This document shows, in pieces, positions 1 to 64,000 of a stretch of DNA of 64,000 nt (its first letter is position 1; each line of letters opens with the position of its first letter). This DNA comes from an uncultured Paracoccaceae bacterium (lineage in GTDB: Bacteria; Pseudomonadota; Alphaproteobacteria; Rhodobacterales; Rhodobacteraceae): contig CANLYJ010000001.1 in the NCBI GenBank assembly GCA_947495295.1, positions 62,001 to 126,000 on the forward strand, in the 5' to 3' direction. Below the pieces are notes generated by a model. The model had not been told where the DNA came from and ran no database searches. It saw only the letters and a list, made by a program, of their open reading frames with translations. Both the position numbers and the translations under genes were made by a program.

Positions 1-35
1 ATATTATTGCGCCAGCAGTCACAAGTTCAATTTGC

Positions 36-115
36 AACCGCAGCATTTAGAACGCTGCGGCGCAAAATTTTAGCTAAAATTTTGTCCGACTGAAGGAAAT
101 TTCCAAATTTCCTTC
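36..115. repeat. Cluster of three short palindromes at the 3' end of tyrB
   Basis: Three adjacent inverted repeats: 38-44/54-60 (CCGCAGC/GCTGCGG, 9-nt loop), 63-84 (a perfect 22-nt palindrome centred on TAGCTA), and 92-102/105-115 (GAAGGAAATTT/AAATTTCCTTC). The last two are AT-rich compared with the surrounding coding DNA. They lie just beyond the stop codon of the minus-strand aminotransferase gene and could act as a transcription terminator or mRNA 3'-end stabiliser. Similar clusters occur at about 19134, 22830, 55378 and 59066. The first ~35 bases of the window show nothing recognisable. Confidence 0.75.
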
Positions 116-122
116 GCCCCAC

Positions 123-1307
123 TCAAATGCCCGCGCTGACAATCGCCTTGGCCAGGATCGGCACGGTCTGCGCGTTCAGCCCTGCGATGTTCATCCGGCT
201 GTCGCCGATCATGTAAATACCATGATCCGCGCGCAGCTTTTCCACCAGCTCCGGGGTGGTGCCCAAACGGCTGAACATGCCCCGGTGATGCGCCAGAAAG
301 TCAAAGCGATCCGAATTGGTCAGCCGCTTCAGCTCATCCGCCAGCTGCTGACGCAGGGCCAGCATACCGTTGCGGGTCTCTTCCAGCTCCGCCTCCCAAT
401 CTGCGCGCAGATCGGGGTCTGTCAGAATGGTTGTGACAACGCGCGCCCCGTGATCAGGGGGGAAGGAATAGTTCTGGCGGTTCAGGAAGGCCAGCGTTTG
501 CTGGGTCAGCGGCTGCTGATCGGCATCTTTGGCAACGGCCATCAGAATGCCGGTGCGTTCGCGGTAGATGCCAAAATTCTTGGAACAACTTGCGGCGATC
601 AGGCAGTTTTTAAAGGCACTGGCGATCTGGCGTGTGATCTGTGCGTCCTCAACCAGCCCATCACCAAAGCCCTGATAGGCGATGTCGATAAAGGGAACGG
701 CCCCTTTTTCCTGCATGATCGCGATGACCTGCGCTATTTGATCTGCGGTCAGGTTTGCGCCCGTGGGATTATGACAGCAACCATGCAGCAGCACGATATC
801 GCCCTGCGCCAGCCCATCCAGATCAGCCAGCATACCATCAAAATCAACGCCACGGGTGGCGCTGTCAAAATAGGTATATTCAGCCATCTTCATGCCAAGA
901 TAGTTGATGATCGACGGGTGGTTCGGCCATGTCGGGTTGGACAGCCAGACCGTTGCGTCGGGGGCGGCCATCTTGATCAACTCAAGCGCTTGCCGGATCG
1001 CTCCGGTCCCGCCAGGGGTGGCCACTGCGGCGACCCGTTCGGCTGCCACAGCATCACCCAGAACCAGATCACGCATCGCAGCACCAAAGGCCGGATCACC
1101 TGCCAGCCCGGTATAGGCTTTGCTAGGCTGTTCGGCCAGTATCCGGCGCTCCGCCTCTTTGACGGCGCGCATGACGGGGGTGTTGCCGGACGCGTCCTTA
1201 TAGACGCCAACGCCAAGATCGACCTTGTCATCGCGCGGATCGGCCTTGTAGGCGGCCATCAGGGCAAGGATTTTATCGGCAGGTTGGGCGCGCAGGTTTT
1301 CCAGCAT
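123..1307 (-). CDS. tyrB: Aromatic amino acid / aspartate aminotransferase (class I PLP)
   Basis: 394-residue fold-type I aminotransferase that transfers the amino group of aspartate or aromatic amino acids to 2-oxoglutarate in the cytosol. Visible family features are the N-terminal LGVGVYKD segment (residues about 31-38), the HNPTG motif near residue 179 and the PLP lysine in SKNFGIYRERTG (Lys243). Length matches the TyrB/AspC subfamily. Its ATG overlaps the TGA of the upstream sulfurtransferase by one base (TGATG), so the two are probably translationally coupled. Substrate preference between aspartate and tyrosine/phenylalanine cannot be settled from sequence alone. Confidence 0.93.
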   Translation of the reverse strand: MLENLRAQPADKILALMAAYKADPRDDKVDLGVGVYKDASGNTPVMRAVKEAERRILAEQPSKAYTGLAGDPAFGAAMRDLVLGDAVAAERVAAVATPGGTGAIRQALELIKMAAPDATVWLSNPTWPNHPSIINYLGMKMAEYTYFDSATRGVDFDGMLADLDGLAQGDIVLLHGCCHNPTGANLTADQIAQVIAIMQEKGAVPFIDIAYQGFGDGLVEDAQITRQIASAFKNCLIAASCSKNFGIYRERTGILMAVAKDADQQPLTQQTLAFLNRQNYSFPPDHGARVVTTILTDPDLRADWEAELEETRNGMLALRQQLADELKRLTNSDRFDFLAHHRGMFSRLGTTPELVEKLRADHGIYMIGDSRMNIAGLNAQTVPILAKAIVSAGI

Positions 1308-2173
1308 CAGTCAGCTCCGGTTGCAATGGGAAGGTCGGCATACATGCCCCATTCGGACCATGAGCCATCGTAGATCGCGTGATCGGTTTTGCCGATCCGT
1401 TCAAGCGCCAGTGACAGGATTGCCGCCGTCACGCCTGATCCGCATGTGGTGATCGCGGGTTTCTGCAGGTCAATGCCTGCATCCTTGAACACCGTGCGCA
1501 GGGTGGTCGGCGGTTTCATCGTGCCACTACTGTTCAGAAGCAAGCTGAAAGGCAGGTTCTTTGAACCCGGGATATGGCCAGACCGCATGCCCTCGCGGGG
1601 TTCGGGTGCTTCGCCTCTGAACCGGGGCGCGGCGCGGGCGTCAATGATCTCGTGATCGCCCAGCTTGGCGGCGCGGGCCACATCTGTCACATCACGGACC
1701 CGCTGTGGTTCCATCTTTACCGTCATGTGGCGGTCGCGGATGGTGGGCGGGTTTGTCGTTGTCTTGTGACCATCAGCCAGCCATTTGGGCAGGCCACCGT
1801 CCAGCACGGCGATATTGTGTTGTCCCATCAGCTTGAACAGCCACCAGACCCGGGCGGCGGAAAAGATGCCAGCGCCGTCATAAACCACAACCTGATGCCC
1901 ATCACCGACACCCATCGCCCGCATCCGGGACATGAATTTTTCCACCGGGGGGGCCATATGCGGCAGCTCTGACCGCAGATCGCTGATTTCATCGATGTCA
2001 AAGAAACGCGCGCCGGGAATATGACCTTTTGCATATTCGGCCTTAGGGTCGCGATTGTCGCTGGGCAGATACCAGGAGGCGTCGAAAATCCGCAGATCCG
2101 GGTCTTTGAGATGGGCCGCCAGCCAGTCGGTGCTGACCAATGTCTTGGGGTCGTCTGCCGCTGCGGGGGACAT
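1307..2173 (-). CDS. sseA: 3-mercaptopyruvate sulfurtransferase (tandem rhodanese)
   Basis: 288-residue protein with two rhodanese domains. The C-terminal domain carries the active-site loop CGSGVTA (after KPAITT), the form typical of mercaptopyruvate sulfurtransferases rather than thiosulfate rhodaneses. It would move sulfur from 3-mercaptopyruvate, the transamination product of cysteine, to thiol acceptors or cyanide. The neighbouring aminotransferase could supply the keto acid, which is an attractive functional pairing but inferred. The ATG at 2173 is chosen because AAGGA lies seven bases upstream; an in-frame ATG nine codons earlier (2200) lacks this. It is the first gene of the sseA-tyrB pair. 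Confidence 0.92.
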   Translation of the reverse strand: MSPAAADDPKTLVSTDWLAAHLKDPDLRIFDASWYLPSDNRDPKAEYAKGHIPGARFFDIDEISDLRSELPHMAPPVEKFMSRMRAMGVGDGHQVVVYDGAGIFSAARVWWLFKLMGQHNIAVLDGGLPKWLADGHKTTTNPPTIRDRHMTVKMEPQRVRDVTDVARAAKLGDHEIIDARAAPRFRGEAPEPREGMRSGHIPGSKNLPFSLLLNSSGTMKPPTTLRTVFKDAGIDLQKPAITTCGSGVTAAILSLALERIGKTDHAIYDGSWSEWGMYADLPIATGAD

Positions 2174-2334
2174 GCTGGTTCCTTTTGGTTTGGATAGCAT
2201 GTGGGTAACGCAGATGTCCGATTGTCACAAGATATGACATGCGCCGGATGATCGCTGTTTTGTTGTCAAAACAACGCAAGTTCCCATGGTGTTGATGCCC
2301 CGCTGCCAGGGCATCAACTGATGTCAAAATTGGC

Positions 2335-2613
2335 CTACTTCGCCATCATGTTTTTGATCACGCCGACCACGGCCAGTGCAACGCCGCCACCAACGCCGCC
2401 GCTGGCGACCTGGGTCAGGATGCTGGCAATATCCAATCCGCCGCCTGCTGCCGCTCCACCTGTCAGCATCCCGATGATCTGGCCGCCCAGACCGCCGCCG
2501 ACGATCCCGGCAATCGAGTTGCCCAGCGTGCCCAGCGACAGGTTCTTCAGAACGCCGCCCGCGACATTGCCGCCAACAGCGCCAGAAATCAGCTGAATGA
2601 TAAGTTGTTCCAT
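2335..2613 (-). CDS. Small glycine-rich membrane protein, unknown function
   Basis: 92 residues, almost entirely glycine, alanine, isoleucine, leucine and valine, with repeated GG/GxxxG spacing (GAVGGNVAGG, GGGLGGQIIG, GGVGGGVALA). This suggests two or three glycine-zipper helices packed in or on the membrane. There are no cysteines, almost no charged residues and no signal-peptidase site. I recognise no family with a known role. It is monocistronic, transcribed away from a perfect TTAA-N7-TTAA box 75 bases upstream, so cell-cycle (CtrA) control is plausible. The composition and coding frame favour it over the overlapping frames in the same stretch. Confidence 0.7.
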   Translation of the reverse strand: MEQLIIQLISGAVGGNVAGGVLKNLSLGTLGNSIAGIVGGGLGGQIIGMLTGGAAAGGGLDIASILTQVASGGVGGGVALAVVGVIKNMMAK

Positions 2614-2687
2614 ATTTTAGTCCCTTCATGTCGGATCATTTTTATGTTCGCGCTGGCGTGATCCGGCACCGCGCTTGGGCGCAGAGG

Positions 2688-2702
2688 TTAACAATTGATT
2701 AA
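2688..2702. promoter_or_regulatory. Perfect CtrA-type box (TTAA-N7-TTAA)
   Basis: TTAACAATTGATTAA at 2688-2702 matches the alphaproteobacterial CtrA consensus TTAA-N7-TTAA with no mismatch and is itself palindromic. It sits in the 121-bp gap between the 3' end of the dimethylformamidase-like gene and the start of the small glycine-rich gene, so its only plausible target is the latter (start at 2613). Confidence 0.55.
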
Positions 2703-2734
2703 CTTGAATCAAGCGCGCAGAGGCTGCCGTCGCG

Positions 2735-4828
2735 TCAACGCAGCGCCTTGTCAAAGACGTTCTTCAGCAGCCGCGAGATGTCATTTTCGTAGTCATTCCA
2801 TGGCAGGCTGCCGCAAAATGTGATCGACCCTGTGGCAAAGACCGCCCCCCCACCGGGATAGGTGCAATAGATCATATCGGCGTGTTTCGCCTCTGCCTCT
2901 GTCCCGCCGGTCAGGTTGGTCAGATGGGTCAGCTGTTCTTCAGGCACCAGCATAAAGCCATCCTCGCGGGTCACCGACCGGGCCAGCAACACAGCATGAT
3001 CCGGCGTGCCGATGCGGGCATCCATATGGTCCAACTCGAACCCCGCAGCCCCATTGCCCGAATAGCCATAATCGCCGAAAACGGTGCTGTTGACGCCCTC
3101 AAACACCCAGTCATAGTCCGGGTCGGTCGTCACGCGGCAATATGGATCGCCAAAGAATTCCCCTTGTGCTGCAAATCCGATGCCGACAAGGTCCTGCGGC
3201 GCGCGCCCATTGCGTCGCCACAAGCCCCCGTAACTGCCATCAAAAGCGTTATAGTATTCGCCCGGTTCCGCCGCCCAGGCGCGTATTCCATCCTCGGCCC
3301 GGCGAATTTCCAGCAAGCTGTCATTTTCGGAATGCACTGCGATACGCCAATAAAACCCGTTGCCACCCAGATAGGCCAGATGGCCCCCGTCATCGCGGTA
3401 GTCGCGTAGCGCATTCAAGGTTTCTGCAGTGTGGTATTCGGGGTGGCTGCCGGTGGTCAGGGCCTTGTAGCCCGCAATCGCGGCGTGGCCATGGATATGC
3501 AGATCATGATCGGTGACAATATCGTAATCGATCCCCTTGGCATGTAGCCAACTGATCAGATGGCTATCGGCCGGGAAATGGCGCAACCCCGAGCAGGGCG
3601 TGCTTCCAAAGGTCAGATAGCCAGGGCGCAGATTAAAAAGCGGGCGGCGATGCGACGCGTGGCAGATGCCGGACCCGTCGGAATGGTAATTATAGGTCGA
3701 TAACCCATAGCCGGGATGTTCGGCCGCGTTATGCGGATAGGCGTCCCATTCGGTAATCCGGTCCTGCCAGGACGGGTCATAGTCGGGTCGGGCATGGTTG
3801 CCATAGATGGCATAGGTAAAGGTGGATACCAGCACAGATAGATCCGCGTGGCGCTGGCCAAGCGGCGGGCAAACGAAAAACGGTATCGCCTCTTGATGCC
3901 CGTCACAATCCAGCCGCATGATGTAGATGCCGGAGGGCACGTTGTCCGGGATGGTAAAACTGAAATCCGTGTCCCAGCCAAAATCATAGATATCGTCGCA
4001 ATGAAAATGGATGGCGGCGTAGTGGTCAGGCCGATGGCGCCAGTTCATCTCGCTGGCGTCCCATGCCGCGCCGGTTACCGCACGGGCGGGAAAGTTGATC
4101 AGCTGTAAATCAGGACCAGATTGTGCAGGCACCAGCGTTTTCGTCATGGCCTGCGCGAAATCCCAACCACAAAGGGGCTGACCATTGGCGGTAATCAACG
4201 GCGCTTCGATCTTGCCATTGAAATGCCGGCTTGCCTGCCCGTCTGTCAGATGGGCAGCAACGCCCGGCGTGCCGGTCAAAGACGGCGCATGGCATGGCAA
4301 TTGCGTACTGATCGGTGCTTGTCCGCAGACCCGCTGCGTGACGGTGATCTGACCATTGGCAATGCGGGCTTCGATCCTATGCCATTGGCGCAGTTTCAAT
4401 GGGGCCCGGGTCGTGGCAGTCACCGTCCCCACGCGCAGGCAGGCCGCGCCTTCCGCATCAAGGCAAAGATCGAATTCACCACAGCCAATCACGGTTTGGA
4501 CATGATCACAGCGCTGGGTTGGAAACACATGCGCGCTGAACGCCAGTTCCGCCCCGGCGCTGGCCGACACCGCATCTGTTGCAATCCCGTAAGAGCCGGG
4601 AAAGAACGGGCGATGCACGGATGGAAATACATGTGGGGCAAAGAATGCCGATGCATCCTCTTCGACGATGCCGGGACCGTCGGGGTTCGGGTCCGCGCTG
4701 ATCGACCGGACCAGCCGGGCTGTCACAGGCGCATCAGACAGGGATGAGACCTTAAATTCCAGCACCTCACCCGGGCGCGCCGATAGCTGTTCGACATAGC
4801 CTGTCAAAGGAATTTCATGCGCTGTCAT
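2735..4828 (-). CDS. N,N-dimethylformamidase large (beta) subunit-like amidohydrolase
   Basis: 697 residues resembling the large catalytic subunit of dimethylformamidase, which hydrolyses dimethylformamide to formate and dimethylamine. Residues about 75-210 look like the inserted LamG/concanavalin-type domain, followed by the catalytic region. From memory, the Paracoccus enzyme binds mononuclear iron through two tyrosines and a glutamate with a nearby histidine. Counterparts here may be Tyr342 (AIYGNH), Tyr381 (STYNYH) and Glu464 in TGSHPEYH, which also holds His462; their spacing fits. No small-subunit gene is present. The start overlaps the dctM stop (ATGA), tying the enzyme to the TRAP importer. 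The real substrate is probably another amide or carboxamide taken up by that importer. Confidence 0.8.
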   Translation of the reverse strand: MTAHEIPLTGYVEQLSARPGEVLEFKVSSLSDAPVTARLVRSISADPNPDGPGIVEEDASAFFAPHVFPSVHRPFFPGSYGIATDAVSASAGAELAFSAHVFPTQRCDHVQTVIGCGEFDLCLDAEGAACLRVGTVTATTRAPLKLRQWHRIEARIANGQITVTQRVCGQAPISTQLPCHAPSLTGTPGVAAHLTDGQASRHFNGKIEAPLITANGQPLCGWDFAQAMTKTLVPAQSGPDLQLINFPARAVTGAAWDASEMNWRHRPDHYAAIHFHCDDIYDFGWDTDFSFTIPDNVPSGIYIMRLDCDGHQEAIPFFVCPPLGQRHADLSVLVSTFTYAIYGNHARPDYDPSWQDRITEWDAYPHNAAEHPGYGLSTYNYHSDGSGICHASHRRPLFNLRPGYLTFGSTPCSGLRHFPADSHLISWLHAKGIDYDIVTDHDLHIHGHAAIAGYKALTTGSHPEYHTAETLNALRDYRDDGGHLAYLGGNGFYWRIAVHSENDSLLEIRRAEDGIRAWAAEPGEYYNAFDGSYGGLWRRNGRAPQDLVGIGFAAQGEFFGDPYCRVTTDPDYDWVFEGVNSTVFGDYGYSGNGAAGFELDHMDARIGTPDHAVLLARSVTREDGFMLVPEEQLTHLTNLTGGTEAEAKHADMIYCTYPGGGAVFATGSITFCGSLPWNDYENDISRLLKNVFDKALR

Positions 4829-6216
4829 CGTGAGGGTCCATAAACAAGATCAGGCAGATAGGTGACCCAATCGGCATAAAATACAAGGATCAGGATCATC
4901 GCCACGTAAGGGATCAGCAGGGGCAGAACCCCGACAGAAATCTCTTCGATACTGATCTTGCTGATCCGGGCGGCGACAAACAGGTTGACCCCGATAGGCG
5001 GCGTCAGAAAGCCGATCTCGCAGGTCATGACGGTAAAGATACCGAACACCACCGGATCAATGCCAAGGCTGGTGACCAGCGGAAAGAAAACCGCCGTAAA
5101 GATGATGATCTGCGGAATGCTTTCCAGCCACATGCCAACGATGATGTAAAAGGCACCGATCAGCAGCATGACCAACCACGGATAATCCACCATCCCCTGA
5201 AACAGGCTCAGCACGGCATCGGGGATGTCAAAGATCGTAACCAACTGGCCGAATGCTTTGGTTGACCCCAGAATGAACAACACGGTGCCAATGACAATGG
5301 CGGTGAATTTGAACGCATGAAACAGCTTGGCCCATGTCAGCCCACGATAGATGAACAGGCCAACGAACAGACCATAGGCCACGGCAACACCTGCCGCCTC
5401 GGACGGGGTAAAGATACCCGCATAAATCCCGCCAAGGATGATCACCGGGGCCATGACTGCCCATTTGCCGTCCCAAAATGCCTCCAGCAACGGGCCCCAG
5501 CGGAACGGCTCACCCGTGCCGCCATAGCCGTTTCTGACCGAGATGATGAAAACCACGCCCATCAGCATCAGACCCAGCACAATGCCGGGGATGATGCCTG
5601 CCAGAAACAGACGCGGGATCGACACGTCAGTGACCAAGGCAAAGATGATCAACAGGTTTGAGGGCGGGATCATGCTGCCCAACGCGCCAGCTGCGGCGGC
5701 AATCGCCCCGGCAAAGCGGGATTTGTAGCCTTCTTCCTGCATCGCGGGGATGGTGATTGACCCAATGGCCGCGGTTGTTGCCGGGCCAGACCCGGACAAG
5801 GCGGCAAAGAACATGCAGGCGACAACGGTCACAAGGCCAAGCCCGCCCTTATAGGCCCCCACCAGCTTCTGCGCGATATTGACCAGTTTTTCGGACATGC
5901 CCCCCTGTTCCATCAACTGACCGGCCAGCACGAAAAGTGGGATGGTCACCAGCGGAAAGGGTTCAAACGCGGTCCAGGCGGCCTGCGCCATCAGTGTCAT
6001 CGGGATATCAGCGATATAAAGCCCGGCCACCGTGGCAATGCCGGCTGCAAACGGGATCGGCACGCCGATTGCCATGGTCACGACAAAGACGACCGCCATC
6101 ACAATCGGGCCATTGGCCCCGGCGACAACGGCCATGATCAAGGCAAAGATCAGGGCGACCAGCACGATGACGGGAATGATGCCGCTGCTGGCTTTGGGTG
6201 TTGCGGTATCGCTCAT
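4825..6216 (-). CDS. dctM: TRAP transporter large permease (DctM)
   Basis: 463-residue inner-membrane protein with about a dozen hydrophobic helices, the large permease of a tripartite ATP-independent periplasmic transporter. Typical segments are visible: PFAAGIATVAGLYIADIP, SGSGPATTAAIGSITIPAM and EIGFLTPPIGVNLFVAARI. It couples solute import to the sodium gradient together with DctQ and the binding protein. It overlaps dctQ upstream and the dimethylformamidase-like gene downstream by four bases each (ATGA), giving a tightly coupled dctP-dctQ-dctM-hydrolase unit. The transported compound is unknown. Confidence 0.93.
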   Translation of the reverse strand: MSDTATPKASSGIIPVIVLVALIFALIMAVVAGANGPIVMAVVFVVTMAIGVPIPFAAGIATVAGLYIADIPMTLMAQAAWTAFEPFPLVTIPLFVLAGQLMEQGGMSEKLVNIAQKLVGAYKGGLGLVTVVACMFFAALSGSGPATTAAIGSITIPAMQEEGYKSRFAGAIAAAAGALGSMIPPSNLLIIFALVTDVSIPRLFLAGIIPGIVLGLMLMGVVFIISVRNGYGGTGEPFRWGPLLEAFWDGKWAVMAPVIILGGIYAGIFTPSEAAGVAVAYGLFVGLFIYRGLTWAKLFHAFKFTAIVIGTVLFILGSTKAFGQLVTIFDIPDAVLSLFQGMVDYPWLVMLLIGAFYIIVGMWLESIPQIIIFTAVFFPLVTSLGIDPVVFGIFTVMTCEIGFLTPPIGVNLFVAARISKISIEEISVGVLPLLIPYVAMILILVFYADWVTYLPDLVYGPSR

Positions 6217-6695
6217 AGCGGCAGCCCCCGGAAGTCATCGGCACGCCAGCGCCAATAGACCTGACAAATGCGAAACAGCATCAGGGCGAACAGCATCGGG
6301 ATGAACATCTGCACCCAACGCTGTTCGATCCCCAGACCGGGTGTCTGATAGGTTACGTTGAACAACAGCTGGGTGTAGGTCGTGGTCTGCACGATCATGA
6401 AAACCACAAAACCGAACCAAAGCGCATCGGCGGTCAGAATGCAGGCCACCTGCAATGGCCGGGGCAGTCTGGCGAAAAGCAGGGTGATGCGGATATGCGC
6501 CCTGTCACGGGTGGCCATCGTGGCGCCCAGATAGACCGCAAAGATCATTCCATAAACGGCGGTTTCCTCGGCCCAGACGGCGGCGGAATGGAACACAAAC
6601 CGCATCACAACCTGCATCAGAACAGAGCCCACGACGACGCATAGGAACAGCGTACACAGCACTTCTTCGAAATACTGATCAAGCTTGGCCAGCAT
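6213..6695 (-). CDS. dctQ: TRAP transporter small permease (DctQ)
   Basis: 160-residue four-helix membrane protein that scaffolds the TRAP complex next to DctM. The family region around AVWAEETAVYGMIFAVYLGA is recognisable, including the conserved W-x-EE pair. The start at 6695 is preferred to the in-frame one at 6752 because CAGGAG lies seven bases before it and the extra 19 residues are non-hydrophobic and atypical. It lies between the binding-protein gene (gap about 70 bp) and dctM (4-bp overlap). Confidence 0.88.
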   Translation of the reverse strand: MLAKLDQYFEEVLCTLFLCVVVGSVLMQVVMRFVFHSAAVWAEETAVYGMIFAVYLGATMATRDRAHIRITLLFARLPRPLQVACILTADALWFGFVVFMIVQTTTYTQLLFNVTYQTPGLGIEQRWVQMFIPMLFALMLFRICQVYWRWRADDFRGLPL

Positions 6696-6766
6696 GTATA
6701 ACTCCTGAAAACACCGAAAAACCGGGCCGCAATGCGCTGCATCACGGCCCAAGTTACAGGGAGAGC

Positions 6767-7765
6767 TTATTCAGCAGCAGCGCGGATTTCATTCACCAAG
6801 GCGGTGAACACATCACCTTTTTCGGCGGCATATCTGTCCTGCACGCGCTGACCGGCGGCGATGAAATCGGTACGGTCGAATTCGGCAGTCTGCATGCCGC
6901 CCTCGCCGGTCAAAAACGCGCGGATTTCACCAACCTGGCTTGTCATTTCCTCCTTTTGATAGATGCCAGCCTCGCGGGCGGCGCGCATGACGGCCTCGCG
7001 CTGGTCATCATCCAGTTTGCCCATGATCCGGTCGCTGGCGAACAAGGGCGAAAAATATGTGAAATGCTCTAACGCGGTGAAATGCGGCATGATTTCATAG
7101 AATTTCTGCGACTTGATAAAGGATGTGCCGTTGTCCGCACCCTCAACCGTGCCGGTTTGCAAGGCCGTCGGGGTATCTGCCCAAGGCAGTGGAATGGGGG
7201 CTGCACCAAATTCGGTGAACGTATCGATCATCACCTGGTTCTTGGGCACGCGGACCTTCAGGCCAGCCATGTCCGCCATGCTGGTGATCGGATTGCGAGA
7301 ATTATAAAAATCGCGATCCCCCACGAAACCGAAGGTCAGCAGATGCACGCCGGTCGCTTCTTGCAACTGCTGGACAAAGTTCTGGCCAACCTCACCTTCC
7401 AGAACGCGATAGGCGTGATCCTTGTCTTCAAAGATATAGGGCAGCACAAATGCGTCCATCAGCGGAAAATGGGGCGAGATGTTATTGCCGGTAATGACAT
7501 GCATATCCACGGTGCCAAGCTGCATCGCCTTGAACGCCTCATCCTCACCCATCAACTGGCCGCAACAGCGGACTTTGACGTCGATTGTGCCGCCGGAATA
7601 TGCCTCGGCCAGTTCTTCGAACTTGTTGGCCAGCACGGCGTAGGAACTGCCTTCGGCGGCAGCATAGCCAAGGTTGATGGTGACATCATCGGCCAGCGCC
7701 GATGATCCGGTGACAGCCAGCGCAAGCACGGAAGCCATGAATGTCTTTGGGCCTGAAAAGGGCAT
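6767..7765 (-). CDS. dctP: TRAP transporter periplasmic solute-binding protein (DctP)
   Basis: 332-residue periplasmic binding protein with an N-terminal signal peptide probably cleaved after SSALA (residue about 25). DctP hallmarks include the AAEGSSYAVLANKFEELAE start, GLKVRVPKNQVMIDTFTEFG, and the PLPWADTPTALQTGTVEG stretch, which in the family holds the arginine-bound carboxylate site (here Arg in KVRVP). The ATG at 7765 has GGAG six bases upstream, whereas the in-frame ATG at 7777 has none. It heads the importer operon and is divergent from the LysR gene, which probably controls it. Ligand is probably an organic acid or amide; not determinable here. Confidence 0.92.
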   Translation of the reverse strand: MPFSGPKTFMASVLALAVTGSSALADDVTINLGYAAAEGSSYAVLANKFEELAEAYSGGTIDVKVRCCGQLMGEDEAFKAMQLGTVDMHVITGNNISPHFPLMDAFVLPYIFEDKDHAYRVLEGEVGQNFVQQLQEATGVHLLTFGFVGDRDFYNSRNPITSMADMAGLKVRVPKNQVMIDTFTEFGAAPIPLPWADTPTALQTGTVEGADNGTSFIKSQKFYEIMPHFTALEHFTYFSPLFASDRIMGKLDDDQREAVMRAAREAGIYQKEEMTSQVGEIRAFLTGEGGMQTAEFDRTDFIAAGQRVQDRYAAEKGDVFTALVNEIRAAAE

Positions 7766-7837
7766 TGGTTTCTCCATGTTGGTTTTTTTTGGTATTGTTA
7801 TCCCATCAGGTTGACAGGATTTTGATGGCTTGGATAA

Positions 7838-7860
7838 TATCAATTGGGTAATGTTTGATA
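7838..7860. promoter_or_regulatory. Candidate LysR operator (TATCAA-N11-TTGATA dyad)
   Basis: A perfect 6-bp inverted repeat, TATCAA at 7838-7843 and TTGATA at 7855-7860, separated by 11 bases. It contains the T-N11-A core recognised by LysR-type regulators. It lies in the divergent gap, 14 bases before the LysR start and about 75 bases before dctP, where an autoregulatory and activating site is expected. Confidence 0.55.
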
Positions 7861-7873
7861 CCTTTAGGGCATC

Positions 7874-8782
7874 ATGAAATTTGGCCTACGCCACATCCGC
7901 TATTTCATCGCAGTGGCAGAGGAATTGCATTTCCGCCGCGCGGCGGATCGTTTGGGCATCGCGCAACCCGCCCTTAGCCGGGCGATCCAATATCTGGAAA
8001 AGGATCTAGGGGTCGCATTATTCGACCGGTCAAACAGAACCGTCACGCTGACGGCCGCAGGGCAAACATTCCTTGATGGCTGTCAGACCATCGTCAATGC
8101 GGTGGAACATGTCGTTGATACGACGCAAAAGGTGAATGAAGGACAGATCGGGGCCTTGCGCATCGGCTATACCGATATGGCGATCTCGGGCGTGCTGCCT
8201 GCCCAGCTCAAGGCGTTTCAGGACCAGCAGCCGGGGATTGTGCTGCAACCACATCACGATGTGACCACGACCCAGCTGCAAAAGCTGGATCAGGATGTGC
8301 TTGATGTTGGCTTTGTCACCGGGCCGGTGAACCGGTCCGGCTATGCGCAATGCCCGATCCAGACAGAACGGTTTGTCTGTGTCGTTTATGAAACCCACCG
8401 GCTTGCCCGGCGCAAATCGATCCGGCTGGAAGAGTTATCTGACGAAGATTTCGTGCACGGGTCATCGCAGGATTGGCAGCAATTCTATTCCTACCTCTTC
8501 CCTTTATGTCGCCGGTCAGGGTTTGAACCGCGTATTGTGCAAGAGGCGTTTAATACCGCAGGCATCCTTGGCTTGGTCGCCTGCGGAATGGGTGTCACGA
8601 TCCTGACCGAAAGCGTGCGCGCCTCGATCCTGTCAGGACTGGTCGTGCTGGAAATCGAGGACGTGACCGAAGTCTTGCAAACGATGGCCGTGTGGCGGCC
8701 CGAACTGGCAAGCGGGTCGAAATCCCTGTTCGTGGATTTTCTGACCGCAACAAAGGGCGGGCTATTCGCCGTGGCGCAGTAG
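7874..8782 (+). CDS. LysR-type transcriptional regulator
   Basis: 302 residues: N-terminal winged helix-turn-helix (residues 1-60, with [27 protein letters not shown] in two parts around the recognition helix) and a C-terminal effector-binding domain with the periplasmic-binding fold (from about residue 90, [18 protein letters not shown]). It is divergent from the TRAP-dimethylformamidase-like operon with a dyad operator between them, so it is most likely the substrate-responsive activator of that operon. Its last 21 bases overlap the 3' end of convergent smpB. Effector unknown. Confidence 0.9.
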
Positions 8783-9235
8783 CCGCTGTTTCTGGCGACC
8801 CCAGTCACGCTTGGCCTCAGTCGCGCGCTTGTCGTGGTTTTTCTTACCCTTGGCAGTCGCGATCTTCAGCTTTACCAAACCACGATCATTGAAATACATC
8901 ACCAATGGCACAAGGGTCATTCCTTCGCGCTTGGTCGCGTTCCAAAGCCGCGCAACCTCGCGTTTGCTGACCAGCAACTTGCGCTTGCGCCGTTCTTCAT
9001 GGCTGAACATCGCCCGGTCATAAGGGGCGATATAGGCATTGGTTAGCCACAACTCACCATCATCAACGGATGCGTAGCTATCCGCGATATTGGATTGGCC
9101 CGTGCGCAGCGACTTGACCTCGGACCCCATCAGAATGATGCCGACTTCAATATCGTCCTCAATCGCGTAATCATACCGCGCACGCCGATTTTCAGCGATG
9201 ACTTTGTAGTTTTTGTTTTCGGGTTTCTTGGCCAT
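8762..9235 (-). CDS. smpB: SsrA-binding protein SmpB
   Basis: 157-residue small basic protein required for trans-translation: it delivers tmRNA to stalled ribosomes. Family landmarks are [37 protein letters not shown], the AYIAPYDRA segment and the lysine-rich tail ending [16 protein letters not shown]. The start at [12 protein letters not shown] gives the normal family length; an upstream in-frame start at 9271 would add 12 unusual residues. The 3' end overlaps convergent lysR by 21 bases. No ssrA gene is seen in the window. Confidence 0.95.
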
Positions 9236-9296
9236 AGTCGACATCAGATAAGCGAAGGGACGCCGCCGCACAAGGTATCCCGGGGAGAACGCAAAA

Positions 9297-9740
9297 ATGT
9301 TCGTTCAGATTGCCTTGGGGACAGCCCTGATGCTGTTATCCATCCTGATCGCCGGGATCAGCTATTGGCTGATGGAAACCTGGTTGATGCGCTACCGCCC
9401 GTGGCTGGCCCGCGCGCCGCATCGGCCGAAACTGATTTTGGTGCTGTGTATTGCGGCCGTCTGGATCATGGCGCAGATGACGGCGGGTGTCTGGGCCTGG
9501 GCGCTGACGATGATGGCGCTGGGTGTGTTCGATACGTTGGAGTTGTCGGTCTATTTTTCGCTGGTGGCCTTCACAACGCTGGGCTTTGGCGACGTGTTGC
9601 TGCCTGTGGAATGGCGGCTTCTGGGCGGCATGGCGGCGGCAAATGGCCTGCTGAATATCGGCCTGGTGACCGCCTTGCTGGTCGAGGCGTTGCGTCAGGT
9701 CCGCCTGCAGCAGTTACAGATGTCGAAGGCCGAAACATGA
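9297..9740 (+). CDS. Two-helix potassium channel family protein
   Basis: 147-residue inner-membrane protein with an Ion_trans_2-type pore: helices near residues 5-25 and 47-75, a pore loop with the selectivity filter TTLGFGD (about 93-99), then a final helix. The GFG filter is a common variant of GYG. No RCK or cyclic-nucleotide domain follows, so this is a minimal pore. The stop codon overlaps the ATG of the next gene (ATGA), so the two are co-translated. No other sign of ion specificity can be read. Confidence 0.82.
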
Positions 9741-10930
9741 ATATTCCGGTTATCGATAATCGCAGGGCAAGGCATGTGTTTCTGGCCCGGCATGGGTTGG
9801 CGGGTCGCCCGTCCGGGCCGGGAAAAGGCGCCGATCTGAAATCGGTGATTGATGATCTGGGCTTTGTGCAATTGGACAGTGTGAACACTTTTGCCCGCGC
9901 GCATGACCTGATCCTGTGGTCCCGCCGCCAGCAGTTTCGCCCCAAAGCCTTGCAGCATTTGTTTCACCGCGACCGGCAGGTTTTTGAACATTGGACCCAT
10001 GATGCCGCAATCATCCCAATGGAAAGTTTCGCGCATTGGCGCCTGCGTTTTGCCCGCGATGCTGTGCGGATGGAAACCCGCTGGAAAGAATGGCGTCGTG
10101 GGGATTTTACCGCAAAGATCGATGCGGTTTTGCGGCGGATCGCGGATCACGGCTGCTGCACATCCGGGCAGGTGGGCGAGGATGAGAGCCGCGGTTCTGG
10201 CGGCTGGTGGGACTGGCACCCGTCCAAAACCGCGCTGGAATATCTGTGGCGGTCAGGGCAGGTTTCCGTCGTGCGGCGCGACGGGTTCACCAAGGTTTAT
10301 GACCTGACCGAACGGGTGATCCCGGCGGAACATCTGAACCGGCGGCACGACCCCGATGAAACGATTGATTGGTGTTGCGCCGGGGCGCTGGACCGGCTTG
10401 GTTTCGCCACCAGTGGCGAATTGACGGCCTTCTGGGACCACCTGACCCCGGCAGAGGCCAAGGCTTGGTGCGCGCAGGCTTTGGCCGATGGTCGGATTAT
10501 CGAAGTTGATGTTGCAGGCGTCGATGGCAAACTGCGCCGGTCCTTTGCCTGGCCTGATGTGATGGATGCGGTCGCCGCCCCCACGCCCCGGCTGCGCATC
10601 CTGTCCCCCTTTGACCCGGCACTACGGGATCGCAAGCGGGCCGAACGGCTATTTGGGTTTCACTACCGGATCGAGATTTTTGTGCCCGAGGCAAAGCGCA
10701 AATACGGCTACTACGTCTTCCCCGTCATGGAAGGCGACCGGATGATCGGCCGGATTGATATGAAGCGGGAAGACGGTGTGCTAGCGGTGCGGGCGTTCTG
10801 GCCGGAGAATGGCGTGCGGATGGGCACAGGCCGGGTGCGGGCACTGGAGACGGAGTTGGAACGGGCGGCTGCATTCGGGGGATGTGGTGAGCTGCAATTC
10901 AGCGCCGATTGGCTAAGATCAGCCAGCTAA
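9737..10930 (+). CDS. Winged-helix DNA glycosylase, YcaQ/AlkX family
   Basis: 397-residue protein of the HTH_42 (YcaQ/AlkZ) superfamily, whose characterised members excise alkylated bases and unhook interstrand crosslinks. The family catalytic signature appears as Q-hydrophobic-D (Gln45-Leu46-Asp47 in GFVQLDSVN), the YcaQ/AlkX form rather than the AlkZ QxQ form. Other family segments are RAHDLILWSR, FEHWTHDAAIIPM and LSPFDPALRDRKRAERLFGF. The start at 9737 overlaps the channel gene stop; the open frame extends much further upstream but through smpB and the channel gene, so the earlier start is not real. Confidence 0.88.
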   Translation: MNIPVIDNRRARHVFLARHGLAGRPSGPGKGADLKSVIDDLGFVQLDSVNTFARAHDLILWSRRQQFRPKALQHLFHRDRQVFEHWTHDAAIIPMESFAHWRLRFARDAVRMETRWKEWRRGDFTAKIDAVLRRIADHGCCTSGQVGEDESRGSGGWWDWHPSKTALEYLWRSGQVSVVRRDGFTKVYDLTERVIPAEHLNRRHDPDETIDWCCAGALDRLGFATSGELTAFWDHLTPAEAKAWCAQALADGRIIEVDVAGVDGKLRRSFAWPDVMDAVAAPTPRLRILSPFDPALRDRKRAERLFGFHYRIEIFVPEAKRKYGYYVFPVMEGDRMIGRIDMKREDGVLAVRAFWPENGVRMGTGRVRALETELERAAAFGGCGELQFSADWLRSAS

Positions 10931-11003
10931 GCAAGTCGGGCCAAAGCACCCGGCAAGCCAGAGTATGTTTCGGTATCCCGTCGCATTCAATTCAAAATAT
11001 TTG

Positions 11004-11028
11004 GGAACCAAATTTCGTCTGCCTTGTT
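11004..11028 (+). promoter_or_regulatory. Weak candidate EcfG-type promoter upstream of the PRC-barrel gene
   Basis: GGAAC at 11004-11008 and TGTT at 11025-11028 with a 16-base spacer resemble the alphaproteobacterial general-stress promoter (GGAAC-N16/17-CGTT) with one mismatch in the -10. It is about 50 bases before the ATG of a PRC-barrel gene, a class often under general stress control. Evidence is only the motif. Confidence 0.3.
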
Positions 11029-11079
11029 CGTTTCCCATCAGCGGCGACATCACAGCCGCACAACTAATGGGAGAATGAA

Positions 11080-11868
11080 ATGAAACACTTTCTGACAACA
11101 ACCGCCGCAGCCCTGGTGCTTGGAACAGCCGCAGTGGCCGACACGCAGAATACGGTTTTTTCGGACCTGGCCTTTGACGAAAAGATCAATGTGAACGCAT
11201 CCGATTTGATCGGTCAGCGGGTCTATGCATCCGAGCAAAGCATCGAAACAGGCATGACAATCGCAGCTGGTGCTGAGGCAGAATGGAACGATATCGGTGA
11301 GATTAACGAGGTTGTTCTGACGCGCGACGGTGAAGTGCAGTCACTGATCGTCGGCGTTGGCGGTTTTCTGGGCATTGGCGAAAAAGATGTCGCGATCAAC
11401 ATGTCTGAACTGCGCTGGGTGACCGAAGAAGGCACCGAAGATGACCAGTTCCTTGTGATCAATGCGACAGCCGTCGGTGTGCAGGACGCGCCTGCCTATG
11501 AATACAACCTGACCACGAACGCCATGGATGACCAGCAGGCAGGCATGGAAACAACCGGCGACGCGATGATGGATGGTTTCGTTCCCGCTGATGTGAACAA
11601 GCTGACTGCCGAAACGCTCACCGGGACAAGTGTCTACGGGTCGAGCGACGAAGACATCGGCGAAATTTCGGAGCTGTTGCTGACCGCAGATGGCAAGCTG
11701 GACCGCGCAGTCATCGATGTTGGTGGCCTGCTTGGTATTGGTGAGCGGCCGGTCGCATTGCCAATGGCCGATCTGGATATCGTCCAGGCCGAATCCGGTG
11801 ATGAAATCCGGGTTTATATCAATAAGAGCCAGGAAGAATTGGAAGCAATGCCAGAATACGAAGGCTAA
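11080..11868 (+). CDS. Secreted tandem PRC-barrel domain protein
   Basis: 262 residues: signal peptide (cleavage likely after GTAAVA, residue about 20), then two PRC-barrel-like repeats. The first is near residues 45-125 (LIGQRVYASEQ ... VGVGGFLGIGEKDVAI), the second near 175-255 (TGTSVYGSSDEDIGEISELL ... VGGLLGIGERPVALPM). The matching GGxLGIGExxVA motif in each repeat points to internal duplication. PRC barrels are small beta-barrels used in photosynthetic reaction-centre H subunits and RimM; exported versions like this are common and uncharacterised in Rhodobacteraceae. GGGAG precedes the ATG. Acidic composition suits a periplasmic protein. Confidence 0.85.
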   Translation: MKHFLTTTAAALVLGTAAVADTQNTVFSDLAFDEKINVNASDLIGQRVYASEQSIETGMTIAAGAEAEWNDIGEINEVVLTRDGEVQSLIVGVGGFLGIGEKDVAINMSELRWVTEEGTEDDQFLVINATAVGVQDAPAYEYNLTTNAMDDQQAGMETTGDAMMDGFVPADVNKLTAETLTGTSVYGSSDEDIGEISELLLTADGKLDRAVIDVGGLLGIGERPVALPMADLDIVQAESGDEIRVYINKSQEELEAMPEYEG

Positions 11869-11883
11869 AACGCTTAACGACGA

Positions 11884-11907
11884 AGGGCCGGGATTTTCCC
11901 CGGCCCT
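11884..11907. terminator. GC-rich hairpin between convergent PRC-barrel and dapA genes
   Basis: AGGGCCGGG (11884-11892) pairs with CCCGGCCCT (11899-11907) around a 6-base loop, placed 16 bases after the PRC-barrel stop and 28 before the dapA stop. There is no clear U-tract on either side, so it may be a bidirectional processing or termination hairpin rather than a classical intrinsic terminator. Confidence 0.55.
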
Positions 11908-11934
11908 CATCATTTAGGTGCTGGTGTCGGGGGA

Positions 11935-12807
11935 TCAGTTCAACAACCCCGCATGCACCATCGCGGCCCGGATTTTCTCTTTCGTTCCATCCGTCAACCC
12001 GGTCAGCGGCGACCGTACTTCTTCCGTGCAAAGTCCCAGCAGCGACATGCCGTATTTGGCCCCCACAAGCCCCGGTTCGGTGAACACCGCCTCGTGCAGT
12101 GGCATCAGCCGGTCAAGCTGTGTCAGTGCTTTGGCATAGTCGCTCGCCAGCGTTGTTTCCTGAAACTCGGCCAGCAATTTGGGTGCGATATTTGCGGTCA
12201 CTGAAATGCAGCCTGATCCGCCATGGGCGTTAAAGCCAAGGGCGGTCGCATCTTCGCCGGAAAGCTGGATAAAGTCCGGGCCGCAGCGCATCCGCGTTGC
12301 CGGCACCCGGGACAGGTCGGCGGTGGCATCCTTGACCCCCACAATCATCTCATGCCGCGCCAGTTCACCCATCGTTTCCGGCGTCATGTCGATGACGGAA
12401 CGGGGCGGGATATTGTAGATCACGATGGGCAGCCCGCAATCGGCGGCGGCGGTGAAATGGGCGATCAGACCGCGTTGGGTGGGCTTGTTGTAATAGGGCG
12501 TCACGACAAGGGCGGCATCGGCCCCGGCAGCCTTGGCAGCTTGCACCAGACGCACCGTTTCAGCGGTGTTGTTGGACCCGGCCCCGGCAATCACCGGGAT
12601 CCGGCCTGCGGCCTCGTTCACCACGGTTTCGACGACCAGATCATGTTCTTCATGGGTCAGGGTCGGGCTTTCGCCTGTCGTGCCCACAGGCACCAGCCCG
12701 TTGCTGCCCTGTTCCACATGCCAGTTCACCAGTTTTTTCAGCGCGGCCACATCGACTTGGCCGTTGTTAAACGGCGTGACGAGGGCGGGGAGTGATCCCT
12801 TGAACAT
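11935..12807 (-). CDS. dapA: 4-hydroxy-tetrahydrodipicolinate synthase
   Basis: 290-residue class I aldolase that condenses pyruvate with aspartate semialdehyde, the first committed step to lysine and meso-diaminopimelate. Diagnostic segments are [11 protein letters not shown] (pyruvate pocket threonines), [16 protein letters not shown] with the catalytic tyrosine, and the Schiff-base lysine in [10 protein letters not shown]. Length is normal. AAGGAAG lies eight bases before the ATG. It is monocistronic and divergent from the lytic transglycosylase gene, which also serves cell-wall metabolism. Confidence 0.97.
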
Positions 12808-12958
12808 GGCACGCTTCCTTCTTGGTGATGGGCATTGAATCGCCCGGATAAAATCGCGCGGAACCTAGACTGGTTTCTGCCGATTGCCAAGTTTGTGAGT
12901 TGTTATTGCCGCCTGTGGCGTTAGGTTTCGGAAAAAGACCTTTCGCCCGGTGACCGAT

Positions 12959-14968
12959 ATGCGATTTCTGACCTTTGCGTTGCTGGCCGTGATTGCCAAT
13001 TCCGCAGCCATGGCACAGGCGGTGGACCCAAGGGCCGTCGCTGCAGTGAAAGCGGCGGAACAAGGTTGGGATGTCGCGGCTAATCTGGCCGCCGGCACCG
13101 ATCCTGTAACCGGCGATGTCCTGACATGGATCAGACTGCGTGAAGGCAAGGGCACTTTGGCCGAATACCGCGCATTTTTTGACGCGCGGCCCGATTGGCC
13201 GGGGCTGGACCGGCTGCGCAAAGCCGCGGAGCCAGAGATCACAGCGGATGCAAACCCTACTGAAACCATTGCGTTTTTTGGCGGAAACGCGCCGCAAACC
13301 GGCGAAGGCGCCGTGCGGTTGGCACAGGCGCTTCTCGACACGGATAACGACGTGGCGGCAAAGGCAACGCTACGCGATGCCTGGCTATCGCTGCGCCTGA
13401 CCGATGAAGGGCATGACGCGATGCTTGATGCCTTTGGCGAAGAGCTGGCTCCGTTTCATGTGGCCCGCACTGATGCGCTGCTTTGGCGTTGGTTGACGAC
13501 GGATACGCGCCGTATGCTGCCCTTGCTGGACGCTGATCAGCGCGCCCTTGCCACGGCGCGCATGGGATACATCCGCAAGGCGGCCGATCTGCCGAAGCTG
13601 TTTGCCGCCGTGCCCGCGGCGCTGCGGGGTGATCCGGGGTTGGCTTATGACCGCTATAGCTGGCTGGCCAGCCGGGGTAACAGGACCGAGGCGGTCAAGA
13701 TTCTGCGCGAACGTTCCACCAGTGGCGCAGCCTTGGGCGAGCCGTTTCGCTGGTCGGGTTGGCGGCGGTCGCTGGCGCGTTGGGAAATGCGCGAGGGCCG
13801 CGCCGATCAGGCTTATCTTCTGGCCTCGCGACATTACCTGACAGATGGGTCGGCCTTTGCCGATCTGGAATGGCTATCTGGGTATATCGCATTGAAATAT
13901 ATGGGTGATCCTGTGCAGGCGCTCACCCATTTTCAGGCCGCACTTGGTGAGGTGGAAACCCCGATTTCAGTATCCCGGATGCAATACTGGATCGGGCGGG
14001 CGCATGAGGTGATGAACCAACCTGATCTGGCTGCTGATGCGTTCACAGCGGCCGCCGATCACCAGACAGCGTTCTATGGTTTGCTGGCTTCAGAAAAGGT
14101 CGGCCGCGCGCTTGATCCGGTTTGGGCGCAGGCACCGATTATCCCGCAAACCGATGTTTTTGCACAGGATTTGACCAAGGCGGCGTTCCTGTTGCTGGCC
14201 GCCGGGGAAAGGGGCCATGCGGTCACGTTCTTTGCCGATCTGGGGGCCACGCTGGAACCCGGTGCGCTGGCGCAAGTGGGGGCGGCGCTGGATGCGCTGG
14301 ATGAGCAGTATTATACGCTTTTGCTGGGCAAGCGTGCGTTGCGGCGCGGTGTGATGGTGCCGCAGAACTACTTCCCCATTCACGATCTGGCGGCCATGGA
14401 TTTGCCCGTTGATCCGGCGCTTGCCCTGTCCATTGCCCGCCGCGAAAGCGAGTTCAATATCGGCATCGGCAGCCCGGTTGGCGCGCTTGGTCTGATGCAG
14501 TTGATGCCGGCCACGGCAGAGGAGGTCGCAGGGATATTAGAGCTGCCTTATCAACGGGTTAGGTTGACCAGTGATTGGGAATATAATGCCACGTTGGGGG
14601 CCAAATATCTGGCGATGCTGACAGAGGAATTTGGCCCAACCCCGGTGATGATTGCCGCCGGGTACAATGCCGGCCCCAGCCGTCCGAAAATCTGGATGGA
14701 TGATCGCGGCGACCCGCGCCTGCGCGAGATGGATGTGGTGGACTGGATCGAACATATCCCGTTTCGTGAAACCCGGAATTACGTGATGCGGGTCACCGAA
14801 AGCCTGCCGATCTACCGCGCACGGCTGACCGGGCAGGCGGGGCACGTGGCCTTTACCGCGCTGCTGGTCGGGGAAAAGCCATTGCTACGCCCGCGTGCCC
14901 GACCGGTGCCAAAACCGGCGGAGGCGACCCCTTCGATGCGTCCGATCGCGCGGCCTGCGCGGGGCTGA
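12959..14968 (+). CDS. slt: Soluble lytic murein transglycosylase (Slt70-like)
   Basis: 669-residue periplasmic enzyme that cleaves peptidoglycan to 1,6-anhydromuropeptides. An N-terminal signal peptide (ending SAAMAQA) is followed by a long alpha-helical superhelical region (about 30-480) and a C-terminal lysozyme-like domain. The catalytic glutamate lies in SIARRESEFN, followed by GALGLMQLMPATA and AAGYNAGPSRPKIW, the family-1 transglycosylase motifs. A GTG nine bases upstream (12950) is the alternative start; the ATG gives a cleaner signal peptide. A proline/arginine-rich tail ends the protein. Confidence 0.93.
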   Translation: MRFLTFALLAVIANSAAMAQAVDPRAVAAVKAAEQGWDVAANLAAGTDPVTGDVLTWIRLREGKGTLAEYRAFFDARPDWPGLDRLRKAAEPEITADANPTETIAFFGGNAPQTGEGAVRLAQALLDTDNDVAAKATLRDAWLSLRLTDEGHDAMLDAFGEELAPFHVARTDALLWRWLTTDTRRMLPLLDADQRALATARMGYIRKAADLPKLFAAVPAALRGDPGLAYDRYSWLASRGNRTEAVKILRERSTSGAALGEPFRWSGWRRSLARWEMREGRADQAYLLASRHYLTDGSAFADLEWLSGYIALKYMGDPVQALTHFQAALGEVETPISVSRMQYWIGRAHEVMNQPDLAADAFTAAADHQTAFYGLLASEKVGRALDPVWAQAPIIPQTDVFAQDLTKAAFLLLAAGERGHAVTFFADLGATLEPGALAQVGAALDALDEQYYTLLLGKRALRRGVMVPQNYFPIHDLAAMDLPVDPALALSIARRESEFNIGIGSPVGALGLMQLMPATAEEVAGILELPYQRVRLTSDWEYNATLGAKYLAMLTEEFGPTPVMIAAGYNAGPSRPKIWMDDRGDPRLREMDVVDWIEHIPFRETRNYVMRVTESLPIYRARLTGQAGHVAFTALLVGEKPLLRPRARPVPKPAEATPSMRPIARPARG

Positions 14969-15027
14969 ACCGGGGTGTTGCGCGATACCACCGTGCGGTG
15001 GGTTTTCCCCCAAAATCGCGAATCGAT

Positions 15028-15104
15028 GGTTAACGCCTTATTTTGCTGGCAAATGGCCTGTCGGCAAAGCATCGGCCAGACGTCGGCAAAGCGTCGGACC
15101 CTTG
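15028..15104 (+). repeat. Dispersed ~77-bp intergenic repeat, copy A
   Basis: From GGTTAACGCC at 15028 to GACCCTTG at 15104. It contains two direct GTCGGCAAAGC-type units followed by CGTCGG. A second copy in the opposite orientation lies at 45951-46028. Copy A is downstream of slt and before the convergent EamA transporter end, so it could form part of a shared 3' region or encode a small RNA. Confidence 0.75.
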
Positions 15105-15121
15105 TTGTGCATTGACCCCGA

Positions 15122-15991
15122 TTAATCGGGCGAACGTTGCGCCGTCCGCAACAGAGTGAACATCCCTGCCGCCACAACGATGCAGACCCCCAACGCCACA
15201 TTGGGCCGCAGCGTTTCACCCAGAAACAGAATGCCGATGGCGCTGGCAAAGACCAGTTGCAGATAGGCAAAGGGTTGGACGGCGCTGGCCTCTGCCACCT
15301 CGTAACACCGGATCAGCAACCAATGCCCCAAGGCACCGGTGACGCACAGCGTCGCCATCCAGACCCAATCAGTGCTGCCCATCGGCTCCCAAAACCAGAT
15401 GCCTACAACCGTCGTGACCACCGCGCCGGTTGTCCCCGTCCAGAAGAAAGAGGTCGCCGCACTATCCTTGCGGGCGGCATAGCGGGTCAGCAACCCATAA
15501 AGCGCGAACATCAGCGCCGAGATCAGCGGGATCACCGCCGCCGGGGCAAAGACGGTGCTGCCCGGTTGCAGGATCACAAGTACACCGACAAAGCCGATCA
15601 CGATGGCGATCCGGCGGCGCCAGCCCACGGCCTCGCCCAATATCGGGCCGGACAGGGCCGCAATCAGCAGCGGGTAGCAGGCAAAGATCGCGTGGCTTTC
15701 GACCAGTCCTAGCAGCACGAAGCCTGACACCATGATGCAAATTTCTGCCGCCAGCAGCGTGCCCCGTGTGATTTGCAGAATGGGTTGCGTTGTTGCCGCC
15801 GCCGCCCGGATCGACCCCGATTGCCGGGTTGCCACGCTGATCACGAAAGCCGCAAAGAACCAATAGCGGATCATGACCACCATGATCACGTTGTAATTCC
15901 CTGCCAGATGCCGGGAAATGCCGTCCTGGACCGCGAACACAAATGTCGTTGCGATCATCAGCCAGATGCCAAGGCGGGCGTTATTCTGCAT
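15122..15991 (-). CDS. EamA/DMT-family inner-membrane transporter
   Basis: 289 residues with ten predicted hydrophobic helices in two EamA repeats, beginning IWLMIATTFVFAVQDGISRHLAG and with the internal repeat from ALYGLLTRYAARK. Such transporters export or import small metabolites; substrate cannot be assigned. Its start overlaps the 3' end of the upstream mnmD by 11 bases, so it is translated from the same message, though no functional link between tRNA modification and this transporter is evident. ATG start at 15991. Confidence 0.87.
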   Translation of the reverse strand: MQNNARLGIWLMIATTFVFAVQDGISRHLAGNYNVIMVVMIRYWFFAAFVISVATRQSGSIRAAAATTQPILQITRGTLLAAEICIMVSGFVLLGLVESHAIFACYPLLIAALSGPILGEAVGWRRRIAIVIGFVGVLVILQPGSTVFAPAAVIPLISALMFALYGLLTRYAARKDSAATSFFWTGTTGAVVTTVVGIWFWEPMGSTDWVWMATLCVTGALGHWLLIRCYEVAEASAVQPFAYLQLVFASAIGILFLGETLRPNVALGVCIVVAAGMFTLLRTAQRSPD

Positions 15992-16661
15992 GCGCCAGCA
16001 TCGCGCGGGTCATATGGCGTTTGCGCCCGTATCCGGGAATGCGGGTCACGGAGAAACCCGCATCGGCAAGGCTGCGCCTTATATGGCCTGCCGCGCTATA
16101 GGTCGCGGCGGTGCCGCCGGGCTTGGTGTGGTTTGCGACAGCTTGCAGCAGATCGGGTTCCCAAAGCTCGGGGTTCTTGGCGGGCGAGAACCCGTCCAGA
16201 TACCATGCATCGGCCTTGCCATCCCATGTGGGCAGGGATTGGCGCGCATCCCCGGTGATCACATCCAGAATGAGGTTGTTGGTGAGCGTGACCGGCCCGG
16301 TATCGGGCCTCCAACGGTCCAGCAGGGTTTGTGCATATGGTGCCAGTGTGGGGAATCGGCTGAGCGCATCGGCCATGTCTGACAGCGCCATCGGATACGC
16401 CTCGAACGAGGTGAAGCGCAAGGTGCCCGGTTGCCCTGCCTCCACCCATGCCGCCCATGTCACCAGCAGATTGAGGCCAGTCCCGAACCCCAATTCGCCG
16501 ATTTGGAAATCACCCCCGAACCGTGCGGGCAGGTCATTGCCTGCCAGAAACACATGGGCCGTTTCCGCCAGCCCGTTCTCCAGCGAATAATAGGGGTCGT
16601 CAAAGCGCGTGGCGATGGGCACGCCTGCGCGCCAGTCGAGTTTTGCTGTCTGGTCTGCCAT
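15981..16661 (-). CDS. mnmD: tRNA 5-methylaminomethyl-2-thiouridine methyltransferase MnmD
   Basis: 226-residue SAM-dependent methyltransferase equivalent to the N-terminal half of E. coli MnmC, making mnm5s2U at the wobble base of tRNAs for Lys, Glu and Gln. Visible motifs are the opening ARFDDPYYSLENGLAET (here TRFDDPYYS), the SAM loop GELGFGTGLNLL and DAWYLDGFSPAKNPELW near residue 160. The start MADQTAKLDW at 16661 matches the family; an alternative ATG is nine codons upstream at 16688. It is divergent from the FAD oxidoreductase that corresponds to the other half of MnmC. Confidence 0.92.
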   Translation of the reverse strand: MADQTAKLDWRAGVPIATRFDDPYYSLENGLAETAHVFLAGNDLPARFGGDFQIGELGFGTGLNLLVTWAAWVEAGQPGTLRFTSFEAYPMALSDMADALSRFPTLAPYAQTLLDRWRPDTGPVTLTNNLILDVITGDARQSLPTWDGKADAWYLDGFSPAKNPELWEPDLLQAVANHTKPGGTAATYSAAGHIRRSLADAGFSVTRIPGYGRKRHMTRAMLAHAE

Positions 16662-16709
16662 CCGCCCATACCCTACATATCGCGCCATGTTTGGGCGGAA
16701 GGACGGGGA

Positions 16710-17714
16710 ATGGCAACGGTTGATGTGACGGTCATGGGGGCGGGTGTGTTTGGCCTGTCGGTCGCCTATGCCTGCGCGCGCCGGGGGGCGGCTGTGCGGG
16801 TGATTGATCCGTCCGGTGTGGCGTCTGGTGCAAGCGGTGGGCTGGTTGGTGCCTTGGCCCCGCATGTGCCGGAAAACTGGAACCCCAAGAAGGCGTTTCA
16901 GTTTGACAGCCTGATTATGGCGGAAGGGTTCTGGGCCGGTGTTTCGGAGCTGACGGGGATGCCGACGGGCTATTGCCGGTCGGGTCGTTTGCAGCCTTTG
17001 GCGGATGCGCGCGCGGTGGAGCTGGCCCGCGCGCGCGCTGGGACGGCTGCGGATTTATGGCAAGGCAAGGCCGTTTGGGAAGTGATTACGCCGCCGGATG
17101 CGGCTTGGGTCCCGCCATCACCCAGCGGGCTGGTTGTGCATGACACGTTGTCGGCCCTGATCCATCCGCGGCGTGCCACCCGCGCCTTGGCGGCGGCGGT
17201 GCAGGCCCTTGGTGGCGCGGTTGTGTCAGACGGTCCGCAAGACGGTGTCGTTGTTTGGGCCACGGGGTGGCAAGGCCTGTCGGAATTGGGTGGCGTTGGG
17301 GTGAAGGGGCAGGCGGCGCTGCTGGATTATGACGCCAAGGGTGCGCCGCAATTATTCGCCGATGCCCTGCATATTATTCCGCATGATGACGGGACGGTGG
17401 CGGTTGGGTCGACCTCTGAACGGGAATTTGATGATCCGGTGGCGGTGGATGGCGCGCTGGAGGATGTGTTGGCCCGTGCTGTTACAGCCTGCCCGTTTCT
17501 GGCGGGCGCCCCGGTGCTGGAACGCTGGGCCGGGGTGCGCCCGCGCAGCCGTAGTCGCGCGCCTGTGCTGGGGCATCATCCGGCACGGGAAGGGCAGTTC
17601 GTGGCCAATGGGGGCTTCAAGATCGGCTTTGGCATGGCGCCGAAAGCGGGGGAGGTCATGGCCGATCTGGTTCTGGACGGGCGCGATACGATCCCGGATG
17701 ATTTCAAGCCTTAG
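16710..17714 (+). CDS. FAD-dependent oxidoreductase, candidate MnmC(o) partner
   Basis: 334-residue DadA-like flavoprotein with an N-terminal dinucleotide-binding motif (VMGAGVFGLSVAYACARRGA, residues about 7-26) and a C-terminal FAD contact region (ANGGFKIGFGMAPKAGE). E. coli MnmC carries a related oxidoreductase domain that removes the carboxymethyl group of cmnm5U before methylation. Placement 48 bases from divergent mnmD makes it a good candidate for that activity. Other amino-acid oxidase roles remain possible. The start at 16710 has GGACGGGG just before it; the long open frame upstream runs antisense through mnmD and is discounted. Confidence 0.78.
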   Translation: MATVDVTVMGAGVFGLSVAYACARRGAAVRVIDPSGVASGASGGLVGALAPHVPENWNPKKAFQFDSLIMAEGFWAGVSELTGMPTGYCRSGRLQPLADARAVELARARAGTAADLWQGKAVWEVITPPDAAWVPPSPSGLVVHDTLSALIHPRRATRALAAAVQALGGAVVSDGPQDGVVVWATGWQGLSELGGVGVKGQAALLDYDAKGAPQLFADALHIIPHDDGTVAVGSTSEREFDDPVAVDGALEDVLARAVTACPFLAGAPVLERWAGVRPRSRSRAPVLGHHPAREGQFVANGGFKIGFGMAPKAGEVMADLVLDGRDTIPDDFKP

Positions 17715-18375
17715 GCCCGCGCCGCAGCTTGTCCCGTGATTTCTGATAGAGCCGCCGGTTCAACCCGATGAATTGCCGGATCACCTGTGTCAGGACCCCC
17801 GCATCGCGCCCCAGCAGATAGATATAGCCGGCCACCGCCCCGATGGTCGCCCCGCCCGCATCAATCATCAGGTCGGTCATCGTGTCATCAAGCCCGGATT
17901 TCTGCATATGCAGCCCGAACCAGTGATCCATCAGGAATTCAAACACCTCCCATAAGGTGCCGATCGTCATTGCCACGCAGAACGCGATGAAAGCCATGGC
18001 CGATGGGGGGGCAGCAAAACGATCCCCTTCGAACAGCATGAAAATGAACAGAAACCCGATCAGCCCGAAACCGATGGCGGATGTACCATGCAGGGCAATG
18101 TCCCACCACCAGACCCGTTCATAGAAATCAAACGCCTCGCCCATGAACACGCTGGCAAAGATGAACAGGGTTGTGGCGATCAGGAACGGCACGGGCAGCC
18201 GGATATCCAGCCGCGAGGCCAGGAATGCAGGCGTGATCGCCAGCGCGAGTGTGGCGATGGCCACAAAACCAATGGGCCAGCGCCCCAGTGCAAGTGCCGT
18301 CAGCGCTGTGATCAGCAGCAACCCCCAAAGTCCGATCACAATCGGGCTTTGACCAAAGAGCCGTGCATCGCCCAT
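17704..18375 (-). CDS. Inner-membrane protein, YjdF (DUF2238)-like
   Basis: 223 residues with six or seven hydrophobic segments. The C-terminal part contains WEVFEFLMDHWFGLHMQ and DDTMTDLMIDAGGATIGA, the W-E-x-x-E-F and D-T-x-x-D-L-x-x-x-x-x-G motifs of YjdF/VanZ-like membrane proteins. Function is unknown; acidic residues inside the membrane suggest binding of a lipid head group or cation. The ATG at 18375 follows a GGGGG run and leaves a short cytosolic N-terminus; earlier in-frame starts run into the divergent nuclease gene. The 3' end overlaps the convergent FAD oxidoreductase by 11 bases. Confidence 0.75.
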   Translation of the reverse strand: MGDARLFGQSPIVIGLWGLLLITALTALALGRWPIGFVAIATLALAITPAFLASRLDIRLPVPFLIATTLFIFASVFMGEAFDFYERVWWWDIALHGTSAIGFGLIGFLFIFMLFEGDRFAAPPSAMAFIAFCVAMTIGTLWEVFEFLMDHWFGLHMQKSGLDDTMTDLMIDAGGATIGAVAGYIYLLGRDAGVLTQVIRQFIGLNRRLYQKSRDKLRRGPKA

Positions 18376-18422
18376 TCTGTCACCCCCTTCACATATTGCG
18401 CTGATCACCCATATTTCTGGGT

Positions 18423-19106
18423 ATGTCAGTGCATGATAAAAGCGTTCGCATCGCAAGTTACAATATCCGCAAGGCCAAAGGATTGGACGGGCGGCGCGAT
18501 CCGTTGCGTATCCTGAATGTGCTGAACGGGCTGGATGCAGATGTGATTGCCCTGCAAGAGGCCGATCTGCGCTTGGGTGCCCGCCCATCCGCGCTGTGCC
18601 GCAATCAGATCGCGGCCGAGACGGATTTCACCGTGGTTCCCATTGCCCGCAACGACGTGAGCCTTGGCTGGCATGGCAATGCCGTTCTGGTGCGCAAGGG
18701 GATCGGCCATGATGTGATCCGCCATATCGATCTGCCGGGGTTGGAGCCGCGGGGGGCCGTTCGCGTTGATCTGCCCGGGTTCAGCCTGGTCGCCACACAT
18801 CTGGGCCTGATGCGCAGGCATCGTGCCGGTCAGCTACGCGCCATTGCCCGGGCTGTGGAAGGTTGCGGGCAGGTCGTGATTGCCGGTGATTTCAACGAAT
18901 GGTCGCCGCATAGGGGGATGGAGTGTTTGCATGCCTTTGACGTGCATGCTCCCGGCCACAGCTTTCATGCCGCCCGCCCGATTGCCGCGCTTGACCGGAT
19001 CGCGGTGTCGGCTGGTCTTTCGGTTGGTGATACGGGCGTTGTGCAAACCGGGCCTGCCAGACATGCATCAGACCATTTGCCGATCTGGGCGGATGTTTCT
19101 TGGTAA
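18423..19106 (+). CDS. Endonuclease/exonuclease/phosphatase (EEP) family protein
   Basis: 227 residues with the full EEP catalytic set: SYNIRKAKG (Asn), ALQEADLRLG (metal-binding Glu), GHSFHAA, GDFNEW (Asp/Asn) and the terminal ASDHLPIWAD (catalytic Asp-His). The compact size and lack of a signal peptide suggest a cytosolic phosphodiesterase or nuclease; EEP enzymes act on DNA, RNA, phospholipids or inositol phosphates, so substrate is open. It is divergent from the YjdF-like membrane protein with a 47-bp gap and is followed by a palindrome cluster. Confidence 0.85.
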   Translation: MSVHDKSVRIASYNIRKAKGLDGRRDPLRILNVLNGLDADVIALQEADLRLGARPSALCRNQIAAETDFTVVPIARNDVSLGWHGNAVLVRKGIGHDVIRHIDLPGLEPRGAVRVDLPGFSLVATHLGLMRRHRAGQLRAIARAVEGCGQVVIAGDFNEWSPHRGMECLHAFDVHAPGHSFHAARPIAALDRIAVSAGLSVGDTGVVQTGPARHASDHLPIWADVSW

Positions 19107-19133
19107 AGCGAACGTCGTGCAGGGTGAAGGTGG

Positions 19134-19206
19134 GCAATTTCTGTAACAGAAATTGCTTTCAAATCCTGTAACAGGATTTGTGTGCAGGCTTTCGGCGAAA
19201 GCCTGC
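19134..19206. repeat. Three tandem hairpins between convergent genes
   Basis: Three near-perfect palindromes in a row: 19134-19143/19147-19156 (GCAATTTCTG/CAGAAATTGC, loop TAA), 19160-19168/19172-19180 (CAAATCCTG/CAGGATTTG, loop TAA), and 19184-19193/19197-19206 (GCAGGCTTTC/GAAAGCCTGC, loop GGC). They fill the gap between the EEP gene and the convergent dehydratase gene. Bidirectional termination or RNA stabilisation is likely. Confidence 0.85.
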
Positions 19207-19210
19207 CTTG

Positions 19211-19999
19211 CTAGCGCGCCTCTGCAATCATGCATTGCCGCCCATCCGGCCCACGCACCCATGCCCGCCCTGATGTCCAGCACAGCGTTGCCACCTCGTG
19301 ATGCATCAGCGGGGCGGTGGCCCTGTATTGAAAGGTGGTCAGGACCCCCAACTGCCGCGCCGCCAGCCCCATCAAAAGATGGGCCAATAGCGGGCCATGC
19401 ACGACCAGCCCGTCATAGCCTTCGACCTGTCTGGCATAGGTTTCATCATAATGAATGCGATGCCCGTTGAAGGTAAGGGCGGAATAACGAAACAGGACCG
19501 TGCTGTTGAATTGCACGTCTTCGCGGGTGTCCTCGTCAGTTGCGGCCTGCGGTATTTCTGCGGTGACACCGTCCTCGCGATAAACCAGTTCCTGATGTTC
19601 GGTCAGCGCAAGCGTGCCGCGCTGTTTGATGTCGTGCCGGATTGTCACAAAGCCCAGCGGGCCAGAGCGGCCCTGCTTGCGGGTTACCGCCTCGACCACG
19701 CTGCTGCGTTCGGCCTTGATGCCCGCCAGCAGCGGACGGTGGAATGTCAGCTTGCCCGCGGCCCACATCCGGCGGGGCAGGCCCAGATCAGGAATGAACC
19801 CGCCCGTGGCCGGATGTCCATCCCGCCCGAGGTTTTCCGGCGGTTGCGGATCCCAAAAATAGATCTGGTGATAAAATGGCGGCATCGGATCGCCGGTTTG
19901 CAGGTCCGGGGTCTGCCCTAGTGTCGCCTGTAGCGCGCGGGCACGGGCGATATCAAACGGGTCGGCAACACTCTGGGAACGGCTATGATTATCGTGCAT
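19211..19999 (-). CDS. FAS1-like dehydratase / mesaconyl-C4-CoA hydratase-like protein
   Basis: 262-residue double-hotdog protein. The N-terminal half (PPFYHQIYFWDPQPPENLG, then RRMWAAGKLTFHRPLLAG) is the FAS1-like dehydratase domain, and the C-terminal half carries the NGHRIHYDETYARQVEGYDG and VVHGPLLAHLL motifs of MaoC-type hydratases, with the hydratase His/Asp pair in HRIHYD. Related enzymes hydrate mesaconyl-C4-CoA or itaconyl-type CoA esters. The ATG at 19999 is used; two codons upstream there is only a TTG. Substrate uncertain, but a CoA-thioester hydratase is well supported. Confidence 0.8.
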   Translation of the reverse strand: MHDNHSRSQSVADPFDIARARALQATLGQTPDLQTGDPMPPFYHQIYFWDPQPPENLGRDGHPATGGFIPDLGLPRRMWAAGKLTFHRPLLAGIKAERSSVVEAVTRKQGRSGPLGFVTIRHDIKQRGTLALTEHQELVYREDGVTAEIPQAATDEDTREDVQFNSTVLFRYSALTFNGHRIHYDETYARQVEGYDGLVVHGPLLAHLLMGLAARQLGVLTTFQYRATAPLMHHEVATLCWTSGRAWVRGPDGRQCMIAEAR

Positions 20000-20035
20000 G
20001 ATCAAAGCCTAAGCGGAACGAATAGGGGTTTGCAA

Positions 20036-20437
20036 ATGCCGCAGGTCACAGGGTTGGATCATCTGGTGCTGACGGTCGCAGATATTGACCGGACAATTGC
20101 GTTTTATCGCGATGTGCTGGGCATGGCGGCAGAGGTGTTTCATCCCGCCGATGGATCAACCCGCTGGGCGCTGAAATTCGGAGCGCAAAAGATCAACTTG
20201 CATGCCGCTGCGGCCCCGTTTGCGCCAATGGCCGCGCGCCCCACGGCGGGATCGGCAGATTTATGTTTTCTGACAGAGACCGGGCTGGCGGAATGGCAGG
20301 CGCACCTAGAGGCCTGTGGCGTAGCGATTGAACAAGGTCCGATTGCGCGGACAGGGGCAACAGGGCCGATTATGTCGATCTATCTGCGTGATCCTGATGG
20401 GAACCTGATCGAGTTGGCCAATCGTGTTGCGGTTTGA
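20036..20437 (+). CDS. VOC (glyoxalase/bleomycin-resistance) superfamily protein
   Basis: 133 residues with the paired beta-alpha-beta-beta-beta modules of vicinal-oxygen-chelate proteins. GLDHLVLTVADIDRTIAFYR gives the first metal ligand (His), KFGAQKINLH the second and LRDPDGNLIELA the Glu ligand near the C-terminus. Such proteins act as lyases, dioxygenases or drug-binding proteins; this one resembles generic VOC 'virulence' proteins with no defined substrate. The start at 20036 has AGGGG eight bases before it. It is divergent from the FAS1-like dehydratase. Confidence 0.85.
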   Translation: MPQVTGLDHLVLTVADIDRTIAFYRDVLGMAAEVFHPADGSTRWALKFGAQKINLHAAAAPFAPMAARPTAGSADLCFLTETGLAEWQAHLEACGVAIEQGPIARTGATGPIMSIYLRDPDGNLIELANRVAV

Positions 20438-20464
20438 CTGATGTTCCGCCCGGCGGACATGCCG

Positions 20465-20525
20465 GGCAGCCCCCGACCCTCCCCCCTGGAGGGGGCTTCA
20501 CCCCCACCCAGGACCGGGGGCTGCC
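20465..20525. terminator. Large nested GC-rich hairpin between VOC and FMN-reductase genes
   Basis: Outer arms GGCAGCCCCCG (20465-20475) and CGGGGGCTGCC (20515-20525) are perfectly complementary, and inside them a CCCCCTGGAGGGGG hairpin forms. The whole element sits between two convergent genes. No T-run follows, so it may be a bidirectional structural terminator or a mobile palindromic repeat. Confidence 0.6.
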
Positions 20526-20543
20526 ATCAATCCTCGACGCTGC

Positions 20544-21074
20544 CTAAGTCAGCGCCCGCAAATCATCCATCAGCGTCGTCAGCAATTTGATATACATCTC
20601 GCCCTGCAGCTTGCCATCGGCGTCAAACGCATTGCTGGAATTGGCGACAAGCACCTCTGGCCCCTGCAGCAGATGAGGCCGGAACGCCATCATCGCCAGA
20701 CGCAGGGAAAACTGCGAACGCTCGCCGCCCGCACGACCAGCGGCGGCTGACATGATGGCAACGGGCTTGCCGTTCCACGGCCCGCCCTTGGTTCTGCTGA
20801 CCCAGTCCAGCGCGTTTTTCAGCGCACCTGAAATCGCCTTGTTATATTCCGGGGTCGCAATGATGACGGCATCCGCGCTGGCGATCTGATCGGCCAGCGT
20901 CTGTACCGCATCGGGGATGCCAGACGCCTCCTCCAGATCGCCGTTGTAAAGCGGAAAGTTGATATCGCCTTCGATGAATGTATCGGCGCCGAAAATCTGG
21001 GCCGCGTTGCGCATCAGCATCGTGTTGGTGGACGCCTTGCGCAGCGACCCCGAAATACCAAGAAGTGTGGTCAT
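20544..21074 (-). CDS. NADPH-dependent FMN reductase family protein
   Basis: 176-residue flavodoxin-fold reductase. The FMN phosphate loop is GISGSLRKASTNTML near the N-terminus and the TPEYNKAISGALKNALDW motif (residues about 78-95) is the hallmark of the NAD(P)H:FMN/quinone/chromate reductase family. It reduces free flavin, quinones or metals in the cytosol. Start ATG at 21074 follows a purine-rich AAAGGACC sequence. It is divergent from the TPP enzyme with a 105-bp gap; no operon partner. Confidence 0.9.
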   Translation of the reverse strand: MTTLLGISGSLRKASTNTMLMRNAAQIFGADTFIEGDINFPLYNGDLEEASGIPDAVQTLADQIASADAVIIATPEYNKAISGALKNALDWVSRTKGGPWNGKPVAIMSAAAGRAGGERSQFSLRLAMMAFRPHLLQGPEVLVANSSNAFDADGKLQGEMYIKLLTTLMDDLRALT

Positions 21075-21179
21075 GATTGGTCCTTTTTATGCGTTTGCCC
21101 TACAGCTAACGCGATTGTCCGATTGCGCAACCCGTTGGTTTCGCACATGATCCCCGACAATGGCGCAGGGGAGGAAAAG

Positions 21180-22829
21180 ATGATCCGGCATGGCGGAAAA
21201 ATACTGAGCGATCAACTGGTTAAGCTTGGTGTGCGGCGTGTGTTCTCAGTGCCCGGTGAAAGTTTCCTTGCCGCTCTTGATGGGCTTTATGACAGCGATA
21301 TCCAGAATGTTGTCTGCCGTCAGGAAGGCGGGGCGGCCATGATGGCCGAAGCCTATGGCAAAATGACCGGGCAGCCCGGCGTTTGTTTTGTCACCCGTGG
21401 CCCTGGGGCCACCAATGCCAGCGCCGGCATTCATATTGCGATGCAAGACAGCACGCCGATGGTGATGTTTGTCGGCCAGATCGACAATCGGCATACCGAT
21501 CGCGAGACATTTCAGGAAGTGGATTACAAAGCGCTGTTTGGTGGGTTGGCCAAGTGGGTGGCACAGGTGGATCACACTGACCGGCTGCCTGAATATATCG
21601 CCCGGGCGTTTCGCGTGGCCATGTCAGGCCGTCCTGGCCCGGTGGTGCTGGCCTTGCCGGAAAACATGCTCAGCGGGCAGGCCGATGTCCCTGACATGAC
21701 CATCCCTGCGGTGCTGGACACGGTCGCGGCGGATGTGACACAGCCGATCATGCATGCATTGGCGCAAGCGCAGCGGCCTCTGGTTGTTGTGGGTGGTTCG
21801 CATTGGGACCACAAGGCGCAGATGCATCTGCAGGCCTTTGCCGAGATACAGGATATCCCGGTTGTCGCCGGGTTCCGGCGGCAGGACTATATGGATAATC
21901 ACCATTCCCATTATGTGGGTGATCTGAATGTCGGGGTGAACCCGAAACTGGCCGCGCGTTTGCGGGCGGCGGATATGTTGATCCTGCTGGGTACGCGGTT
22001 TGGGGATATCGAAACCCAAGGCTACACGCTGGTTGATCCTGCGGGTCCGGGCAAGGTGATTGTGCATGTCCATGCCGACCCTGATGAGCTGGGTCATGTT
22101 TATACCCCCGATATTGCGATTGCAGCCACCGCGCCCAGTGTCGTGCAACACCTGGCGGTGGCCGAACCGGCTGGCAATTGGGCCGACTGGACCTCGGATG
22201 CCCGTGCCGATTACGAGGCCTGGATTACGCCGCAAGAAAGCCCCGGTGATCTCAAGCAGGAACAGGTGATCAAATGGTTGTCTGACAAGCTCCCTGATGA
22301 TGCGATCCTGACCAACGGGGCGGGCAATTATGCGGCCTGGCTGCATCGGTATTTCGTCTATAAGCAATATGGAACCTGTCTGGCGCCGACATCGGGGTCG
22401 ATGGGTTACGGGTTTCCGGCGGCGGTATCGGCATCCATCGAACACCCGGATCGCACCGTTGTCTGTCTGGCCGGTGACGGCTGTTTCCAGATGACCTGTA
22501 ATGAACTGTCAACGGCTGTGCAGCATGGGGCAAAACCGATTGTCGTTGTGATGAATAACGGGCGCTACGGCACGATCCGGATGCATCAGGAAAAGACTTA
22601 TCCGGGCCGGGTATCAGGCACGGCGCTGGCCAATCCTGACTTTGCGGCGCTGGCGCGAGCCTATGGTGGGCATGGAGAGGTTGTGACGAAGACCGCGGAT
22701 TTTGCTGACGCCTTTGGCCGGGCGCAGGCGGCGGGAACGGTTGCGATCATTGAATGCCAGGTGGATGAAGAGGCGCTGGCAACGGGTACGACACTTACAG
22801 CGATGCGCGATGCTGCGATGAAGCGCTAG
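21180..22829 (+). CDS. Thiamine-diphosphate enzyme, acetolactate synthase-like
   Basis: 549 residues in the three-domain ThDP decarboxylase layout: N-terminal Pyr domain (GGKILSDQLVKLGVRRVF, catalytic Glu in CRQEGGAAMMAEAYG), central domain, and C-terminal PP domain with the Mg-ThDP motif GDGCFQMTCNEL...VVVMNN. It is related to acetolactate synthase catalytic subunits and benzoylformate/oxalyl-CoA-type decarboxylases, but no small regulatory subunit gene is adjacent. A solitary enzyme of this kind is often of unknown substrate. The ATG at 21180 has GGGGAGG just upstream, so the longer in-frame start at 21123 is rejected. Confidence 0.82.
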   Translation: MIRHGGKILSDQLVKLGVRRVFSVPGESFLAALDGLYDSDIQNVVCRQEGGAAMMAEAYGKMTGQPGVCFVTRGPGATNASAGIHIAMQDSTPMVMFVGQIDNRHTDRETFQEVDYKALFGGLAKWVAQVDHTDRLPEYIARAFRVAMSGRPGPVVLALPENMLSGQADVPDMTIPAVLDTVAADVTQPIMHALAQAQRPLVVVGGSHWDHKAQMHLQAFAEIQDIPVVAGFRRQDYMDNHHSHYVGDLNVGVNPKLAARLRAADMLILLGTRFGDIETQGYTLVDPAGPGKVIVHVHADPDELGHVYTPDIAIAATAPSVVQHLAVAEPAGNWADWTSDARADYEAWITPQESPGDLKQEQVIKWLSDKLPDDAILTNGAGNYAAWLHRYFVYKQYGTCLAPTSGSMGYGFPAAVSASIEHPDRTVVCLAGDGCFQMTCNELSTAVQHGAKPIVVVMNNGRYGTIRMHQEKTYPGRVSGTALANPDFAALARAYGGHGEVVTKTADFADAFGRAQAAGTVAIIECQVDEEALATGTTLTAMRDAAMKR

Positions 22830-22874
22830 CAATTTCTGACACAGAAATTGATTCAGATTTTCTTCGAAAATCTG
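22830..22874. repeat. Two tandem hairpins between convergent genes
   Basis: 22830-22838/22842-22850 (CAATTTCTG/CAGAAATTG, loop ACA) and 22854-22862/22866-22874 (CAGATTTTC/GAAAATCTG, loop TTC). The first begins one base after the TPP-enzyme stop and has the same arm sequence as the hairpin at 19135. Located between the TPP enzyme and convergent bluB. Confidence 0.85.
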
Positions 22875-22885
22875 GGCGCGCGGGG

Positions 22886-23524
22886 CTAGATGTCTTGCCA
22901 GACGGTTTGCATATGCGCCTGCCACTCGGCCCGTTCCAGAAGCGGTGTGTCGTCATCGAACGCCGCTTTGCCAAGGCAAAGATACCCGGTCAACTGCCAG
23001 CTGTCCGCGACGTTCAGAATCCCCGCTATCCCGTCAGGATCAAGGATCGACACCCAGCCCAGCCCCAGATTTTCGGCCCGTGCGGCCAGCCATAGCGTAT
23101 GGATTGCAGAGACGGTGGAATAGCTGAGCATTTCAGGCATGCTCTGCCGTCCCAGCCCGTGTCCTTCGTCCGGGTCCTGTTCGGTGAACACGGCCAGATG
23201 CACCGGCGCGTCGCGCAGCCCGGCCAGTTTCAACTGGTCATAGGCACGGCGTTTCTTATCATCATAGATCGCGCCCGCCTTGGCATTGGCCGCCTCGAAA
23301 TTCGCGATAACGGCCTGACGCAACGCGGGTGTTTTCACATGCAACACCCGCCAGGGCCGCGCATTGCCGACCGATGGTGCCATATCCATCGCCGCGCGAA
23401 GCCGTGCCAGCACATCACCCGGCACCGGATCAGGCAGGAAATGCCGCACATCGCGCCGCCATTGCAACACGTCATGGAGCGCTTCGCGATGAGCCTTGGT
23501 CAGTTCCATCAGGAGGCCGTCCAT
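22886..23524 (-). CDS. bluB: 5,6-dimethylbenzimidazole synthase BluB
   Basis: 212-residue flavin-destructase of the nitroreductase fold that converts reduced FMN and O2 to dimethylbenzimidazole, the lower ligand of B12. Family marks are QWRRDVRHFLPDPVP, MAPSVGNARPWRV and ARAENLGLGWVSILDP. It is the last gene of the riboswitch-led cob unit. The start at 23524 overlaps the end of the upstream Lin0512 gene by 16 bases and has AAAGG before it; an alternative ATG at 23509 gives a TGATG junction and a protein five residues shorter. Confidence 0.94.
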   Translation of the reverse strand: MDGLLMELTKAHREALHDVLQWRRDVRHFLPDPVPGDVLARLRAAMDMAPSVGNARPWRVLHVKTPALRQAVIANFEAANAKAGAIYDDKKRRAYDQLKLAGLRDAPVHLAVFTEQDPDEGHGLGRQSMPEMLSYSTVSAIHTLWLAARAENLGLGWVSILDPDGIAGILNVADSWQLTGYLCLGKAAFDDDTPLLERAEWQAHMQTVWQDI

Positions 23525-23871
23525 TTGCCTTTCTGTGAGGGCAGAAAAGCCTCCACCGCGGCGGTTGCCACAACGGCTGTGTCCCCGGTTTCGGGGTTGG
23601 GGATGTTCAATCCGCCTTTGACCGCCTTGACCGTCGCTCTGCCCCGGGGCAGCCCGGCTTTCAGGGCGTCTGCGTCAACTTTGTCTGGTTCCTGCACCGC
23701 CACGGTCACCTGCACCCGCATTTCGGTATGTGGCAGGCCGATACTGTCAAAGATGGGCAAGGTGGAATGGCGGATCGCATCCTCGATCGCGCGCGCCGCC
23801 GCCTTTTGATAATCCATCCCATGCAGGTCGTTGCCCATGCCCATTTCGATGATCACGCGTTGATCTGTCAT
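23509..23871 (-). CDS. Lin0512 family protein (second paralogue)
   Basis: 120 residues of the Lin0512 family (function unknown). It shares with its upstream neighbour the pattern IEMGMGNDLHGMDYQKAAARAIEDAIRHS split across two segments, a GLPHTEMRVQVTVAVQEPDKVD strand region, and a C-terminal GGLNIP motif. These look like a small alpha/beta fold resembling a dodecin or isomerase-sized oligomer subunit, but that is only impression. The ATG overlaps the stop of the first Lin0512 gene (ATGA), so the two are co-translated, possibly as a hetero-oligomer. Sits between cobO/yrbL and bluB in the B12 unit. Confidence 0.85.
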   Translation of the reverse strand: MTDQRVIIEMGMGNDLHGMDYQKAAARAIEDAIRHSTLPIFDSIGLPHTEMRVQVTVAVQEPDKVDADALKAGLPRGRATVKAVKGGLNIPNPETGDTAVVATAAVEAFLPSQKGKWTAS

Positions 23872-24212
23872 GCTCGCTCCATCGCAAACGCTACATTGAT
23901 CGCCACATTGGCGATGACGGTCGGCTTGCCAACCGGGCGCGGGATATCAAGGCCGCCATGGCTGATGGTGATATTGACCTGCCCGTAAGGAAAGATGTCC
24001 GTTAGGCTGTCAGGATCGACCTGATCGGGCTGCTGCACGCCGATTTGTACATCAATCAGCATCGCCTCTTTTTCAAAGCCGAACAGCTCTGCCATGTTGA
24101 TCGAGTTGTGCCAAAGCGCGTCCTGCAACCCACGCCTTGCGGCCTGTGTATAGTCTTGGCGGCGCAGGCTGGTGCCCATGCCGAACTCAGTCAGGACGCG
24201 ATGTTTGGCCAT
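23868..24212 (-). CDS. Lin0512 family protein (first paralogue)
   Basis: 114-residue Lin0512 member. TEFGMGTSLRRQDYTQAARRG parallels the MGMGNDLHGMDYQKAAARA region of the next gene, followed by VQIGVQQPDQVD and GGLDIPRPVGKP. The family has no assigned biochemical role that I know. GGAG precedes the ATG at 24212. It lies 11 bases after the YrbL-like gene and overlaps the second paralogue by four bases. Conserved placement within a cobalamin-controlled unit suggests a role in corrinoid or cofactor handling, which is inference. Confidence 0.85.
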   Translation of the reverse strand: MAKHRVLTEFGMGTSLRRQDYTQAARRGLQDALWHNSINMAELFGFEKEAMLIDVQIGVQQPDQVDPDSLTDIFPYGQVNITISHGGLDIPRPVGKPTVIANVAINVAFAMERA

Positions 24213-24223
24213 GTGATGCTCCG

Positions 24224-24889
24224 CTAGTTGGGTTGGCTGAATTGTCGTGTGTCCGGATGCCAGCGCAACCCTGTTTTCCGGGCGAGGCGTTTGCAACTGT
24301 CATCCAGCCCGAACCGGTTGAACCAGCGCCCGGCTGATCGGATCGGGATCGCGTGGATATCCCCGAACCCGTCAATCAGAACGCATTCACGCGGGCCCGG
24401 CGTGCCACTGACGGCCCGCTGGCCGAAAACAAAGTTGCGAGGCGTCATATCGCCCACCCGGATATCATATAGATAAAGACGGCCGATGGTATCGTTGAAC
24501 AGCGCCAGATCGCCGGGATCAAGCGCGCCTGCCTTGTCTTTGAGCGTGGTCCCCAAAGCGCCCTGATCCAGTACTGCGTCGGTCAGGCAGCCCAGCCCCT
24601 TATCGGTTTGCACAAACCCATACATATGGCTGATCGGCGGATGCAGGTCATCACCCCATCCGCCCAGCATCAGCCGCAGATATTCCTGATATTCCTTGCG
24701 CGCCCAGCGGCTGCGGATCGCGGGAAGGTACTTTTCTGTCATCGTGGCAAGCTTTGACCGCCCCTTGGTCAGGGCAAGGGGGCGCAGTACCTTGATCAGC
24801 TTGGCCGGATCATGCGGGTGCGGGTAGACCCAGCGCTGTGTGCCCTGCGCCAGCGGGTCGGTTGCGGCAAGTGTCAGATGCTGGGCCAT
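24224..24889 (-). CDS. YrbL-like protein kinase-fold protein
   Basis: 221 residues resembling the PhoP-regulated YrbL family, distant members of the protein-kinase-like fold. Visible features: LAQGTQRWVYPHPHDPAKLIKVLRPL (a nucleotide-loop-like strand and Lys), LYDIRVGDMTPRNFVFG (catalytic-loop-like D-x-x-P-x-N) and CVLIDGFGDIHAIP (DFG-like Asp). No target is known. Its presence between cobO and the Lin0512 genes with 8- and 11-bp gaps places it in the B12 unit, where a small-molecule or protein kinase role has not been described to my knowledge. Confidence 0.8.
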   Translation of the reverse strand: MAQHLTLAATDPLAQGTQRWVYPHPHDPAKLIKVLRPLALTKGRSKLATMTEKYLPAIRSRWARKEYQEYLRLMLGGWGDDLHPPISHMYGFVQTDKGLGCLTDAVLDQGALGTTLKDKAGALDPGDLALFNDTIGRLYLYDIRVGDMTPRNFVFGQRAVSGTPGPRECVLIDGFGDIHAIPIRSAGRWFNRFGLDDSCKRLARKTGLRWHPDTRQFSQPN

Positions 24890-24897
24890 GGCACTGC

Positions 24898-25506
24898 CTA
24901 GAATTCAACCCCGATCTGCGCCTTGATGCCGGACCGGAACGGGTGTTTGACCAGCTCCATTTCAGTGACCAGATCAGCGGCTTCAATCAGATCGTCATGG
25001 GCGTTGCGCCCGGTCAGGACGACATGGGTCATTTCCGGTTTGTGGTTCACCAGAAAGTCGACAACCTCTGCCGCACTGACATAATCATAGCGGATGGCGA
25101 TGTTGATTTCGTCCAGCAAGACCATGTGGTTGTTCTCATCCAGGATCAGCTCTTTGGCCTTGGCCCATGCGGCCTGCGCCATTTCGGTGTCGCGGGATTT
25201 GTCCTGCGTTTCCCAGGTGAACCCTTCGCCCATGGTATGAAAGGCGCATGTATCGCCGAATTTCGACAGGATCAGATCGCGTTCGCCGGTGGACATGCCA
25301 CCCTTGATGAACTGCACAACAGCGCATTTCATGTCATGGGCGATACAGCGAAAGATCATCCCGAAAGCGGCAGAGGATTTGCCCTTGCCCTTGCCGGTAT
25401 GGACGATGATCAGGCCTTTCTTGTCGGTTTTGGTTGCCATGATCTTGTCACGGGCGGCCTTTTTCTTGGCCATCTTCATCGCGTGGCGGTCGGTATCTTC
25501 TGTCAT
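24898..25506 (-). CDS. cobO: Corrinoid adenosyltransferase CobO
   Basis: 202-residue CobA/CobO-type ATP:cob(I)yrinic acid a,c-diamide adenosyltransferase. The P-loop GKGKGKSSAAFG is followed by VVQFIKGGMSTGERD, LLDEINIAIRYDYV and TGRNAHDDLIEAADLVTEM, all diagnostic. It attaches the 5'-deoxyadenosyl group to the corrin cobalt after CobN-dependent cobalt insertion and reduction. The C-terminal HPFRSGIKAQIGVEF is also typical. Start ATG at 25506 is followed by a basic N-terminal helix as usual. Fits the cob unit between the nucleotidyltransferase and yrbL-like genes. Confidence 0.96.
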   Translation of the reverse strand: MTEDTDRHAMKMAKKKAARDKIMATKTDKKGLIIVHTGKGKGKSSAAFGMIFRCIAHDMKCAVVQFIKGGMSTGERDLILSKFGDTCAFHTMGEGFTWETQDKSRDTEMAQAAWAKAKELILDENNHMVLLDEINIAIRYDYVSAAEVVDFLVNHKPEMTHVVLTGRNAHDDLIEAADLVTEMELVKHPFRSGIKAQIGVEF

Positions 25507-25552
25507 GGGATGGCTCCTTTGGGACTAAGCGTAGCGGGTGATTGGGGTGGGT

Positions 25553-26176
25553 TCAATCTGGCCAGGGGACGAAGGTCAGTTCGGGCCAAAGCGCCATTTG
25601 GCGCCTGCCCTTGGCCAGATGTGTGGCCCGGTTGTCGCGTTTGGTATGGGGGGTGAGGCGGAAGTCGAAAACATCGTTCAGCCCAAAGGGCGCGTAGATA
25701 TCAAAGCTGTCATCGGCGTTCAGCCGCATACCCACCGCATGGGTTTTACAGGCGAAATTGTCGATCCCGTCAGTGGTTTTGATCAGCGGGTCGTAATCCT
25801 GACCGAAGTGATCCTTGTACCACAGATGCACGCGGGCCTGATTGCGGACCTCAATCGGTCTCATCGTGTCAAAATGCGTGGTGGCGCGCTGGATGATCCG
25901 ATCTTCGCTGATATAGCTGGTGTCAGGGTCGAAATAGAACAGATCGATATCCTTGACCCCATAAAGGTCCGGCTTGCCAGTCAGATGGTTCCAGACCTGA
26001 TTGTAGATCGCGCCAGACACGATCCACCAATCGGGCAGGGCGAATATGCGCGCCTGATTAAAGGCGACCATGAGCGGCGGGCAGGCGCGGACGACATTGA
26101 TCAGTGCGTCGCGTTGCACCGCATCGGGCTGATGAGCGAACCGCAGATGCGGCATGTAAGATGGGTTTAAACCCAT
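25553..26176 (-). CDS. Nucleotidyltransferase family protein (NTP_transf_6/DUF925-like)
   Basis: 207 residues. PDWWIVSGAIYNQVWNHLTG followed by GVKDIDLFYFD matches the glycine/serine plus D-x-D motif of a minimal nucleotidyltransferase fold (PF06042-like). The family is uncharacterised. The first codons (MGLNPSY) are encoded by a palindromic repeat, so the native start may be the second ATG at 26155 (MPHLRF). It begins two bases after the cobN stop. Nucleotide-loop assembly needs GTP-dependent nucleotidyl transfer, so a cofactor role is imaginable but unproved. Confidence 0.78.
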   Translation of the reverse strand: MGLNPSYMPHLRFAHQPDAVQRDALINVVRACPPLMVAFNQARIFALPDWWIVSGAIYNQVWNHLTGKPDLYGVKDIDLFYFDPDTSYISEDRIIQRATTHFDTMRPIEVRNQARVHLWYKDHFGQDYDPLIKTTDGIDNFACKTHAVGMRLNADDSFDIYAPFGLNDVFDFRLTPHTKRDNRATHLAKGRRQMALWPELTFVPWPD

Positions 26177-26181
26177 CTTAC
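26156..26181. repeat. Perfect 26-bp palindrome spanning cobN stop and next start
   Basis: A 13-bp inverted repeat without loop (GTAAGATGGGTTT / AAACCCATCTTAC) supplies both the TAA of cobN and the ATG of the nucleotidyltransferase on the minus strand. A closely related element (21 of 22 bases) lies between groES and groEL at 50761-50782. It behaves like a small dispersed palindromic repeat. Confidence 0.85.
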
Positions 26182-29100
26182 GTCAAAAGCCCGGCGATGC
26201 GCGCACGGGCCGAGTTGGACTTGGGTTGCCAGAGGCGGCGATCAATGGCCTCTTGCAGCCGCTGGGCGATTTCTTCTAGCGCAGGGGCATTCGCATCGGC
26301 GATGAAGTCACGCGTGTCCTTGTCTTTGATGAAAGCCTCTTCCACCAGATCGAAATGGTGGTTGCGCACGGCCCCTGTGGTTGCGGCAAAGGCGAACAGG
26401 TAATCTACCGTGGCTGCGATCTCGAAGGCACCTTTATAGCCGTGCCGTTTGACCCCATCGATCCATTTGGGGTTCACCACGCGGGACCGGACCACCCGTC
26501 CGATTTCGTCATCCAGCGTGCGGATGACCGGCCGTTCAGGGCGGGAGTGGTCGTTATGATAGATCGGCCGATCCTGCCCCTGCAGGGTGCTGATAGCGGC
26601 GGCGGCACCACCTTCGAACTGGTAATAATCATCGCTGTCGAGGACATCATGTTCGCGATTGTCCTGATTTTGCACGATGGCTTCAGTTTGGGAGAGGCGT
26701 TGCTCCATAGCGGCGCGTGCTTTGCGGCCTTCTGCGCCGGACCCATAAGCGTAGCTGCCCCATTCAAGATAGGCTTCGGCGAAATCCGCCTTATCGGACC
26801 AGATACGTTCATCGATCAGGGCTTGCAGGCCTGCACCATAGGCGCCGGGTTTTGAACCGAAGACGCGGGTTTGGTCTTCGCCCTGCTTGCTGCGTGCTGC
26901 AGCGGGGTTCAGGTCAGCGGGTTCGTCCAGCGCTTGAACGTCGCGGGCGGCACTATCAACCAGCGCGATCAGTTGTGGGAAGGCGTCGCGGAAAAAGCCC
27001 GAGATGCGCAATGTGACATCAACGCGAGGCCGGCCAAGGACAGATTGCGGCAAGATCTCGAAACCCGTCACGCGCCGGTTTGCGCTGTCCCATGTCGGTT
27101 TGACACCCATCAGGGCCAGAGCCTGGGCGATATCGTCGCCGCCGGTGCGCATATTGGCGGTGCCCCATGCGGTGATCAGCATGGTACGGGGCCAGTCGCC
27201 ATGATCCTGCAGGTGCTTTTCAATCAACAGGTTGGCCGATTTCCACCCCAAAGCCCAGGCGGTCGGGGTCGGGACGGCCCGGCTGTCGACGCTGTAGAAA
27301 TTGCGCCCGGTGGGCAACACATCAAGCCGTCCCCGTGTTGGTGCGCCGGACGGGCCCGGGTTGACGAAGTGTCCTGAAAGGGCGCTGAGGAGACCCGCCC
27401 CTTCGGACCCGCCGCAGGCTTTGATCGTGGGCAGGATGTGGTCCTGAATTTCGGTGAGGACGGCCTGTGCCGCTCGTGGGGTGAACCCCACATCGCCCCA
27501 CCCGCCGTCCCGCAGTCCGCGTTGGCACAGGTTTTCCAGCCGTTCGACAGTGTCGCCATTCGTGCGCCATATGTTGTCATCCGCCAGCGCATCAGGTTTT
27601 TCGGGGGCCGGAGCGCCCATGTCGCAATCAAGCGGGTCGATGCTGAGTTTCAGATCATTGGCCAATGCGCGCAGAAGTGATGCATTTGCCCCCTTGCCAT
27701 CACCGCGCGGTACGCGGGCCAGCGCGATAGCGAGGTCTCGTTCTTGCTGCCCTGTTGGCGATTGCCCGAAGATGTGCAGCCCGTCACGGATCTGCGCCTC
27801 TTTCAACTCGCAAAGATAGGCGTCGAGCTTGCCAAGATCGCTGTCATTGTCACCTGTGAATCCAGCATCCTTGGCGAGGCCGGTCACCTCTGACAGAGAC
27901 AGGATTTCCCGCCGCAGATGGTCAATTCGACGCGGATCGACGCCTGCGGCCTCGTAGTACTCATCAACCAGTGCTTCCAGGTCGCGCAGGGGGCCATAGC
28001 TTTCGGCGCGTGTCAGTGGTGGCGTCAGGTGGTCGATGATCACGGCCGCGCTTCGCCGCTTGGCTTGGGTGCCCTCGCCGGGATCGTTGACGATGAAAGG
28101 GTAGATATGCGGCGTGGGCCCAAACACGACCTCCGGCCAACAGGCCTCGGAGAGCGCCACGGCCTTGCCCGGCAGCCATTCCAGGTTGCCATGTTTGCCC
28201 ATATGCACAATCGCATCTGCGCCCCAGTGGTGCCGCAGCCAGAAATAGAAGGCCAGATAATTATGCGGCGGGACGAGGTCGGGGGCGTGGTAGGTATCGG
28301 TTGGGTCGATATTGTAGCCACGTGCGGGTTGCAGCCCGACGACCGCATTGCCGAAACGGTGGATGCTGAGGGCGAAACCTGGGCCTGTGGATGGATCGGG
28401 ACCCTCCGGGGGGAGTATTTTTGGCAAAATGATGAATGGGTCGTCTTCGGGTTGGCCCCAGCGCGTGGTGATCTGTTCTTTGACCTCCCATGGCAGCGCG
28501 TCGAAATGCTGTCTGTAGATGTCGAGGGGCAGGTGTTCTCCGCCCTCCTTGTCGGCCCGGTCCGTCAGCCAGTTGGTAGGGCCGTCCATGATTTGCTGCA
28601 TGAGGGCGGCGCTGTCGGCGGGGGGCGTGACTACGTAGCCTTCTGATTTAAGCAGGTTGAGTACGTGGATTGTGGCCGCGGGAGTGTCGAGGCCCACGCC
28701 ATTGGCGAGCCGTCCGTCCTTGTTGGGGTAGTTGGCCAGGATCAGGGCGGTTTTTTTGTCTTGTGCGGCGGTTTGTCGTAGCCCTGCCCAGTTCTTGGCC
28801 AGTTGACTGACAAAATCGATCCGGTCGCCGCGTGCCTGATAGGTGGCGATCGGGCATTGCGTGGCATCGTCAAAAAACGCCTCGCCCTTGAAGCTGACCG
28901 CGCGCGACAGGACGCGCCCGTCCACCTCTGGCAAGGCGACGTTCATCGCGATGTCGCGGGCGGTGAGGCCGTGCAAGCCTTCGGCCCAGGTGGATTCGGC
29001 GGCACCCGAGAGGATGACCTGGAAGATCGGTGCTTTATTGGCCAGAAGCGGGTTTTCAGGGCTGTCATCGCCGTCATGCGGCGAGCCGACCGCGAAGGCG

Positions 29101-29894
29101 GTGCAGTTGAGAATGACGTTGGGTGGGGCTGCGTCAAACAGGGTTTTCAGCGTGGCTGTGCTGACCGTGTCCTTGAGGCTGGCCACAAAGACGGGCAGCG
29201 GGTTGAGACCTGCGCGTGACAGGCTGCGGGTCAGCCGGTTGATCGGGTTCAGCCCGCCACCTTGAACCTGCGCGCGGTAGAAGATGATGGGCACGATCGG
29301 GGCGCCGGCGGTCCATGACGCCCGCGCTGCATCAAGATCGGCGATGCCTGCGCCGGGCCAATAGACACCTGCGCGCAAAAGCGGCGTGGGTGCTGCGGGT
29401 TTTTCGCCACCATCCAGCATGACTTTGGCATAGGCCAGCAGGTTGCTGCTGTTTTGCGGCCCGCCTTCGACCAGGTAAGACCAGAGCGTGTCGTAATCCT
29501 GTTCACTGACCGTTGAAAGACCACGCAATTCGGGATCGGGTTTGTCATCGCCGGGCAAAGCGGCAAAAGGGATGCCAGCCGCGTGCAGGCGGGCGGCATA
29601 TTGGGTTAGCCCGTATTTCCAATAGCCCGCGCCGCCCAGAATGCGCGCGATCACAAGCCGGGATTTGGTCGCGCAATCGTCCAGATGCAGATCGACCGAC
29701 ATCGGATGGGTCAAATGCATCATATTGGCCAGCCGCAGGGTCGGCGGGGCTGCCATTTCGCTGCGCGCATCCGAAAGCGCGGCCAGTTCCGTGTCTGCCG
29801 CAGAGATAATCACCACATCGGCAGGGGTCTGGCCCAGATCGACCGGTTCGGTCCCGTCGCTGATGGCCCCGCGCGTGGCGGCAAGCAGATGCAT
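26178..29894 (-). CDS. cobN: Cobaltochelatase subunit CobN
   Basis: 1238-residue large subunit of the ATP-dependent cobaltochelatase that, with CobS and CobT, inserts cobalt into hydrogenobyrinic acid a,c-diamide in the aerobic B12 pathway. Family segments include HRFGNAVVGLQPARGYNIDP, FYFWLRHHWGADAIVHMGKHGNLEWLPGK (in two parts, the metal/ligand His region), FSKPGAYGAGL-like GSKPGAYGAGLQALID and YEWGSYAYG-like LEWGSYAYGSG. Residues about 487-498 (FIILPKILPPEG) are encoded by a dispersed intergenic repeat inserted in frame between DDP and GFALSIHRFGN. cobS and cobT are not in the window. Regulated by the upstream cobalamin riboswitch by operon position. Confidence 0.96.
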   Translation of the reverse strand: MHLLAATRGAISDGTEPVDLGQTPADVVIISAADTELAALSDARSEMAAPPTLRLANMMHLTHPMSVDLHLDDCATKSRLVIARILGGAGYWKYGLTQYAARLHAAGIPFAALPGDDKPDPELRGLSTVSEQDYDTLWSYLVEGGPQNSSNLLAYAKVMLDGGEKPAAPTPLLRAGVYWPGAGIADLDAARASWTAGAPIVPIIFYRAQVQGGGLNPINRLTRSLSRAGLNPLPVFVASLKDTVSTATLKTLFDAAPPNVILNCTAFAVGSPHDGDDSPENPLLANKAPIFQVILSGAAESTWAEGLHGLTARDIAMNVALPEVDGRVLSRAVSFKGEAFFDDATQCPIATYQARGDRIDFVSQLAKNWAGLRQTAAQDKKTALILANYPNKDGRLANGVGLDTPAATIHVLNLLKSEGYVVTPPADSAALMQQIMDGPTNWLTDRADKEGGEHLPLDIYRQHFDALPWEVKEQITTRWGQPEDDPFIILPKILPPEGPDPSTGPGFALSIHRFGNAVVGLQPARGYNIDPTDTYHAPDLVPPHNYLAFYFWLRHHWGADAIVHMGKHGNLEWLPGKAVALSEACWPEVVFGPTPHIYPFIVNDPGEGTQAKRRSAAVIIDHLTPPLTRAESYGPLRDLEALVDEYYEAAGVDPRRIDHLRREILSLSEVTGLAKDAGFTGDNDSDLGKLDAYLCELKEAQIRDGLHIFGQSPTGQQERDLAIALARVPRGDGKGANASLLRALANDLKLSIDPLDCDMGAPAPEKPDALADDNIWRTNGDTVERLENLCQRGLRDGGWGDVGFTPRAAQAVLTEIQDHILPTIKACGGSEGAGLLSALSGHFVNPGPSGAPTRGRLDVLPTGRNFYSVDSRAVPTPTAWALGWKSANLLIEKHLQDHGDWPRTMLITAWGTANMRTGGDDIAQALALMGVKPTWDSANRRVTGFEILPQSVLGRPRVDVTLRISGFFRDAFPQLIALVDSAARDVQALDEPADLNPAAARSKQGEDQTRVFGSKPGAYGAGLQALIDERIWSDKADFAEAYLEWGSYAYGSGAEGRKARAAMEQRLSQTEAIVQNQDNREHDVLDSDDYYQFEGGAAAAISTLQGQDRPIYHNDHSRPERPVIRTLDDEIGRVVRSRVVNPKWIDGVKRHGYKGAFEIAATVDYLFAFAATTGAVRNHHFDLVEEAFIKDKDTRDFIADANAPALEEIAQRLQEAIDRRLWQPKSNSARARIAGLLT
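28402..28434. repeat. 32-bp dispersed repeat embedded in frame in cobN
   Basis: Runs from CCCTCCGG through GGGAGTATTTTTGG to CAAAATGATG and differs from the intergenic copy at 32572-32603 at one position. Read on the cobN strand it encodes FIILPKILPPEG without breaking the frame. Its flanks correspond to a place where related CobN proteins, as I recall them, have no such segment. Confidence 0.85.
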
Positions 29895-29904
29895 CTAGGT
29901 GGAG

Positions 29905-29926
29905 GTCCCGGATCGGCGTCCGGGAC
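29905..29926. repeat. Hairpin between GNAT gene and cobN
   Basis: GTCCCGGA (29905-29912) and TCCGGGAC (29919-29926) flank a 6-base loop, just upstream of the cobN ATG at 29894 and after the GNAT stop at 29939. It could reduce read-through from the GNAT gene or affect cobN translation; no ribosome-binding sequence is otherwise obvious before this ATG. Confidence 0.6.
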
Positions 29927-29938
29927 GATGGCTTGGTA

Positions 29939-30388
29939 TCATAGCTGTTTTTCCATGAAAACAGAGCGCGTGGCGTCAAGATATTGCCCAAAAGCCGCAC
30001 AGGTTTTGTAACCGTTGCGGACATAGAGTTTGAGTGCAGCCACCAGCGCATCGCCGGTTTCCAGACGGATCACGGGCAGGTTTTCCGCGCGCGCCTGATC
30101 TTCGATCTGGCGCAGGATCGCATCGGCCACGCCTTTGCCGCGCGCCTCTTCTGCCACGAACATGGATTTGATTTCGCCGTAACCTTCGCAGGTTTTCAGC
30201 GCGCCGGTTCCCATGATGCTGTCCCCCTCTCGGGCCATGAAAAAATGGATGTCGGAGGCGGCGAGGGCGTTGATGTCGAGAAAGAAGTTTTCCTCTGGCG
30301 GGAACAGCGACCGCATCAGCGCATGGCTTTGTTCCAGCAGGGCAGTTGCACCGGGATGGTGCGGGCTGCCGCGTTCCACGATGATCAT
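29939..30388 (-). CDS. GNAT family N-acetyltransferase
   Basis: 149-residue GCN5-related acetyltransferase. The acetyl-CoA-binding motif A is seen in IKSMFVAEEARGKGVADAILRQIED (family signature R-G-x-G-x-A) and the C-terminal strand in VIRLETGDALVAALKLYVRNGYKTCAAFGQY. Substrate unknown; sequences of this type often acetylate small amines or amino acids. It overlaps cobW upstream by four bases (ATGA) and precedes cobN, so it is inside the riboswitch-controlled unit although no acetylation step is known in B12 synthesis. Confidence 0.85.
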   Translation of the reverse strand: MIIVERGSPHHPGATALLEQSHALMRSLFPPEENFFLDINALAASDIHFFMAREGDSIMGTGALKTCEGYGEIKSMFVAEEARGKGVADAILRQIEDQARAENLPVIRLETGDALVAALKLYVRNGYKTCAAFGQYLDATRSVFMEKQL

Positions 30389-31452
30389 TTCTGCAACGCC
30401 GATGTAATGGCGGCCTGATCCAGCCCGGCCTCGCCGATCACAACCAGCCGGGTTTCGCGGGGGGCGTCGCCGAAGGGCTGATCGAAATAGGTGTCAACGC
30501 GGGGGCCGACCGCTTGCAGGGTCAGACGCATTGGTTTGCCGTTGACAGCGACAAAGCCCTTGAGCCGCAGGATGTTATTGGCGCGGATCGTGCCCGCGAC
30601 CTGTGCGGCGAAGGCGTTGGCGTCAGTGATTTCACCGCGGGTGACGATGAAGCTTTCAAACTCGTCATGGCCATGTGCGTGTTCATGATCGTGATGGTGA
30701 TCGTCTTCGTCGTCATCATGGTGATGATGGTGGTGGATCTCGTGACGGCTATCGAGGTCAGTTTCGGCGCCGATCCCCTGGCCCAGCAGCACATCGACGG
30801 GCAGCGCACCCATGGCGGTTTTGACAACCTGTACCCCGTCGCGGGATTCAGATTTCAGGCGGCTGGTCAGCGCGCCTGCCTCTTCTTCATTCAGAAGGTC
30901 GGTCTTGTTGACGACGATCATATCGGCGCAGGCAACCTGATCTTCGAACAGTTCCGAAAGCGGTGTTTCGTGATCCAGGTTTTCGTCCTGCGCGCGCTGG
31001 GCGTCCACGGCCGCGACATTATGAGCGAATTGCCCGTCATGGACGGCACGGCCATCAACCACGGTGACAACGCCGTCGACGGTGACTTTGGTGGAAATGT
31101 CGGGCCAGTTAAAGGCCCGCACCAGCGGTTGTGGCAAGGCGAGGCCGGATGTTTCGATGACGATATGGTCGGGTTTTTCATCGCGCGCCAGAAGCTGCTC
31201 CATCGTCGGGATGAAATCATCGGCGACGGTGCAGCAGATGCAGCCATTGGACAGCTCGACGATGTCATCTTCGGTGCAGGTTTCTTCGCCGCAGCCTTTG
31301 AGGATATCGCCATCGACCCCAAGATCGCCAAATTCGTTGATGATCAGGGCGATCTTCTTGCCGTCAGCATTTTGCAGCATGTGGCGGATGAGTGTCGTTT
31401 TCCCGGCGCCTAGAAAGCCGGTCACAACGGTAGCGGGGATTTTGGCAGGCAT
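30385..31452 (-). CDS. cobW: Cobalamin biosynthesis metallochaperone GTPase CobW
   Basis: 355-residue G3E-family GTPase thought to deliver cobalt to the chelatase. Walker A GFLGAGKTT (residues 12-20), metal-binding CICC at 71-74 in SNGCICCTV, NKTDLL base-recognition motif, and a C-terminal CobW_C domain. A histidine/aspartate-rich stretch (about 12 His within 30 residues, near residue 245) may store or relay Co2+. The ATG at 31452 has AAGGA upstream; an in-frame start 21 codons earlier lacks support. Lies between hupE and the GNAT gene. Confidence 0.95.
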   Translation of the reverse strand: MPAKIPATVVTGFLGAGKTTLIRHMLQNADGKKIALIINEFGDLGVDGDILKGCGEETCTEDDIVELSNGCICCTVADDFIPTMEQLLARDEKPDHIVIETSGLALPQPLVRAFNWPDISTKVTVDGVVTVVDGRAVHDGQFAHNVAAVDAQRAQDENLDHETPLSELFEDQVACADMIVVNKTDLLNEEEAGALTSRLKSESRDGVQVVKTAMGALPVDVLLGQGIGAETDLDSRHEIHHHHHHDDDEDDHHHDHEHAHGHDEFESFIVTRGEITDANAFAAQVAGTIRANNILRLKGFVAVNGKPMRLTLQAVGPRVDTYFDQPFGDAPRETRLVVIGEAGLDQAAITSALQK

Positions 31453-31529
31453 GGGGGATCCTTGACGGGTTTGACCAAACGGAATGACGGTCCCTGCGGG
31501 ACCGCCATATTTCATGTTTTGCTTGGCGC

Positions 31530-32174
31530 TTAGGCGCCGGCGAGCGCGGTCACAAGCGGCCCTTCGGCGATTTCCAGCGCGAGGAAGACACCAACACCTG
31601 CGACCATGGCTCCGCCAAGCCGGGCATTGATGGCTGTGGCGTCAGATGCGCCCAGTTTTTGCACGATCCAGCCTGCGCCGATGGCGATGACGTATTGGAT
31701 GACGCCCAGCCCGATCAGGTACCCCAGCAGCACAGCACCGCCAACGCCGCCTTCCTGTCCGGCGATTGATCCGCCGAAGGCTGACCCGTGGAACAGGCCG
31801 AATGTCGCGAAAACCAGAATTGCTGCTGTTGTCGAGAGCGCCTTGCCAGACAGGACGATCCCGCCAAGCACGATCAGCGACAGGACGATAACCGTTTCAG
31901 CGATAGGCATCGCGATCCCGGCATACATCAGTCCGCAACCAGCCAACATGGCCCCGATATAGGCGGCTGGTGTCATTAGTTTGCGCCCGGTGAAGAGCGC
32001 CGCGATCCCCATGGCGACCACGAAGAAAAGGTGGTCAAAGCCAAGCACAGGATGCCCGACGCCGGATGCCAGACCATGCACGAATGTCTCCATCGGCAGG
32101 CCGCCAAGCGGGTGGTGTGCAAGTGCAGGTGAGGCGGCAAGGCTAAGGCCGGCAGCAGTAATAAATCGTTTCAT
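31530..32174 (-). CDS. hupE: HupE/UreJ family cobalt importer
   Basis: 214-residue membrane protein with a signal-like first helix ending ASPALAHHP and five or six further helices. The HPLGGLPMETFVHGLASGVGHPVLGFDHLFF region (read in two parts) holds the family H-P-x-x-G and FDHLFF motifs. HupE/UreJ proteins transport nickel or cobalt; position as the first gene after a cobalamin riboswitch and ahead of cobW and cobN indicates cobalt. The ATG at 32174 has AGGGGACG before it. A GC hairpin at 31489-31503 separates it from cobW. Confidence 0.92.
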   Translation of the reverse strand: MKRFITAAGLSLAASPALAHHPLGGLPMETFVHGLASGVGHPVLGFDHLFFVVAMGIAALFTGRKLMTPAAYIGAMLAGCGLMYAGIAMPIAETVIVLSLIVLGGIVLSGKALSTTAAILVFATFGLFHGSAFGGSIAGQEGGVGGAVLLGYLIGLGVIQYVIAIGAGWIVQKLGASDATAINARLGGAMVAGVGVFLALEIAEGPLVTALAGA

Positions 32175-32290
32175 TTTCGTCCCCTTTGGATCGTCGTAAA
32201 GGGGGGATTTCATGGAGTGCCGCCTTTGCCAGCGACTTTACCCCCACGGAACACCCCGTCCGTTGTTGTTGTCCGAAGCCGTTGGCCCCG

Positions 32291-32483
32291 GTGCATGGCT
32301 GGTCTCCTGGCTTGCGGGTCAGGGCACTTTGCGGCCTTCCCGGTTTCCCAGTGGCGTTGTCGCAAAGCACTCACCGCATACAGTCGCGGGGGCGGCTGTG
32401 GCTTAAGGCCCCCGAATTGGATCGGCCCGTCCACATTCCCATTTGATCCCCTGACGCTTGGCGTCGTGCGGGGAACCGTGCAT
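32291..32483 (-). ncRNA. Cobalamin (adenosylcobalamin) riboswitch
   Basis: On the minus strand the conserved blocks appear in order: ATGCACGGTTCCC at the 5' side, GGGGATCAAATGGGAATG, GCCGCCCCCGCGACTGT, CACTGGGAAACCGGGAAGGC and the 3' B12 box GACCCGCAAGCCAGGAGACC ending in a GCATGCAC-type P1 complement (32291-32300). This is an almost complete class I cobalamin riboswitch. It ends about 115 bases upstream of hupE and should repress the hupE-cobW-cobN-cobO-bluB unit when adenosylcobalamin is plentiful. The final ~110 bases before hupE hold the expression platform, with a GC-rich GGACGGGGTGTTCCG stretch that could form it. Confidence 0.95.
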
Positions 32484-32571
32484 CCCTTTTGTGCGCCTTT
32501 GGCTGCATCCGGGTCAAGGTGGAAACCGACATATGCTGATGGAATGGCGGCTTTTGTTGAGAGCGAAGATG

Positions 32572-32603
32572 CCTCCGGCGGGAGTATTTTTGGCAAAATG
32601 ATG
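32572..32603. repeat. 32-bp dispersed intergenic repeat (intergenic copy)
   Basis: CCTCCGGCGGGAGTATTTTT followed by GGCAAAATGATG. The CCTCCGGCGGGAG part is itself palindromic. It matches the copy inside cobN at 28403-28434 at all but one position. It lies in the 245-bp stretch between the riboswitch and smc, which otherwise shows no gene; the rest of that stretch should hold the promoters of the riboswitch unit and of smc, which I could not pinpoint. Confidence 0.8.
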
Positions 32604-32728
32604 CTGCCATCTTCAATATCTTGTGGATAAGTGGCGCGAAATGGCCTTATCTAGATGGCTTTCGTTGACTCCGGGGCCCTTGCGGGGACAGGATTTGTCA
32701 ACTTGAGGGAATCAAGAGCAGGTAGCGC

Positions 32729-35700
32729 GTGCGGTTTAGCAAACTTCGACTGAATGGCTTTAAGAGCTTTGTGGACCCAACCGATCTGATCATCGCCGAT
32801 GGTCTGACCGGTGTTGTGGGTCCGAATGGTTGTGGCAAGTCCAACCTGCTTGAGGCCCTGCGCTGGGTGATGGGCGAAAACCGTCACAAGGCGATGCGTG
32901 GCGGCAGCATGGAAGACGTGATCTTTGCCGGGGCGTCGACCCGGCCTGCCCGAAATTTTGCCGAAGTATCGCTGATCATTGATAATGGTGAACGGCTGGC
33001 CCCTGCCGCCTTCAACGACAATGATAACCTTGAGATTATTCGCCGGATCACCCGCGATGCCGGATCGGCCTATAAGGTCGGGGCCAAGGATGTCCGCGCC
33101 CGCGATGTGCAGATGCTGTTTGCCGATGCATCCACCGGGGCGCATTCGCCAGCGCTGGTCCGTCAGGGCCAGATTTCGGAACTGATCAACGCCAAACCCA
33201 AGGCCCGCCGCCGCATTCTGGAAGAAGCGGCTGGTATTTCGGGCCTGTATCAACGTCGTCATGAGGCGGAGTTGAAGCTGAAAGGCGCCGAGACGAACCT
33301 GACCCGTGTTGATGATGTGATTGAGCAATTGGCGTCGCAACTGGGGCAGTTGGCCCGGCAGGCCCGGCAGGCCGCCCGGTATCGCGAGATCGGGGAGAAG
33401 CTGCGCAAAGCCGAGGGCATGCTGTTGTTCCGCCGCTGGAAAGAGGCTGATGAGGCCCTGATGGCCGCGTCAGAGCAGTTGCGTGAGCGGACGACCGCAG
33501 CAGCACAGGCCGAAAAAGCGGCGCGTGAGGCCAGCAAGGGCCGCCAGATGGCCGAAGATGCCTTGCCTGCGCTACGCGAGGAAGAGGCGATTGCGGCGGC
33601 TGTTTTGCAGCGCCTGCAAGTGCAGCGCGATACGTTGAAGGATCAGGAAGAACGCGCCCTGTCGATGATCGAAACCCTGCGCGCCCGGATTGATCAGCTG
33701 AGCCGTGATATGGAACGCGAAAGCGGGCTGAACAAGGATGCCGGCGAGACGATTGAGCGGCTGGAATGGGAAGCCCGCGAGATTGCCAAGGCGGGCGACG
33801 GCCATGACAAACGGCTGGAAGAGGCGCAGGTCGCGGCCCGGGAAGCCGCAGGCGTGTTGCAGCAACGCGAGGCGGATTCCGCGCAACTGACCGAGGATGT
33901 GGCCCGATTGGCCGCGCGCCATCAGTCTGCGCAGCGTTTGCTGGAAGATAACCGTACCACGCTGGAAAAGAACGAAAGCGAGGCTGCCCGTGCCAAGGCG
34001 GCGATGACCGAGGCAGAAGCGGCGTTGACCAAAGCCGAAGCTGACTTTGCTGCCGCAGGTGAGGCGGAAAAACTGGCCGTTGCTGGGGCCGAGGCAGCGG
34101 ATAAGGCATTGGTCGCAGCAGAGGCCGCCCGCGCCGAAACCCAAGGTCGCGAAAGCGATGCGCGCGGGCTGCGATCCGAGGCCGAGGGTGAGGCCAATGC
34201 CTTGCGCGCCGAGGTGGCTGCGTTGGCCAAGCTGGTGGAACGGGACACCGCAGAGGGCGGTCAGGTTCTTGACCTGCTGCGTGTGCAGGGGGGCTATGAA
34301 AAGGCGCTGGGCGCGGCATTGGCCGATGATCTGCGCGCGCCGGCGGTGGCGGCGGAGGCGGCATCGGGCTGGGCCTTGTTGCCCGGCTATGCGACGCCGC
34401 AGACCTTGCCAGAAGGGGTTGCCGCCCTGACGAATTACGTCACCGTGCCAGAGGTATTGGCGCGCCGGATGTCACAGGTCGGTCTGGTGGATCAGGCGGA
34501 TGGCCCACGTTTGCAGGCCGATCTGAAACCCGGTCAGCGGCTGGTATCGTCAGAGGGTGATTTGTGGCGCTGGGATGGGTTCCGTGCCGGGGCCGAGGAT
34601 GCCCCGTCGGCTGCCGCTTTGCGCTTGCAGCAGTTGAACCGCCTGACTGAATTGAAACGTGATCTGGAAGAAGCGTCTGCCACCGCCATGGGTGCCGCAC
34701 AGGCGCATGAGGCGTTGACGGCAATGTTGAAAGACCAGACTGAGGCGGATCATGCCGCACGTCTGGCCCGCCGCGATGCAGATCGGGCTGTGACGGATGC
34801 AAACCGCGCGGCCAGCCGGGCAGAGGCGGATCGCAACCTGAGCCAGGGCAAGCTGGAAAGCCTCGGACTTGCGCTCAAGCGCCATGAGGAAGAGGCGATG
34901 AATGCCCGCAAGGCCTTGACCGAGGCTGAAAAGGCAGCCGCGGCATTGGGCGACCTGGATGCTGCCCGCGCATCGGTTGAAGATGTGAAAATGACAGTTG
35001 AGGCGGCCCGGATCACGATGATGTCGCGCCGGTCGGCCCATGATGAGGTCCGCCGCGAGGGTGAGCAGCGATTGAAGCGGAGCCAGGAGATTACCAAGGA
35101 AATTTCTGGCTGGAAGCACCGGTTGGAGACGGCCAATAAACGCACCGCGGAACTGGCCGAACGCAAGGCGGCAAGCGAGGTCGAACTGGTCGATGCGACA
35201 GCGGCGCCAGATGAGATTGCGGCCAAACGTGCAGAATTGGCTGATGCCATTGATGAGGCAGAGACCCGGCGCAAAGCATCCGCCGACAAGCTGGCCGAGG
35301 CCGAAACGGTGTTGCGCGATGCAGGCCATGTTGAACGGGATTCCGAGCGGCTGGCATCAGAGGCCCGCGAGGCCCGCGCCCGGTCCGAGGCGCGGTCCGA
35401 TGCCGCGCGCGAAACCGTCGCCTATGCGGCAGAGCGGATCATGGAGGCGCAAGAGGTCACGCCCGATAAGTTGCTCGAAAGCCTTGAGACCGATCTGGAT
35501 CAGATGCCCGCTTCCGAAAAGGTCGAAGGCGAGGTGAATGCGCTAAAGCGGCAGCGCGACAGCCTGGGTGCCGTGAACCTGCGCGCCGAGGAAGACGCCA
35601 AGGAGGTGCAGGTCGAGCATGATGCGCTGGTCAGTGAAAAGGCCGATCTGGAAGCGGCGATTGCCGCCTTGCGGTCGGGCATTGCCAGCCTGAACAAGGA

Positions 35701-36184
35701 AGGCCGCGAGCGGTTGTTGACCGCCTTTGAGCAGGTGAACGAGAACTTCGGCCTGCTGTTTACCCATCTGTTTGGCGGTGGTGAGGCAAAGCTGGTGCTG
35801 GTGGAATCTGACGATCCGCTTGAAGCCGGGTTGGAGATCATGTGCCAGCCGCCGGGCAAGAAGCTGAGCACGCTGTCGCTGCTGTCTGGGGGGGAGCAGA
35901 CGCTGACGGCGCTGGCGCTGATCTTTGCTGTGTTCCTGGCCAACCCCGCCCCGATTTGTGTGCTGGACGAGGTCGACGCGCCGTTGGATGATGCCAATGT
36001 GACCCGGTTCTGTGATCTGCTGGATGAGATGACCCGCCGCACAGAAACCCGGTTCCTGATCATCACCCACCATGCTGTCACCATGAGCCGGATGGACCGG
36101 CTGTTTGGGGTGACCATGGGCGAACAGGGTGTGTCGCAACTTGTTTCGGTTGACCTCAAGAAAGCTGAGGCGCTGGTTGCGTAA
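32729..36184 (+). CDS. smc: Chromosome segregation protein SMC
   Basis: 1151 residues with the full SMC architecture. The N-terminal ATPase half has Walker A (VGPNGCGKSN, about residue 30-39); long coiled coils run at about 165-480 and 660-990; the hinge domain is around 500-640 (LLRVQGGYEKALGAALADDL); the C-terminal head has the signature LSGGEQTLTALAL and Walker B ICVLDEVDAPLDD. It condenses and orients sister chromosomes with ScpA/ScpB. The start is GTG (MRFSKLRLNGFKSF) with AGCAGG upstream. Long open frames on the opposite strand are shadows caused by its GC-rich codon use. Confidence 0.97.
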   Translation: MRFSKLRLNGFKSFVDPTDLIIADGLTGVVGPNGCGKSNLLEALRWVMGENRHKAMRGGSMEDVIFAGASTRPARNFAEVSLIIDNGERLAPAAFNDNDNLEIIRRITRDAGSAYKVGAKDVRARDVQMLFADASTGAHSPALVRQGQISELINAKPKARRRILEEAAGISGLYQRRHEAELKLKGAETNLTRVDDVIEQLASQLGQLARQARQAARYREIGEKLRKAEGMLLFRRWKEADEALMAASEQLRERTTAAAQAEKAAREASKGRQMAEDALPALREEEAIAAAVLQRLQVQRDTLKDQEERALSMIETLRARIDQLSRDMERESGLNKDAGETIERLEWEAREIAKAGDGHDKRLEEAQVAAREAAGVLQQREADSAQLTEDVARLAARHQSAQRLLEDNRTTLEKNESEAARAKAAMTEAEAALTKAEADFAAAGEAEKLAVAGAEAADKALVAAEAARAETQGRESDARGLRSEAEGEANALRAEVAALAKLVERDTAEGGQVLDLLRVQGGYEKALGAALADDLRAPAVAAEAASGWALLPGYATPQTLPEGVAALTNYVTVPEVLARRMSQVGLVDQADGPRLQADLKPGQRLVSSEGDLWRWDGFRAGAEDAPSAAALRLQQLNRLTELKRDLEEASATAMGAAQAHEALTAMLKDQTEADHAARLARRDADRAVTDANRAASRAEADRNLSQGKLESLGLALKRHEEEAMNARKALTEAEKAAAALGDLDAARASVEDVKMTVEAARITMMSRRSAHDEVRREGEQRLKRSQEITKEISGWKHRLETANKRTAELAERKAASEVELVDATAAPDEIAAKRAELADAIDEAETRRKASADKLAEAETVLRDAGHVERDSERLASEAREARARSEARSDAARETVAYAAERIMEAQEVTPDKLLESLETDLDQMPASEKVEGEVNALKRQRDSLGAVNLRAEEDAKEVQVEHDALVSEKADLEAAIAALRSGIASLNKEGRERLLTAFEQVNENFGLLFTHLFGGGEAKLVLVESDDPLEAGLEIMCQPPGKKLSTLSLLSGGEQTLTALALIFAVFLANPAPICVLDEVDAPLDDANVTRFCDLLDEMTRRTETRFLIITHHAVTMSRMDRLFGVTMGEQGVSQLVSVDLKKAEALVA

Positions 36185-36327
36185 CCTGTAGGTTGCATGA
36201 CGCAACGTAAAGCTGTGTGTCAGTTCACACTGATCTGACGCGATAACTTTCCTATCCTGATCCTGCAGCAATTCCTGCTGTGTGTTTTGTTAGGATCGTA
36301 AAATGCGTTATTTATTATCTGTATTGA

Positions 36328-37188
36328 GTGTTTTTGCCCGTGTTGGCTGGCTGTGGCGGTGGTGGAGGATCAGGCTCGGATGCGCCGGACGAACCTGCGT
36401 TCCGGGATGTTGAAGCGACGACCCTGTCAGATGGTGGTGTTCTGTTCCTCGGGGTTTCCACGCCGAACCGCAGAGGGCTGACGTTGCGCCAGGAAGATGG
36501 TAGAGGCGGTTTGTTCTCCAATATGAACGCCGATAGTAGCCGCGATGTTGCAGGGTTTCGATATTTCGCGACGCTGGATGGCACCGTTCCGCAATCCCAT
36601 GCTTTTGAGAAGCGCCGTGATGAGGGTTATGTCGAGATTGCCGCGATACAGGACCCAAGGCTTATCGCGTTCGGGCCCTACGTGCCCGGTGCGAATATCC
36701 ATTCGGAAGGTGGGACAGTGCCGACCAGCGGCAACGCCAACTACACCGGCGACTATATCGGCTTTCTGGCACGGGGTGCGTCGACCACCGAGCATGGGCT
36801 GACAGAAAGCCAGATCACCGGTGATGTCCAGCTTGAGGCGGATTTTTCGGGTGGCACATTGGCGGGTGAAATTACTAACCGGCAAAGGTTTTTATCGCTT
36901 GATGGCAGTGATGCCGCCTATGATCTGGAGGATTTGACCCTGGCGGAGGTGGGTATCGTTGGTGGTGCGACTGATGGTTTTGGGACCACTGTCGGTGGCA
37001 AGTTATCGACCAGCCGCGCCGTGCCGGAAGCGGGTGATCTTTCCGGGAACTGGCAGGCGGCCTTTGGCGGTGATGAGGCCGGTGTCGTGTTTGGTTCGGT
37101 CGAAGTGGATCATGACTATCAGCAAGGCGGCGGGCGGATCACCCATGATTATGTCGAACTGGGCGTGTTTGTCGCCGAAAAGCCCTGA
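36328..37188 (+). CDS. Slam/TbpB-like surface lipoprotein with broken signal peptide
   Basis: 286 residues as readable, with a lipobox LAGC (Cys about residue 9), a glycine-rich tether GCGGGGGSGSD and a beta-rich body. That body includes NYTGDYIGFLARGA, ITGDVQLEADFSGGTLAG and a final GNWQAAFGGDEAGVVFG segment, resembling transferrin-binding-protein-like barrels of Slam-dependent lipoproteins. Read from GTG 36328 the signal peptide is too short. An ATG at 36303 with AGGA upstream opens in another frame; skipping one T in the run at 36331-36335 would join MRYLLSVLSV to LPVLAGC, a perfect lipoprotein signal. So this is a frameshift, a slippage site or a sequence error. Confidence 0.65.
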   Translation: MFLPVLAGCGGGGGSGSDAPDEPAFRDVEATTLSDGGVLFLGVSTPNRRGLTLRQEDGRGGLFSNMNADSSRDVAGFRYFATLDGTVPQSHAFEKRRDEGYVEIAAIQDPRLIAFGPYVPGANIHSEGGTVPTSGNANYTGDYIGFLARGASTTEHGLTESQITGDVQLEADFSGGTLAGEITNRQRFLSLDGSDAAYDLEDLTLAEVGIVGGATDGFGTTVGGKLSTSRAVPEAGDLSGNWQAAFGGDEAGVVFGSVEVDHDYQQGGGRITHDYVELGVFVAEKP

Positions 37189-37210
37189 TGGGTCTGACCG
37201 CATGACCTTT

Positions 37211-37257
37211 GATGGTGGGCGTCGCTATTGCTGACGCAATGCGCCCCGCCCACCATC
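37211..37257. terminator. Hairpin after the lipoprotein gene
   Basis: GATGGTGGGCG (37211-37221) is complementary to CGCCCACCATC (37247-37257), with a second small GCG/CGC pairing inside. It lies 22 bases downstream of the lipoprotein stop and may end that transcript; there is no T-run. The rest of the 204-bp gap to the next gene shows nothing clear. Confidence 0.45.
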
Positions 37258-37392
37258 CCATATAGGCTTTTGCATTGATGAATTGCCCTGAAAGCGTGTT
37301 GTCAGCGCAACGTCCGGTTTGCGTCGGCAAAACATTGGAACCGATCATGCGCCTTGTATGTTATTGTCTTACGGTTCAGGTAACGAAGTGCA

Positions 37393-37794
37393 ATGAGTGA
37401 AAAGTTTGAAAATCTGACTGGGCGCTGGACGGGCCGTTATGACTATACCCGTGATGCAGAGGCCGTCCCCTTTGAGGTCGTGCTGGACGACAATGGTGGC
37501 GTTTTGTCAGGTGATATCACCGAACCGAATACGTTTCGCCGCGATATGGGTGCCCATCTTGCCGCGACGCTGATCGGTGATCGTCTTGGTTTTGATGTGT
37601 CATTTCGCAAGACCTATGGCGGTTTTGATCAGGGCGATGACCCGATTTACGAAGGCGCGTTGAATGATGCGCTGACCCGGATTGACGGGGTCTGGCGTTT
37701 TCCCGATGAGCCTGATTGGCTGGGCCGGTTCATGATGGTGCGCACGGTGGAGCTACGTGCCAAGCGGGCTGTCGCCGACGAGGTGCCGTTTTAG
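37393..37794 (+). CDS. Conserved-looking small protein, unknown function
   Basis: 133 residues, acidic, with no signal peptide, membrane segment or cysteine. The N-terminal half (NLTGRWTGRYDYTRDAEAVP, DDNGGVLSGDITEPNTF) suggests a small beta-barrel of the lipocalin-like kind: a W-x-G-x-Y/D strand followed by hairpins. I recognise no named family. CAGG and GTAACGAAG precede the ATG. Downstream gene is convergent (mltB-like) with a 31-bp gap. Codon use is like its neighbours, so it is probably a real gene. Confidence 0.6.
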   Translation: MSEKFENLTGRWTGRYDYTRDAEAVPFEVVLDDNGGVLSGDITEPNTFRRDMGAHLAATLIGDRLGFDVSFRKTYGGFDQGDDPIYEGALNDALTRIDGVWRFPDEPDWLGRFMMVRTVELRAKRAVADEVPF

Positions 37795-37825
37795 CCGGTG
37801 CCAGACGGCCCCGCCCGTCATCCCG

Positions 37826-38989
37826 TTACAGCCGGTTGAGCAATTCCATCGTTGGCCATGCATCGGCGGGCAAGCCAAGCCGCGTCTGTTCGGCCTGCAC
37901 CGCATCGCGTGTTTTTGCCCCCAGAATCCCGTCAATCCCACCGACATCATGCCCTCGCGCTGTCAGCTTTTGTTGTAGCTGCTGCATCTGCTGGCCACTG
38001 AGCGCCGCACTTGGGTTGCCCGCATCATAGATCGCCGCCCCTTCCAGCCGGGTGCCGAAATAGGCCGCCGTCGTCACGTAGACGAAGCTTTTGTTCCAGT
38101 CGAAATAGACGTCGAAATTGGGATAAGCCAGAAAAGCCGGCCCGTTGCGCCCCATTGGCAGCAGCACGGCGGCAGGCAGATCGCCCGCCCCCAGATCACC
38201 GGCCCGCGCCCTGACCCCACGCGCTACCCAATCGCTGACACTGGCCTTGTTGTTCAGCCCCGTCAGTCCCCAGTCCAGGTCAGCCGGCACGACGACCTCC
38301 TGTAGCCAAGGTTCATTCGCCCGCCAACCCAGCGATGACAGCACATTCGCCCCGGTCATCAGCGCGTCAGCGGCGGAATCCTTCAGGTTCACCACCCCGT
38401 CCCCGTCGCCGTCCAACCCTTTTTCCACGATCTCGCGCGGGAGTTTCTGCAATTGCCCGATCTCACCCGCCCAGGCTCCGGTTGTGCTGGCCGGGTCCAT
38501 GCCCCCGCGCCGGTAAAGCTCGATCGCGGCAACAAGTTGGGGGCGAAACAGATCCGGCCTGCGGCAATCATGCGCCAATGTCAGCAGCGCGTTGCGGGTG
38601 TTGAAACTGCCCTGGACCTGGCCGTAATCCGTCTCAAACGCCCAGAAGGCGAGCAGGACGCCGCGTGGGATACCGAACCGCTGTTGGATTGCATCAAATG
38701 TGCTGTCGTAACGCTGTCCGTAGATCCGCCCGTTATCGATCCGGTTCTGGCTGATCAGGGCACGCGAGAAGCTGAGGAAGTCCTTTTGGAATACCCCCTG
38801 CGCCCGATCGGCCTTGATCACCGCCGGATCAATCCGTGCGCCCTGGAAAAAGTTGTCGGCGGTGGCCTCCGGGATGCCCGTGGCGACTGCTTCGGCCTTG
38901 ATCCCGTTGATAAATGCCCCCACATCGCCGCCGCAGGTTTGCCCATGGGCGGTGCTTGCAAGAAGGCTAAGGGCGAGGGCAATGCGCAT
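37826..38989 (-). CDS. Lytic murein transglycosylase, MltB-like, with peptidoglycan-binding domain
   Basis: 387 residues. A signal peptide ending STAHGQT leads into a SLT_2 (MltB-type) catalytic domain, with the glutamate in LAFWAFETDYGQVQG and the NLKDSAADALMTGANVLSSLGW segment. The C-terminal peptidoglycan-binding module (about 325-387) has LQQKLTARGHDVGGIDGILG and TRDAVQAEQTRLGLPADAWP. It cleaves glycan strands in the periplasm. There is no lipobox, so it is probably soluble. It is the second lytic transglycosylase of the window and unlinked to slt. Confidence 0.93.
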   Translation of the reverse strand: MRIALALSLLASTAHGQTCGGDVGAFINGIKAEAVATGIPEATADNFFQGARIDPAVIKADRAQGVFQKDFLSFSRALISQNRIDNGRIYGQRYDSTFDAIQQRFGIPRGVLLAFWAFETDYGQVQGSFNTRNALLTLAHDCRRPDLFRPQLVAAIELYRRGGMDPASTTGAWAGEIGQLQKLPREIVEKGLDGDGDGVVNLKDSAADALMTGANVLSSLGWRANEPWLQEVVVPADLDWGLTGLNNKASVSDWVARGVRARAGDLGAGDLPAAVLLPMGRNGPAFLAYPNFDVYFDWNKSFVYVTTAAYFGTRLEGAAIYDAGNPSAALSGQQMQQLQQKLTARGHDVGGIDGILGAKTRDAVQAEQTRLGLPADAWPTMELLNRL

Positions 38990-39102
38990 TGTGATCTCCG
39001 GTATGCAGTTTGGGGCAAGCTAACAGGCATCCCCTCATGCGCAAGACTGGCCATTGCCCATATCGGCGGGTACAAGCCCAAGGGAGGCGGATGGAGATAT
39101 CA

Positions 39103-39504
39103 ATGGCACAACGCGGCGCAGGCGGAACCGATGGCGGCACGGGCAGCTTTCTGATTGGGTTGGCGATGATGATCGGCGGCGGCTATCTGCTGTTGAACAA
39201 TATTGTTGTACGTCCGAATTTCGGTTTTGGCAGTGTGGCCTTCCGCTTTGGCGGCTTGTCTGTGACCAGCGGGATGATCCTGATCCCGTTCATGTTTGGC
39301 GTTGGTATGATTTTCTATAACTCGCGCAACTGGATTGGGTGGCTGCTGGCCTGCGGGTCACTTTTGGCCCTGATCTTTGGCGTCATCGCCAATATGTCGC
39401 TGGAATTGACCCGGATGAGCGCCTTTGACCTGATCATCATTCTGGTGCTGCTGGTCGGTGGTCTGGGGCTGTTTTTGCGCGCGCTGCGCAGCTCAAGCCA
39501 GTAA
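39103..39504 (+). CDS. Small four-helix membrane protein, unknown function
   Basis: 133 residues with four clear hydrophobic helices ([70 protein letters not shown]). A short [12 protein letters not shown]-terminus precedes them and an [12 protein letters not shown] loop lies after the first helix. I recognise no family with known role. The ATG at 39103 has GGAG six bases upstream; another in frame at 39091 is possible with a poorly spaced site. Its 3' end overlaps the convergent cbiB by 12 bases. Confidence 0.7.
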
Positions 39505-40392
39505 TGCGGTGATCGCAGCCAGCGCAAGTGCGCCCCCCCATGTTTTCCACAGGATCGTAACGCTTTGGTCGATGTGATCGGCGGTCAGGTCATGTGCGCC
39601 AGTTTCATTCACAAAAGGAAAATCGCGCATCGCCCCGTCATAGCTGCGCGGCCCGCTTAGCGCGATGTCCAGCCCATGGGCCATTGCCGCCTCTGGCCAA
39701 CCGGCATTGGGGGACCGGTGCAAAGGGGCGTCGCGCAGGATGCCGCCAGGTGCTGGCCTGCCGCTGATCAGCCAGATCAAGGCGGCGGTCAGCCGGGCCG
39801 GGATCAGGTTCAGCAGATCATCAAGCCGGGCTGCCGCCCATCCGAATTCTTCATGTTGGGGCGTGTGGTAGCCGATCATGCTGTCAGCGGTGTTGACGAT
39901 CTTGTAAATCAGCAGCCCCGGCAAACCGGCAATGGCAAACCAGAAAGCCGGGGCAATTACCCCGTCGGACAGGTTTTCTGCCGCACTTTCGATAGCTCCC
40001 CGTGCCACGGCGGACCTGTCCATATCACTTGTGTCCCGGCCCACGATCATCGCCACCGCGCGCCGCCCATCCCCCAGCGATAGCCGCAGCGCATCGCCAA
40101 CCGCCTGCACATGTTGCACCAGGGATTTCTGGGCCAGCAACACGGCCAGGATGATGATGTCGATCACCTGACCGGGCAGGGCCTGCAAGGCCCATCCCAA
40201 CGCGCCAGCGGCGATGCAACATTCCACAACGGTCAATATCCCCATCAACCGCCGTCTGTCGCCCTTGTTAAAGCTGCGATCACACCAGCCAATCAAACGG
40301 CCCATCAGCACGGCAGGGTGCGGGATACGGGACCAGAGCCAGCGCGGCTCTCCCATCACCGCATCAAGCAGCATGCCAAGGATCAGGGTCAC
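39493..40392 (-). CDS. cbiB: Adenosylcobinamide-phosphate synthase CbiB/CobD
   Basis: 299-residue membrane enzyme that joins (R)-1-amino-2-propanol phosphate to adenosylcobyric acid. Family features are [23 protein letters not shown], the [19 protein letters not shown] motif, [15 protein letters not shown] and [27 protein letters not shown]. The likely start is GTG at 40392, whose GTGA overlaps the cobC stop; an ATG eight codons earlier (40416) would lie inside cobC. It is last in the DUF1636-cobC-cbiB operon. Confidence 0.94.
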
Positions 40393-41324
40393 AGGGCGGC
40401 CTCTAGTCTGGCCCAACCGTCCGGCGGGGGCAGGCCAAGGCGCAGCCAGTCAGATGCATAAGGAAAGGTGCGCGACCAGATATGGTGCCGGGCCAGTTGA
40501 TCCTGGGCGGCGGCAGCATTCTTGACCTTATATAGGCGGAACAGCGGGGTGCCGCCGACCACCTCTGCGCCTTTTGCGGTCAACAGATGATCCAACCGGG
40601 TGGCGTCCGTCATCAGGCGCGCGCGGGTTTCGTCGGCCCATTGCGGATCGGCCAGCGCCTCTGCTCCGATCATCAGGGCGGGGCCGGATATTTGCCAGGG
40701 GCCCAGCAGATCGGTCAGCCGTTTGATGATGGCCGGATCGCCGATGGCAAAGCCAAGGCGCAGCCCGGCCAGCCCCCAGAACTTGCCAAAGCTTTTTAGC
40801 ACAACCGTGCCGGGGCGATTGGCTAGATGGATCAGGCTATGCTCTGGCCCGGTATCACAAAAGCTTTCGTCGATGATCGTGTAAGGGGTCGTCAGGTCGG
40901 ATGCCTGCCACAGGTGACCATCGGGGTTATTGGGATGAACAGCAACCACGACGTGGCTTGGGTCTTGACCCAAGGTCCATCCCGCCGCCTGAAAGGCCGC
41001 GCCGTGTTCATTATAGGTGGGGCCGGGGATGCAGACATCGCCTTGCGGGATGGTGTGGGGCAGGGCTGCGATAATGGCTGACGCGCCGGTGGCCCCGATG
41101 ATGCCCGCCCCCTCTGGCACCTGCCAGAAACTGCGCGCCCGGTCGTAAAGCCTGCTGAACGCGGCCTTGTCGGGCAGGGCGGTCCAGCTATCGGGGGTCA
41201 TGGTTGGCAATGGGTATGGCACCGGATTGATACCCGTCGACAGGTCCAGCCAATTGGCACGGGCACCACCATAGGTCCTGATCGCGGCATCCAAGCCGCC
41301 GCCATGGTCGCGCGGTTTGGTCAT
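40389..41324 (-). CDS. cobC: Threonine-phosphate decarboxylase CobC
   Basis: 311-residue PLP enzyme of the histidinol-phosphate aminotransferase group that makes aminopropanol phosphate for B12. It begins [20 protein letters not shown] and then has [14 protein letters not shown]. The PLP lysine lies in [21 protein letters not shown] (read across two segments) and [13 protein letters not shown] carries the PLP-ring Asp. Enzymes labelled CobC in alphaproteobacteria correspond to enteric CobD. Coupled by overlapping codons both to the DUF1636 gene upstream and to cbiB downstream. Confidence 0.92.
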
Positions 41325-41695
41325 TCGTCGGTCGGCAAAGGCGGATGGCGGGTCACGAAATGGCCTTTGATGGCTTGCGGCCAGTCACGATAGGGGACCT
41401 GGCCTGTTTCGCTGTCAGCATGGGCCATCGCATAGGCCACGATCCCCGATGCCGCATCACTATCAGGTTCAAACGCACCAATTGTGTAATTCAGCTTGCC
41501 TGCGCCCTGGATGGTCACGTTGCACGCACCTTTGCAACCCATCAGGCAAGACACCCGCCGTGTGCGGACATTGGACAGGCCTGCCGCCGCCGCCTCGATC
41601 AAGATGGCCAGCTTTTCACCGTCCGTGGATTTCATGTCGCCCGATTCCCAGCCTTCCCTTTTGCAGGTGTCGCAGGTGGTGATCCATGTTGTCAT
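41321..41695 (-). CDS. DUF1636 family protein, B12-cluster associated
   Basis: 124 residues with a CxxC pair near the start (ITTCDTCKREGW) and a second cysteine group (RRVSCLMGCKGACNVTIQGAGK). The arrangement resembles a thioredoxin-like [2Fe-2S] ferredoxin, C-x2-C plus C-x3-C-x3-C. DUF1636 genes recur beside cobalamin genes in Rhodobacteraceae, so it may be an electron donor or cobalt-handling factor; biochemical proof is unknown to me. It overlaps cobC by four bases (ATGA) and is first in its operon. No riboswitch was seen upstream. Confidence 0.85.
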   Translation of the reverse strand: MTTWITTCDTCKREGWESGDMKSTDGEKLAILIEAAAAGLSNVRTRRVSCLMGCKGACNVTIQGAGKLNYTIGAFEPDSDAASGIVAYAMAHADSETGQVPYRDWPQAIKGHFVTRHPPLPTDE

Positions 41696-41797
41696 GCGTT
41701 TCGCGCCTCATAATGCTGCGGCATATCAAGCGGATTCCCGCCGGAATCACAAGCACCCCCGTCGATCGCTATATTTTGGGGCAGCATGCCGCCCGCG

Positions 41798-41812
41798 TTA
41801 ACCATTCGTTAG
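41798..41812. promoter_or_regulatory. CtrA-like box upstream of receiver-like gene
   Basis: TTAACCATTCGTTAG at 41798-41812 fits TTAA-N7-TTAA with one mismatch in the last base. It is 85 bases before the ATG of the receiver-domain gene; a further TTAAC half-site occurs near 41866. Together they suggest CtrA-dependent transcription. Confidence 0.45.
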
Positions 41813-41896
41813 TAAAATGGGCAGACAGGTGGAGTAAGAGTTTATTTACCGCCCATTCATCTTGGGTTAACATAAACCAGCACAACCGGAGAGATC

Positions 41897-42286
41897 ATGC
41901 ACGTTCTGATCGTACAAAGTAACCTATATCTCGGCCAGCTCTGGAAGCGGCATCTTGAGAGATTGGATGCTGTTGTCGATCATGTGCAGACCGGCGATGC
42001 CGCGTTGGAAGTGATCGAAACAGAGGCACTGGACGTCATCGTGCTTGATCTGGTGCTGGCAGAAGGCAGCGCCTTGGCCGTGGCCGATTTCGCCCAGTTC
42101 CGCCAGCCCAATGCCAATGTGGTCTTTGTGACCGATACGACATTCTTTTCGGATGGATCAATCTTCCATCACAGCGCCAATGCCCGCGCCTTTATCGAAT
42201 CCGCGACCCCGCCCGATGACCTGGCCGCGATTGTCGAACATTATGGCAGTCCTAGCCCCGACCGTGCGGCGCATCCCACGCAATAG
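41897..42286 (+). CDS. Stand-alone degenerate receiver-domain protein
   Basis: 129 residues with the alternating alpha/beta pattern of a response-regulator receiver. The expected phospho-acceptor is Asp51 in VIVLDLVL and the switch threonine is in VVFVTD. However, the acidic pair normally following strand 1 is replaced (LIVQSNLY) and the conserved lysine of strand 5 seems absent (AFIESATPP). It is therefore probably a phosphorylation-impaired pseudo-receiver. No output domain; no kinase nearby. GGAG lies before the ATG. Convergent overlap of 35 bases with the GST-family gene. CtrA-type boxes upstream. Confidence 0.75.
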   Translation: MHVLIVQSNLYLGQLWKRHLERLDAVVDHVQTGDAALEVIETEALDVIVLDLVLAEGSALAVADFAQFRQPNANVVFVTDTTFFSDGSIFHHSANARAFIESATPPDDLAAIVEHYGSPSPDRAAHPTQ

Positions 42287-43226
42287 TTGGGTTGATCGGC
42301 ACGATCCGGTGCGGATTGATGCTGTCATGGCTGTAATGATAATGGCGCACGATATGGTCCATATTCACTGTCCCGGCAACGCCATCCCATTGATATAGTT
42401 CGCGGGTAAAACCCATCAGATTTGGGTAGTCCATGATCCGTTTGCGGTTACACCTGAAATGCAGGTGATAAACCATGTCGAACCGGATCAGGGTTGTCCA
42501 AAGCCGCCAGTCGGCCTCGGTGATCCTGTCACCCATCAGGTAACGGTTCTGGCCCAGCCGGTCCTCCAGCCAATCCAGCGTGTCAAACAGGGGATGCACG
42601 GCCTTGTCATAGGCATCTTGCGTGGTGGCAAAGCCCGATTTGTAGACCCCGTTATTGAGCGTGTCATAGATCCGGTCATTGACCGGGGCGATGGCGTCGC
42701 GCAGCTCTTCTGGCCAGTAATCATCCGTATTGCCGGTGATGTCATTAAACGCGCTGTTGAACATCCGGATGATTTCAGAGGATTCGTTGGACACAATCGT
42801 TTCGCGCTGCTTGTCCCACAGGATTGGCACAGTAACCCGGCCTGACATCTGCGGTTCCGCCTTCAGATAGATATCGCGCGCAAAGGGCAGGTCATACAGG
42901 CTGTCACCCGTCGCCCCCTTATCATCCGTTTCAAACGTCCAGCCATCCGACAACATGTCGGGATGCACGGCGGACATGCTGATGTGATCGCTCAGGCCCT
43001 TTAATTGACGAAAGACCAGCGTGCGATGCGCCCATGGGCAGGCGTATGAGACATACAGATGATAGCGCCCGCTTTCAGCCTTGAATCCGCCCTCACCAGA
43101 AGGGCCAGCAGACCCGTCTGCGGTGATCCAGTTGCGGAATTTGGCGTTTGAGCGCTTGAACGCGCCGCCTGTGGATTTTGTGTCATACCAGACGTCATGC
43201 CAGACGCCGTCAACGAGTTGGCCCAT
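42252..43226 (-). CDS. Glutathionyl-hydroquinone reductase (YqjG/ECM4-type GST)
   Basis: 324 residues of the Xi-class glutathione transferases. The thioredoxin-like N-terminal domain has the active cysteine in YACPWAHRTLVF, followed by VPILWDKQRETIVSNESSEI (glutathione contact). The helical C-terminal domain contains DWLEDRLGQNRYLMGDRITEADW. It reduces glutathionyl-hydroquinones to hydroquinones in the cytosol. Length is typical for the class. Monocistronic, convergent with the receiver-like gene. Confidence 0.92.
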   Translation of the reverse strand: MGQLVDGVWHDVWYDTKSTGGAFKRSNAKFRNWITADGSAGPSGEGGFKAESGRYHLYVSYACPWAHRTLVFRQLKGLSDHISMSAVHPDMLSDGWTFETDDKGATGDSLYDLPFARDIYLKAEPQMSGRVTVPILWDKQRETIVSNESSEIIRMFNSAFNDITGNTDDYWPEELRDAIAPVNDRIYDTLNNGVYKSGFATTQDAYDKAVHPLFDTLDWLEDRLGQNRYLMGDRITEADWRLWTTLIRFDMVYHLHFRCNRKRIMDYPNLMGFTRELYQWDGVAGTVNMDHIVRHYHYSHDSINPHRIVPINPTIAWDAPHGRG

Positions 43227-43340
43227 GGGGTCGCTCCTGTGATTGCTTACCGATCAGCTAACCCAAGCGCGCAAATGAACAAAGGGCGATGAAGGCGCAG
43301 ATATGGTGCGTGAACGCACATCACGCGGACCCGTGGGGTT

Positions 43341-43790
43341 TCACAATATATCGAGTGAGACCTTCACCCGGTCCATCACCACCGATGATGTGAAACGGCT
43401 GACATTGGACTCGTCGAAAAAATATTCCTGAGTGAACGCCTCATAGGCTTTGATATCCTTCACTGCGACGACAAGCACAAAATCGGCCTCGCCCGTGGCA
43501 TAGTAGCATTGCTGCACTTCGGGGGCCTGCCGCATCCGCCGCTTGAACATATCCAGATGCATCCGGCTTTCGCGTTCCAGCGACACACCAACAATCACCG
43601 TCATCTCGCGGCCCAGCTTGGCGGGGGATAGCACGGCGATTTCTTTCTCAATCACGCCGCTGTCGCGCAGTTTCTTCAGTCGCTTTTGTACGGCCGGGGC
43701 CGACAGGCCAACCTCATGGCCAAGCGCCTCTGCGGTCAGTTGGGCATTGGCCTGCACCAACTTCAGAATATCCAGATCCTTGTCATCCAT
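43341..43790 (-). CDS. Lrp/AsnC family transcriptional regulator
   Basis: 149 residues: N-terminal helix-turn-helix (LDILKLVQANAQLTAEALG, LSAPAVQKRLKKLRDSGVI) and a C-terminal RAM ligand-binding domain (QQCYYATGEADFVLVVAVKD). Start at MDDKDLD (43790); the open frame runs 25 codons further but those residues do not fit the family. It is divergent from the M24 hydrolase gene. AsnC-type regulators of this kind sit next to ectoine-degradation genes in Rhodobacteraceae, so control of the adjacent catabolic pair is likely. Confidence 0.88.
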   Translation of the reverse strand: MDDKDLDILKLVQANAQLTAEALGHEVGLSAPAVQKRLKKLRDSGVIEKEIAVLSPAKLGREMTVIVGVSLERESRMHLDMFKRRMRQAPEVQQCYYATGEADFVLVVAVKDIKAYEAFTQEYFFDESNVSRFTSSVVMDRVKVSLDIL

Positions 43791-43904
43791 GGGCCACTTT
43801 TCTTTCGGATTGTCGCAATATGCAATCTGCATTGCCGCAAGCAGGGCAGGAAATCGGAAAACCACCGGTCATAGTTCATGCAGGATCACCAAGAGGCCGC
43901 ACCG

Positions 43905-45046
43905 ATGTTCGCCCAACGACTGTCCCATTTTCAAACCCGCCTGGCACAGGCTGGAATTGACGTGGCGCTGATCACTGATGATGACAATGTCTATTACCTG
44001 ACGGGCTATTACGATTACCTGCATATGGATTTTGGCCGTCCGACCATTCTGGTTGTGCCCAAGGATGATCAGGCATTGCTGATCACGCCGGAAATTGACC
44101 TGAACGCCGCCAAACAGGCGGCCCGCGTTGGCCGGATCGCGCCGTGGAATGACGGGATGGGTGATGAATGGCGGGCCGAACTGCCCGGTGCCGTCACCAA
44201 TGCGGGCAAGGTTGCGATCGAACCGGGGCATATGCCGCCGCCAGTGCGGGCCTATGTGGATGATCTGCTTGATGCTGACAAAATCACCAGCGCCACGCCG
44301 ATCCTGAACGATATGCGGATGATCAAATCCCCCGTTGAATTGCAACTGGCACGGCATGCAGGGCAGGTTGCCACCGCCATGATGGATGCAGCCGGGCTGC
44401 CATCGGCGACGGCGTGGCCGAATTTGAGGTGGCGCTTGCCACAGCGCAGGCAGGCACCCGCAAGGCTGCTGCATTGCTGGTCGCCCATTATGACGATGGT
44501 GATATGTCCCCGATGACGCATTTTCTGCAAATCATGGCATCGGGTGATGAGGTCGTGAAAACCCATCACCGTGCCTCGACCCGTGTTATGAAACGTGGCG
44601 AGCCGGTGTTCCTGTGCTTTTGCGGGATGACGAATTTCCACCGGTTCAAGCTGGGGTTTGACCGGTCGTTCTGGATTGGCGACGCGCCCGCCGATCAGGT
44701 GGCGGTTTATCAGGTCGCTGTGGCCAGCCAAAAGGCGGCACTCGATGCGCTGCGCCCCGGCGTCACCGCTGAAACCGTCCATGCCGCCTATGCAGAGGTT
44801 ATTCAGAACGCAGGCTACGCATACCCGTTCCGTTGTGGGCGCGCGACCGGCTTCAGCTTTCTTGAGGCGCCGCAGCTTGTCACCGGTGATACGACCATCA
44901 TTCAGCCGGGCATGGTGTTTGCGGTCGACGGTTCGGTTTCGGTGCCGACATATCGCGCGCAGGTCGGTGACAGCTTTATCATTACCGATACCGGATGGGA
45001 GCCGCTGACCCACCACCCTAAATCCGTGGAAGAGGTGATTATCTGA
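43905..45046 (+). pseudogene. M24 peptidase-family hydrolase, ectoine hydrolase-like, frameshifted
   Basis: Two out-of-frame parts of one M24 (Xaa-Pro peptidase/creatinase) protein. The first (43905 to about 44393) gives MFAQRLSHFQTRLAQAGIDV to MMDAA. The second (from about 44393) gives RAAIGDGVAEFEVALATAQA to SVEEVII. Adding one base near 44392 would restore MMDAARAAIGDGVAEFEVA, so a single deletion in the CCGGG run is the cause. The intact protein would be about 380 residues, like EutD/DoeA, which open the ectoine ring. As read, the first part ends in unrelated residues at 44516. The start is ATG 43905 with AGAGG before it. Creatinase or another amidohydrolase role is possible. Confidence 0.75.
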
Positions 45047-45840
45047 TGTTCCAATCCGGTCAAACCGTCCAATCAACCCCGCGCACGCCTGCAATGGGTA
45101 AGGGGCTCGCCCATCGTTGCAGCCTTGGCTTTATCCTGATGTCTACCGATCTGGCCTGCGAGGCGGATATCATCGCCATGGCACCGGATGGCGTGGCGGT
45201 GCATTTCACCCGGCTCAAGACTGATGATTACACCACCAACGAAACGCTGGCCCGGCATATTGATCACATGGGTGATGCCGCTGGCCGGTTGCAGCCCGAC
45301 ATGAAACCGGCGGTGATCAGCTATTGCTGCACGTCTGGTTCCATCATCTGCGGCGAAGAAAACGTGTTTCGCGAAATCCGCAAAGCGGCGCCTTATACGC
45401 AGCCACTGTGTATCGTGACCGGGGTTGTGGACGCCCTGCGCGCCGTTGGCGCCCAAAGACTGGTCGTCGGCACCCCCTATCTGGATGACATCAACACGGC
45501 AGAGGCTGAATATCTGCTGGGTGCCGGGTTCGACCTGCTGGATATTCAGGGGCTCCGGCTGGAAACCGGGTTGGAATTTGGCAGGGTTGAACCCTCTTAC
45601 TGGAAGGAATTCGCGCTTGAGATTGACCAGCCAGAGGCGGATGCGATTTTCCTGTCCTGTAGTGGCATCCGGTCATTGGAGGTGGTCGAACAGATCGAAC
45701 AGGCGACGGGCAAACCGGTGATCACCTCCAATCAGGCGTTGATGTGGTCAGCCATGCGCCGGGCCGGTTTGATGGATCAGCTGGACGGCTTTGGACGGAT
45801 ATTCAAAACGACGGACGCAGTGCTGCAACCTACGGTGTAA
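45046..45840 (+). CDS. Asp/Glu racemase-superfamily protein, EutA/maleate isomerase-like
   Basis: 264 residues of the aspartate/glutamate racemase, arylmalonate decarboxylase and maleate isomerase group. Two catalytic cysteines are placed as usual: one in ISYCCTSGSIICG (about residue 87), the other in IFLSCSGIRS (about 205). Ectoine-utilisation protein EutA belongs to this family and occurs beside EutD/DoeA in Rhodobacteraceae clusters. Its ATG overlaps the M24 gene's stop by one base (TGATG), so the frameshift upstream could lower its translation. Maleate isomerase activity is the alternative. Confidence 0.78.
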   Translation: MFQSGQTVQSTPRTPAMGKGLAHRCSLGFILMSTDLACEADIIAMAPDGVAVHFTRLKTDDYTTNETLARHIDHMGDAAGRLQPDMKPAVISYCCTSGSIICGEENVFREIRKAAPYTQPLCIVTGVVDALRAVGAQRLVVGTPYLDDINTAEAEYLLGAGFDLLDIQGLRLETGLEFGRVEPSYWKEFALEIDQPEADAIFLSCSGIRSLEVVEQIEQATGKPVITSNQALMWSAMRRAGLMDQLDGFGRIFKTTDAVLQPTV

Positions 45841-45950
45841 GCTGCCCCGGGGCTGCCCGGCCTGTCGACCGGGCAGGGCGGTGGATCGGAACCCTTAACA
45901 CCGCATTCACATGTATGGCGCGCGGTCCGTTAAACCCGCAAAACACCGTG

Positions 45951-46028
45951 CAAGGGTCCGACGTTTTGCCGACGTCCTGCCGACGCTTTGCCGACAGGGG
46001 TTTTTTCAACAAAACCAGCGCATTAACC
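45951..46028 (-). repeat. Dispersed ~77-bp intergenic repeat, copy B
   Basis: Inverted relative to copy A (15028-15104). On the minus strand it starts GGTTAATGCG and ends GTCGGACCCTTG, with units GTCGGCAAAGCGTCGG and GTCGGCAAAACGTCGG. It lies within the 334-bp gene-free stretch 45841-46174, which also holds the FNR box; the remainder of that gap shows nothing I can identify. Confidence 0.75.
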
Positions 46029-46095
46029 TATGATTCGGGCTTTGTGTCCGCGACACCCCTGCGACCACCGACCGCACCCGGTGCAATCACCGCCC

Positions 46096-46109
46096 TTGAT
46101 CCACATCAA
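46096..46109. promoter_or_regulatory. FNR/FnrL box upstream of ccoG
   Basis: TTGATCCACATCAA matches the FNR consensus TTGAT-N4-ATCAA exactly and is a perfect dyad. It is about 65 bases before the ccoG ATG, so the low-oxygen regulator FnrL should activate the ccoGHIS operon, as in other Rhodobacteraceae. Confidence 0.85.
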
Positions 46110-46174
46110 GGACTGCGTCTGGGGGGCGGACTAGACCGATCCTGCGAACAGAGATTTATCATTGCAGGTCACAG

Positions 46175-47590
46175 ATGTCCTCAGCTGAAAACCAGCCGCT
46201 TTATGCCCCGCGCGAACCCATTTTTCCGCGCCGGGTCAAAGGGTTCTACCGAAACCTCAAATGGTGGGTGATGGCCATCACGCTTGGCATCTACTACCTG
46301 ACCCCATGGATCCGCTGGGACCGTGGGCCAAACCTGCCCGATCAGGCGGTGCTGGTGGATATGGCGCATCGGCGGTTCTATTTCTTCTGGATCGAGATTT
46401 GGCCGCATGAATTCTATTTCGTCGCGGGCCTGCTGATCATGGCGGGGCTCGGGCTGTTTTTGTTCACCTCGGCCTTGGGCCGGGTCTGGTGCGGTTATAC
46501 CTGCCCACAGACCGTCTGGACCGATCTTTTCATCCTTGTCGAACGCTGGATCGAGGGCGACAGAAACGCCCGCGTGCGTTTGTGGAAAGCCAAGTGGGAT
46601 TTCCGTAAGTGGCGGTTAAGGCTGACAAAATGGGTGGTCTGGTTTCTGATCGCACTGGCCACCGGCGGGGCCTGGGTGTTTTATTTCGCTGATGCGCCGA
46701 CGCTGGCCTACAACCTTGCGACCCTTCAGGCGCCGTTCATTGCCTGGGCCACAATCGGTGTGCTGACCGCCACGACATTTATCTTTGGCGGCTTCATGCG
46801 CGAACAGGTCTGCAACTACATGTGCCCCTGGCCGCGCATTCAGGCAGCCATGATGGACCCTGAAACCCTGACCGTCGCCTATCGCGATTGGCGGGGCGAA
46901 CCGCGCGGCAAGAAACGGATCGAAGGGGCGGGTGACTGCATCGACTGCATGGCTTGCGTGAATGTCTGCCCGGCGGGCATCGACATCCGCGAGGGTCAGC
47001 AGATGGAATGCATCACCTGCGCGCTGTGCATTGATGCCTGCGATGACGTGATGGAAAAAATCGGTAAGCCACGGGGATTAATCGATTATCTGGCCTTGTC
47101 CGATCAAGAGGAAGAGGCCAAGGGCAAACCTGCCAAGAAGCTGTGGCAACATGTTTTCCGCTTCCGCACCATGCTTTACACCGCACTTTGGGGGCTGATC
47201 GGGGTTGGCCTGGTCTTTGCGCTATTCATTCGGGCCGATATCGAAATGACCGTGTCACCGGTGCGCAATCCGACCTTTGTGACGCTCAGCGATGGGACGA
47301 TCCGCAACATTTATGATATCCGTCTGCTGAACAAACATGGCGAAGACCGGGAATTCCATCTGTCGCTGGTATCGGAAGATATCCTGCGGATCGATCTGGA
47401 AGGCACCAGCCAGCGCAGCGTCACCGTGCCCGCCAATGAAACACTGTTGCAACGGGTCTATGTCTCGGCCCGGCCGGGTGATCCGGCGGCAGCAACGGAC
47501 CGGGTCGACCTGCGGTTCTGGGTCGAAGACCTGATTTCGGGCGAGCGGGCGCATAAGGATACGATTTTCAACGGGAGGGCAGCACAATGA
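46175..47590 (+). CDS. ccoG: cbb3 oxidase accessory ferredoxin protein CcoG (FixG/RdxA)
   Basis: 471 residues with about five membrane helices and two [4Fe-4S] sites. Cluster ligands are in GDCIDCMACVNVCPAGID and MECITCALCIDACDD; the GYTCPQTVW and CNYMCPWPRIQ motifs are also family hallmarks. The C-terminal immunoglobulin-like domain is present. CcoG reduces Cu(II) to supply copper for cbb3-type cytochrome oxidase assembly in the inner membrane. First gene of ccoG-ccoH-ccoI-ccoS, overlapping ccoH by four bases. The oxidase genes (ccoNOPQ) are not adjacent in this window. Confidence 0.96.
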   Translation: MSSAENQPLYAPREPIFPRRVKGFYRNLKWWVMAITLGIYYLTPWIRWDRGPNLPDQAVLVDMAHRRFYFFWIEIWPHEFYFVAGLLIMAGLGLFLFTSALGRVWCGYTCPQTVWTDLFILVERWIEGDRNARVRLWKAKWDFRKWRLRLTKWVVWFLIALATGGAWVFYFADAPTLAYNLATLQAPFIAWATIGVLTATTFIFGGFMREQVCNYMCPWPRIQAAMMDPETLTVAYRDWRGEPRGKKRIEGAGDCIDCMACVNVCPAGIDIREGQQMECITCALCIDACDDVMEKIGKPRGLIDYLALSDQEEEAKGKPAKKLWQHVFRFRTMLYTALWGLIGVGLVFALFIRADIEMTVSPVRNPTFVTLSDGTIRNIYDIRLLNKHGEDREFHLSLVSEDILRIDLEGTSQRSVTVPANETLLQRVYVSARPGDPAAATDRVDLRFWVEDLISGERAHKDTIFNGRAAQ

Positions 47591-48039
47591 CGCGCGAATT
47601 TACCGGATGGCATATGCTGGCATTGATGGTTGGCGGCTTTGGGATCATCATCACTGTGAACCTGACGCTGGCATGGAATGCGGTCGCGACCTTTCCGGGG
47701 TTGGAGACGCGCAATTCCTACGTCGTCAGCCAAAAGTTTGAGGCCGACCGCGCCGCACAAAATGCCCTGCGCTGGGATGTGGATGCATCCATCCTGGATG
47801 GGACATTGACCGTTGCGATCATGGACAAAGACGGCAATCCGGTACAAGCCGAAGTGACCCGCGCGACCCTTGGCCGGGCCACACATACAGGTGAGGACAG
47901 CACGCCGGAATTCACATGGGACGGTGCGGCCCTGACCGCGCCCGTGACAGCGGGCGAGGGGTATTGGAACCTGCGTCTGGAGCTGATTGCACCTGACGGG
48001 ACCAAGTTCCGCCGCCGCTTTCCCCTTACCGCAAAATGA
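47587..48039 (+). CDS. ccoH: FixH/CcoH family protein
   Basis: 150 residues: one N-terminal membrane helix (MLALMVGGFGIIITVNLTLAW in two parts) followed by a periplasmic beta-rich domain with FPGLETRNSYVVSQKFEADRA, the most recognisable FixH motif. FixH/CcoH is required for cbb3 oxidase assembly and stays with the early complex. Overlaps ccoG (ATGA) and ccoI (ATGA), so the operon is tightly coupled. Confidence 0.92.
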   Translation: MTREFTGWHMLALMVGGFGIIITVNLTLAWNAVATFPGLETRNSYVVSQKFEADRAAQNALRWDVDASILDGTLTVAIMDKDGNPVQAEVTRATLGRATHTGEDSTPEFTWDGAALTAPVTAGEGYWNLRLELIAPDGTKFRRRFPLTAK

Positions 48040-50183
48040 GCGATCTGGGCGTCTGTCCGGCCTGCGTGGGCCTGCCGCAAGGTTCGCTTGAAAAGGCGGC
48101 CTCTAACGGCACATCGCAGATCATCCTGTCCTTGCCCGGAATCCATTGTGTTGCCTGCATCAACGGGGTGGAACGCGCGCTGCGCGACATGGATGGCGTG
48201 GCCAACGCCCGTGTGAACCTGTCGATGAAACGGGTGACCGTGGGCACCGATATGCCCGTGGCCCCCGAAGACATGATCGACGCGCTGGAACTGGCCGGGT
48301 TCGAGGCGCGGCTTTTGGATACCAGCCTGCTGGGGTCAGAGGCCGACGCCTATGGGCGCGGGTTGATGACCCGGATCGCGGTGTCCGGCTTTGCGATGAT
48401 GAATGTGATGCTATTGTCGGTGGCGATCTGGTCGGGGGCCATCGGGGCGACCCAGCACCTGTTTCACCTGATCAGCGCCAGCATCGCCATTCCAGCGCTG
48501 GTTTACGCTGCGCAGCCGTTTTTCCACAATGCTTGGCAGGCGCTGTCGGTCCGCAAACTGAACATGGATGTGCCGATTTCACTGGCGATCATTCTGGCCG
48601 CTGGCATGTCGCTTTATGAGACGTTCTTTGGTGGGCAGCACGCCTATTTTGATGCTGCATTATCACTGACCTTCTTTCTGTTGATCGGCCGTTATCTGGA
48701 TTATCGCAGCCGCAAGGCTGCCGCATCTGCTGCCGCTCAGCTATCCGCGCTTGAGGTGCCGCGGGTGATGCGCCTGCGCGATGGCGTCCGCCAGATGGTG
48801 GATTTCGCGGAGCTTGCGATTGGTGATCTGATCCAGGTTTTGCCCGGTGGCCGCATCCCGGTTGACGGGGTGATCACCGATGGCGAAAGCCAGATTGACC
48901 GATCGCTTCTGACCGGTGAAAGTCGCCCGCTGAACGCTTGCGTTGGAACGCCGGTCACGGCGGGGGAAGTCAATATGACCGGCCCGCTGACTATTCAGGC
49001 CACGACGGTCGGCGCCGATACGACCCTGCGCAAGATGGTGACAATGGTGGATGAGGCGGAGGCCGTGCGCAACAAATACACTGCCGCAGCCGACCAGGCA
49101 GCCGCCATTTATGCACCTGTTGTGCATCTGTTGGCGTTGGCCGCGTTTCTGGGCTGGGTCGCCTATTCGGGCGACGTGCGCCTGTCGTTGAACATCGCGG
49201 TGGCCGTGCTGATTATCACGTGCCCCTGTGCGCTGGGCCTTGCTGTGCCTGCGGTATCGACCACGGCGGCGGGCCGGTTGTTTCGCGCCGGGCTGTTGGT
49301 GAAAGATGGCACGGCGTTGGAGCGTTTGGCAGAGGTCGACACGGTTGTGTTCGACAAGACCGGGACGCTGACCATGCCCGCCGCTGCGCGCGATGCGCTG
49401 GATGCACAGGCGCAATCAGTTGCGCTGGCCCTGACCCGGAACGCGACCCATCCTGTTTCGCAGGCTATTGCCGCTTCGCTTGATGGTGTGACGCCGGCCA
49501 CGATCAGTGGCCAGCAGGAACATCCCGGCAAAGGGTTGAGCGCGACCTATCGCGGGCAGCAGGTCCGGCTTGGATCTGGCGCCTGGCTGGGTGCGGGTCG
49601 TGGCACATACCTGCAGATCGGGGACGACAAGCCGCAGAAGATTACTTTGCGATCAGAGCTGCGCGAGGGGGCGCAGGCGCTGGTCAATGGGTGGCAAGAG
49701 GCTGGGCTGTCGGTGCATCTTGTTTCGGGTGATGACACCTCTGAGACCGGCAGGATCGCCGATCAGCTTGGTATTTCAAACTGGTTGTCGGAGGCCACAC
49801 CTGCAGAAAAGATCTCCTTTATCAACAAGTTGACCAAAGTGGGCGCACATGTGCTGATGGTCGGTGACGGGCTGAATGACACGGGCGCCTTGGCGGCGGC
49901 CTATGCATCAGTGTCACCCGCAACGGCGGCGGATGCGTCGCGTGCGGCGTCTGACATTGTGCTGCTGAATGATAGCCTGGAGCCATTGATCGGGTTGCCC
50001 CGGCTGGCGAAAGCGGCAAAGGCGCGGATTGTCGAGAACTTCGCGATTTCAACTGTTTACAACATCGTGGCGGTGCCGATTGCGCTGGCGGGGTTTGCAA
50101 CGCCGTTGATTGCGGCAATTGCGATGTCGTCGTCATCGATCACTGTTCTTTTGAATGCGCTGCGGCTAAAGGGGCGGGTATGA
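48036..50183 (+). CDS. ccoI: Copper-translocating P1B-type ATPase CcoI (FixI)
   Basis: 715 residues. The cytosolic start has CPACVGLPQG and the heavy-metal-binding domain GIHCVACING (residues about 36-45). It is followed by eight helices with the transport motif CPCALGLAVP, the phosphorylation site DKTGTLTM, a TGES actuator motif (in LLTGESRPL) and GDGLNDTGAL. It exports copper to the periplasmic assembly pathway of cbb3 oxidase. It overlaps ccoH and ccoS by four bases each. The combination of neighbours distinguishes it from CopA-type detoxification pumps. Confidence 0.95.
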   Translation: MSDLGVCPACVGLPQGSLEKAASNGTSQIILSLPGIHCVACINGVERALRDMDGVANARVNLSMKRVTVGTDMPVAPEDMIDALELAGFEARLLDTSLLGSEADAYGRGLMTRIAVSGFAMMNVMLLSVAIWSGAIGATQHLFHLISASIAIPALVYAAQPFFHNAWQALSVRKLNMDVPISLAIILAAGMSLYETFFGGQHAYFDAALSLTFFLLIGRYLDYRSRKAAASAAAQLSALEVPRVMRLRDGVRQMVDFAELAIGDLIQVLPGGRIPVDGVITDGESQIDRSLLTGESRPLNACVGTPVTAGEVNMTGPLTIQATTVGADTTLRKMVTMVDEAEAVRNKYTAAADQAAAIYAPVVHLLALAAFLGWVAYSGDVRLSLNIAVAVLIITCPCALGLAVPAVSTTAAGRLFRAGLLVKDGTALERLAEVDTVVFDKTGTLTMPAAARDALDAQAQSVALALTRNATHPVSQAIAASLDGVTPATISGQQEHPGKGLSATYRGQQVRLGSGAWLGAGRGTYLQIGDDKPQKITLRSELREGAQALVNGWQEAGLSVHLVSGDDTSETGRIADQLGISNWLSEATPAEKISFINKLTKVGAHVLMVGDGLNDTGALAAAYASVSPATAADASRAASDIVLLNDSLEPLIGLPRLAKAAKARIVENFAISTVYNIVAVPIALAGFATPLIAAIAMSSSSITVLLNALRLKGRV

Positions 50184-50338
50184 ACGTCCTTGTTATCCTG
50201 ATCCCTGTGTCGCTGATCCTTGGTGGTTTGGGTCTGGTTGCATTTTTATGGAGCCTGAAATCCAATCAATATGAAGATTTGGATGGTGATGCATGGCGTA
50301 TCCTGTCGGATGACGATACCCCGCCACGGGCGGACTAA
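50180..50338 (+). CDS. ccoS: cbb3 oxidase maturation protein CcoS
   Basis: 52 residues starting at ATG 50180, which overlaps the ccoI stop (ATGA), and ending in TAA at 50336-50338. One N-terminal membrane helix (VLVILIPVSLILGGLGLVAF) is followed by LWSLKSNQYEDLDGDAWRIL, the strongly conserved CcoS motif Q-Y-x-D-x-x-G-D/x-A. CcoS is needed for heme and copper insertion into the CcoN subunit. It completes the ccoGHIS operon. Confidence 0.95.
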   Translation: MNVLVILIPVSLILGGLGLVAFLWSLKSNQYEDLDGDAWRILSDDDTPPRAD

Positions 50339-50403
50339 TTTTTACAAAGAACTTGGATCATGGGCTGTTGACTCACGCGGATGTGTTTCTTACTTACCGT
50401 GCG

Positions 50404-50430
50404 TTATCACTCGATTGGGTTGAGTGCTAA
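50404..50430. promoter_or_regulatory. CIRCE element (HrcA operator) upstream of groES
   Basis: TTATCACTC (50404-50412), nine bases, GAGTGCTAA (50422-50430). This is the CIRCE consensus TTAGCACTC-N9-GAGTGCTAA with one change in the left arm. It lies 33 bases before the groES ATG, so the repressor HrcA should control groESL. A candidate -35 TTGACT is at 50368-50373, with the -10 less clear. Confidence 0.92.
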
Positions 50431-50463
50431 CACGACAGAAACACGAACTGGAGAAGTTCTGAA

Positions 50464-50748
50464 ATGGCATTTACACCACTTCACGACCGCGTACTTGTTC
50501 GTCGTATTGAAGGCGACGAAAAGACAACTGGCGGCCTGATCATCCCTGACAGCGCCAAGGAAAAACCTGCTGAGGGCGAGATCGTCAGCGTTGGCGAAGG
50601 CGCGCGCAAAGACAGCGGTGAGCTGATCGCGATGTCTGTCAAAGCAGGCGACAAAGTGCTGTTTGGCAAATGGTCCGGCACAGAGGTCAAGATCGACGGC
50701 GAAGAGCTGTTGATCATGAAGGAAAGCGACATCCTGGGGATCATGTAA
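50464..50748 (+). CDS. groES: Co-chaperonin GroES
   Basis: 94-residue Hsp10. [22 protein letters not shown] carries the mobile loop region and [16 protein letters not shown] is the C-terminal beta strand. It caps GroEL during folding in the cytosol. GGAGAAGTTCTG precedes the ATG. First in the groESL operon; a 22-bp repeat copy lies in the 64-bp spacer before groEL. Confidence 0.98.
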
Positions 50749-50760
50749 TCCATCAAGGAT

Positions 50761-52462
<1,702 letters not shown>

Positions 52463-52559
52463 GTCGAAACGCATCGCGTTTCGACGCGGGCAGCAAAGCG
52501 GCAGTCGTTTCGCCAGAAATGATGCGAGCTTGGCCCCGCCTCGGCCGATAAACAAGGAA

Positions 52560-52586
52560 GGGCGCTCCGTGAGGAGCGCCCTTTTT
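52560..52586 (+). terminator. Intrinsic terminator of groESL
   Basis: GGGCGCTCC (52560-52568), loop GTGA, GGAGCGCCC (52573-52581), then TTTTT (52582-52586): a textbook Rho-independent terminator about 100 bases downstream of the groEL stop. On the opposite strand it is followed by CCTTGTTT and could also end the convergent lipoprotein gene. Confidence 0.93.
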
Positions 52587-52606
52587 GTTATCTTAAGTTG
52601 TGTAGA

Positions 52607-53032
52607 TCAGAAACGGTCGCGGACGAAGGAATCTTTGGTCAATTCAACATCGAACCTGGCATCCGCAACGACTGGCACATCGGTTGCGCGACAGGCGGCT
52701 GATTTGCCATCCAGACCATCGCGCCCCGGATAAACGCGCGCCCATTCCAGACCACGCATCAATGTCTGCCCGTTCACAGTCACTTTGAGCGCGTTCAGTG
52801 CCTGCCGGTCCTGGCCGGAGCGTACATTCTGTGCGGCGGCACAGATGTCATAGGTGCCACCACCGTCAAAAATACCAACACGATATTTCAAGCTTTGGCC
52901 GTTTTCCCAGTCGAGCGACAGTTCGGGAAACCTGTCATCGATGGTTGCGTCCGCGATTGCGTTAGCGTTTTGTGACGGCTCACATGCCGCAAGCAGCATC
53001 AAAACAGATGCCAGGTAAGCGTATTTGAACAA
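52607..53032 (-). CDS. Small lipoprotein, unknown function
   Basis: 141 residues with a signal peptide and lipobox LAAC (Cys17 in SVLMLLAACEPSQ), so probably anchored in the outer or inner membrane facing the periplasm. The mature part contains two further cysteines (TYDICAAAQN and KSAACRATD) that may form a disulfide, and a generally beta-rich, basic/acidic mixed composition. I recognise no family. Convergent with groEL, sharing the terminator region. No operon partner; the 218 bases upstream to the GNAT gene show no recognised signal. Confidence 0.65.
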   Translation of the reverse strand: MFKYAYLASVLMLLAACEPSQNANAIADATIDDRFPELSLDWENGQSLKYRVGIFDGGGTYDICAAAQNVRSGQDRQALNALKVTVNGQTLMRGLEWARVYPGRDGLDGKSAACRATDVPVVADARFDVELTKDSFVRDRF

Positions 53033-53250
53033 GGGATTCTACCTTTCAAAATCAATTATTGCGTGTCGAACAGGAGCAGCGTTCATGCATTGAGAAAACA
53101 CCGTGGGGATCAGACCACAACATGTCTGTTTTGCAGAACACAGGTTGTGGCGGGTCTGTCACGGTTTGCTCACGTGATCGGGATGCGTTGGATGGTTGCA
53201 TCCTTTCCCATCCCACCCCTTTATGTGGCAACTTGATGGAGACGTCTGAT

Positions 53251-53739
53251 ATGGCAATCACCCCCGATTTTGCCCGTGACCTGCGCCCCGGCGAAGAGCC
53301 TGCGGTTGATGCGTTGTTGCGCGGCAGCTTTCCCACGGGGGAAGAGGCAAAGCTGGTGACCAAACTGCGCAAGAGCCGGGCCATCGCGGGCGAGACCGTC
53401 TTGCCAATGGATGATCAGATCATCGGCTATTATGCCTTGTCCTATATGGTCCGGCCCAAGGGCTGGCTTTGCCTTGCCCCGGTTGCGATCCACCCCGATT
53501 TGCAGCGGCGCGGCTATGGCAAGCGGATGGTGGGCATGCTGACGGAATGGGCGCGGCTGACGAAGACGCCAGTTGTAGTGCTTGGCGCGCCGGATTTTTA
53601 TGAACGGGCCGGGTTCTCAAGGGCCAAGGCCGCGCAATTGCAAAGCCCATACCCGATTGAAAACACCATGCTGGCCGGGCTGAATGCGCCTGCCAGGCCA
53701 CAGAAACTGGTCTATCCATCCGCGTTTGAAGGGGTCTGA
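53251..53739 (+). CDS. GNAT family N-acetyltransferase
   Basis: 162-residue acetyltransferase. The acetyl-CoA-binding signature is in LAPVAIHPDLQRRGYGKRMV (R-R-G-Y-G-K) and the following helix; the late segment VVVLGAPDFYERAGFSRAKA is the typical G-x-x-x-F-Y-x-x-x-G-F. Substrate unknown. The ATG at 53251 is chosen because the long in-frame extension upstream (from 53059) does not resemble any GNAT. It is three bases ahead of the EamA transporter gene, forming a pair. Confidence 0.85.
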   Translation: MAITPDFARDLRPGEEPAVDALLRGSFPTGEEAKLVTKLRKSRAIAGETVLPMDDQIIGYYALSYMVRPKGWLCLAPVAIHPDLQRRGYGKRMVGMLTEWARLTKTPVVVLGAPDFYERAGFSRAKAAQLQSPYPIENTMLAGLNAPARPQKLVYPSAFEGV

Positions 53740-53742
53740 TCG

Positions 53743-54579
53743 ATGCAGCTTTTCCTGCTTTGCGCCCTGACCATGACCGCCTTTGCCGCCAATTCCATCC
53801 TGAACCGGTTGGGTGTCGCGACCTACGGGATGGACCCCATGGATTTCGCGGCGGTTCGCGTGGTTGCGGGTGCAGCGATGCTGTGGCTGTTGGTTAGCGT
53901 CAGGCAGGCAGCCCGCCCGCTTGTCTTTGTCGCGGCCCGGGTCGCCGGGGCGGTTGCGCTTGGCGTCTATATGGTTGGATTTTCATGGGCTTACATCACG
54001 CTGGATGCGGGGCTTGGGGCGTTGATCCTGTTTGGTATCTTGCAGGTGGTGGTGTTTGGCTGGGCCGTTTGGGAAGGGCAGGCGATACCGCCGCAACGCT
54101 GGCTGGGCGCGGGTATCGCCCTTGTCGGGCTATGCGTCCTGCTATGGCCCGGCGGGCAGGCGGCGGTGCCATTTTTGGGTGCTGCGGCGATGGTGATCGC
54201 AGGCACGGCCTGGGCTGTTTACACGCTGTTGGGGCGGGCGTCGCCGGATGCGTTGGGGGCGACGGCTGGGAATTTCCTGCTTTGCGTGCCGCTGACCGGT
54301 ATCGCGATGCTGGTGGCCGGGCAGGGCGCCTTTCCTGTGATGGGGACACTGACGGCCATTATGGCCGGGGCTGTGACATCTGGGCTGGGCTATGCGTTAT
54401 GGTATCGCGTGCTGCCGCAACTGCCCACAACCGTGGCAGGGATTGCGCAGTTGAGCGTGCCGGTGATCGCGGTTCTGGCGGGTGTGCTGCTGTTGGGGGA
54501 ACCCTTGACGACCCGGCTTGTGCTGGCCGGGGTGCTGGTTCTGGGGGGGATCGGGCTTTCCCTGACGGCGCGCAGTTAG
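53743..54579 (+). CDS. EamA/DMT-family transporter
   Basis: 278 residues with ten hydrophobic helices in two EamA repeats (FAANSILNRLGVATYG opening; GTAWAVYTLLGRASPDALGA beginning the second). Exporter or importer of an unidentified small metabolite. Paired with the GNAT gene directly upstream, which may point to acetylation and efflux of a common substrate, but this is speculative. ATG at 53743 with GGGGTCTGATCG before it. Confidence 0.87.
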   Translation: MQLFLLCALTMTAFAANSILNRLGVATYGMDPMDFAAVRVVAGAAMLWLLVSVRQAARPLVFVAARVAGAVALGVYMVGFSWAYITLDAGLGALILFGILQVVVFGWAVWEGQAIPPQRWLGAGIALVGLCVLLWPGGQAAVPFLGAAAMVIAGTAWAVYTLLGRASPDALGATAGNFLLCVPLTGIAMLVAGQGAFPVMGTLTAIMAGAVTSGLGYALWYRVLPQLPTTVAGIAQLSVPVIAVLAGVLLLGEPLTTRLVLAGVLVLGGIGLSLTARS

Positions 54580-54632
54580 ATTTCACAGAAATGAGACTTG
54601 GGTTTTGTAGCCCGCAAGCCTAACTATCGGGT

Positions 54633-55364
54633 ATGAGATTTGTTGTTGCTGCATTTCTGGCCCTCTTTGGGTCCACCGCCGCTGCACAGGATTGTGTGGT
54701 GCTGCTGCATGGGCTGGCGCGGACGGAGATTTCGCTGACGCCAATGCAACTGGCGCTGGAATTCGACGGCTATAAAGTGGTCAATCGCGGCTATCCATCG
54801 ACCGAAGCAACGATCCAGACCTTGGTCGAAGAGCATCTGCCCGAGGATGTGGCCGCCTGTGGCGATGCGCGCGTGCATTTTGTGACCCATTCCATGGGCG
54901 GTATTCTGGCGCGCGCCTGGCTGACCAATAATCGACCCAAGAATATGGGGCGGGTTGTGATGCTGGGGCCACCTAATAACGGGTCAGAGCTGGTCGATAT
55001 CTTTGGTGATTTTGAACCGTTTCAATGGATCAACGGCCCGGCTGGTCTGCAGCTCAGCACGGATGACGAAAGCCTGCCCAACCGATTGGGGCTGCTGCCT
55101 TACGAGATTGGGGTGATTGCCGGTGACCGCAGCCTGAACCTGATTTATTCGGCTTTGATCGATGGGCCGGATGACGGCAAGGTTTCCGTTGAATCCACCC
55201 GGCTGGAAGGCTTGCAGGATCACATTGTACTGCCGGTGACCCATACATTCATGATGAATAATGCGCTGGTCATCGAAGAGGTGCTGACCTTTCTGCGCGA
55301 TGGTCAGTTTGATCACGGGTTGAGTATGCGCGATGTGATCCTTGGGTCCGACTGGCCATTCTGA
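54633..55364 (+). CDS. Exported lipase-like alpha/beta hydrolase
   Basis: 243 residues with a signal peptide ending STAAAQD. It is related to triacylglycerol-lipase-like alpha/beta hydrolases: oxyanion region [11 protein letters not shown], nucleophile elbow THSMGG (Ser about residue 92), Asp probably in [12 protein letters not shown] and His in LPVTHTFMM. No lid domain. Periplasmic or secreted esterase with unknown substrate. Followed by a palindrome cluster and convergent purK. Confidence 0.82.
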
Positions 55365-55377
55365 CGCGCGACCGGAT

Positions 55378-55459
55378 AAAAAATCTGTCACAGATTTTTT
55401 GGAAACTGTTCCGCCCATATGCCATCTGGCGCGCCCTAAAATCTGCGTACGCAGATTTT
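55378..55459. repeat. Two perfect palindromes between convergent lipase-like gene and purK
   Basis: 55378-55387/55391-55400 (AAAAAATCTG/CAGATTTTTT, loop TCA) and 55438-55447/55450-55459 (AAAATCTGCG/CGCAGATTTT, loop TA), separated by 37 bases. The first resembles a bidirectional intrinsic terminator with its A/T tails. Member of the same palindrome class as 19134 and 22830. Confidence 0.85.
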
Positions 55460-55460
55460 G

Positions 55461-56534
55461 TCATCGCTGCGCGTGGCTGACCCGGTTGACATGTCCCATC
55501 TTGCGCCCGGGTTTGACCGCAGCCTTACCATAAAGATGCAGCGCCGCGTCGGTTGTTGCAATCTGCGGCACCTGATACATATCGTCGCCGATCAGGTTTT
55601 CCATCACCACATCCGCATGCCGTGATCCATCGCCCAGCGGCCAGCCGGTGATCGCCCTGATATGTTGCTCAAACTGGCAGATCGTGCAGCCATTCTGCGT
55701 CCAGTGGCCGGAATTATGCACCCTTGGCGCAATCTCGTTCACGATTAACCCGCCGGGGGTTACGAATAGCTCCACCCCCATAACGCCGACATAATCCAAC
55801 GCATTCAGGATGCGCCCCGCGATCAGGATCGCATCAGTATGCTGCGCATGGTTCAGCCGGGCAGGAACGGTTGTGGTGCGGAGGATACCGTCCTGATGCA
55901 CGTTTTCGCCCGGGTCATAACAGGCCACAGCCCCATCCAACCCGCGGGCGGCGATGACCGACACCTCATGACTGAAATCAACGAACCCTTCCAGAATGGC
56001 AGGGGCACCTTGCATGGCCGCCAATGCATCTGCGGCCTCACCGGCGGTCATAATCCGCGCCTGTCCTTTGCCATCATAGCCCATGCGCCGGGTCTTGAGG
56101 ATTGCGGGTGCGCCGATTGCATCCAGTGCCTGTGTCAGGTCACGCGCATTTTCGACATTGGCGAACGGGGCGGTCAGCAGGCCGAGGCCTTGCAGAAAGG
56201 TCTTTTCGTCCAACCGGTCCTGACTGGTCGCCAATGCCTGCCGTCCGGGGTGGATCGGCGCATGCGCTTCGATCAGGTCAAGGGCTGTTGTGGGGATGTT
56301 TTCAAACTCAAAGGTGACGACATCGGCGCTTTGGGCAAAGCGGGTCAATGCATCCGCATCACCATAGTCTGCCTGAAAATGATAATTGGCAACATGGGAG
56401 GCCGGGCAATCGCCACCCGGTTCAAAGATGCAGGTTTTGTACCCCAGCCGGGCAGCCGCAACCGACAGCATACGGCCCAATTGCCCGCCGCCCAGAATGC
56501 CGATTGTGGCGCCTTGCGCTAGTGGTTCAGTCAT
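55461..56534 (-). CDS. purK: 5-(carboxyamino)imidazole ribonucleotide synthase PurK
   Basis: 357-residue ATP-grasp enzyme of purine synthesis that carboxylates AIR to N5-CAIR with bicarbonate and ATP. It opens [20 protein letters not shown], with [40 protein letters not shown] (ATP-binding) and [17 protein letters not shown]. The ATG at 56534 overlaps the end of purE by eight bases; the additional 17 codons upstream lie within purE and are not used. Second gene of purEK. Confidence 0.97.
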
Positions 56535-57015
56535 CGCTGGGCTCATCCGGGATAGAGGCTGACAAATCCGCCCGCCATTGATCAAGGCGCTGGGCCAGGT
56601 CGGGGTCTTGCAACGCCAGAATGCTAGCGGCCATCAACCCTGCATTGGCGGCGCCCGCAGCCCCGATGGCCATGGTTGCCACTGGAAAACCGCGTGGCAT
56701 TTGAAGAATGGAATAAAGGCTGTCGACACCCGAAAGCGCCTTTGTCTGGACCGGCACACCAATCACTGGCACCCGGGTTTTGGAGGCCATCATGCCGGGC
56801 AGATGGGCGGCCCCGCCGGCGCCTGCGATAATCACCTGCAAGCCGCGATCCACCGCCGTCTTGCCGTAATCCCACAACCGGTCGGGGGTACGGTGGGCTG
56901 ACACGATCTTGGCCTCATAAACGATGCCCAGTTGATCCAGCATCTCGGACGCTTCGCGCATGGTGGACCAGTCAGATTGACTGCCCATGATGATGCCGAC
57001 CAGGGGTTGGGTCAT
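56527..57015 (-). CDS. purE: N5-CAIR mutase PurE
   Basis: 162-residue class I PurE converting N5-CAIR to [48 protein letters not shown] and [17 protein letters not shown] contain the active-site serine/aspartate and histidine residues of the family. GGAGCA precedes the ATG at 57015; the upstream in-frame start at 57048 adds 11 atypical residues. Precedes purK with overlapping ends. Confidence 0.97.
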
Positions 57016-57081
57016 TGCTCCGCCCTCGCTTGGAAAAGGAAGCGGCACTATAGCGGCGCGATACCGGGCTGCAACGGGGGA

Positions 57082-57300
57082 TTACGCAATAATATCAGGC
57101 AAAAGCCGGTCTTCCAGATTGCTGATCTGATCCTTCAGCGACAGTTTTTGTTTCTTGAGGCGTTTGACCGTCAACATATCGGCATTGGCGCGTTCCTGCA
57201 GGGCGTCAATCGCCGCGTCCAGATCGCGATGTTCGCGCTTGAGCACCTCAAGCTTCACGCGCAGGACTTCCTGCTGTTCCATTTTTGCCGATGTGTTCAT
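57082..57300 (-). CDS. YdcH (DUF465) family small protein
   Basis: 72-residue coiled-coil protein: KLEVLKREHRDLDAAIDALQ and KRLKKQKLSLKDQISNLED are the two helices of the DUF465 hairpin, with the H-R-x-L-D-x-x-I and K-x-x-K-L-x-L-K-D motifs. Function is unknown; family members are abundant small cytosolic proteins in alphaproteobacteria. Monocistronic between purEK and hsp20. Confidence 0.88.
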   Translation of the reverse strand: MNTSAKMEQQEVLRVKLEVLKREHRDLDAAIDALQERANADMLTVKRLKKQKLSLKDQISNLEDRLLPDIIA

Positions 57301-57374
57301 CCAGCGCGCCGCCCGGTTTGGTTTGTCTTAACCCAATAGATAAGCCTTTCCTTACAAACTTCCTAATACTTCCT

Positions 57375-57404
57375 CTTGATCCAGTGTCTTCTGCGCCCCA
57401 TATT
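57375..57404 (+). promoter_or_regulatory. RpoH (sigma-32) type heat-shock promoter for hsp20
   Basis: -35 CTTGATC at 57375-57381, 14-base spacer, -10 CCCCATATT at 57396-57404. This closely fits the sigma-32 consensus (CTTGAAA, N13-14, CCCCATNT). It is 65 bases before the hsp20 ATG. groESL instead carries CIRCE, so the two chaperone operons seem to be under different regulators. Confidence 0.75.
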
Positions 57405-57468
57405 TTCAGCAACGGTCGCCGCAATCGGGGCCGCAATCGACAGTCGCTTGACGAAAAGGACATGTCTT

Positions 57469-57882
57469 ATGACGAAACTGGCTTTGGGAACGCATCCGTT
57501 CCTGTTGGGTTTCGAACAGCTGGAGCGGCTGGTCGAACGTACCGCAAAAAGCGGGAATGAGGGATACCCACCCTATAATATCGAACAAACATCCGAGAAT
57601 TCCTATCGTATTACCCTGGCCGTGGCCGGTTTTGCCGAAGGCGATTTATCGATCACGGTCGAGGATAACTCCCTCGTCATTCGTGGCCGTCAGGGCGATG
57701 ACGCAGATAACCGCGTCTTTTTGCATCGCGGTATCGCGGCGCGGCAGTTCCAGCGTTCATTCGTGTTGGCCGATGGCGTCGATGTGGGCGAGGCGATCAT
57801 GGAAAACGGGTTGCTGCATGTCGATCTGAACCGCGCTGTGCCCGAACGCGTGGTACAGACGATCAATATCAGGAAAGGATAG
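57469..57882 (+). CDS. Small heat-shock protein Hsp20 (IbpA-like)
   Basis: 137 residues with an alpha-crystallin domain: PPYNIEQTSENSYRITLAVA begins it, and the G-x-L motif is GLLHVDLNR. The ENSLVIRG-type strand (EDNSLVIRGRQG) and FLHRGIAARQFQRSF loop match class A alphaproteobacterial Hsp20 proteins. It holds unfolding proteins in refoldable aggregates. The ATG at 57469 has AAGGA nine bases upstream. Followed directly by a DUF1150 gene. Confidence 0.93.
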   Translation: MTKLALGTHPFLLGFEQLERLVERTAKSGNEGYPPYNIEQTSENSYRITLAVAGFAEGDLSITVEDNSLVIRGRQGDDADNRVFLHRGIAARQFQRSFVLADGVDVGEAIMENGLLHVDLNRAVPERVVQTINIRKG

Positions 57883-57885
57883 ACG

Positions 57886-58110
57886 ATGAATACCAAGTAT
57901 GAATTCGACGCGATTGCGAAAGATATCGTCTATGTCAAACCTGTTGCGGTTGTCGAATTGCCGCAGGACATGCAGGAACATGCAGGCGATCTGGACACGA
58001 TCTTTGCCGTCCATAACGCCAAGGGCGAACAACTGGCGCTGGTCGCCAACCGCAAGCTTGCCTTTCATCTGGCGCGTGAAAACGACATGCATCCGGTGCG
58101 GGTGCAATAA
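57886..58110 (+). CDS. DUF1150 family protein
   Basis: 74 residues. VYVKPVAVVELPQDMQEHAG, followed by FAVHNAKGEQLALVANRKLAF, is the whole DUF1150 domain. The gene usually follows hsp20 in Rhizobiales and Rhodobacterales, so a role tied to the small heat-shock protein is likely but not established. Three bases from hsp20, so in the same operon. Convergent with the enol-lactonase-like gene, six bases away. Confidence 0.9.
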   Translation: MNTKYEFDAIAKDIVYVKPVAVVELPQDMQEHAGDLDTIFAVHNAKGEQLALVANRKLAFHLARENDMHPVRVQ

Positions 58111-58116
58111 GGCTTT

Positions 58117-58929
58117 TCAACTTTGTGGTAGATCGACCGCTTCCCTAAGATGCCCGGTATCAGCGATGAATTGATTGAGCCTTGCGGCGAACCCCTCGGG
58201 GTCTTCGGCGCAGGGCAGGTGACCCGCCCGCCACATCAGTGAAAACTGTGATCCGGGGATCAGGTCAACCGTTTCGCGCACCAGATCGGGCGGGGTTGCC
58301 CCATCTTGCCCGCCCGCGATGCCCAGCACTGGCATGCGCAACCCGCTGGTAGGGGTGTAGAAATCCGTGCCAGCAATGGCCGCACATGTGGCGACATATC
58401 CTTCCTCTGGCATTGCCATCAGCATATCCAGCCATTTGGCCATGGCCGGGGTGCCAAAGAAGTCGCGGGCGAACCAGCGTTGCATGATCGTATCAGCCAT
58501 CGAAGACAGGCCATGCGTGTTCACTGCCGCAATGCGATCCTGCCACATCTGGGCAGTGCCAATCTTGGTCGCCGTGCTGGACAGGACCATGGCCCGTATC
58601 AGGTCGGGGCGTTTGATGACCAGCCCCTGCGCCACCATGCCACCCACCGACAGGCCGACAAACAGGCAGTCAGACACGTCCAACTGATCGCAGATCGCCT
58701 CGGCATCGCTGACCAGTTGGCCCATCGTATAGGGGCCGCCCGGCACATCAGATTGCCCATGACCGCGGCTGTCATAGCGGATAATGCGCAAACCGGCCGG
58801 TAGCAGGGGCAGGACCGCGTCCCAAAGATGCAGATTAGTGCCAAGCGAATGCGCAAACATCACTGTCGGGGCATCATCGGGGCCTGAAACCTCGACATGC
58901 AGACCGACGCCGTTGCGATCAATCATCAT
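58117..58929 (-). CDS. Alpha/beta hydrolase, 3-oxoadipate enol-lactonase-like
   Basis: 270 residues resembling PcaD, which hydrolyses 3-oxoadipate enol-lactone in the beta-ketoadipate pathway. Motifs: VMFAHSLGTNLHLWD (oxyanion hole), RYDSRGHGQSD, nucleophile elbow VGLSVGGMVAQG (Ser about residue 95), ATPPDLVRE with Asp nearby, and WRAGHLPCAEDPEGF (His). No other pca genes are adjacent, so function is provisional. ATG at 58929 follows AAGGAC; ATG at 58926 is the alternative. Confidence 0.78.
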   Translation of the reverse strand: MMIDRNGVGLHVEVSGPDDAPTVMFAHSLGTNLHLWDAVLPLLPAGLRIIRYDSRGHGQSDVPGGPYTMGQLVSDAEAICDQLDVSDCLFVGLSVGGMVAQGLVIKRPDLIRAMVLSSTATKIGTAQMWQDRIAAVNTHGLSSMADTIMQRWFARDFFGTPAMAKWLDMLMAMPEEGYVATCAAIAGTDFYTPTSGLRMPVLGIAGGQDGATPPDLVRETVDLIPGSQFSLMWRAGHLPCAEDPEGFAARLNQFIADTGHLREAVDLPQS

Positions 58930-59065
58930 CAACTTGTCCTTCAAAAGCTCAAGCCGCGCTTGGGTGTCCCGACCCTGCGCGGCTTTCACTTGTTGCTACG
59001 GCAACGCAATGTAACCGCTAACAACCCTCCCATGCATAAGGAACATGGAATATGTGATTCCGAGC

Positions 59066-59087
59066 AACCTGTACTTTTGTACAGGTT
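59066..59087. repeat. Perfect hairpin at the 3' end of the EEP-dehydratase operon
   Basis: AACCTGTAC (59066-59074), TTTT, GTACAGGTT (59079-59087), four bases beyond the stop codon of the minus-strand EEP gene. Like the other perfect-stem elements at gene ends in this window; probably a terminator or 3' stabiliser. Confidence 0.8.
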
Positions 59088-59090
59088 CGC

Positions 59091-60290
59091 CTAAACCGCT
59101 GCTTTCCCCAATAGCATATGCGCCATGATCTGTCCGTGGTCAGAAGCAAGCTTGTTATATGGCGCTTCGGGATGTGACCCGTCAGTCAAATGGTCATTCA
59201 ACACGCTGAAATACTCCATTTCACCGATGCTGGCGTCTGATTCGGGCTGGAAATGCCGTGACATCAGGATTTGATCGATGCTTTCGAACACCCCGCCAAA
59301 GGCCGAGGTATAGACCATGTCGCGCAACGACTTTTTCACGAACAGTTTCTCTGCTGCATAAAGCCGCACCCGCGCGATCTTTTCCTGAATGATAGCGTCT
59401 TCTTCGTCGCTATAGCGGTCACGCCGGTCCTTTGCATCATGGCGGCGCATCCAGGCGTAGTTTTTGAACGGGGCCTCACCGGTGATGATCTCTGATGACA
59501 CCGCATGTTCGCTGTCGTTGAAATCACCCAGAACCATGACGGGGTTACCCGCCTCCAGTTCCGTCAGGATGGCCCGCCGCAGCACCCAGGCCTCTGCCAT
59601 CCGGCGCAGGGCCGCGCGCAGTGACCCCATGGCACGCCCCGCCGGATTGTAATTCACCAGATCGGCCTCTGGCGCAAACGGCGCACCGTCGGGGCGGGGA
59701 AATTCGCCCAGCTTGGATTTCAGATGGCAGTTGAACACTGTGATGATCTGATCGCCCACCGGAATGCGCACTTTTAAAATCGGGCGGCTTAACCGTTTGA
59801 TCTGATATGACCCGCCATCGCTGCCATCCAGATCGCTGAACGGCACGTCCAGCGGTTCGGGCAAGTCCTGAATGACCTCTGGCAGCCCCTCGAACCCAAA
59901 GCGGGACAGGATCGCGACACCAGGGCGGCGCTGGCCCGGCCCACCGTCAAAGCTGTTGGGGGCAAAGGCCAGCGCGGCCTCGGTATAGGGCTCATAGGCC
60001 AGTTTGCGGAAAATCGCCTTGCGGGCATAGTGTTTTGAACGGTCGGGGATATTCGCTGCATTCGCAGCCAGCCCCAATTCGTCAGTTTCAATCACCACAT
60101 CGCGCAGGGCGTTTTCGGTGAAAATCTCCTGAAAACCGACGATATCGGCATTCATCGTTAGCAATTGGTCGGATAACCAGGCGCGTTTCCAGGCGTATTC
60201 CTCGGGTGTGTATTCTTCGAACCGGTAATATTCCTGATCCGCCTCGATCAGGTTTTTGACGTTGAAGCTGGCAATGGTGAAACGGGTCAT
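59091..60290 (-). CDS. EEP-superfamily nuclease/phosphodiesterase
   Basis: 399 residues. The EEP catalytic set is FTIASFNVKNLIEA (Asn), DIVGFQEIFTENAL (Glu), FNCHLKSKLGEFPR, VMVLGDFNDSEHAV (Asp-x-Asn) and LASDHGQIMAHM (Asp-His). An insert after residue 180 makes it longer than typical DNase I-like enzymes. No signal peptide. It is last in a four-gene overlapping unit with a PLP dehydratase, a hydrolase and a HAD phosphatase; its ATG overlaps the dehydratase stop (ATGA). Substrate unknown. Confidence 0.85.
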   Translation of the reverse strand: MTRFTIASFNVKNLIEADQEYYRFEEYTPEEYAWKRAWLSDQLLTMNADIVGFQEIFTENALRDVVIETDELGLAANAANIPDRSKHYARKAIFRKLAYEPYTEAALAFAPNSFDGGPGQRRPGVAILSRFGFEGLPEVIQDLPEPLDVPFSDLDGSDGGSYQIKRLSRPILKVRIPVGDQIITVFNCHLKSKLGEFPRPDGAPFAPEADLVNYNPAGRAMGSLRAALRRMAEAWVLRRAILTELEAGNPVMVLGDFNDSEHAVSSEIITGEAPFKNYAWMRRHDAKDRRDRYSDEEDAIIQEKIARVRLYAAEKLFVKKSLRDMVYTSAFGGVFESIDQILMSRHFQPESDASIGEMEYFSVLNDHLTDGSHPEAPYNKLASDHGQIMAHMLLGKAAV

Positions 60291-61258
60291 GCAAGGGTCT
60301 CCAAGGCTTTGGAAAAGACGGGGGGATCAATATTACCGCCGGTCGCAACGGCGATAATGGCGTCGCCTTCAAACGCATCTGGCCGGAACAAGGCCGCAGC
60401 CAGTGCCGCCGCTCCGCCCGGTTCCACCACAATTTTCAACCGCTCATAAGCCAGCCCAACGGCGCGCAGGCAGTCAGCCTCGGTCACCACAACACCCGGT
60501 CCGCAATGGGCCTGCATGATGGGAAAGGTGATCTCGCCCGGCTGCGGGGTGATGATTGCATCGCATAGCGATCCGACGGTACGGGCGTTGCGCTCAATCT
60601 GGCCGCTGGCCAGCGATCGGGTCACATCGTCAAACCCTTCCGGCTCCACCGGGCGAACACGCAGGCCGGGGGCATCCGCCGCCAAGGCAAGTGCGATACC
60701 AGAGGTCAGCCCGCCACCCCCGCAACAGACCGCAACATCGGCATCCGTTACGCCCATAGCGTTCATATCGGCGGCAATCTCCAGCCCGCAGGTGCCTTGG
60801 CCTGCAATCACCTGGGGTTCATCAAACGGCTTGATCAGGGTCAGCCCACGTTCAGCGGCCAGCCGGGTGCCAATCTCGTCGCGATCCTCTGTGGCGCGGT
60901 CATACAGCACCACCTCGGCCCCCAATGCGCGGGTATTCTCGATCTTGATCACAGGCGCATCCGACGGCATCACGATCACCGCCGGCGCGCCATGTGTCTT
61001 GGCGGCCAGCGCGACCCCTTGGGCATGATTGCCGCTGGAAAAGGCGATCACCCCGGTTTTCAGCGCATTATCGGTCAGCGCGGACACCGCCGACCAGCCG
61101 CCGCGGAATTTGAACGACCCTGTATGTTGCAAACATTCAGGCTTCACAAACACCTGCCGCCCCGCGATCTCATCCAGAAACGGGGAAGTCAGGATCGTGG
61201 TGCGCCGCGCATGGCCATCCAGCCGCCTGGCTGCCGCCCGGATCATATCGATATTCAT
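60287..61258 (-). CDS. Threonine/serine dehydratase-like PLP enzyme
   Basis: 323-residue fold-type II PLP enzyme. The Schiff-base lysine is in HTGSFKFRGG (about residue 50), and the phosphate-binding glycine loop is CCGGGGLTSG. FSSGNHAQGVALAA and VEPGGAAALAA are further family motifs. It resembles catabolic threonine dehydratase, serine racemase and EutB (hydroxyectoine dehydratase). No regulatory ACT domain, so it is not the biosynthetic IlvA. Overlaps both neighbours by four bases. Substrate undetermined. Confidence 0.86.
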   Translation of the reverse strand: MNIDMIRAAARRLDGHARRTTILTSPFLDEIAGRQVFVKPECLQHTGSFKFRGGWSAVSALTDNALKTGVIAFSSGNHAQGVALAAKTHGAPAVIVMPSDAPVIKIENTRALGAEVVLYDRATEDRDEIGTRLAAERGLTLIKPFDEPQVIAGQGTCGLEIAADMNAMGVTDADVAVCCGGGGLTSGIALALAADAPGLRVRPVEPEGFDDVTRSLASGQIERNARTVGSLCDAIITPQPGEITFPIMQAHCGPGVVVTEADCLRAVGLAYERLKIVVEPGGAAALAAALFRPDAFEGDAIIAVATGGNIDPPVFSKALETLA

Positions 61259-62073
61259 TGCATTCTCTCCAACCAGCGATGCAGCGCATCCAGTGCCTGC
61301 GGTTCATCCAGAAACGGCACATGGCCGCGACCGGGCACATCCACCCGGATCATGTCGGGGCGGCGCTCTGCCATCTTGTCAGCGGTCGCCACGCTGAGCA
61401 GATCGGAATTGCCGCCTCGGATCAGAGCCAGTGGCAACCCATGCAACGCATCAAAAAGCGGCCACAGGTCCGGGGTCGGTTGCGCGCTAGCCTCCAACAC
61501 CGCGTCACGCAGCTTGGGATCATAGCGCAGCACCAGCCCGTCAGGGGTTTGCTCGTAATGGGCCTCCACCTCAGCCAACCAGCGATCCATCGGGACATCC
61601 TTGAAATGGACCCAATTGCGGGCCCGAAACGCTGCGGCCTCTGCATAGGTTTTCTGCGCGGGAGGCTTGCCAATGTAGTTTCTGATGATGTCGAGCCCGG
61701 CTGTCGAAAGCTCTGGCCCGATATCGTTTAATGCCACGCCCAGCAGGCGGTCGCGCGCCGTGGCCGCCAGAACCATCCCGATCATCCCACCGCGCGAGGT
61801 GCCCAGGATCGCAGCCTTGTCCAGCCCCAGATGATCCATCAGGGCCAAAACATCCTGCGCCTCTTGTGGGATGGTGTATGTGGCATGATCGGCCCATTCC
61901 GACAGGCCACGCCCGCGATAGTCTGGCCGGATCAGGCGCACCGGCAAATGCGGCGCGACGTGATCGAAATCGGCGGTATTCCGGGTCAGCCCCGCCAATG
62001 CGATCACCGGCAGGCCCTCACCCTCATCCAGATAATGCAGGCGCAAACCATCGGCGCTTTGGAAATGGGGCAT
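61255..62073 (-). CDS. Alpha/beta hydrolase
   Basis: 272 residues. The fold motifs are HYLDEGEGLPVIALAGLTRN (oxyanion), RPDYRGRGLSEWAD, nucleophile elbow ILGTSRGGMIGM (Ser about residue 100) and VPGRGHVPFLDEPQALDALH (His). Probably cytosolic esterase or lyase acting on a carboxylic ester; no closer family apparent. Its ATG shares a base with the stop of the HAD gene (TGATG) and its end overlaps the dehydratase start. Confidence 0.85.
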   Translation of the reverse strand: MPHFQSADGLRLHYLDEGEGLPVIALAGLTRNTADFDHVAPHLPVRLIRPDYRGRGLSEWADHATYTIPQEAQDVLALMDHLGLDKAAILGTSRGGMIGMVLAATARDRLLGVALNDIGPELSTAGLDIIRNYIGKPPAQKTYAEAAAFRARNWVHFKDVPMDRWLAEVEAHYEQTPDGLVLRYDPKLRDAVLEASAQPTPDLWPLFDALHGLPLALIRGGNSDLLSVATADKMAERRPDMIRVDVPGRGHVPFLDEPQALDALHRWLERMQ

Positions 62074-62750
62074 CAAACAAGCTCCGGTATTTTGGTCAGA
62101 TCAGACATGACATGGGTGGGGGTGGCATAAAGCCTGTCCATCGGTTCACCCGCCCGGTTCACCCAGACGGTTTGAAAGCCATAGCCAGCGGCGCCAGCCG
62201 CATCCCAACCGTTGGACGACACGAACAATACATCCGACCGGGAGCAGCCGAAATGCTGACCGACCAGATCGTAAACACTGTCATGCGGTTTAAAGACACC
62301 AACCGACTGGACCGACAAAACCGCATCCAACACATTGCCGATCCGGGCCGAGGCCACAGCACCATCCAGCATATCAGGTGATCCATTGGACAATATCGCC
62401 GTGGCCAGCCCGCGTTTCTTTAGCGTGGCCAGCATCGCAGGCACCTCTGCATAGGCGGCCAATTCCCAGTAAAGCTCCAGCAGCCGGGCGCGGGTGGCGT
62501 CATCGGCCAAACCACTTGCCTCCATTGCCCAATCAAGGCCATCCTGGGTGACCTGCCAGAAATCGCAATGCTGGCCTGCCACGGCGCGCAGCCAGGTATA
62601 TTGCAACTGCTTGAGGCGCCAGTCGCGGGCAATGGCGGGCCAGATAGCGGCCAATGCGGCATGGGCAGGCTCTTGGGCGGCCTGCGCGGCCGCGGCGTTC
62701 ACATCGAACAATGTGCCATAGGCATCAAAAACACATGTGGTGATCGGCAT
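62073..62750 (-). CDS. Haloacid dehalogenase type II (L-2-haloacid dehalogenase-like)
   Basis: 225-residue HAD-superfamily enzyme. The nucleophile is Asp in VFDAYGTLFDVNAAAA (residue about 7); motif II is AILSNGSPDMLDGAV, and the acidic C-terminal motif is FVSSNGWDAAGAAGYGF. The SSNxWD motif marks type II haloacid dehalogenases, which turn L-2-haloacids into D-2-hydroxyacids. GAGG precedes the ATG at 62750. First gene of the HAD-hydrolase-dehydratase-EEP unit. Confidence 0.9.
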   Translation of the reverse strand: MPITTCVFDAYGTLFDVNAAAAQAAQEPAHAALAAIWPAIARDWRLKQLQYTWLRAVAGQHCDFWQVTQDGLDWAMEASGLADDATRARLLELYWELAAYAEVPAMLATLKKRGLATAILSNGSPDMLDGAVASARIGNVLDAVLSVQSVGVFKPHDSVYDLVGQHFGCSRSDVLFVSSNGWDAAGAAGYGFQTVWVNRAGEPMDRLYATPTHVMSDLTKIPELV

Positions 62751-62907
62751 GGGGTCCTCTTGCGTTTGGCGGTGTCGGCCAATCGCAGGCACCGCCTGGG
62801 ACATGGTGTCACGGTCACGCTGCGGCGAAAAGGGGCAAAGCCGTTTGCAATAGGCTGAAAGGTTGCATAGCGTGCGTCAGCGATCCGGGACGGAAGGGAT
62901 ATGGGCG

Positions 62908-63342
62908 ATGGTTCAGGCCAAAAACGGCGATACGGTGCGTATCAACTACACGGGTACATTGCAGGACGGGCAGGCGTTTGACAGTTCTGAAGGGCGTGAT
63001 CCGCTGGAATTTGTGTTAGGGTCCGGGCAAATCATTCCGGGGCTGGATGCCGCCATTTCCGGTATGGCCGTTGGAGATACCAAAACCGTGCAGGTGCCCA
63101 GTGATCAGGCCTACGGGGCGGTGAACGAAAACGCGCGCCAGGCCGTACCGCGCAGCGAAATTCCTGATAACGTCCCGCTTGATCTGGGCACGCAGTTGCA
63201 AATGCAGACACCACAAGGGCAGGTGGTGCAGGTGACCGTGGCCGAGGTGACAGCGGATGAGGTGACACTGGACGCCAACCACCCGCTGGCTGGCAAGGAC
63301 CTGACTTTTGCCATTGAAATCATGGGGATCGACGCGGCCTAG
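62908..63342 (+). CDS. FKBP-type peptidyl-prolyl isomerase, SlyD-like
   Basis: 144 residues. GDTVRINYTGTLQDGQAFDSSEGR starts the FKBP fold (in two parts here: VRINYTGTLQDG and AFDSSEGRDPLEFVLGSGQ), with an insert-in-flap domain around residues 70-120 (GAVNENARQAVPRSEIPDNV) as in SlyD. The His-rich metal-binding tail of SlyD is absent. Catalyses proline isomerisation as a folding helper in the cytosol. The ATG at 62908 is preferred for fit to the family. Its stop (TAG) shares the CTAG at 63339-63342 with the convergent gene. Confidence 0.9.
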   Translation: MVQAKNGDTVRINYTGTLQDGQAFDSSEGRDPLEFVLGSGQIIPGLDAAISGMAVGDTKTVQVPSDQAYGAVNENARQAVPRSEIPDNVPLDLGTQLQMQTPQGQVVQVTVAEVTADEVTLDANHPLAGKDLTFAIEIMGIDAA

Positions 63343-63965
63343 TTGGTCAGTAACCCATATTGGCGAATTTCCGCATCGGTCATGATATAGATATCGTCGG
63401 CCGGTGCCGCGTAGATGGTGAACCAATAAAACGCGTCATCACCCAGCATCCGCTCGATATATAGCCGGTTTTGTTCATGTTCCCGGGCGCCACGGGGGAA
63501 ATCCTTGGCTTCATTGGTGCCGTCTGACCAGGAATGGACACCGATTTTGGCGCCGTCTTCCATTGTACGTGTGACACCTGCCAGAAACAAATCAACGCCC
63601 CCGGAATAAATCTCGCTTGCGGCGGTCAGATGGGTGTTCAGGCCCAATGCGCGGACCCGGTAGGCCAGCGCGATCATCGTGTCATCATCCAGCGACCCCG
63701 GAACATCCAATTCAACCAATGTCTTGATACCGGGGTTTGCGGCGATGACGTCTTCGAACTGGTCCAGGGTTTTGCTGTTGATCTCGCCTTGCATCAACAG
63801 TTGATCACCCCGCACGGAAAACTCCGTCGTTGTGATCTGGTTCATGGCAACCACGGCAATCTGTTCACAGCCCACGGCACCCACGGCGGTCATCGACAGC
63901 ACCAGCAAAGCAATGACTTTGCCATTGATGCGGCGCCGTGCGAATTTGGATTGTGTAGACGGCAT
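63339..63965 (-). CDS. ClpP-like (COG3904-type) predicted lipoprotein
   Basis: 208 residues with a basic start, a hydrophobic helix (VIALLVLSMTAVGAVGC) and a possible lipobox cysteine at about residue 33. The following domain resembles the crotonase/ClpP fold seen in COG3904 proteins: a candidate catalytic serine in ASEIYSGGVDLFLAG and histidine in AKIGVHSW. Envelope-located protease or structural homologue; activity unproved. AGGAGG lies five bases before the ATG at 63965, favouring it over 63983. Final ~17 bases of the window show nothing. Confidence 0.72.
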   Translation of the reverse strand: MPSTQSKFARRRINGKVIALLVLSMTAVGAVGCEQIAVVAMNQITTTEFSVRGDQLLMQGEINSKTLDQFEDVIAANPGIKTLVELDVPGSLDDDTMIALAYRVRALGLNTHLTAASEIYSGGVDLFLAGVTRTMEDGAKIGVHSWSDGTNEAKDFPRGAREHEQNRLYIERMLGDDAFYWFTIYAAPADDIYIMTDAEIRQYGLLTN

Positions 63966-64000
63966 TCCGGCCTCCTGGGTCATAAGGTTTGACCAATCAA

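Follow-up and report, generated by a model that had tools for sequence, protein, structure and literature searches.

Protein-embedded repeats have precedents in Rickettsia and among intragenic REPs. In passages of two published accounts, Rickettsia palindromic elements (RPEs) are described as occurring both in intergenic DNA and, in frame, within conserved proteins, with orthologues sharing the place of the insert (PMC2229807, PMC3767692), and a passage of the former gives them as palindromes of 105 to 146 bp (PMC2229807). GTAG- and CGTC-tagged REPs, according to sections of a further report, are 20 to 40 bp long and lie mainly between unidirectional and convergent genes, with some inside ORFs; the same sections equate RPE-4 and RPE-6 with short CGTC REPs and say that CGTC REPs have no dedicated transposase (PMC3733652). 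MITEs of the ERIC and NEMIS type are given in a review as about 100 to 200 bp long, most of them with terminal inverted repeats (PMC2229807). We report here a short non-palindromic repeat, dispersed in marine bacteria of the Rhodobacteraceae, that lies in frame in a loop of the vitamin-B12 enzyme CobN and, in a reading that we give a probability of about 0.8 as a whole, is kept alike within genomes, most likely by copy-to-copy exchange or replacement.

The window, the whole stretch of 64,000 nucleotides that was analysed, comes from an uncultured Paracoccaceae bacterium and holds two copies of the repeat, one inside cobN and one between genes (Table 1). The sole difference between them is a G for a C. 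We found no third match in the window with the variable base left open and up to three mismatches allowed, and 100 shuffles gave no match. The genome of the bacterium (G000) has the 32-base pattern at 17 places with up to three mismatches, and the 17-base core at 19 places with up to two mismatches; the reversed control of each search gave 0. A looser core is present in 55 of 56 genomes of the genus, at 0 to 108 places per genome, with 0 or 1 in the reversed controls. The original prediction, that a dispersed intergenic repeat also sits in frame within cobN, is therefore borne out by the 31 of 32 identical bases and the 17 genome copies, which are mostly intergenic among the copies examined.

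Table 1. Positions of the repeat copies and adjoining features (window coordinates unless a locus is named)
Feature	Position	Strand	Remarks
cobN, cobaltochelatase subunit CobN, 1238 aa	26178..29894	-	ORF; Pfam CobN-Mg_chel; NCBIfam cobaltochelatase subunit CobN
Repeat copy inside cobN	28403..28434	+ (cobN read on -)	Writes I488-E497; 31/32 bases identical to 32572-32603
Left part of cobN insert, coding sense	28413..28436	-	F487 (TTC), then ATCATTTTGCC-AA-AAATACTC
Cobalamin riboswitch adjoining the intergenic copy (context, outside the repeat)	32280..32495	-	Rfam, 107.7 bits
Intergenic repeat copy	32572..32603	+	Between cobalamin riboswitch and smc-like ORF
smc-like ORF 3' of the intergenic copy	32729..36184	+	Open reading frame; presumed smc-like from its N-terminal sequence
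In-frame BchB copy (GASGGSISGKMIE)	L016 1501-1532 = G000:C2:57659-57690		Linker before C-terminal PCP_red

In the coding sense, the cobN copy begins with the third base of codon 487 and ends with the first base of codon 498. It encodes IILPKILPPE with parts of F487 and G498. The prediction had correctly placed FIILPKILPPEG in frame upstream of the conserved GFALSIHRFGN; however, the two are not directly adjacent, because seven residues (PDPSTGP) lie between them, and the start had been given as 28402 rather than 28403. The insert occupies a length-variable CobN loop between DPF and GFALS. In alignments, the solved CobN 9uk9 is without the segment, and 7c6o has a shorter stretch at this place. 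Of 149 family genomes, 51 gave a CobN match, among them the bacterium's own; 48 other family rows were read, and 38 of them show no recognisable repeat in the loop. CobN relatives without the segment had indeed been expected. For the loop, whose modelling had been suggested along with the prediction, an AlphaFold2 model of CobN residues 330-830 from 26 alignment rows shows the insert (model residues 158-176) as coil, with a low block mean pLDDT of 57 for 161-170; a strand begins at 177. The model is of mediocre quality (mean pLDDT 69.9, pTM 0.59), and a fold search with it matched CobN/ChlH structures with poor superposition.

CobN was detected in 55 of the 56 genus genomes, and 54 rows were aligned; G041, a fragment only, was left out. 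The PPE insert is present in 45 of the 54 rows and decayed-looking in two (L044, L079), and seven have no recognisable insert (L042, L075, L082, L084, L086, L088, L089). A check for an insertion limited to some strains had been suggested. The insertion is absent from some rows, but it spans nearly the whole genus and is found again in other genera. One loop is short (DPFIHAD, in G042), whereas its sister G051 has the insert (sister branch 100*). The peptide itself varies, with forms such as FCSKIPPPEA, IILPKILPPEA, ALSEILPPEA, and RAEISPPEA.

We then looked at the codons of 43 full-length rows, chosen by PPE at the protein level. The third bases of the two Pro codons are G in 39/43 and 42/43 (CCG, CCG). 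As uniform or more so were 6 and 1, respectively, of 414 fourfold columns, the two Pro columns themselves included, and mean homozygosity over the 414 was 0.45. The insert Glu is GAG in 43/43; across the 24 all-Glu columns, GAG has a mean share of 0.28, and the next highest value is 0.70. CCG-CCG-GAG differs from the codon use of cobN otherwise. Judged from these columns, the repeat's bases, beyond its residues, are conserved in the cobN insert. The match had been said to be coincidence if distant CobN proteins kept the residues with unrelated DNA. This is not seen in the rows whose DNA was read, where the residues go with repeat DNA or a decayed-looking form of it. We found no point in support of the idea that a proline-rich loop resembles intergenic sequence by chance; the empty shuffles, the 17 genomic copies against none in reversed controls, and the repeat-specific codon bases rule it out for practical purposes.

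Two cobN genes of the genus are interrupted. In G022 (G022:C1:19587-23295) the gene falls into two frames that part near residue 683; in G018 (L048) it contains a single internal TGA. A sequencing error and a real break are both possible for each.

For the anatomy of the repeat, we aligned 77 copies, a subset of those in six genomes, with the embedded copies among them. The shared sequence is about 32 to 36 nt long. Read in the coding sense of cobN, a copy consists of a left module, two variable bases, and then AAATACTCCCGCCGGAGGC or a variant. The left module varies by genome: it is (T/C)ATCATTTTGCC in the window genome, CTTCTTTCTTCC or CTTCTTTTGTTC in G051, and CTTCATCTTGGCC in G018, and other species have other modules at the position of ATCATTTTGCC-AA-AAATACTC in the cobN insert. 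No terminal inverted repeats were noticed in the 77 aligned copies. GATG/CATC-like ends flank several copies on both sides (there was no clean empty/filled strain pair).

The repeat mainly occupies short spacers between genes among the copies examined. By our own rough gene caller, the flanking genes are codirectional for 46 of the 77 copies, convergent for 12, and divergent for 4; another 13 copies are inside an ORF and 2 at an edge. This distribution, and a GC-rich part followed by TATTTTT that resembles a terminator, would suit a repeat that works as a nucleic-acid site, be it a terminator, a protein-binding site, or an RNA-processing site; with a trans-acting partner that differs from lineage to lineage, every copy, that in cobN included, would coevolve by selection. 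We consider this rather unlikely. The copies between codirectional genes have no fixed orientation, 28 being in the same and 18 in the opposite one. For five core forms, folding was no stronger than in shuffles (z of -0.47 to +1.51), an Rfam scan of window positions 28000-33000 returned the cobalamin riboswitch only, with no match at either repeat copy, and an antisense terminator inside cobN would have no evident use. An intrinsic terminator in particular, with a stable hairpin before the T-run and oriented with the upstream gene, was rejected because of the weak fold and the 28 versus 18 orientations.

A composite of the core and a separate hairpin folds at a z of -2.33. Hairpins of this kind occur no more than 45 nt away from 8/77 copies on the GGAGGC side and from 3/77 on the other side, compared with 39/1540 random stretches. 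Those on the GGAGGC side are near L010, L017, L230, L231, L244, L256, L259, and L270, and several are A/T-rich and nearly perfect. Copies also crowd near cobN: 21 lie within 40 kb of, but outside, cobN versus 4.6 expected in the 13 genomes with listed places, and these counts are non-independent because the sites are orthologous.

To compare the CobN copy with the others of its genome, we counted four core types (T1 to T4) in all 56 genus genomes. Thirty of the 54 CobN segments are exactly one type (T1 14, T2 7, T4 6, T3 3); the comparison covers these 30 and not the other 24, which match none of the four types exactly. Each of the 30 typed genomes has one or more further copies of its own CobN type, whereas 20000 shuffles, which ignore kinship, gave a mean of 18.6 and a maximum of 27. 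Kin-corrected pairs are too few for a firm comparison, at two to three per type on starred branches, with none in the wrong direction and with no difference at all in the T3 pairs. Among close kin, G001 has a T3 CobN, nine other T3 copies, and no T1 in the genome; G009, G013, and G015 have a T1 CobN, with 8, 8, and 7 other T1 copies (clade 99*). The minor module in CobN of G051 is common to four other copies of that genome. As a pattern, then, the copies within one genome are alike. Since the CobN loop type tends to agree with the other copies of its own genome, the repeat DNA appears to write part of the protein.

The agreement has exceptions. The window cobN copy reads CCCCCC versus CCCGCC, and CCCCCC is found in 0/16 other own-genome copies. 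Therefore, recent overwriting does not explain the right half of the window copy; the variant is common to the CobN copies of the relatives G050 and G008. At the intergenic site before smc, which is filled in G000, G042, G048, G050, and G051 (the four relatives were picked for having a listed copy there), the left module of G042 and G051 is unlike that of G000, G048, and G050. This difference fits replacement in place, and we count it for our main reading, at slightly lower confidence in view of how the relatives were picked. The stretch fetched from G049 has no copy before smc, and that from G008 shows no smc start.

CobN is not the only host protein. In BchB of the window genome (L016 171-1715), the repeat lies in the opposite orientation in a linker before the PCP_red domain. 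BchB was matched in 33 of the 56 genus genomes, of which 30 were read and 3 were not, and 11/30 carry an in-frame repeat: T1 in G000, G048, G050, and G008; T2 in G010, G021, and G055; T3 in G018 and G002; and near-T3 in G003 and G044. Nine of the 11 are exactly T1, T2, or T3, and by simple count all nine genomes contain other copies of the type in question. By eye, an adjoining palindrome is also in frame in BchB of G018, G021, and G055. One genome, G018, has an in-frame copy (AHHLAENTPAGG) in NrdJ (L248 nt 3-1589), the B12-dependent ribonucleotide reductase, just past the part that aligns to 1xje and in another reading frame. This copy is T1 in a mostly T3 genome, and thus not every copy is overwritten. 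The 13 copies scored inside an ORF comprise one in cobN, three in bchB, eight that were inspected, and L270, which was not. One of the eight was accepted, in NrdJ of G018; the other seven were rejected, mainly as overlong ORF starts judged by eye.

Beyond the genus, the core was present within one mismatch in 17 of 80 named CobN loci and absent from 62, and one was not located. The loop in other genera is filled, decayed, or empty. Bearers of the insert include Marimonas, Jannaschia, Litoreibacter, Pseudooceanicola, Loktanella, and Pseudooctadecabacter, and decayed-looking repeats were seen by eye at the same cobN junction in L096, L100, L107, L166, L170, and L196. The junction after GAC/GAT-CCN-TTC, the orientation, and the frame are the same in most bearers read, distant genera included; exceptions are two Pseudooceanicola rows, L169 and L197, whose left junction differs. 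Our tree combines 15 rows picked by hand from the 54 of the genus with those of the family and of the named loci, 142 in all; some genomes appear twice, and row L193 was misread and sits on a false long branch. In this tree, 36 rows are insert-like by peptide motif, which takes at least 15 changes, 14 of them forced by starred branches.

The constant junction, the decayed-looking forms elsewhere, and the near genus-wide presence might point to a single old insertion into an ancestral cobN that was passed on vertically and held by peptide selection as a functional loop, with losses elsewhere and an intergenic match that reflects old kinship only. However, the third codon bases are those of the repeat, the subtype in CobN is also that of other copies in the genome, the peptide varies, the insert has been lost in G042, and the bearers are scattered with 14 forced changes, which together make a single old insertion improbable. 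Independent insertions at a cobN hot spot, through microhomology between the repeat end CTTC and the gene's CCN-TTC and followed by vertical decay without exchange, are a possible explanation, although not the one we favor. They would account for the nearly constant left junction, the scattered bearers, and the mismatch-free core of Marimonas, which lies within a clade mostly without the insert. The differing modules at an already filled intergenic site and the CobN subtype switches between close kin fit overwriting better. Overwriting and fresh insertion may also act together, and the tree does not fully separate a single old insertion from repeated insertion.

CobN of L048 and L091 (G018 and G104, of two genera) is identical over the whole insert (TTCATCTTGGCCAGAAAACTCCCCCCGGAGGGTCGG). 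Viral contigs gave 0 matches to the pattern form with the GGCCAARATGAA module, the one form scanned, which disfavors a phage vehicle of that form. Eight plasmid records matched, from Leisingera, Parasedimentitalea, Ruegeria, Phaeobacter, and Thioclava, all of which we take to be Rhodobacteraceae; no listed gene lies under these matches in a gene table that is incomplete. Among the open-access literature matches listed, no title or abstract opening describes the repeat, which is weak evidence of absence.

The best reading of these sequences is a REP-like repeat that is tolerated in protein linkers and uniform within genomes. We suggest that the repeat is tolerated in CobN because the loop, to judge by its varying length and its predicted low-confidence coil, accepts length change. 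The likeness within genomes would most likely arise via gene conversion, other copy-to-copy exchange, or replacement in place. In this scenario, the embedded CobN copy would be overwritten together with the other genomic copies, and the CobN peptide would therefore follow the genome subtype rather than enzyme selection. Where overwriting stops, the copy may decay, and deletion back to a short loop is possible, as the decayed forms and G042 suggest. More tentatively, a dedicated, unrecognised process without a Y1 transposase could homogenise and re-seed the repeat, rewriting the CobN loop and the BchB linker across lineages. If such a genome-wide process exists, protein segments would be set by repeat drive and not by enzyme selection. 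Present in many species and in two or more host proteins, the repeat offers a natural experiment for how bacterial repeats without a known transposase stay alike, and for the extent to which copy exchange can write protein sequence.

Among known systems, the cyanobacterial small dispersed repeats (SDR) are also very short mobile repeats, with other sequence and hosts. The ERIC and NEMIS MITEs resemble the present repeat in that they are described as non-autonomous and as having open frames that are joined to ORFs (PMC2229807). They are longer, and most have terminal inverted repeats, of which none were noticed here. The likeness to REPs is closer. The size falls within their range, the placement is mainly unidirectional or convergent (46 + 12 of 77 copies), and some copies lie in ORFs; unlike REPs, the aligned copies and folds have no GTAG- or CGTC-tagged stem. 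The Y1 transposase domain (PF01797, Y1_Tnp) was found in 11 of the 56 genus genomes, 8 of them over the cut-off, and was absent from G019, G053, and G054, which have 81 to 108 repeat copies. The window genome has an IS200-like Y1_Tnp at G000:C1:542181-542417, in a 121-aa open frame, with no listed copy within 100 kb. REP/RAYT identity was rejected, since the domain does not track copy number and that of the window genome is far from the listed copies. The original prediction had likened the insert to the RPEs. The likeness holds in that the repeat is intergenic and also in frame inside the conserved proteins CobN, BchB, and NrdJ. However, at about 32 to 36 nt and without a palindrome or a stable stem-loop, it is no Rickettsia palindromic element. 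What sets the present case apart is a short, non-palindromic insert in bacteria unlike Rickettsia in their way of life, and a feature added to those of the RPEs: the embedded copy agrees in type with the other copies of its genome.
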